DNA from: a virus
Reading direction: 5' to 3' (one strand)
DNA length: 20,222 nt
IMG/VR virus record: IMGVR_UViG_3300021389_000209
Location: 1 to 20,222 of that record
The notes under the pieces are model-generated. The model did no database searches and was not told where the DNA came from. It worked only from the letters and a program-made list of their open reading frames with translations. Below are positions 1 through 20,222 of the stretch, one piece after another. The position numbers and the translations under genes were made by a program. Within the stretch, counting starts at the first letter, position 1, and the number at the start of each line of letters is the position of its first letter.

Positions 1-545
1 GCTCAATGGACGTGATGATCAATGTCGGATTAGGCACTGGCAGGGAAGAGGAAAAAGCAATGGCTCTTAACCAAGCCCTACAAATGCAACAACTTGTCTA
101 TCAAACATATGGCGCACAAAATGGCCTAGTGAGCCTCACCAATATCAGGAACACGTTAGCTGATCAGTTGGCAGTTGCAGGAATACGAAATGCTGACAGG
201 TATTTTGCGCCTATTACTGAAGAAATTGAGATGCAGATGTTACAACAACAGCAGGCGGCACAAGAGGCTCAGGGTCAAGCACAAGATCCAAACGCGGCAT
301 TTTTGCAGGCAGAGCAAATGAAAGTGCAAGCTAAGATGCAGGCAGACGCCGCCAAGTTGCAAATGGATATGGCGAAAAATGCTCAAGCTGATGACTTGAA
401 ACGCGATCAAATGGCGCAAGATTTACTTGTAGACGCCGCCAAGATTTACGGCGAGTATGGCACTAAAGTAGACGTTGCCAGAGTTAAGGCGGAGCAAGAT
501 AAAAACCGCATGATTGGTGGCATTGCACAAGGAAATATGTCATAA
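1..545 (+). CDS. Portal protein, C-terminal part (5' truncated)
   Basis: The reading frame is open through the left edge of the window, so this is the end of a longer gene, and the first ATG in view (position 6) is internal. The visible 180 or so residues begin with a VGLGTG motif and an RNTLADQLAVAG helix typical of the C-terminal region of P22-like portal proteins. A Gln/Ala-rich coiled coil follows (about residues 70-135), as is common at the end of podoviral and SU10-like portals. The portal forms the dodecameric ring at one capsid vertex through which DNA enters and leaves. It lies directly upstream of a small gene, scaffold and capsid, the standard head order. The next ATG overlaps the stop by one base (TAATG). 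The N-terminal clip and stem domains are outside the window, so the family call rests on the tail end plus context. Confidence 0.8.
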   Translation, partial: SMDVMINVGLGTGREEEKAMALNQALQMQQLVYQTYGAQNGLVSLTNIRNTLADQLAVAGIRNADRYFAPITEEIEMQMLQQQQAAQEAQGQAQDPNAAFLQAEQMKVQAKMQADAAKLQMDMAKNAQADDLKRDQMAQDLLVDAAKIYGEYGTKVDVARVKAEQDKNRMIGGIAQGNMS

Positions 546-784
546 TGGCGCAAGTTATAAGAATAGAAGCAGAAGAGGCCAGACGTTTAAAAAACGATAC
601 GGCTTTTCAAAAGTTTGTAAAAAATGTTCGCGAAGATCAAATGAAGATTTTCGCAGAAAGTAGTGCATCAGACGTAGATGTGCGTGAGGAAGCTCATTCA
701 ATAGTGAGGGCTTTAAACGAAATCGAAATTACACTCGACGCCGCAATATCGGCAGAGGTAATTCTTGATAAACAAAGGAAGTAG
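545..784 (+). CDS. Small helical protein between portal and scaffold
   Basis: A 79-residue, charged, predominantly helical protein with no signal peptide or membrane segment. It starts on the ATG that overlaps the portal stop by one base, so it is translationally coupled to portal. I do not recognise a named family. Small genes at this position in marine podovirus-like genomes are usually unannotated head-module proteins. The residue pattern is Lys/Glu rich with a single predicted helical hairpin and no cysteines. A role in head assembly is inferred only from position. Confidence 0.7.
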   Translation: MAQVIRIEAEEARRLKNDTAFQKFVKNVREDQMKIFAESSASDVDVREEAHSIVRALNEIEITLDAAISAEVILDKQRK

Positions 785-789
785 CACCG

Positions 790-1776
790 ATGTCATCGAC
801 TACACTAGAAGAAGCTGTAGACAGCATGATCGTAACACCTGACGCGGAAAAAGATCAGGAACAAAATTTGGACGAAGCTCCAGAACAAGTGGAAGCAGTT
901 AGCGACGGCGAAGCTGAAGAAATGGAAGCTGTAGACGAGGGTTCAGATGACGCTGAAGAGCTATCCAGCGAGGATGATAGCGAAATCGACTACGAAGACC
1001 CAGAGGCAGATGACACTGAGCCTGACCAAGAAAGAATGATCGAAGTCACAGTAGACGGAGAGAAGCAATATTGGACAGAGGCTGAGTTACAACGTGACGC
1101 CGCAGGACAGAAGGCGATTAACAAAAGGTTTCAAGAAATAGCACAAGTGCGAAAGCAGTTTGAGCAGAAAGAAGCCGAAATAGCGAAGCGAGAAGCGCAA
1201 GCTCTTGGTCTAGCAAGCCAGATACAAAATGGATCGTTGGTAGCACCTACGCCCCCTAGTTCTGAACTTTTTGAAAGTGATCCAATCGGATACATGGAAC
1301 AAAAGATGAAGTACGACGAGGCGAAGACTGCATACGATCAGTCAATGTATCAGGTTCAAACTTTACAACAGCAACAACAGCAAGCTCAGGCGCAGGCGCA
1401 TCAGTCGTATCTGCAAGAGCAGGCCGAGGTGCTTAGAAAACGTATCCCAGAGATTGCAGATCCTGTTAAGGGTGAAGCATTAAAACAATCGCTGGTTCAA
1501 ACTGGTGTAGCTTACGGATTTACTGAAGACGAAATGTCTATGGTAACTGACGCAAGATACATCGAAGCATTGAACGACGCGAGGAAATATCGGGAGCTGA
1601 AATCTAAGCGTAAGGCTACGCAGGCAAAAGGCGAAAAAGCTCGCCCTGTCGTTAAAGCTGGCGTAAAGAAGCGAAAATCAACTAGCGTTCAAGCGGAGCA
1701 ACAAAAGGCGCAACAGCGCTTAATGAAAACAGGTTCAATCGATGATGCATTGAGCCTAATGTTAAACAATGATTAA
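790..1776 (+). CDS. Capsid scaffolding protein
   Basis: A 328-residue protein immediately before the major capsid gene. Residues 1-80 are extremely acidic (runs of Glu and Asp). Residues 100-150 are charged helices, about 175-220 form a Gln-rich coiled coil (including a QQQQQQQ run), and the last 50 residues are Lys/Arg rich. An acidic N-terminus, a long coiled coil and a basic helical C-terminus is the usual build of phage scaffolds, where the C-terminal helices bind capsid subunits during procapsid assembly. No protease motif is seen, so scaffold is probably expelled or cleaved by another enzyme. The ATG at 790 lies five bases after the previous stop, with an AGGA about ten bases upstream. 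Sequence identity of scaffolds is poor, so the call depends on composition and position. Confidence 0.85.
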   Translation: MSSTTLEEAVDSMIVTPDAEKDQEQNLDEAPEQVEAVSDGEAEEMEAVDEGSDDAEELSSEDDSEIDYEDPEADDTEPDQERMIEVTVDGEKQYWTEAELQRDAAGQKAINKRFQEIAQVRKQFEQKEAEIAKREAQALGLASQIQNGSLVAPTPPSSELFESDPIGYMEQKMKYDEAKTAYDQSMYQVQTLQQQQQQAQAQAHQSYLQEQAEVLRKRIPEIADPVKGEALKQSLVQTGVAYGFTEDEMSMVTDARYIEALNDARKYRELKSKRKATQAKGEKARPVVKAGVKKRKSTSVQAEQQKAQQRLMKTGSIDDALSLMLNND

Positions 1777-1814
1777 CATTAAGTTAGTCTTCTAGTCTCT
1801 GAAAGGACAAACAC

Positions 1815-2768
1815 ATGGCACAGCCAGCAAATACATACGACTCGTATGATAATGCGAATAGCATTCGTGAAGATATCCAAGATATCATTTACAACATTTC
1901 ACCAGATGAAACACCATTTTTATCTGCATGTAAAAAAACAACTGCAAAATCAACTTTGCATGAGTGGTCAACAGACACGCTAAGATCATCTGCGGCGAAT
2001 GCCCATATCGAAGGTGACGACAGTGCGGCAACAGCAATATCTGGTGTTACTCGTTTGAACAACAGAACGCAGATCTTTAAAGATGCAATTGTTATCTCCG
2101 ACACTGACGAAGGTTTATCAAAAGTAGCCAAGCAAAAGGAGATGAGTTACCATATCCTTAAAGCTGGGAAAACCATGAAATTGGATATTGAAAAGGCTCT
2201 TTTCGATAACAATGCTAAAGTTGCTGGTTCTGCAACTGCGGCTCGCGAGCTTGCTGGTGCGCCAACATGGTTAACATCAAACACTGTCAAAGGTTCTGGC
2301 GGCGCTGATGCTAATGGTACAGGTTCAAATGCTCGTACTGATGGTACTCAAACAGTATTCACTCAAGCTAAGTTTGACACAGTGATGCAGAGCGTTTGGG
2401 AAAATGGCGGAACAGGTTCAAAGACTGCATATTTGTCAGCATTTAATATGACAAAGTGTCTTGGATTTGCTGGTAACAACAACCAAAGAGCAAATGTGGT
2501 GGGATCTGATGAGAGAGTAATCAACTCAATTTCCATATATTTAACACCTTGGGGCGAGATATCGCTGAGGCCATCGAGAGAGAACAGATCACGCGATGTG
2601 TTCTTAATGCAGAACGATACATGGCAAGTGGCTACTCTACGTCCAATGAAAAACGTAGAATTAGCAAAAACAGGGGATAATTCGAAAAGACAACTAACCA
2701 CTGAACTCACATTGGTATGTACTTCAGAAGCGGCAAACGGCATGGTAGCTGATTGCACAACTTCATAA
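1815..2768 (+). CDS. Major capsid protein (SU10/DUF5309 type)
   Basis: A 317-residue protein. The N-terminus contains the segment DIIYNISPDETPFLSAC, and a TLHEWSTDTL segment follows near residue 50. Both are hallmarks of the SU10 major capsid protein family (DUF5309), an HK97-fold capsid protein of podoviruses. Later blocks fitting the family include the IVISDTDEGL segment, a KLDIEKALF helix and the C-terminal LRPMKNVELAKTGD strand. It assembles the icosahedral head around the scaffold encoded just upstream. AAAGGA precedes the ATG by seven bases, and the 38-base gap to the scaffold gene has room for a promoter but no clear one is seen. A perfect GNRA-loop hairpin follows the stop, which fits high, separately terminated capsid mRNA. 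Confidence 0.92.
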   Translation: MAQPANTYDSYDNANSIREDIQDIIYNISPDETPFLSACKKTTAKSTLHEWSTDTLRSSAANAHIEGDDSAATAISGVTRLNNRTQIFKDAIVISDTDEGLSKVAKQKEMSYHILKAGKTMKLDIEKALFDNNAKVAGSATAARELAGAPTWLTSNTVKGSGGADANGTGSNARTDGTQTVFTQAKFDTVMQSVWENGGTGSKTAYLSAFNMTKCLGFAGNNNQRANVVGSDERVINSISIYLTPWGEISLRPSRENRSRDVFLMQNDTWQVATLRPMKNVELAKTGDNSKRQLTTELTLVCTSEAANGMVADCTTS

Positions 2769-2780
2769 AACAACTATAGT

Positions 2781-2800
2781 AAGGGGGGGAAACCCCCCTT
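2781..2800 (+). terminator. GNRA hairpin after the capsid gene
   Basis: AAGGGGGG (2781-2788) pairs perfectly with CCCCCCTT (2793-2800) around a GAAA tetraloop, and is followed by the T-rich ATTTACTTTA. It sits 12 bases after the capsid stop and upstream of the next ribosome site (TTAGGAG). The T-run is interrupted, so it may be a leaky terminator or a 3' RNA stabiliser, either of which would raise capsid mRNA over the downstream genes. Confidence 0.75.
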
Positions 2801-2820
2801 ATTTACTTTAGGAGTGATTT

Positions 2821-3072
2821 ATGGCTACACCACGAAAAGGCAAAGCAAAAGCAAAAGTAGTTAATGGAAGAAAAATTAGCTATGGACAAGCTGGGCTTGC
2901 AAAAGATGGTAAGCCAAGAGTAAGAGCTGGCACAAAAAAGGGTGACGCATACTGCGCTAGATCTGCTGGTCAAAAGAAGAGATCTCCGAAGGCGGCTAAA
3001 AATCCGAATAGCCCATTGAATTTATCACGTAAACGCTGGAAATGTTCTGGCACTAAATCTAAGAGAACATAA
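2821..3072 (+). CDS. Small basic Lys-rich protein, DUF6321-like
   Basis: An 83-residue, very basic protein with a Lys/Ala-rich N-terminus, then GKPRVRAGTKKGDAYCARSA, and an NSPLNLSRKRWKCSG block near the C-terminus. The combination of GDAYCARS and SRKRWKCSG matches my recollection of a small conserved protein in marine phages and cyanophages (DUF6321-like), whose function is unknown. The two cysteines (in AYCARS and WKCSG) are the only ones. The composition suggests nucleic-acid binding, perhaps packaged or head-associated since the gene directly follows the capsid gene, but that is inference. A strong TTAGGAG ribosome site precedes the ATG. Confidence 0.75.
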   Translation: MATPRKGKAKAKVVNGRKISYGQAGLAKDGKPRVRAGTKKGDAYCARSAGQKKRSPKAAKNPNSPLNLSRKRWKCSGTKSKRT

Positions 3073-3073
3073 G

Positions 3074-3373
3074 ATGACAAGCTCGAAAATAGGCGAAAAG
3101 ATTGAAATATCTGACAATGGCGAAATTAATATAAAGCGCACATTTGATGGTAGCCAGATGATGCGTGACGCTGAATACGCTCGACAAAATGCAGATAATA
3201 GTTTTGGCTCAGATCATAAGCTAATTGCACAAGTTGATGCGGCTCTAATTGGCGTTTGGCTTAAAGAAGCTGGCGTGAGCTGGAGCGATACAGAGGCGGC
3301 TAATCAAGTTGTTAAAAGAAAATTAACGTCAGGCGAATTTGCTGACTTACGAGTATGGCAGGGAAAATACTGA
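3074..3373 (+). CDS. Conserved small head-region protein, unknown
   Basis: A 99-residue soluble protein starting one base after the previous stop. The first 30 residues are polar. A central DAEYARQNADNSFG segment is followed by DHKLIAQVDAALIGVWLKEAGVSW and a C-terminal LTSGEFADLRVWQGKY. This layout (short extended N-terminus, a HKLIAQ helix and a terminal helix ending in LR.W) resembles small unannotated proteins of marine podovirus-like phages near the capsid gene. There is no signal peptide, membrane segment or cysteine. It may be a minor head or connector protein, but nothing in the sequence proves this. Its stop overlaps the next start by one base. Confidence 0.75.
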   Translation: MTSSKIGEKIEISDNGEINIKRTFDGSQMMRDAEYARQNADNSFGSDHKLIAQVDAALIGVWLKEAGVSWSDTEAANQVVKRKLTSGEFADLRVWQGKY

Positions 3374-3597
3374 TGGAGATGACCGATCTATGGAGTGGCA
3401 CGCTCACATTCGCACTGGCGTTTGTGGGTTTTGTTTTACGCGGATATGTTCTAGAGTTGAATAGATTACAAATTCTGTTGAACAGAACGCGAGAGGAATA
3501 TGTGACCAAAGCTGATAACAGTGTGTCAATGAATAGATTGTTTAGCAGATTAGACGCAATAGACGCTAAGATGGATCGCATATTAGAACGGAAGTAA
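3373..3597 (+). CDS. Single-pass membrane protein with coiled coil
   Basis: I chose the ATG at 3373, which overlaps the previous stop (TGATG) and has AGGGA eight bases upstream, over the in-frame ATG at 3355. The 74-residue product has one membrane segment (about residues 7-27, LWSGTLTFALAFVGFVLRGY) and then a charged helix ending in a short coiled coil (RLFSRLDAIDAKMDRILERK). The build resembles small spanin-like or holin-accessory proteins and also virion membrane-anchor proteins, and I cannot separate these. It is the first of a run of membrane-directed or secreted proteins extending to about 7400. Confidence 0.7.
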   Translation: MEMTDLWSGTLTFALAFVGFVLRGYVLELNRLQILLNRTREEYVTKADNSVSMNRLFSRLDAIDAKMDRILERK

Positions 3598-3598
3598 A

Positions 3599-4150
3599 AT
3601 GCTACGTTTTTTTATAACAAGTTTTTTCATCATTTTTGGCAGTTTTGTTTATGCTGAAGATGACACAATAAATACCAATACTAATATCAATTCCAGTGGG
3701 TCTATGGATACAACTATACAAAGCCCACCACCATCAGCGATCTCACCACAAGTCAGCACAAGCGGATCTGATTTGTGCGTCGTGGGGATCTCAGGCGCAG
3801 TACAGACGCAGATATTAGGCATCTCTGGCGGCAAAACTGTGAAGGATCTAAACTGTGAGCGCATTAGAGCAAGTAAACTACTCAGCGATTTAGGAATGCG
3901 TGTAGCTAGTGTGGCTCTGTTATGTGTCGATGATAGGGTCAAAGAGGCAATGAAAAACGCTGGCACGCCCTGTCCAATAAATGGGAAAATAGGAGATGAG
4001 GCTAGGCTTGAATGGGAGATGAAAGCTGTGGAAGCGCGTATAAGTGAAGACCAGAAAAATCTAGTGGAAAGGCTTTTTGATGAACAAGCTGAAACAAAAA
4101 TTGGGCTGGGTGTTATCATTAGCACTTTGTTCTTCTTACTCTTACTCTAA
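3599..4150 (+). CDS. Secreted protein, signal peptide plus C-terminal membrane helix
   Basis: A 183-residue protein. Residues 1-19 form a Sec signal peptide (FFITSFFIIFGSFVYA, cleavage after YAE likely). A Thr/Asn/Ser/Pro-rich linker follows (20-55). The conserved-looking core (60-125) carries four cysteines in the contexts SDLCVVG, DLNCERI, LLCVDD and TPCPING, suitable for two disulfides in the periplasm. A charged helix (130-165) leads to a C-terminal hydrophobic tail ending in LLLL. The protein would cross the inner membrane, fold outside the cytoplasm and be anchored by its tail. The function is unknown. It opens a five-gene run of exported proteins. The last 71 bases also encode the start of the next gene in another frame. 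Confidence 0.8.
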   Translation: MLRFFITSFFIIFGSFVYAEDDTINTNTNINSSGSMDTTIQSPPPSAISPQVSTSGSDLCVVGISGAVQTQILGISGGKTVKDLNCERIRASKLLSDLGMRVASVALLCVDDRVKEAMKNAGTPCPINGKIGDEARLEWEMKAVEARISEDQKNLVERLFDEQAETKIGLGVIISTLFFLLLL

Positions 4151-4955
4151 CGCCGACCCATATAGTTATTGGGCGAGTACAAATGCCGCCAAAAATGGAT
4201 TGAGCTGGAGTATGTCATCTGTCTTGCCATCAATTGGCGGCGTAGACATAAATGGCCTGATTTACAGATATACTACAGAAAAAGAAACAGACGCAGATAT
4301 GAAGGTGACAGTCGGTAATCTAAACTTTGGCGGCGATGGTTACTTGTTCAAAGAAACTGATGATTGGTCTGGCGTGCCATCGAATACAATCACAAAGTCA
4401 TTTCCATTAAATAATATTCCGCTAGAACATTGGGGCGATGGGTCAATCACAGTTGAGGGTGATGGCACTGTTAAGGATGCTACAGTTGTATATACATTTC
4501 GCGTTGACGAGTGTTATGACCCACAGCTTAATCCAAGTTGCGCTGGGTATAAGAAGCCTATCCCAGAGATCCCAGAGGTTGAGGTTTATAATGCATTGGA
4601 AGATGACGCAGTTGTAGACGCAATTGAAGAGGAAGAATACGAATATCCAGACGAGGCTAAAATCCCAGAGGATGATGAAGACGATGACAAGCCAACAAAA
4701 ATAGAGCTGGGTTTGATGTCTTCTGAGAATGCATTGACTATGTTTCAAGATTATAATCAAAACGAGCTTATTAATATGATCAACAACCAAACCAATTTGC
4801 AAACGTACTATGATCTTGCCCTAAATGGTGGTATATACAAAGATAAGCATAAGTTAAGTCAAAAACAAATGCCAGATAACAAAAGAGCTTTAAGGGCTAA
4901 TTTGGCACAACAACTAAAGCATGAACAAATGGTAGACATGCAGTACAATAAGTGA
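4080..4955 (+). CDS. Secreted beta-rich acidic protein, unknown
   Basis: A 291-residue protein starting at the ATG at 4080 (GGAAAGG seven bases upstream); a TTG immediately before it is a weaker choice. Residues 1-24 form a signal peptide (KQKLGWVLSLALCSSYSYSN, cleavage near NA-DP). Residues 25-150 look like a beta-sandwich: SVLPSIGGVDINGLIYRY, WGDGSITVEGDGTV and VVYTFRVDECYDPQLNPSCAGY with one cysteine pair. Residues 165-205 are intensely acidic, and the rest is helical and Gln/Asn rich. The RVDECYDP...PSCAGY block recurs, in my recollection, in unannotated marine phage proteins found next to the same neighbours. The start overlaps the upstream gene by 71 bases. A surface or virion-associated role is inferred, not shown. 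Confidence 0.8.
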   Translation: MNKLKQKLGWVLSLALCSSYSYSNADPYSYWASTNAAKNGLSWSMSSVLPSIGGVDINGLIYRYTTEKETDADMKVTVGNLNFGGDGYLFKETDDWSGVPSNTITKSFPLNNIPLEHWGDGSITVEGDGTVKDATVVYTFRVDECYDPQLNPSCAGYKKPIPEIPEVEVYNALEDDAVVDAIEEEEYEYPDEAKIPEDDEDDDKPTKIELGLMSSENALTMFQDYNQNELINMINNQTNLQTYYDLALNGGIYKDKHKLSQKQMPDNKRALRANLAQQLKHEQMVDMQYNK

Positions 4956-4962
4956 GGTTAAT

Positions 4963-5454
4963 ATGAAATATTTAGCAATACCACTATTAGCACTAGCTAC
5001 ACCAGCTTTTGCAGATAGTGTCGATATAGTGGGCAACGTGTCTGCGAAATGTATAATCCAGACAACTAAAAGTGGTGTATTTGGATCTCCTACGGCAAAC
5101 AAGTTAAGTACAAGCCCAAGCGATGGCGGAATACATCCAGAGGTTAGAATAGATGTCGCAATTGCGAATAGCTACACAGCTAATATCACGCATCCAACAA
5201 CTTTTACCTCATCACCATCCCTAAATGACACTGTGACGTGGACAGGATCTGTCAGCGTTGTGAATACGAGTGACGCGGCTATGTCATCATATGACACTAA
5301 CAAGACGACTGCTGGGGCTACTACAAGCTACTCGTTAACAACTGCTGGCTCTACATGGTTTGCAATATCAAGCGTTGCTGAATATGGCGGTGGCAAGCCG
5401 TTTACAGGCGGAACGTATACAGCTCAGGCTACAATATCGTGTATACCCACCTAA
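4963..5454 (+). CDS. Secreted pilin-like protein (spore coat U / fimbrial fold)
   Basis: A 163-residue protein with a clear signal peptide (residues 1-17, KYLAIPLLALATPAFA, cut before DS). The mature part is almost all Thr/Ser-rich beta strands. It has one cysteine near the start (VSAKCII) and one at the very end (ATISCIPT). This is the pattern of immunoglobulin-like pilin and spore-coat-U subunits, where the first and last strands are linked or close. The last segments (WFAISSVAEYGG, GGTYTAQATISC) resemble a final pilin strand. The similarity is by pattern only. Such subunits normally need a periplasmic chaperone, and the next gene looks like one. GAGG precedes the ATG, and the 3' end overlaps the next gene by 16 bases. 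Confidence 0.7.
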   Translation: MKYLAIPLLALATPAFADSVDIVGNVSAKCIIQTTKSGVFGSPTANKLSTSPSDGGIHPEVRIDVAIANSYTANITHPTTFTSSPSLNDTVTWTGSVSVVNTSDAAMSSYDTNKTTAGATTSYSLTTAGSTWFAISSVAEYGGGKPFTGGTYTAQATISCIPT

Positions 5455-5831
5455 AAGCGATTGTAATTGCTACGTTATTGGGGTCTGGCGTATCTGCTCA
5501 CGAACAGACCCCAGCCTACCCAAAAAAGCAGTATTCCACAGTGAATGGGATTGTTAAATTTGAGCTATCAATTTTTAACTCAAGGGAAGAGGTAAAGTAT
5601 TACCAAATTGGTGTATTTGATAAAAATTTTGTGGGGCTTCCATTTTCGTCAAAATATAGGATAATGAAAGTCGATTACAAAACGAGAGTAAATTTTGATG
5701 TATATGTTAGAAAAGTTGATTTAGATAGGGCAATGTATATTTGCACAAAATCAAAACTGCTAAAAGATAACAAATCTAAGCCATTTGTGTCATCCTTGAT
5801 ATGCTCAAAAATTATGGAGAAAACTAAATGA
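5439..5831 (+). CDS. Secreted Ig-like protein, PapD-chaperone-like
   Basis: A 130-residue protein. No ATG fits the exported product; the GTG at 5439, inside the end of the previous gene, gives a complete signal peptide (LKAIVIATLLGSGVSA, cut before HE). The mature part reads like the N-terminal Ig domain of periplasmic pilus chaperones: FELSIFNSREEVKYYQIGVFD, FSSKYRIMKVDYKTRVNFDV, then two cysteines (YICTKS and LICSKI). A second chaperone domain is absent, so it is about half the length of PapD (roughly 215 residues). Adjacency to the pilin-like gene supports a chaperone-subunit pair, though it could equally be another Ig-fold surface protein. The gene is coupled on both sides by overlaps (16 bases before, 4 bases after, ATGA). 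Confidence 0.65.
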   Translation: MYTHLKAIVIATLLGSGVSAHEQTPAYPKKQYSTVNGIVKFELSIFNSREEVKYYQIGVFDKNFVGLPFSSKYRIMKVDYKTRVNFDVYVRKVDLDRAMYICTKSKLLKDNKSKPFVSSLICSKIMEKTK

Positions 5832-6220
5832 AATATGCAATCATTCTATCCTTAATTGCTGGCAGTGCATTAGCCGACAGCTCGTCACTTTCTCTGGCGC
5901 TACCAACGCCTAATATCAATACTCAATCTGATAGGATAAGGTCTGGTAGCATAGAATGCTCGAACTCTATCTCTGGGTCTACACTGCTAGAATATGGATT
6001 AACTGGGCTGATCTCTGGACTTGATACGAATGCTAGAGGTAAAGATATTGGCATTTATGCACGCATTGTCATTCCACTAAATGCGCCTAAGAAACGTATT
6101 GAATGCCAGAAATTATTTGAGGTTGAATTATTACAGCGCAAAATGGAAATACGCATGTTGCAGGAAGAGCTGAATGCAATGAAAAATCTGCAATCTACAA
6201 ATATGGAATTTGAGAACTAA
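5828..6220 (+). CDS. Secreted small protein with C-terminal coiled coil
   Basis: A 130-residue protein starting in an ATGA overlap with the upstream stop. Residues 1-16 form a signal peptide (KYAIILSLIAGSALA, cut before DSS). The mature part has a Ser/Leu-rich start and a block GSIECSNSISGSTLLEYGLT. Next come a strand-like segment GKDIGIYARIVIPL and KRIECQKLFEVEL, and a terminal coiled-coil helix. Two cysteines (IECSN and IECQK) could pair. I do not recognise a characterised family. The block resembles unannotated proteins that accompany the preceding genes in marine phages. Its position as last of the five exported proteins suggests a shared job. Confidence 0.75.
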   Translation: MKYAIILSLIAGSALADSSSLSLALPTPNINTQSDRIRSGSIECSNSISGSTLLEYGLTGLISGLDTNARGKDIGIYARIVIPLNAPKKRIECQKLFEVELLQRKMEIRMLQEELNAMKNLQSTNMEFEN

Positions 6221-6732
6221 TGGTCGATACAACTAAAATCGCGGATGGTATTGATGGTTTAGCTGAACGCCAACTACAAGCTGGGGGCATGAAGCTGACG
6301 GCTGGTTCTATACTAGCAATATTTGCATTCCTGTCTACAGTGGGATCTGGTCTATATGGTGGCTTGCTGATGTGGCAAAAGATTGAAGAGATTGCTGGTT
6401 TAGACATATCCGCATACCAACAACAAATGGATGTGATGGATGCTAAGGTTACAGGCATATCTGAGAAAGTCGAGGAAAGCGTCGAATACAGTCGTGATAT
6501 TAAAAATGGCCTTAAAGATGATCTGTTGCGGCTTGAGGGTCAAGTTGACAGAATTGAGGACATGGTAAGAAAATCTGAAGATAGCGTCAGGGAGATGATC
6601 GACAAGGCTGAGGTGCGCTTTGAAAATCAGAGAGAACGTGTTAGAGTTTCACAAAACGGCGAAATGAAAGAGCTGGAAGATAAACTAATGAAGAAACTAC
6701 AAAGGGCGCTGGATAACCCTCTGGCGGATTGA
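6220..6732 (+). CDS. Membrane protein with long coiled coil
   Basis: A 170-residue protein starting on an ATG that overlaps the previous stop by one base. Residues 28-51 form one membrane helix (AGSILAIFAFLSTVGSGLYGG), and residues 60-165 are an almost continuous heptad coiled coil rich in Glu, Lys, Asp and Met. There is no cleavable signal. Such architecture is seen in phage spanin-like, tail-fibre-anchor and structural membrane proteins. Lying between the exported cassette and the holins, it may link the two, for example as an inner-membrane spacer during lysis. No sequence family is recognised. Confidence 0.75.
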   Translation: MVDTTKIADGIDGLAERQLQAGGMKLTAGSILAIFAFLSTVGSGLYGGLLMWQKIEEIAGLDISAYQQQMDVMDAKVTGISEKVEESVEYSRDIKNGLKDDLLRLEGQVDRIEDMVRKSEDSVREMIDKAEVRFENQRERVRVSQNGEMKELEDKLMKKLQRALDNPLAD

Positions 6733-6733
6733 C

Positions 6734-7051
6734 ATGGATGAATTTAAAAAATTTGACGTAGATGGAAATGGCACGATTGATCAGGCCGAGTGGGATCGCA
6801 TGGCTCTGGAAGACAGGCGTTTAAAAATGTTAGATGACGATGCACAACGTGACTCGATTAGGTCGATGAGTTGGTTCGCATTGTTTGGAATGTTGCTATA
6901 CCCATTTGCCGTGATAGGCGCAGAAATTTTTGGTTTAACAGAAGCCGCCAAGATATTAGGCTCGATGGCAAGCATTTACTTTGTGTCTGTTGCTGGTATT
7001 GTATCTGTATTTTTTGGAGCTAACGCATTGGCGAAAGGAAAAGACAAATGA
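6734..7051 (+). CDS. EF-hand membrane protein, possible calcium-sensing holin
   Basis: A 105-residue protein. Residues 8-19 (DVDGNGTIDQAE) are a textbook EF-hand loop, with Asp8, Asp10, Asn12 and Glu19 at calcium-binding positions. A charged linker (20-42) leads to two membrane helices (about 46-66 and 75-97) and a short basic tail. A cytoplasmic or periplasmic calcium-binding loop followed by two transmembrane segments fits a small holin or holin regulator, and the gene immediately precedes a GTA-type holin. Calcium sensing in lysis timing is my inference. The ATG is one base after the previous stop; the end overlaps the next gene by four bases. Confidence 0.75.
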   Translation: MDEFKKFDVDGNGTIDQAEWDRMALEDRRLKMLDDDAQRDSIRSMSWFALFGMLLYPFAVIGAEIFGLTEAAKILGSMASIYFVSVAGIVSVFFGANALAKGKDK

Positions 7052-7407
7052 TTGGATTAGGATTAATAGGTCAAGTTGCCGATCTTGCTGGCACTATGAT
7101 TGAAGGCAAAACTGCTGTGAAGAAAGCAGAGGCGCAAACTAAAATGAAAATAGCGACAGGCGAGATCGATTGGGATATTGCCGCCATGAAGGCTACTGAG
7201 AATAGCTGGAAGGACGAGTGGATTACATTGCTGTTTAGCATACCCCTCATTCTGGCATTCTGTGGCGATTGGGGTAATGGCATTGTGCAAGCTGGTTTTG
7301 CGGCACTGTCAAACATGCCTGATTGGTATCAATACAGTCTAGGTGGTATTGTAAGTGCATCTATTGGGATGCGTGGTGTAAGTAAATATTTTGGGAGCAA
7401 AAAATAA
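7048..7407 (+). CDS. Holin (GTA-holin 3TM-like)
   Basis: A 119-residue protein with the features of the three-transmembrane holin family found in gene transfer agents and alphaproteobacterial phages. It has an amphipathic helix (residues 20-50), the KDEWITLLFSIPLILAFCG segment, then a second helix around NMPDWYQYSLGG (88-100) and IVSASIGMRGVSKYFG at the end. The W-DEW and P-W-Y pattern is typical of the family. It would form lesions in the inner membrane so that the endolysin two genes downstream can reach the cell wall. It overlaps the EF-hand gene by four bases and the next small gene by one base, so the lysis block is one transcript. Confidence 0.85.
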   Translation: MIGLGLIGQVADLAGTMIEGKTAVKKAEAQTKMKIATGEIDWDIAAMKATENSWKDEWITLLFSIPLILAFCGDWGNGIVQAGFAALSNMPDWYQYSLGGIVSASIGMRGVSKYFGSKK

Positions 7408-7574
7408 TGTCACTGTATGAAAACATTCATAAGAAGCGTAAGCGCATTAAAGCTGGAAGTGGCGAGACAATGCGTAAAAAGGGTGCTAAGGGCGCTCCAA
7501 CGAACAAGGCTTTTAAACAAGCGGCTAAAACTGCTAAGAAAAAGCCAACTAAACGTAAAACTAAAAAGGCATAA
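7407..7574 (+). CDS. Small very basic phage protein (55 aa)
   Basis: A 55-residue protein starting on an ATG that overlaps the holin stop (TAATG) and ending two bases before the endolysin ATG. It opens MSLYENIHKKRKRIKAGSGE, and about 40 percent of its residues are Lys or Arg. Short proteins starting with this segment are, as I recall, frequent in marine phage genomes next to lysis or structural genes. Their function is unknown, though the charge points to nucleic-acid binding. The tight packing between two lysis genes supports a real coding sequence. Confidence 0.8.
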   Translation: MSLYENIHKKRKRIKAGSGETMRKKGAKGAPTNKAFKQAAKTAKKKPTKRKTKKA

Positions 7575-7576
7575 TC

Positions 7577-8194
7577 ATGAGTGAAGCAATGAAAAAGCTC
7601 CAAGATAAAGTTGGTGTTGGGGCAGATGGTCATTTCGGCAAGAACACTGCAAAAGCCATTGCCCAATATTATGAGCTATCTAATGAGAGAGCCGCGCATC
7701 TAATGGGTCAGGCGAGCCACGAAAGCGGTCACTGGCGGCACACAAGAGAAAATCTGAACTACAGTGCCGAAAGTATGATGCGCGTCTGGCCTAGCCGTTT
7801 TCCTGATCTAGCATCCTGCGAGGGATATTCTCGAAACCCAACGGCACTAGCTAACAAGGTTTATGGTGGGCGCATGGGAAATAATACAGAGACTGATGGT
7901 TCAACTTACATTGGTCGCGGATTTCTACAATTAACAGGAAAAAATAATTACAGGGCATTCAGCTCCGATATGGGTTTACCTGAGATTATGACAGATCCAG
8001 ATCTGGTGGCTACAGATTACGCATTTGATACTGCGCTTTGGTTCTTCAAAAATAACAAGTTATTTGACATCGCAGACGATGGTGTGAACGACGAAACAAT
8101 TTTAAAAATCACACGTCGGGTCAATGGCGGCACACATGGGCTTGTGGATAGAACTGGCGAAACAAACAAAATCTATGAGTGGCTCAACGCATAA
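7577..8194 (+). CDS. Endolysin, GH19 chitinase/lysozyme-like
   Basis: A 205-residue enzyme. The first 30 residues include a minimal peptidoglycan-binding-like helix (LQDKVGVGADGHFGKNTAKA). The catalytic domain starts at LMGQASHESGHW, with the general-acid Glu49 in SHESGHW. Other GH19 hallmarks follow: the ANKVYGGRMGN block, the YIGRGFLQLTGKNNY motif (substrate cleft) and the terminal ITRRVNGGTHGLVDR motif. The domain cleaves the glycan backbone of peptidoglycan. It has no signal peptide, so it depends on the holin upstream. It uses ATG at 7577 after a short AT-rich gap. The 3' end is overlapped by 20 bases by the next gene. Confidence 0.93.
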   Translation: MSEAMKKLQDKVGVGADGHFGKNTAKAIAQYYELSNERAAHLMGQASHESGHWRHTRENLNYSAESMMRVWPSRFPDLASCEGYSRNPTALANKVYGGRMGNNTETDGSTYIGRGFLQLTGKNNYRAFSSDMGLPEIMTDPDLVATDYAFDTALWFFKNNKLFDIADDGVNDETILKITRRVNGGTHGLVDRTGETNKIYEWLNA

Positions 8195-8567
8195 CAATAA
8201 AATCGGTAGAGCTGGCGAATTTCTGGCTCTATCGAGATTATCATTCGCTGGCATTTCCTGCATCTTGGTTCAGCACGAAATTGACGATGCATACTTGAAA
8301 ACGCCAAGCGGTGTATTGCTGACTTTACAGGTCAAGACTGCCAGCAAGAAAACAGGAAATGCGCGGCAGTACAGGTGGAATACACAGCCCCTTGGAGATA
8401 ATAAAAAATCTGATGTGTATGCACTGGTGGCATATGATATAAAGAAAATTTACTGGGCTAGAGGTGACGATCCAATAATAAAGAAAACGTCAACTCGATT
8501 GTATCCAGATCAATTTGTAGATGAAGAAAAATTATTAAATCAAGTAATAAACAGCTTCACAGATTAA
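8175..8567 (+). CDS. PD-(D/E)XK-like nuclease, Holliday-junction/homing type
   Basis: The frame is open from 8124, but the ATG at 8175 (MSGSTHNNKIGRAGEFLALSRL) gives a sensible 130-residue protein and overlaps the endolysin by 20 bases. The domain has GRAGEFLALSRL (helix with the N-terminal Glu), a strand and EIDDAYL segment, VLLTLQVKTASKK (the Q-V-K strand, where Lys and a preceding Asp or Glu would be catalytic) and KKSDVYALVAYDI. This is the order of the PD-(D/E)XK nuclease fold. Related small nucleases include archaeal-type resolvases and group I intron endonucleases (PDDEXK_5). Its job here is open: resolvase, host DNA degradation or anti-restriction. A bidirectional hairpin follows the stop. 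Confidence 0.65.
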   Translation: MSGSTHNNKIGRAGEFLALSRLSFAGISCILVQHEIDDAYLKTPSGVLLTLQVKTASKKTGNARQYRWNTQPLGDNKKSDVYALVAYDIKKIYWARGDDPIIKKTSTRLYPDQFVDEEKLLNQVINSFTD

Positions 8568-8641
8568 ATAAATCACTTGATGATTTACGCTGTTAGATTT
8601 ATTTAGGCGTGTGGGCAATTCGGGCATGATTTGCCCACACG
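8565..8641. terminator. Nested hairpins between convergent operons (bidirectional terminator)
   Basis: Two stems occur. TAAATAAATC (8565-8574) pairs with GATTTATTTA (8596-8605), and CGTGTGGGCAA (8608-8618) pairs perfectly over 11 bp with TTGCCCACACG (8631-8641). T-rich sequence follows on the plus strand (8642-8657), and an equally T-rich tract follows when read on the minus strand. The stems separate the rightward lysis operon from the leftward small-gene operon, so they would stop transcription from both sides. Confidence 0.85.
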
Positions 8642-8647
8642 ATATAT

Positions 8648-9067
8648 TTATTTTATTTTAAAGTAAACGTAACGCAGAGACTTAGCTCCAGCGTTGCCTA
8701 TGATCGGTGTGGTTTTCTCGTAAGCACGATCAACTAATTTTTGACGATACATGACGTTAAGCGTCCACGCTATATCAGATACGCCAATGCCACTGCTTAA
8801 AGCTATCATAGTGGTAGTATACCTCTTATAACTTTTCATATGCTTTAGTATAGCGTCGTACTTCTTTTGAGGTATTGGTTTAATTTTCCTCAGATCATTG
8901 TCAGTCACAAAGTTTTTGTGTGACGGCTTGTTAACTGTGATTTGGCGTGGCCTCTCAAAAGTTTTATTGATGTTATTTCTGAGGCCACGTTTGATCTGCT
9001 CTTTCTCAAAATTGTATAGCAAGTGGGAATACATAATCTCATATTTATGTGTAGGCTCATCCCTCAT
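8648..9067 (-). CDS. Winged-helix-like DNA-binding protein
   Basis: The frame stays open to 9289, but I start the gene at the ATG at 9067, which overlaps the upstream gene stop in an ATGA. The upstream stretch is low-complexity and overlaps a better small gene. The 139-residue product has a basic N-terminal half. A C-terminal domain (67-139) shows a helix (KKYDAILKHMKSYKRY), then TTTMIALSSGIGVSDIAWTLNVMYRQKLV and a wing-like IGNAGAKSLRYVYFKIK. This looks like a winged helix with the recognition helix around residues 95-107. It may regulate the phage, for example the repeated promoters upstream, but the family is not identified. It is the last gene of the minus-strand block. Confidence 0.65.
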   Translation of the reverse strand: MRDEPTHKYEIMYSHLLYNFEKEQIKRGLRNNINKTFERPRQITVNKPSHKNFVTDNDLRKIKPIPQKKYDAILKHMKSYKRYTTTMIALSSGIGVSDIAWTLNVMYRQKLVDRAYEKTTPIIGNAGAKSLRYVYFKIK

Positions 9068-9261
9068 GGCTTGGGCGACTTGTTCTTTCGACGCATAAGC
9101 GAAAGCTGGTGTTCTACATTGTTCAATATTGCCAGTTGCTCTTGCAACATCCACAGATAATAGCTCCTCGTTCTCACCTCTTTGCCCTTCAGATCTTCCT
9201 GAACTGCCTCGTTGAGCTTGATTAGCCTCGTTATTGCCTTGTAGCAATCTTTGGTGTTCAT
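9064..9261 (-). CDS. Small helical protein, unknown
   Basis: A 65-residue Leu/Lys/Glu-rich protein (start MNTKDCYKAITRLIKLNEAV), predicted all helical. The ribosome site is strong: GAGGAGAA (9267-9274, complement strand) lies five bases before the ATG. The stop overlaps the next gene start (ATGA), a typical operon arrangement. This fixes the start of the downstream gene and argues against the long frame covering the same bases. I do not recognise the family. The coiled-coil tendency suggests dimerisation. Confidence 0.7.
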   Translation of the reverse strand: MNTKDCYKAITRLIKLNEAVQEDLKGKEVRTRSYYLWMLQEQLAILNNVEHQLSLMRRKNKSPKP

Positions 9262-9272
9262 TTACATTCTCC

Positions 9273-9497
9273 TCATTCATCATTTTCACGTCTCACAAAT
9301 TTTCCCTGATCATCAAGGGCTGGTATTAGCCTGCTGGGTTTTTCTGGCATTTCTGGCAAAATCAATCCAGTGCCAGCGCAGTTTTTGCAATCAGCCTTTT
9401 CATACAAGTAAGTTTCATGAAAGATATTATAATCTTTCTCAAATAGTGTTTCGCCTGCGCCATCACATTCTGGGCATGGGTAATATTTACTTGCCAT
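9273..9497 (-). CDS. Small DnaJ-type zinc-finger protein
   Basis: A 74-residue protein with two cysteine pairs: CPECDGAGE at residues 8-16 and CKNCAGTG at 37-44. Each follows the CxxCxGxG form of the DnaJ central zinc-binding domain, so one zinc ion held by four cysteines is likely. There is no J domain and no chaperone body. Such mini-proteins are common in phages and may recruit host chaperones or bind RNA or DNA, but that is not known for this one. The ATG at 9497 is inside the upstream gene (11-base overlap) and is preceded by AAAGGA. Confidence 0.8.
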   Translation of the reverse strand: MASKYYPCPECDGAGETLFEKDYNIFHETYLYEKADCKNCAGTGLILPEMPEKPSRLIPALDDQGKFVRRENDE

Positions 9498-9711
9498 TGG
9501 TTAATCCTTTCGGTCTGAGCTTTGGTACAATAAATGACGAGCTGATGTAGCTTGTCTCGATGCACTGAGCCATACTATCCATCTTCTCATATGGCTTGTA
9601 AACGGCTGGCAATGCTTCACCACATTCACGCGCACTGCGGTATAGCGTGGTATCCTGTAGCTCCACGCCGCCAATGACATATGTGAGAACGAGTGTTGTG
9701 TAGAATGTCAT
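9487..9711 (-). CDS. Short exported or membrane protein, unknown
   Basis: A 74-residue protein starting MTFYTTLVLTYVIGGVELQD, with a short hydrophobic N-terminal stretch. Two cysteines follow (SARECGEA and MAQCIETS), then a polar tail (SSSFIVPKLRPKG). The pattern resembles small unannotated proteins of marine phages with a TLVLTY start. The hydrophobic stretch is too short for a confident membrane call and too weak for a normal signal peptide. Starts in ATGA overlap with the upstream gene (9708-9711); ribosome site AAGGATAAATT. The function is unknown. Confidence 0.7.
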   Translation of the reverse strand: MTFYTTLVLTYVIGGVELQDTTLYRSARECGEALPAVYKPYEKMDSMAQCIETSYISSSFIVPKLRPKGLTNGK

Positions 9712-9992
9712 AATTTATCCTTTTCTGTTGATTTTGGCTTTGTAAAAAAAGGTGTTTCTGTTGGATCAATTGTTTCCATAACTTGATCCAATGCCTCTCT
9801 GGTTCTTTTGGTTTTTTCTTGCTCTACAAGCTCATCCAAGTAAGCATTAAATTTATCCAAAGTAAGTAAACGTGAGGCTCTAGCAATATCTCTAACCCAA
9901 TTGCTATCTTTTAATTCAGCATTACAGGCAACACTAGCATAAGCGCCACACCAAAACTCATAATCAGATTTTAGTTTTTTTAATGTAGCCAT
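9708..9992 (-). CDS. Small helical protein, unknown
   Basis: A 94-residue soluble, helix-rich protein beginning MATLKKLKSDYEFWCGAYAS, with KTKRTREALDQVMETIDPTE in the C-terminal half. No motif or named family is recognised. The ATG overlaps the previous stop (TAATG at 9992), with GAGGA upstream, and the end overlaps the next start by four bases, so it belongs to a translationally coupled block. There is no membrane segment. Confidence 0.7.
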   Translation of the reverse strand: MATLKKLKSDYEFWCGAYASVACNAELKDSNWVRDIARASRLLTLDKFNAYLDELVEQEKTKRTREALDQVMETIDPTETPFFTKPKSTEKDKL

Positions 9993-10234
9993 TATTCATC
10001 CTCTGCAAATGTGTGGGCATAGCCAATTTCAGTTAAGATCCACTTACAGCCGCCATCCAGCTTATCTTTATAATTAGGTATAACTGCGCCAATTAATTCA
10101 TCGGCTGGCTTCATGTGTGTGATACCAGCCTCAGCTAAGATTTTCTTTGGTAGAAACACTTCGTCGTGTTCCTTGTGAGTGAAAGCAAAGCCGAAGCCAT
10201 GCTCATGAATTGATTTAATAATTAATCTTTGCAT
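9992..10234 (-). CDS. Small OB-fold/cold-shock-like protein
   Basis: An 80-residue protein. The stretch HEHGFGFAFTHKEHDEVFLP, with KKILAEAG after it, recalls the cold-shock domain: a GFGF-type RNP1-like strand followed by the VFLP strand. The later DGGCKWILTEIGY would be the last strands. If right, it binds single-stranded nucleic acid. The similarity is modest and no residue-level proof is possible here. The ATG at 10234 is five bases after the previous stop on the minus strand and lacks a strong ribosome site. Confidence 0.55.
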   Translation of the reverse strand: MQRLIIKSIHEHGFGFAFTHKEHDEVFLPKKILAEAGITHMKPADELIGAVIPNYKDKLDGGCKWILTEIGYAHTFAEDE

Positions 10235-10238
10235 TATC

Positions 10239-10418
10239 TTATCCTATTTTAGATACAATTTTGACGTCATTAAAATACCTTCTGGCATCATGTGGATGTT
10301 GCCAAGAGATCATATTTTTTAACCACTCTTTGGTTTCGTGAAGTGTGGGTTGGCCTTCACTGTCGCCGCACATATCTTCACCAACATCAATGGTGATTTC
10401 AAATTTAAATGTTTGCAT
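10239..10418 (-). CDS. Small protein, unknown (59 aa)
   Basis: A 59-residue frame reading MQTFKFEITIDVGEDMCGDS and ending VSKIG, with ribosome site GGAGAATAAA directly before the ATG. It has a Trp/His-rich middle (KEWLKNMISWQHPHDARRYF). There is no recognised family, no membrane segment and one cysteine. It fills a gap that would otherwise be unexplained between two good genes, and its spacing is typical of the block. The strong ribosome site makes it more likely real than a random frame. Confidence 0.65.
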   Translation of the reverse strand: MQTFKFEITIDVGEDMCGDSEGQPTLHETKEWLKNMISWQHPHDARRYFNDVKIVSKIG

Positions 10419-10419
10419 T

Positions 10420-10539
10420 TTATTCTCCTAAGTTTGCGTTAATAATTGTATCCAGAAAAACTATAATTTCTGGAAGGTGAATGCAGGCTAGGGCAAATAA
10501 TGCCATAGCCAAACCATCTTTGATCATTGTGATGTTCAT
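10420..10539 (-). CDS. Tiny single-pass membrane peptide (39 aa)
   Basis: A 39-residue frame (MNITMIKDGLAMALFALACI start, LPEIIVFLDTIINANLGE end) with one membrane helix (residues 9-28) and AGGTGG before the ATG. Its stop overlaps the ribosome site of the next gene. Phage early regions often carry such membrane peptides, sometimes exclusion or toxin-like, but there is no direct evidence here. It could also be a chance frame. Confidence 0.5.
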   Translation of the reverse strand: MNITMIKDGLAMALFALACIHLPEIIVFLDTIINANLGE

Positions 10540-10547
10540 GCCGCCAC

Positions 10548-10838
10548 CTATTCGTGGAACTGAAGTAGATTGCTAAAATCTACATCGTAACCATCAAGGG
10601 CATATAAATCATTATTACAGTTACCACCAACATCGTGATAAATATAACCGCCAGCAACTAACGATCCAAAAGTACCCTCAGCTTGCTTTTGCGTCCAACC
10701 AGCATTTACAAGGTCTTCAGCTCTTACATATACCCAAGGGTCTTCAACTAAATCTGCAACACAAGTGCCGCCCATTACATTTAAGCAATTTTTGATTAAG
10801 GCAGTCATTGCGGCGCTTTGATTTTCAGTAAGTGTCAT
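10548..10838 (-). CDS. Small protein with helix-turn-helix-like segment
   Basis: I use the ATG at 10838 (ribosome site GGAGAATACAAA) instead of the longer frame to 10907, which runs back into the promoter. The 96-residue product begins MTLTENQSAAMTALIKNCLN. Helices around residues 8-24 and 45-58 and the segment AGWTQKQAEGTFGSLVAGGYIYHD look like a small winged-helix or MarR-like DNA-binding fold. It is acidic and ends DVDFSNLLQFHE. As the first gene after its own strong promoter, it could be a regulator, for example an autoregulator of the repeated operator, but this is inference. Confidence 0.65.
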   Translation of the reverse strand: MTLTENQSAAMTALIKNCLNVMGGTCVADLVEDPWVYVRAEDLVNAGWTQKQAEGTFGSLVAGGYIYHDVGGNCNNDLYALDGYDVDFSNLLQFHE

Positions 10839-10873
10839 TTTGTATTCTCCATTTATGTTTGTGTTATTCGTGT

Positions 10874-10901
10874 AATCTAACAGATTGTAAGATAAGGTCA
10901 A
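10874..10901 (-). promoter_or_regulatory. Minus-strand sigma70-type promoter, copy 1
   Basis: On the minus strand the -35 TTGACC (10901-10896) and -10 TAGATT (10879-10874) are 16 bp apart, and TGT just before the -10 makes it an extended -10. The spacer carries ATCT near the middle, also present in the other copies. It would drive the gene starting at 10838. The -35 overlaps one arm of a 44-bp inverted-repeat element (10896-10939). Confidence 0.8.
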
Positions 10902-10939
10902 GCACAATGATATACAAATGATATATTAAGTGCTTGACC
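10896..10939. repeat. 44-bp operator-like inverted repeat, copy 1
   Basis: Perfect 10-bp arms GGTCAAGCAC (10896-10905) and GTGCTTGACC (10930-10939) enclose a 24-bp AT core. The core holds two direct repeats of AATGATATAY at 10906 and 10917, one helical turn (11 bp) apart. It is the same element as at 11593-11636, but with its core reversed relative to the promoter. It may serve as an operator or activator site next to the -35. Confidence 0.8.
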
Positions 10940-10949
10940 TGAGTGAGTA

Positions 10950-11537
10950 TTACCAATCCTCACCATTGATTTTTACTTTTGTAGGGCGCTGGATAATAGT
11001 TTGCTTAACACCATCGCGCTCTCCATGCTCTTTAATTTTTGCCATGCAAGTTACATCAGTGCCTTTTTTTGACCAGCCATTAGATCCTTTATAAACAACG
11101 ATGTCATTATTCTCATCGCGGCATATATTAATGTATGTCGTGCCGTAATATCCTTCCAGAGCCACAACGTGCTGTACTGTTAGGCTGAACGCCTGACGTT
11201 CACCAACAACGCCCACCCACTTGCAATCAGCGTCAGCCGCTTGGCGTTCAGCGATCAGTGCCGCACGTTTGTCGATAATTTTTACAACCGCATTGCGCTG
11301 GCCTTCAGTTAAAGACCCATATTCATCTAATGCTTTTTCCATTTTACCAAGAAAACTATCAGCATTATCATAGCTAGACCCAGCTAGAAATTCTGTAATT
11401 TCCTGCGCGCGTTCATCATTAGCGTAAAACTTTTTAGCCCTGCTTTTTCTAGCATTGGCTTTTATGCTTGCCTCAACTGCGGCTACATATCTTGGGTTAT
11501 CCCATTTATCGTGATAATCATTTTCGTGCCAGCTCAT
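10950..11537 (-). CDS. Conserved phage protein with C-terminal OB-like domain
   Basis: I start at the ATG at 11537, which follows GGAGATTAAC, four codons inside the longest frame. The 195-residue product has a helical N-terminal half (residues 30-95, with a DNADSFLGKMEKALDEYG segment). Its C-terminal half is beta-rich: KWVGVVGERQAFSLTVQHVV, YYGTTYINICRDENNDIVVY, GTDVTCMAKIKEHGERDG and TIIQRPTKVKI. The C-terminal pattern is seen in unannotated phage proteins and looks like an OB-type nucleic-acid-binding fold. No catalytic motif is seen. It has its own promoter (11571-11598), so it is probably expressed early and strongly. Confidence 0.75.
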   Translation of the reverse strand: MSWHENDYHDKWDNPRYVAAVEASIKANARKSRAKKFYANDERAQEITEFLAGSSYDNADSFLGKMEKALDEYGSLTEGQRNAVVKIIDKRAALIAERQAADADCKWVGVVGERQAFSLTVQHVVALEGYYGTTYINICRDENNDIVVYKGSNGWSKKGTDVTCMAKIKEHGERDGVKQTIIQRPTKVKINGEDW

Positions 11538-11570
11538 GTTAATCTCCATTTGTGTTTGTGTTATTTAAGT

Positions 11571-11598
11571 AATCTAACAGATTATGAGATAAGGTCAA
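11571..11598 (-). promoter_or_regulatory. Minus-strand sigma70-type promoter, copy 2
   Basis: -35 TTGACC (11598-11593), 16-bp spacer with ATCT, -10 TAGATT (11576-11571) with TGT before it. It is almost identical to the copy at 10874-10901, including the leader that follows. It would drive the gene at 11537. Confidence 0.8.
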
Positions 11599-11636
11599 GC
11601 ACTTTATATATCATTTATATATCATTGTGCCTGACC
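11593..11636. repeat. 44-bp operator-like inverted repeat, copy 2
   Basis: Arms GGTCAAGCAC (11593-11602) and GTGCCTGACC (11627-11636, one mismatch) enclose two direct repeats of ATATATCATT at 11606 and 11617, 11 bp apart. Read on the minus strand it matches copy 1 read on the plus strand, so the core points the other way relative to its promoter. Confidence 0.8.
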
Positions 11637-11643
11637 CTATCAG

Positions 11644-11838
11644 TTATTTACGCTCGTAATCTGCCCATTGCTGGTACATTTTTTCCCAGCCCCATTTTAC
11701 AAATTTAGCCATGTCATCGCCTTCCTCGATGCCATGATTAAACGCAAATTGTTTTAGGGCTGATGTAAGCTCAATTTCTGGAAACTCAACAGCCAAATCG
11801 ATTGCTTCATTGTAAGCATTTTCCCAAGTTGTATCCAT
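11644..11838 (-). CDS. Small acidic helical protein, unknown
   Basis: A 64-residue protein starting MDTTWENAYNEAIDLAVEFP, helical, acidic and aromatic-rich near the end (KWGWEKMYQQWADYERK). The ribosome site GAGGAG is followed by ATTAAATA before the ATG. There is no recognised family. Similar-looking acidic mini-proteins occur in phage early regions, some of which mimic DNA or modulate host enzymes, but nothing here tests that. It has its own promoter of the same family (11877-11904) and is the first gene of the minus-strand block. Confidence 0.7.
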   Translation of the reverse strand: MDTTWENAYNEAIDLAVEFPEIELTSALKQFAFNHGIEEGDDMAKFVKWGWEKMYQQWADYERK

Positions 11839-11876
11839 TATTTAATCTCCTCGTTAATGTTTATGTTTATTCACTC

Positions 11877-11904
11877 AATATAACAGGTATTCAGATAGGG
11901 TCAA
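11877..11904 (-). promoter_or_regulatory. Minus-strand sigma70-type promoter, copy 3
   Basis: -35 TTGACC (11904-11899), 16-bp spacer with ATCT, -10 TATATT (11882-11877) with TGT before it. It drives the minus-strand gene starting at 11838 and is divergent from the plus-strand promoter at 11939-11966. Confidence 0.8.
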
Positions 11905-11944
11905 GCGGAAAATATATCTTTTATATATCATTATGTTGTTGACG
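11899..11944. repeat. Divergent form of the operator-like element, copy 3
   Basis: GGTCAAGC (11899 on) and TTGTTGACGCC (to about 11947) flank a core with ATATATCTTTT and ATATATCATT, the same direct-repeat pattern as copies 1 and 2 but degenerate. Here both ends act as -35 boxes facing away from each other. It is the likely master control point between the two early blocks. Confidence 0.7.
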
Positions 11945-11966
11945 CCATCTGTCAGTCTGCTATTAT
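11939..11966 (+). promoter_or_regulatory. Plus-strand sigma70-type promoter for the replication block
   Basis: -35 TTGACG (11939-11944), 16-bp spacer containing ATCT, -10 TATTAT (11961-11966) with TGC before it. It has the same architecture as the three minus-strand promoters. It would transcribe the genes from 12002 onwards. Confidence 0.8.
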
Positions 11967-12001
11967 AAGGTATAACATAAACACAAACGAGGAGATTTGT
12001 T

Positions 12002-12325
12002 ATGAGACTTTATAAAAATAATGCAGGACAATGGTTTGGCACTCAGGCTGAGGCACGTCGCAACTCACCCAGAGAATGGGTTGAGGTTAACGTCCCAACA
12101 TCTAAGCTGGATTTACTTAACTGGCTTAACGATAATAAAGTTGGTGGCATCAGCCAGCAAGTTAGCACTGAGCCAACTCCTGAGCCAAAAGGCGATTATG
12201 GTCAGCTCAACAAAAAGTCAAAAAGCTGGGTGTCTTGGGCATTGGGTAAATTGATCATGGGCGAAAAAGATGAGGCAATCGAAATGCTCAAGCTGGGTTT
12301 AGCCGAGCAGAAGGGGGGTGCGTAA
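12002..12325 (+). CDS. Conserved small early protein, unknown
   Basis: A 107-residue protein, first of the rightward early block, with ribosome site GAGGAGATTTGTT. It opens MRLYKNNAGQWFGTQAEARR and continues EWVEVNVPTSKLDLLNWLND. In my recollection a G-W-GTQAEAR start followed by a VPTDK-like block and short helix is recurrent in unannotated marine phage early proteins. A Pro/Gln linker joins it to a helical C-terminus (SWALGKLIMGEKDEAIEMLK). No enzyme motif is seen. Position next to the divergent promoter suggests very early expression. Confidence 0.75.
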   Translation: MRLYKNNAGQWFGTQAEARRNSPREWVEVNVPTSKLDLLNWLNDNKVGGISQQVSTEPTPEPKGDYGQLNKKSKSWVSWALGKLIMGEKDEAIEMLKLGLAEQKGGA

Positions 12326-13062
12326 TGGCTAAACTAAAAATCAAACCAGTTAATCACGGCACTACAAAAGCGGATCGAAACCGCTACTGTGGCGCGGCGG
12401 TTGTCAGTGCAATCACTGGTATGACAACAGGTGAGGCGGCAAGACTTGTCCGCCACCTCAGCGGTGTGAGAAGTGTCAAAGGCACTAGCACTCGCCAAAT
12501 CAGAGATGCATTTGCTGAGTGTGGCGTCCGCTTTGCACCGAGGTCATATGGTATGCGCCTTAACCGCACCAATGGCGTCACACTTGCAGGCTGGTTAAAA
12601 GGCACTGTGAAATATCGCAATGCAGAGCGTGTGTTCTTGGTTGTTGCTGGGCATCACTGGCAATTGGTTCAAGGCCGCAGATATGTATGCGGTTTGACTT
12701 GCGAGATCGTGAGCATTAAGGACAAGCGAGTTAAGAGACGCGCTAGGGTTTCTGAGGTTTATGAATTGACTTCACCAGATGGCATGGTCATACCTCATGT
12801 TGCTAAGAAGCCAAAAAACCCAAACGCTGGGTCAACTGCATGTAAGGCTAGGCGATTGGCTAAGGAGCTAGGCATTGAGATTGAGATCGAGCATTACTAT
12901 TCTGAAGGTCTTCGCAGATACTGGCTGGGTGGCTATGATGAGGGTGACGTGGATTACGCAGAGCTTGGGGTTATTGAAACTCACTTTGCCGACACATGGT
13001 CTGAGGCCGTTGACACATTGCAGGCGATCAAGGATTATAAGGCGCAGGCAATAGCGGCTTAA
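12325..13062 (+). CDS. Papain-like cysteine peptidase/transglutaminase-like protein
   Basis: A 245-residue protein that starts in a TAATG overlap. Residues 18-35 (DRNRYCGAAVVSAITGMT) look like the nucleophile-bearing helix of the papain-like fold, with Cys22 after a Tyr. A helix-rich region follows, and then VFLVVAGHHWQLVQGRRYVC (103-122), where His110 or His111 would be the base. A YCG...GHHW pair is typical of phage and bacterial papain-like peptidases. A C-terminal part (165-245) is a separate domain of unknown function. Substrates could be host or phage proteins; the early position suggests host takeover or anti-defence, but that is inference. A stable hairpin follows (13067-13096). Confidence 0.7.
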   Translation: MAKLKIKPVNHGTTKADRNRYCGAAVVSAITGMTTGEAARLVRHLSGVRSVKGTSTRQIRDAFAECGVRFAPRSYGMRLNRTNGVTLAGWLKGTVKYRNAERVFLVVAGHHWQLVQGRRYVCGLTCEIVSIKDKRVKRRARVSEVYELTSPDGMVIPHVAKKPKNPNAGSTACKARRLAKELGIEIEIEHYYSEGLRRYWLGGYDEGDVDYAELGVIETHFADTWSEAVDTLQAIKDYKAQAIAA

Positions 13063-13066
13063 TTAA

Positions 13067-13096
13067 TAAGCACTGTGGCTCAGGTCGCAGTGCTTA
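13067..13096 (+). other. Hairpin in the 13063-13121 gap
   Basis: TAAGCACTG (13067-13075) pairs with CAGTGCTTA (13088-13096) over 9 bp with a 12-base loop, followed by GATAATTAAACC, which is not a proper T-run. It lies before the ribosome site AAGGAGAG of the next gene. It is probably an RNA processing or attenuation element rather than a strong terminator. The AAGCACT arms faintly recall the operator arms at 10896. Confidence 0.6.
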
Positions 13097-13121
13097 GATA
13101 ATTAAACCAAGGAGAGAACAA

Positions 13122-13313
13122 ATGGTTGATAAGAGAGTATTAATTAATTTTAGCGAGGCGCAGTATGAAGCTGTGGCTGAAGCCGCCAACAAATCGGCTC
13201 TTAGCTTTAATGCGTTTGTCAGGATGGCATCTTATATGGCGGCGTCTAAAGCTGGCGTTGAAGTTGCCAAGCCAGAGACATCTGACGCTGATAACATACA
13301 GGTTGTGGAATGA
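13122..13313 (+). CDS. Ribbon-helix-helix-like DNA-binding protein
   Basis: A 63-residue protein. RVLINFSEAQYEAVAEAANK (residues 5-24) followed by SALSFNAFVRMASYMAA fits the ribbon-helix-helix fold of Arc/MobC-type proteins: a short strand (VLINF) for DNA contact, then two helices. The C-terminus is acidic and free. It may be a repressor or an accessory DNA-binding protein at the repeats nearby. The ribosome site AAGGAGAG lies eight bases before the ATG. Overlaps the next gene by four bases. Confidence 0.75.
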   Translation: MVDKRVLINFSEAQYEAVAEAANKSALSFNAFVRMASYMAASKAGVEVAKPETSDADNIQVVE

Positions 13314-13780
13314 TAGTCATTGGCGTTGATTGTGGTTTCTCTGGAGCGATTGCACATTATTGCACGCGCACTAAAGATCTGGATGTCGTTGACATGCCGA
13401 CAGTGCTTAACTCAAAAAATAAAACGGAAGTTGATATATACACGCTCCTGCATATTTTTGAGCCAGAGGCAAAGTTAAGAATGGCTGTGATTGAGCAAGT
13501 CGCATCGAGGCCAAATCAATCGTCGGTTGCCACGTTCAGATTTGGTATGGGCTACGGATCTTTGCTTGCATGTGTGGCGGCTAACAAAACGCCAATGCAT
13601 CTGGTCACGCCCCAGAAATGGAAGAAACACTTTGGCCTGTCATCTGATAAGGATACCAGCCGCCAATTGGCAATGCAGAGATTTCCAGATCATGCCGATA
13701 AGTTTGCCAGAAAGAAAGATGATGGCAGAGCTGAAGCGGCACTCATTGCGCTGTATGGCGCAGAAGTTTTAAACAAGTAA
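13310..13780 (+). CDS. RuvC-like Holliday junction resolvase
   Basis: A 156-residue enzyme of the RNase-H-like RuvC type. MIVIGVDCGFSG has the first catalytic Asp7, MAVIEQVASRPNQ has Glu62, and KKDDGRAEAALIALYG has Asp138 and Glu142, so all acidic positions expected for two-metal cleavage are present. The MHLVTPQKWKKHFGL segment (96-110) is the basic DNA-contacting region. It resolves branched DNA from recombination or clears replication concatemers before packaging. It sits in the recombination block with a RecE-like exonuclease and a single-strand binding protein. Translationally coupled upstream by four bases. Confidence 0.9.
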   Translation: MIVIGVDCGFSGAIAHYCTRTKDLDVVDMPTVLNSKNKTEVDIYTLLHIFEPEAKLRMAVIEQVASRPNQSSVATFRFGMGYGSLLACVAANKTPMHLVTPQKWKKHFGLSSDKDTSRQLAMQRFPDHADKFARKKDDGRAEAALIALYGAEVLNK

Positions 13781-13795
13781 ATTAGGAGAATATAA

Positions 13796-14590
13796 ATGCA
13801 AATAATACCCAGCGAAGAGCTGTCAAATAAGGCATATCACGAACTGCCTGCAATCTCATCAAGCGCTGTAAAAACAGTGGCAACGTCATCATTATACCAT
13901 TGGAAGAACGCTAAGTTTAGCTCCACGCCTGCTATGATTTTAGGCTCTGCGTTTCATGCGATGCTGTTAGAGCCAGAGAAAAACTTGGTAACAAATTCTG
14001 GATTGCCGCGTCGTGGCAGTAAGGCTTGGAAAGATCAGGAAAATTTTCTAGGTGACGATGAGATCCTATTGCCAGAGGGTGAATACGAGCAGTGTCAGAA
14101 AATGGTTGATGGTTGCCTGCAAAATAAAATGGCGAGAAATTTATTAACTAATGAAGATCTGCTGGCTGAATATAGTTTCATAGCGACATGCCCAGAAACT
14201 GGATTAGAGCTTAAATGCCGCCCAGATGGGCTGTTGAAAGAGGCTGGCATAGTAATAGACCTAAAGTCATGCTTAGACGCATCCTATCGCGGTTTTGATA
14301 AGGCTGTGAGAAATTACAGGTACGACTTACAGGAATGTTTCTATCGGTATGTTTTGAAGTTGTGCGGCTACCCGACTACAAATTTTATATTTATCGCAAC
14401 TGAGAAAAACAGTTACGCCACGGCTTGCTATGAGATGTCAGATAAATATAACAAGTATGCTGAAGATGAAATGTTTAAGACATTACGAAAAATAAAAGTG
14501 GCACAAGATACAAACACTTATGACACTGGATGGCCTGAGCTGGATACGATTAGTCTTCCAGCTTATCTTGATGAAGACCACGGCTTATAG
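13796..14590 (+). CDS. RecE-like PD-(D/E)XK exonuclease (DUF3799-type)
   Basis: A 264-residue nuclease. The N-terminus (NKAYHELPAISSSAVKTVAT) and the GSAFHAMLLEP motif (His54) are hallmarks of the DUF3799/RecE-like family. Catalytic residues are visible: Glu125 in LLAEYSF, Asp144 in CRPDGL, Asp155 and Lys157 in VIDLKS, and the Gln179/Tyr183 helix in YDLQECFYRYVL. It degrades one strand from DNA ends to give single strands for annealing. The single-strand binding protein encoded next is a natural partner, though a dedicated annealase is not obvious. The ribosome site TTAGGAG precedes the ATG. Confidence 0.88.
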   Translation: MQIIPSEELSNKAYHELPAISSSAVKTVATSSLYHWKNAKFSSTPAMILGSAFHAMLLEPEKNLVTNSGLPRRGSKAWKDQENFLGDDEILLPEGEYEQCQKMVDGCLQNKMARNLLTNEDLLAEYSFIATCPETGLELKCRPDGLLKEAGIVIDLKSCLDASYRGFDKAVRNYRYDLQECFYRYVLKLCGYPTTNFIFIATEKNSYATACYEMSDKYNKYAEDEMFKTLRKIKVAQDTNTYDTGWPELDTISLPAYLDEDHGL

Positions 14591-14598
14591 AAATCCCA

Positions 14599-14615
14599 GC
14601 GTAGGGGTACTACGC
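14599..14615 (+). other. Short hairpin before the SSB gene
   Basis: GCGTAG (14599-14604) pairs with CTACGC (14610-14615) around the loop GGGTA, followed by ATAACC and the ribosome site AAAAGGAG. It is probably an intercistronic mRNA element; there is no T-run. Confidence 0.5.
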
Positions 14616-14637
14616 ATAACCTAAAAGGAGTTGTAAA

Positions 14638-15282
14638 ATGCAACACATTATATCTGGCGTGAAGGCGCTATATCCAAGACTAAATCAAACATACAGATTT
14701 GATCAGGAAGAGTACAAATCTCAAAAGTGTGAACCCACTGCTGAGGGGGCGGCTTACGAGATGTCATTTAACTTAACTGGTGAGCAGTGTAAGGAGCTGA
14801 ATACGATCTGTATGCAGGCATATAAAAATGCGGCGGCGTTAGAAACCAGCAAACGCAAATGGCCTGAGCAACCACTGAGCTTGCCATACAAACGTGATGA
14901 CAACAAAGAAGGTCATTGGATCGGTAAGGCAAAGCTAAAGGGCGCTTACTCTGGTGAAGCTACAAACCCACCTCGTCAGGTCGATGCATCTCGCAAGAAA
15001 TTGCCTGATGGATTTGAGCTTACATCTGGGTCAACTGTAAATATTGCAGTGACAGTTGTGCCGTACAATACAGGCACAATAAATGGCGTTTCATTAAGAT
15101 TACGTGCAGTACAAGTGCTGGAGCTGGCAGAAAAGCAGGAAGCAGATGATCCGTTTACTGAAGTTGCTGGTGGATTTTCTGGTGGAGCAACACCAGTAAA
15201 TGGCGTTGAGCATGATCCATTTGGATTACCGCCAGCGCAACCAGCTCAGTCAAATGATCTGGAAGATGAAATACCATTTTAA
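14638..15282 (+). CDS. Single-stranded DNA-binding protein, T7 gp2.5-like
   Basis: A 214-residue protein with an OB-fold-like N-terminal and middle part (KALYPRLNQTYRF, GKAKLKGAYSG, then SGSTVNIAVTVVPYN and NGVSLRLRAVQVLEL). A Gly/Pro-rich linker follows, and an acidic tail DLEDEIPF at the very end. The acidic DDIPF-like terminus is the classic protein-protein interaction tip of single-strand binding proteins. It would coat exposed strands from the exonuclease and fork and contact replication partners. The ribosome site AAAAGGAG lies nine bases before the ATG. Confidence 0.85.
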   Translation: MQHIISGVKALYPRLNQTYRFDQEEYKSQKCEPTAEGAAYEMSFNLTGEQCKELNTICMQAYKNAAALETSKRKWPEQPLSLPYKRDDNKEGHWIGKAKLKGAYSGEATNPPRQVDASRKKLPDGFELTSGSTVNIAVTVVPYNTGTINGVSLRLRAVQVLELAEKQEADDPFTEVAGGFSGGATPVNGVEHDPFGLPPAQPAQSNDLEDEIPF

Positions 15283-15293
15283 ATTAATCACAG

Positions 15294-15327
15294 CGTTAGA
15301 CAGAACTGGTCGAGGTTTTGTCTAACG
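15294..15327 (+). other. Hairpin in the 15283-15348 gap
   Basis: CGTTAGACA (15294-15302) pairs perfectly with TGTCTAACG (15319-15327), with a 16-base loop containing GAACTGGTCGAGG. It is followed by TCCATAT and the ribosome site AAAAGGAGAA. It is a likely processing or attenuation hairpin, one of three regularly placed in this operon. Confidence 0.55.
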
Positions 15328-15348
15328 TCCATATAAAAGGAGAATATT

Positions 15349-15639
15349 ATGAAAAACGGAAAATGGTCAAAAGAAAATTTTAAAATATACGATATGCAAA
15401 ACCCACATATTTATGAGCAGTTTAAACACTTTGCATTGATTGTAACTGAGAAGCGTGAATACTATTCAGCAAAATGTATATTTCATAGGGTGCGTTGGGA
15501 AACAATGATGTCAGGAACTGGCGATCATAAAATTGATGATGGATGGATTAGCCATTATGCTCGTAAATTCATGGACGAAAATCCAGAGCATGAAGGCTTT
15601 TTTAAAACACGTAATCGAGTAAATTCATATCACTCGTAA
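15349..15639 (+). CDS. Conserved small protein of phage replication regions
   Basis: A 96-residue protein. The block NPHIYEQFKHFAL, then KREYYSAKCIFHRVRWETMM, then HYARKFMDENPEH and FFKTR is, as I recall, a widespread pattern in phage and prophage replication or regulatory segments. Its function is not established. It is basic, aromatic-rich and has one cysteine. An association with DNA processing is suggested by its place between the SSB and the primase-helicase. The start is well supported by AAAAGGAGAATATT. Confidence 0.8.
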   Translation: MKNGKWSKENFKIYDMQNPHIYEQFKHFALIVTEKREYYSAKCIFHRVRWETMMSGTGDHKIDDGWISHYARKFMDENPEHEGFFKTRNRVNSYHS

Positions 15640-15656
15640 AATAAATAGGGGATAAA

Positions 15657-17540
15657 ATGCAAAACACGAAATACCCAAATGCAAATTGGGATCAGTATTC
15701 AAGTAAAATTATAAGCGCATTATCATTGAAAAAGACTGCCGTTGGCGAGTATCATGGAGCTTGCCCTGTATGCCAAGGCAAAGATCGCTTCTGGATCAAG
15801 GAAGATAATAACAACGATGTGATGGTGAGCTGTCGTCAATGTGGAGACTATGCTGGCATAAAAGACGCGCTGAGAAACCAGAGGTTGTGGCCTGATGAAA
15901 ATGAGAAGCCGATGACAAGGGAATACACAATAAGCTGGCCTGAGCCAGAGCCAGAGGCGACGCATCCATACCTGATCAAGAAAAAGATCGGGCTGGGCAA
16001 TGCTAAGATAAATGGCAACTTACTAGAAATTCCTGTAATTAATTCCAAGGGCAAACGTGTGGGTGTCCAGAATATTGATCCAGCAGGATCAAAGAAATTT
16101 TCTACTGGTATGCCAGTTGTCGGAAATTTTAGCGTTATTGGTGGAAAATTAGATGATTTAATTTATGTTTGCGAGGGTTGGGCAACAGCAATGTCAGTTC
16201 ATCTAGCTACAGGTAGGCCAGCAGTATTCGCATTGTCGGCTGGTAATCTAACTGCTGTGATAGGTGAGCTTTACGAGGCACGTCCAAATTTACGCATTGT
16301 GGTGGCAGGAGACAACGACGAGGCTGGCATGAAAGCTATTGAAAAGTGCGTTAACGATCACAATGTGCAATCTGTCGTGCCTGACGTTGACGGCTGGGAT
16401 TTCAGCGATATGTGGATCAATCGTGGCAAAGAGGCTACGGCAAAGGCTCTGGAAATAAAGAGCCTGTTAGATCAGGTGTTTTTCCCTAATGATGCAGTCG
16501 CACAGCTCGACAGGAGCTACTTAGTGAAGGGCTGGTTTGGTCAGGGTCAATTGTCGATGGTTTACGGCGCATCCAATGTGGGTAAATCATTTTTCGTGCA
16601 GGATATTGCTTGGCATGTATCTGCGAGCCAAGATTGGCATGGAAACAAAGTTAAAGGCGGCGTGGTGTTATTCTTGGCTCTGGAAGGCGGTACAACCACG
16701 CACAATCGTATTGTGGCTCTTAAACAGCAGTACCCAGAGCATTCGGACGTTAAGCTGGCTGTCAGGCCATTGCCACTCAATTTGCTGGATGGTGAAGTTG
16801 ACGTGAATAAAATTTGTGATTTGTGTGATGAGATAAAAAGGATGCACGGCGACATTGCTATGATTGTCGTGGATACGTTATCTCGATCAATGCCTGCTGG
16901 CGATGAAAATTCTCCTGCAAGTGCAACTGCTGTGATATCTGCTGTGGATAAAATTAGAGCCACAACGAGCGCACATCTCATGCTGGTGCATCACTCAGGT
17001 AAAAATCTGGAAGCAAAGGCGCGTGGTCACAGCTCATTACGTGCGGCTGTGGAAACTGAGATAGAGCTATCATATGACGAGGCGACAGGTCTGCGAACTG
17101 CATTGGCTACCAAACAGAGAGATTTGGAAGGCGGCAGGAAGTTTCACTTCAAGCTAAAGGTGATTGAGTTAGGCAATGACATGGATGGTGATCCTGTCAC
17201 GACTTGTGTAATCATACCAGCCAGCAGTGATGATGTTGAGAAGGCTAACAAGAAAGCCATCAAAGGTAAAAATCAGGTCTTATTTAAGACGTGCTTCCAA
17301 CAGCTCAGGGGTGAAGGCGTGGGTATGTCTAATCCTGCTGGCGTTGGCTGGCCTGAGCCTAGCACGTTCTGGGTGATAAAAGAGGAAGATATTAAGAAGC
17401 ATTTTATGGGCAAAGTGGCTGGCGTAGCTAACCCATCGCAAACGTATAAGCAATCGATTGCTGGCCTGACAAGTGCTGGTCATATTGTGCAAAATGAGGG
17501 CTATATATGGTTCTGCGATGATTTCGGGAAAGTGAGCTAA
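15657..17540 (+). CDS. Primase-helicase: zinc finger, Toprim, RepA-type ATPase
   Basis: A 627-residue multidomain replication enzyme. Cys36, Cys39, Cys59 and Cys62 make a zinc finger, with GKDRFW between the pairs, as in DNA primases. A Toprim domain follows: Glu173 in VCEGWATAM, and Asp219 and Asp221 in AGDNDEAG. Then a RecA/RepA-type helicase domain shows Walker A GASNVGKS (304-311), Walker B MIVVDT (Asp406) and LMLVHHSGKN (His445, His446). The last 70 residues look like a winged helix. It would unwind DNA and make primers. No phage DNA polymerase gene is in view, so synthesis may rely on the host polymerase or on a gene outside the window. The ribosome site AGGGGATAAA precedes the ATG. Confidence 0.93.
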   Translation: MQNTKYPNANWDQYSSKIISALSLKKTAVGEYHGACPVCQGKDRFWIKEDNNNDVMVSCRQCGDYAGIKDALRNQRLWPDENEKPMTREYTISWPEPEPEATHPYLIKKKIGLGNAKINGNLLEIPVINSKGKRVGVQNIDPAGSKKFSTGMPVVGNFSVIGGKLDDLIYVCEGWATAMSVHLATGRPAVFALSAGNLTAVIGELYEARPNLRIVVAGDNDEAGMKAIEKCVNDHNVQSVVPDVDGWDFSDMWINRGKEATAKALEIKSLLDQVFFPNDAVAQLDRSYLVKGWFGQGQLSMVYGASNVGKSFFVQDIAWHVSASQDWHGNKVKGGVVLFLALEGGTTTHNRIVALKQQYPEHSDVKLAVRPLPLNLLDGEVDVNKICDLCDEIKRMHGDIAMIVVDTLSRSMPAGDENSPASATAVISAVDKIRATTSAHLMLVHHSGKNLEAKARGHSSLRAAVETEIELSYDEATGLRTALATKQRDLEGGRKFHFKLKVIELGNDMDGDPVTTCVIIPASSDDVEKANKKAIKGKNQVLFKTCFQQLRGEGVGMSNPAGVGWPEPSTFWVIKEEDIKKHFMGKVAGVANPSQTYKQSIAGLTSAGHIVQNEGYIWFCDDFGKVS

Positions 17541-17549
17541 AATGCAACC

Positions 17550-17681
17550 TACTAATTACCTACTAATTAGCATTAGTAATAACAATATCAATGACTTAGC
17601 AGTACAACTACTAATCACAATTAGTATATCGCAACCAATCTACTACTAATACTATATACCTTTAGGTATAGTATATTAGTA
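17550..17681. other. AT-rich TACTAAT dyads, candidate origin or operator
   Basis: The gap from 17541 to 17749 holds no gene. The half-site ACTAAT or its complement occurs seven times (17551, 17562, 17572, 17610, 17620, 17645, 17675). Two pairs form exact TACTAAT-N4-ATTAGTA dyads (17561-17578 and 17609-17626). The third pair (17644-17681) surrounds a TATACC-TTTA-GGTATA hairpin. Clustered dyads in AT-rich DNA directly after the primase-helicase gene fit a replication origin or a regulator array. Confidence 0.6.
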
Positions 17682-17686
17682 TGTAG

Positions 17687-17714
17687 TTGAGCGAATAGTA
17701 TGAGAATGTAAAAT
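17687..17714 (+). promoter_or_regulatory. Candidate promoter before the DUF6378-like gene
   Basis: TTGAGC (17687-17692), 16-bp spacer, TAAAAT (17709-17714). The 16-bp spacing is as in the early promoters, but without their TGN extension, being TTGAGC and ATG instead. It lies just outside the dyad array, so a protein bound there could control it. Confidence 0.5.
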
Positions 17715-17749
17715 CGGGGTTAAATTAAATGAAACAAAGGAGAGATAAA

Positions 17750-18094
17750 ATGAATAGCATTGGCGAGGCTGGTGGCAAGCGAGGGACGAGCGAGGGCGAT
17801 GGGGATCAAGCATTGGATCAACAGAGTATGGTGAGGTCGGACATATTGGCGAAGGCAAACATTCTCATAACAGGCGACAGGGCAAAGCAGTATGGAAGCG
17901 CAGAGGAAAACTTCAATTGCATTGCGACTATGTGGACTGCATATCTCGGCAGGCATGTGTCGGCGTATGACGTGGCAAACATGATGGCTCTGTTAAAGAT
18001 TGCTAGGATGCGTAACGGCGTACATCAGGATAGCTCAGTTGATGGGTGCGGTTATCTGGCGCTGGCTTACGAGCTATCAAATCAGGTCACATAG
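17750..18094 (+). CDS. DUF6378-like protein
   Basis: The ATG at 17750, after AGGAGAGATAAA, is the best start; the frame opens at 17729. The 114-residue protein has a Gly-rich polar start. It continues LAKANILITGDRAKQYGSAE, NFNCIATMWTAYLGRHVS, AYDVANMMALLKIARMRN and a terminal SSVDGCGYLALAYELSN. The order ITGDR..YG..E.NF..I...W..YL, then DVA.MM.LLKIAR, then VD..GY.AL is the signature I know from DUF6378, a common phage domain that resembles nucleotide-pyrophosphohydrolase helices. Its exact reaction is not established. It may modulate nucleotide pools or defence. Confidence 0.75.
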   Translation: MNSIGEAGGKRGTSEGDGDQALDQQSMVRSDILAKANILITGDRAKQYGSAEENFNCIATMWTAYLGRHVSAYDVANMMALLKIARMRNGVHQDSSVDGCGYLALAYELSNQVT

Positions 18095-18129
18095 GCTTGA
18101 ATAAGAGCTTCTCATGAGGCATACTATAG

Positions 18130-18233
18130 CCAGTGGGTTCTCCTCCCTCTAAACGTATTGTTTTTGCATTTACAATATGTTTCCCACTGGACTAGACCGC
18201 GCAACTTCTCCTCCTCTTCCAAGTTGCGCGGTC
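18130..18233 (+). ncRNA. Twin stem-loop RNA with anti-Shine-Dalgarno loops
   Basis: No gene covers 18095-18253. Structure 1: CCAGTGGG (18130-18137) pairs with CCCACTGG (18183-18190). Inside, AAACGTATTGT (18151-18161) pairs with ACAATATGTTT (18172-18182, one G-U). The unpaired 13 bases 18138-18150 read TTCTCCTCCCTCT. Structure 2: GACCGCGCAACTT (18195-18207) pairs perfectly with AAGTTGCGCGGTC (18221-18233), with a 13-base loop CTCCTCCTCTTCC. Both exposed segments contain CTCCTCC, complementary to ribosome-binding sites. This recalls the two-hairpin CcsR/cuckoo sRNAs of alphaproteobacteria. A weak TTGAAT/TACTAT promoter (18097, 18122) precedes it, and no T-run follows. Confidence 0.65.
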
Positions 18234-18253
18234 ACATTACAAGGTTATATGAC

Positions 18254-18457
18254 GTGTCTGAGTTTAACATTAAATTAACGCTAGATCTTCACTGCAAGAA
18301 TACTGATGAGAATGATCATGAGCTGGATATACTTTGTGACTTCATAACAGATCGATTGCATGTGGTAGGTGCAGACATTGTAATACAATCATTAGCCGAG
18401 GCTCTCATTGAATTACATGATCAGAATGCAGAAGATAAGGCGAGGAAGTTGCACTAA
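18254..18457 (+). CDS. Small acidic protein, unknown (GTG start)
   Basis: The open frame extends back through the stem-loops to 18158, but that part is non-coding by structure. GTG at 18254, with AAGG nine bases upstream (18241-18244), gives 67 residues: MSEFNIKLTLDLHCKNTDEN, then a helix-rich DELDILCDFITDRL-like part and VIQSLAEALIELHDQNAEDK. There is no known family; the protein is acidic and helical with two cysteines. The stop overlaps a following ATG by one base. Confidence 0.6.
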   Translation: MSEFNIKLTLDLHCKNTDENDHELDILCDFITDRLHVVGADIVIQSLAEALIELHDQNAEDKARKLH

Positions 18458-18567
18458 TGTTGGTAGCATTGTTCTATAAAAAAGACATTGATGCGTCGTC
18501 GCAGGCGCGTGGGCGCGTAACAAATAGCAAATCTTATGTCAATACTTTCGGGAATATAGAAAGTTAA
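18457..18567 (+). CDS. Tiny ORF of uncertain coding status (36 aa)
   Basis: An ATG overlapping the previous stop (TAATG), with GAGGAAG about nine bases upstream, opens a 36-codon frame (MLVALFYKKDIDASSQARGR, then VTNSKSYVNTFGNIES). It is short and has no recognised motif. It may be a real mini-protein or the remains of a longer gene. It covers a locally GC-rich stretch (18493-18516). Confidence 0.35.
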   Translation: MLVALFYKKDIDASSQARGRVTNSKSYVNTFGNIES

Positions 18568-18705
18568 CATAATATACATTATCGGACATTATGGGCTAAA
18601 TCCGCAGTATATCTAATGAAATCAATAGGTTAGGCGATTTAGTAGCAATATATGGCAATTCTGAGCTATGCGTTGTTAATTTTATACGAAACTAGATAAT
18701 ATAAG

Positions 18706-18771
18706 ACCCCCCCATGTGACAGATAGTGGGGGGTGCGTTTGCTAGATTTTCACGCACACGAAGACCCCCCA
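18706..18771 (+). promoter_or_regulatory. Competing C-tract/G-tract hairpins in the TerS leader
   Basis: The 264 bases from 18568 to 18831 hold no convincing gene. One G-run (18728-18733) can pair with an upstream C-run (ACCCCCC, 18706-18712) or with a downstream C-run (ACCCCCCA, 18764-18771). The second option is extended by GCGT/ACGC (18735-18738 with 18752-18755). The two foldings exclude each other, as in a terminator/antiterminator switch. A third C-run (18774-18778) follows. The rest (18568-18700) is AT-rich with no recognisable element. Confidence 0.5.
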
Positions 18772-18778
18772 TACCCCC

Positions 18779-18808
18779 TTGCAATATAACGCTTACCTAT
18801 TGTAAAAT
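18779..18808 (+). promoter_or_regulatory. Candidate late promoter for terminase
   Basis: TTGCAA (18779-18784) and TAAAAT (18803-18808) are 18 bp apart, directly after the hairpin region. Ribosome site TTGGAGAATATT and the TerS ATG (18832) follow. It is a modest match to sigma70. Confidence 0.4.
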
Positions 18809-18831
18809 TTAAAAAAAATTGGAGAATATTA

Positions 18832-19332
18832 ATGGCTGGCAAGGCATTACGAAGGAAGATCCTAGCAGATGTTGAGAAGAAAGGCGGCGTAGATTACCTG
18901 TTTGAGCAAATCGCATCAGGTAATACTTTGACGAAAATGGCTGTAGAATATGGATGTTCTCGTCAATACCTTGGCTCATCATTGAATAAAGTGCCAGAAT
19001 ATGAGAAGGCCATGAACGAAGCCAGACGCCACGCCGCAGATGCCCTCGTCGAGCAGGGTTTAACAATGGTGGATGATTTGGATGGCGGCTCAACCAGCAG
19101 TGAGATAGCCGCCACGCGAGAGAAGGTTCAGTGGCGTAAATTTATGGCAAGCTCGTATAACCAAGATCGTTACGGCACTAGGCCACAGACAAACGTAAAT
19201 ATCTCAGTTGGCGATATGCATCTCGACGCCCTAAGAAAAGTTAATTCTGACTTGGCGGCTATCCATAAAGAAGATCAGGAGCGCGAAGCCAAGACGATTG
19301 ACGTAGATTATGAGGATGTAACCGATGAGTGA
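18832..19332 (+). CDS. Terminase small subunit
   Basis: A 166-residue protein. The N-terminal part has a helix-turn-helix: DYLFEQIASGNTLTKMAVEY followed by GCSRQYLGSSLNKVPEYEKA, the usual DNA-recognition motif of small terminases. A helical oligomerisation core follows (about 60-120, with an ADALVEQGLTM start). The C-terminus is acidic (ending VDYEDVTDE), which could contact the large subunit. It recognises the packaging site and recruits TerL, whose ATG overlaps the end of this gene by eight bases. The ribosome site is TTGGAGAA. Small terminases vary much in sequence, so the call is helped by the certain TerL next to it. Confidence 0.85.
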   Translation: MAGKALRRKILADVEKKGGVDYLFEQIASGNTLTKMAVEYGCSRQYLGSSLNKVPEYEKAMNEARRHAADALVEQGLTMVDDLDGGSTSSEIAATREKVQWRKFMASSYNQDRYGTRPQTNVNISVGDMHLDALRKVNSDLAAIHKEDQEREAKTIDVDYEDVTDE

Positions 19333-20222
19333 TAATCCATTAACAGAATTTGTCCTGCGCTATCGTGATGATCCAGTGCTATTCGTGAAGGAAGTGCTAG
19401 GCGCAGAGCCATACGATTATCAATCCGAGTTTCTCAATGCCATATCGTCTGGTGAGCGTAAAATGTCTGTCAGATCTGGGCATGGTACAGGCAAGTCAAC
19501 GTCGGCATCTTGGGCTATGCTATGGTTTCTCCTGCTACGTTTCCCGAATAAAGTCGTCGTCACAGCGCCCACATCAAGCCAATTGTTTGACGCATTGTTT
19601 GCCGAGCTAAAGCGCTGGATAAACGAGTTGCCACCCCATCTACAGCAATTGCTCACTGTTAAGTCAGATCGTGTGGAATTAACGTCAGCCGCTTCCGAGG
19701 CATTTATATCAGCCAGAACGTCACGCGCAGAAACGCCAGAGGCATTAGCTGGGGTACACTCAGAGAATGTTTTATTGGTAGTCGATGAGGCATCTGGTGT
19801 ACCTGAGAAAGTTTTCGAAGCGGCGGCTGGGTCAATGTCTGGTCACAGCGCAACCACGTTACTATTGTCAAACCCGACGAGATCCTCTGGCACATTTTAC
19901 GAGAGCCAAACTAGAATGTCTAAGAGCTGGTGGACGAGGCGTTGGTCGTGTGTTGAAAGCCCACTTGTGTCTGATGAGTTTGTCAATGAAATGCGTGAGC
20001 GATACGGCGAGGAAAGCAACGCATTTCGCATACGTGTTCTCGGCGAATTTCCTATGGCGGACGATGACACGATTATACCATTCCATTTAGCCCACAGCGC
20101 AACGCAACGAGATATTGAGATGACGCCTGACATAAAGCCAATATGGGGCTTGGACGTTGCGAGGTTTGGCACTGATAAGACTGCATTGTGCAAGAGGTAT
20201 GGCAACGTCGTCACAGATATTG
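19325..20222 (+). CDS. Terminase large subunit, N-terminal part (3' truncated)
   Basis: The frame starts with ATG at 19325 and runs open past the window edge (299 complete codons), so the C-terminus is missing. It has the packaging ATPase motifs: the adenine-binding Q motif YQSEF, Walker A GHGTGKST (residues 52-59, Lys57), Walker B LLVVDEASG and the coupling motif LLLSNPT. After about residue 280, GLDVARFGTDKTAL starts the RNase-H-like nuclease domain, with its first catalytic Asp. It pumps DNA through the portal and cuts concatemers. In the common gene order the portal gene comes next; the window opens inside a portal, consistent with a circular map. Confidence 0.95.
   Translation, partial: MSDNPLTEFVLRYRDDPVLFVKEVLGAEPYDYQSEFLNAISSGERKMSVRSGHGTGKSTSASWAMLWFLLLRFPNKVVVTAPTSSQLFDALFAELKRWINELPPHLQQLLTVKSDRVELTSAASEAFISARTSRAETPEALAGVHSENVLLVVDEASGVPEKVFEAAAGSMSGHSATTLLLSNPTRSSGTFYESQTRMSKSWWTRRWSCVESPLVSDEFVNEMRERYGEESNAFRIRVLGEFPMADDDTIIPFHLAHSATQRDIEMTPDIKPIWGLDVARFGTDKTALCKRYGNVVTDI

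Follow-up and report, generated by a model that had tools for sequence, protein, structure and literature searches.

The locus examined here raises the question of why a phage should carry a run of consecutive genes for exported proteins behind its capsid gene. The window, meaning the whole stretch of 20,222 nucleotides analysed (IMG/VR virus record IMGVR_UViG_3300021389_000209), had been described in an earlier note as encoding five such proteins at 3599-6220, where a tail module should be, in a phage with no visible tail. The genes concerned (p1-p5) are given below with their two neighbours.

3355..3597, + strand: upstream gene, 80-aa transmembrane/coiled-coil protein directly before p1
3599..4150, + strand: p1, signal peptide, linker rich in S/T, domain with four cysteines, hydrophobic C-terminus; phrog_20531 (hypothetical)
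4080..4955, + strand: p2, signal peptide, N-terminal domain with a cysteine pair, acidic linker, C-terminal domain as in the large secreted B proteins
4963..5454, + strand: p3, signal peptide, N-terminal strand VDIVGNVxAKC (conserved, low-confidence in the model), beta-sandwich
5439..5831, + strand: p4, GTG start, signal peptide, one beta-sandwich domain, cysteine pair in the last two strands
5828..6220, + strand: p5, signal peptide, likely beta-hairpin segment followed by a C-terminal helix; phrog_37374 (hypothetical)
6220..6732, + strand: p6, a single transmembrane segment at the N-terminus, then a long coiled coil in the periplasm and a conserved NPL motif at the C-terminus; no cysteine

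Export, gene order and spread of the cassette

According to a home-made heuristic, each of p1-p5 begins with a classical type-I signal peptide without a lipobox, and these signal peptides are kept in nearly every divergent relative, the signal sequences themselves being variable; p6 has none. The heuristic flagged 25 of 198 open reading frames in the genomes of four relatives, of which 18 were cassette genes and the other seven were scattered, several of them spurious, so that the cassette accounts for almost every credible call in each of the four. Since the flagged reading frames concentrate in the cassette in this way, five signal peptides in a row are not a matter of chance, and export of p1-p5 is well supported, as the earlier note had proposed. 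Cysteine pairs in the mature proteins had been reported for all but one of the five; the pairs are indeed conserved, but there is no exception (p1 60/86/109/125, p2 145/154, p3 30/160, p4 102/122 and p5 44/93), and the four cysteines of p1 are invariant across pelagiphages, roseophages and others. The p2 start lies at the ATG at 4080, inside a TTG-initiated reading frame at 4077. Coupling of the genes by overlaps or tiny gaps also extends to relatives, with median spacings from p1 to p5 of -74, +7, -16 and -4 bases. One p4 homologue (L008, 1852-2355) carries an internal tandem duplication of ~37 aa.

In searches with iterated profiles, the gene order p1 to p6 was kept without violation in all 94 nonredundant loci bearing p3; the set was complete in 72, and at no internal locus was a member missing. 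The neighbouring cassette genes were likewise present around the 29 p2 relatives wherever the contig extends. The secreted cassette thus travels as a set, and the possibility raised beforehand that the five genes rarely occur together is contradicted. The five-gene description was nevertheless incomplete, as p6 belongs to the cassette, which moreover splits into two modules. A protein similar to the 80-aa product of 3355..3597 also sits before p1 in roseophage CRP-810, and this protein is a possible accessory of the cassette. Matches to p3 were found in at least 575 viral contigs, and a collection of genomes from bacteria and archaea gave only three matching contigs. Contigs of 64-197 kb (L115-L117) that encode a phage primase and a thymidylate synthase bear the cassette as well, and the marine phages that carry it include ones with complete tails.

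Existing annotation calls the cassette products hypothetical proteins almost without exception. Neither Pfam nor the PDB sequences gave a significant match to p1-p5 (Pfam had nothing at E<=1 for p1, p2, p4 or p5, and nothing in a curli family for p3), and no tail or virion protein family was matched either; a PADLOC search returned nothing for p1-p5 and weak coiled-coil matches only for p6. Two candidate assignments were rejected: matches of p4 to histone deacetylases were weak (E about 0.02) and are probably fortuitous, and a weak OEP match of the Erwinia phage homologue of p5 (E 0.0017), which might have made p5 one TolC-like hairpin unit, is absent in 19 marine p5 members.

The apparent want of a tail is due to the incompleteness of the contig. 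The window starts within the portal gene, of which only the 3' end is inside, and ends within terL (from 19325), and in the relatives G001 (29 kb) and G003 (39.8 kb) the region between terL and portal holds ~14 genes. These include short-tail structural, fibre and fibre-assembly families, among them an adaptor-like phrog_2941, the structural protein phrog_3287 (a "phage stabilization protein" in relatives) and genes for tail fibres and their assembly, along with the portal phrog_1216. The phage of the window is therefore short-tailed, with an SU10-type capsid protein, and because its tail genes sit in the terL-portal segment the cassette is no substitute for a tail; other phage types carry the cassette too. 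It is highly improbable that p1-p5 are ordinary tail or structural proteins with false signal calls: the genes do lie in the late region behind the capsid gene, but signal peptides and cysteine pairs are conserved across highly divergent relatives, the tail genes are elsewhere, and p1-p5 have no tail family.

By capsid and tail proteins, the nearest named genome is Octadecabacter Antarctic DB virus 2 (major capsid protein 60% identity), in which a search for the cassette genes found none. The host of the window phage is probably a member of the Rhodobacterales, with which the presence of p3 at 100% identity in a contig of a Rhodobacteraceae MAG is consistent without being proof. The contig ends of G003 (39,852 bp) repeat at an offset of ~36.65 kb and partly differ, which suggests that the genome is permuted, measures roughly 36-37 kb and varies in a segment that matches 9.5-12.3 kb of the window. 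Elsewhere in the window, 12325-13062 encodes a 245-aa protein with a papain/C39-like RYCGAA motif close to its N-terminus, recognised by eye only.

Two separable modules

The cassette consists of two separable modules, p1/p2/p6 and p3/p4/p5, with separate distributions. Matches to p1 extend to at least 597 viral contigs and to the pelagiphages HTVC202P, HTVC023P, HTVC033P, HTVC115P, Mosig and Baldr. In most other p1 loci examined, p1 and p6 flank one large secreted protein, B, so that the gene before p6 is p5 in the cassette and B in phages without p3-p5. The B proteins are mostly 450-1000 aa long with a variable N-terminus, and a signal peptide was called in 65 of 70; their C-terminal domain is homologous to that of p2 (hhalign probability 94.9%, E 4e-8). 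A large family of secreted marine phage proteins with variable N-termini and a conserved C-terminal domain of ~70 aa was observed in L160-L234 (e.g. L172 6519-8777 and L220 6356-9196); some of the N-termini resemble carbohydrate-binding jelly rolls by eye, and the six members tested had no Pfam or PHROG match.

The trio p3-p4-p5 is syntenic in 179 cultured Vibrio phage records, a number returned by tblastn with the p3 and with the p4 of Vibrio phage Ceto alike, and these phages are of T5-like, 60-kb and 83-kb types. Profile comparison of the marine and Vibrio families matched like with like, at a probability of 93.7% and E 2e-7 for p3, at E 0.004-0.006 with most of the domain covered for p4, and at 97.6% and E 4e-12 (hhalign) for p5, all off-diagonal pairs remaining at E >0.1. 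Triples of p4-like, p5 and p3-like genes with signal peptides and cysteine pairs were further found in Erwinia phage pEp_SNUABM_01 and Klebsiella phages Eowyn and FBKp24. Here a sequence link to the marine families was detectable for p5 (hhalign probability 95.3%) and not for the p3-like and p4-like proteins, so that the proposed kinship of these trios draws on the homology of p5 together with gene neighbourhood, the signal peptides and the cysteine pattern. A small lipoprotein-like gene comes after the trio in Vibrio phages Ceto and vB_VhaS-tm. In two unrelated Vibrio phage lineages (L055 and L336) a phrog_10818 gene lies directly upstream of the trio (2514-5078 and 2635-4947, respectively), with a small gene of the lipoprotein-like kind after p5.

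Among other possibilities, the earlier note had suggested a delivery or attachment device added during lysis; the proteins, folded in the periplasm, would then join virions as a decoration or attachment device. The large phrog_10818 gene before the trio in two Vibrio phages is possibly tail-related, and the L115 cassette comes after virion structural genes; however, export through Sec would keep the products away from assembly in the cytoplasm, ordinary tail genes are present in these phages and no virion protein family was matched, which makes this explanation unlikely. For phiKp24, the main text searched makes no mention of virion mass-spectrometry data.

Predicted folds and co-variation of p3 and p4

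Models of p3 and p4 were built with AlphaFold2 from 20-22 homologues (pLDDT 83.7 and 78.2, respectively) and compared to the PDB by Foldseek, the idea of a pilin and chaperone pair having been recorded before either fold-search result was read. The high-probability neighbours of p3 were mainly chaperone-usher pilin subunits (Caf1, FimG, CsuA/B, the PapG pilin domain, CfaB and PapA), with probabilities mostly of 0.97-1.00, E about 0.004-0.03 and TM scores up to 0.57 (0.49/0.57 against Caf1, 1p5v). Those of p4 included many PapD-family chaperones (SfaE, Caf1M, FaeE, FimC and DraB; probabilities mostly 0.97-1.00), which rank among or above antibody folds. Across both searches no PDB match fell below E 0.001, TM scores were about 0.3-0.57 and Ig-like folds are common; a BFVD search with p3 gave uncharacterised or scattered matches only, and hhalign detected no profile homology of p3 or p4 to the pilins and chaperones of E. 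coli K-12. As the two independent searches matched the two partners of one known complex, they support reading p3 and p4 as subunit and chaperone, and a pilin-like/chaperone-like pair of predicted folds is moderately supported.

In mature p3, the N-terminal stretch as far as residue 26 combines low model confidence with invariance at several positions, which a donor strand would be expected to show. A pilin donor-strand pattern, picked after both p3 and pilin sequences had been viewed, matched 41 of 41 p3 sequences and 12 of 12 E. coli pilins as against 22 of 1973 other exported N-termini. The mature part of p4 (~110 aa) forms one domain where PapD chaperones have two, and its cysteine pair in the last two strands recalls the F1-G1 disulfide of FGL chaperones. 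No usher-sized gene (a barrel of ~800 aa) was present, the relatives' gene maps containing no open reading frame above 692 aa. Given this and the want of a profile link to pilins and chaperones, the cassette was not filed as a chaperone-usher system, though it may work like part of one.

A different reading of the same models is that p4 is a metal-binding domain of Cu-SOD or CopC-like type, p3 an unrelated beta-sandwich and the pilin and chaperone likeness a generic coincidence of Ig folds. The top Foldseek match of p4 is in fact the Cu-only SOD subunit DR_0644, and mature p4 begins with His in the marine family and in the Erwinia and Eowyn homologues; however, a second invariant His is absent, the Vibrio homologues begin with Leu and many further fold matches are chaperones, leaving this reading unlikely.

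Across 18 close relatives, the protein distances of p3 and p4 were correlated at r = 0.95, compared with 0.12-0.57 for every other pair, and after removal of the shared background the correlation stood at r = 0.945 (permutation p = 0.0005). DNA identity between the window and its relative L006 is 69-80% across ~5000-5900, i.e. the p3-p4 block, and mostly 83-96% around it. The alignments thus indicate that p3 and p4 are exchanged as one allelic block. Their co-variation may reflect only the linkage of overlapping genes; other overlapping neighbours lack co-variation of this type.

Lysis context, proposed function and known systems

The cassette lies between a terminator-like hairpin and the lysis genes, as follows.

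2782..2800, + strand: terminator-like hairpin behind the major capsid gene and ahead of the cassette
6734-7051, + strand: EF-hand membrane protein, adjoining the cassette in the lysis region
7048-7407, + strand: putative holin, lysis region
7407-7574, + strand: basic 55-aa protein, lysis region
7577-8194, + strand: GH19-type endolysin, lysis region

Nearly all relatives, Octadecabacter virus DB2 among them, have a strong hairpin behind the capsid gene, with very different or unrelated stem sequences. The next + strand terminator-like hairpin in the window (8203-8235) is directly past the endolysin gene, and since none intervenes, the cassette is probably expressed late, together with the lysis genes. 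Most contigs with the cassette contain relatives of the EF-hand and transmembrane protein, and behind p6 in L115, L117 and L160, too, an EF-hand-like membrane protein was seen by eye. The endolysin gene is overlapped by 71 bases by that of a 147-aa protein (8124-8567, phrog_5018) that by eye resembles a nuclease-type fold.

One explanation of this setting is a lysis accessory, in which the exported proteins and p6 would weaken or bridge the outer envelope after holin and endolysin have acted, in the manner of a spanin or disruptin. It draws on the position of the cassette between the post-capsid hairpin and the endolysin gene, on the holin and endolysin genes adjoining it in many relatives and on the i-spanin topology of p6. 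However, L115 carries the cassette plus a separate Rz-like gene overlapping a lipoprotein gene (a pair like the Rz/Rz1 spanins), which rules out a spanin as the sole role, and the trio has no recognised lysis genes beside it in Vibrio phage vB_VhaS-tm or in Klebsiella phages FBKp24 and Eowyn. On these two grounds an alteration of the envelope or surface is favoured, with modest confidence, over lysis, which stays a possible but lesser candidate.

The best explanation, held tentatively at a probability of roughly 0.4, is that the cassette is a mobile module encoding a late envelope complex, neither tail nor spanin, with a subunit/chaperone-like pair p3/p4, that alters the surface of the infected cell. 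Its products would leave the cytoplasm via Sec and assemble in or on the envelope of the infected Gram-negative host. From the predicted folds, p3 would be an incomplete Ig-like subunit resembling a chaperone-usher pilin, with a flexible, conserved N-terminal strand, and p4 a PapD-like chaperone or cap with a single domain, completing p3 until handover to another p3 or partner. From sequence pattern, p5 (hairpin and helix) may be an outer-envelope anchor or pore, p6 may anchor the complex in the inner membrane and p2 may be its exposed variable part. The likely effect late in infection would be a changed cell surface, i.e. receptor masking, superinfection exclusion or aggregation. More specifically, lytic phages of several unrelated lineages might use a minimal, usher-less subunit/chaperone (donor-strand) system to build an envelope fibre or coat with p5 as its outer-envelope anchor or pore, which is a doubtful proposition at present.

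Whatever its function, an exported module of sequence orphans that has a fixed order in all sampled loci, is present in hundreds of marine viral contigs at the least and has syntenic counterparts among cultured phages must be important to infection, and the Vibrio phage trio offers a route to testing it. The open-licence literature yielded nothing relevant on phage-encoded donor-strand or chaperone-usher systems or on exported proteins of T5-like Vibrio phages, which does not prove absence.

Among known systems, the Rz/Rz1 spanins share with the cassette the i-spanin topology of p6 and the nearness to holin and endolysin; in contrast to them, p6 has no overlapping lipoprotein partner and coexists with a separate spanin-like pair in L115. 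Llp of phage T5 is a receptor-masking lipoprotein and a small exported late phage protein. It resembles the cassette products in size, export and timing and recalls the small lipoprotein-like gene behind the trio in Ceto and vB_VhaS-tm, whereas the cassette is multigene and p1-p5 have no lipobox. Chaperone-usher systems (FimA/FimC, Caf1/Caf1M and CsuA/B/CsuC) share with the cassette an adjacent pair of exported subunit-like and chaperone-like proteins with the nearest folds on both sides, as well as a donor-strand-like motif at the p3 N-terminus; they differ in that the cassette has no usher gene, a one-domain p4 and no sequence homology, is viral and is linked to p1, p2, p5 and p6. Were the pilin/chaperone reading true, phages would build envelope structures by donor-strand complementation. 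The nearest precedent is curli (type VIII secretion) encoded by pelagiphages and phages of the Melnitz type, for which aggregation, superinfection defence and lysis timing have been proposed (PMC9599517, PMC9004378). No CsgG, CsgF or CsgA/B family was recognised among the cassette proteins, but in both cases marine lytic phages carry a multigene envelope or secretion module, exchanged in the curli case between podo- and myoviruses.
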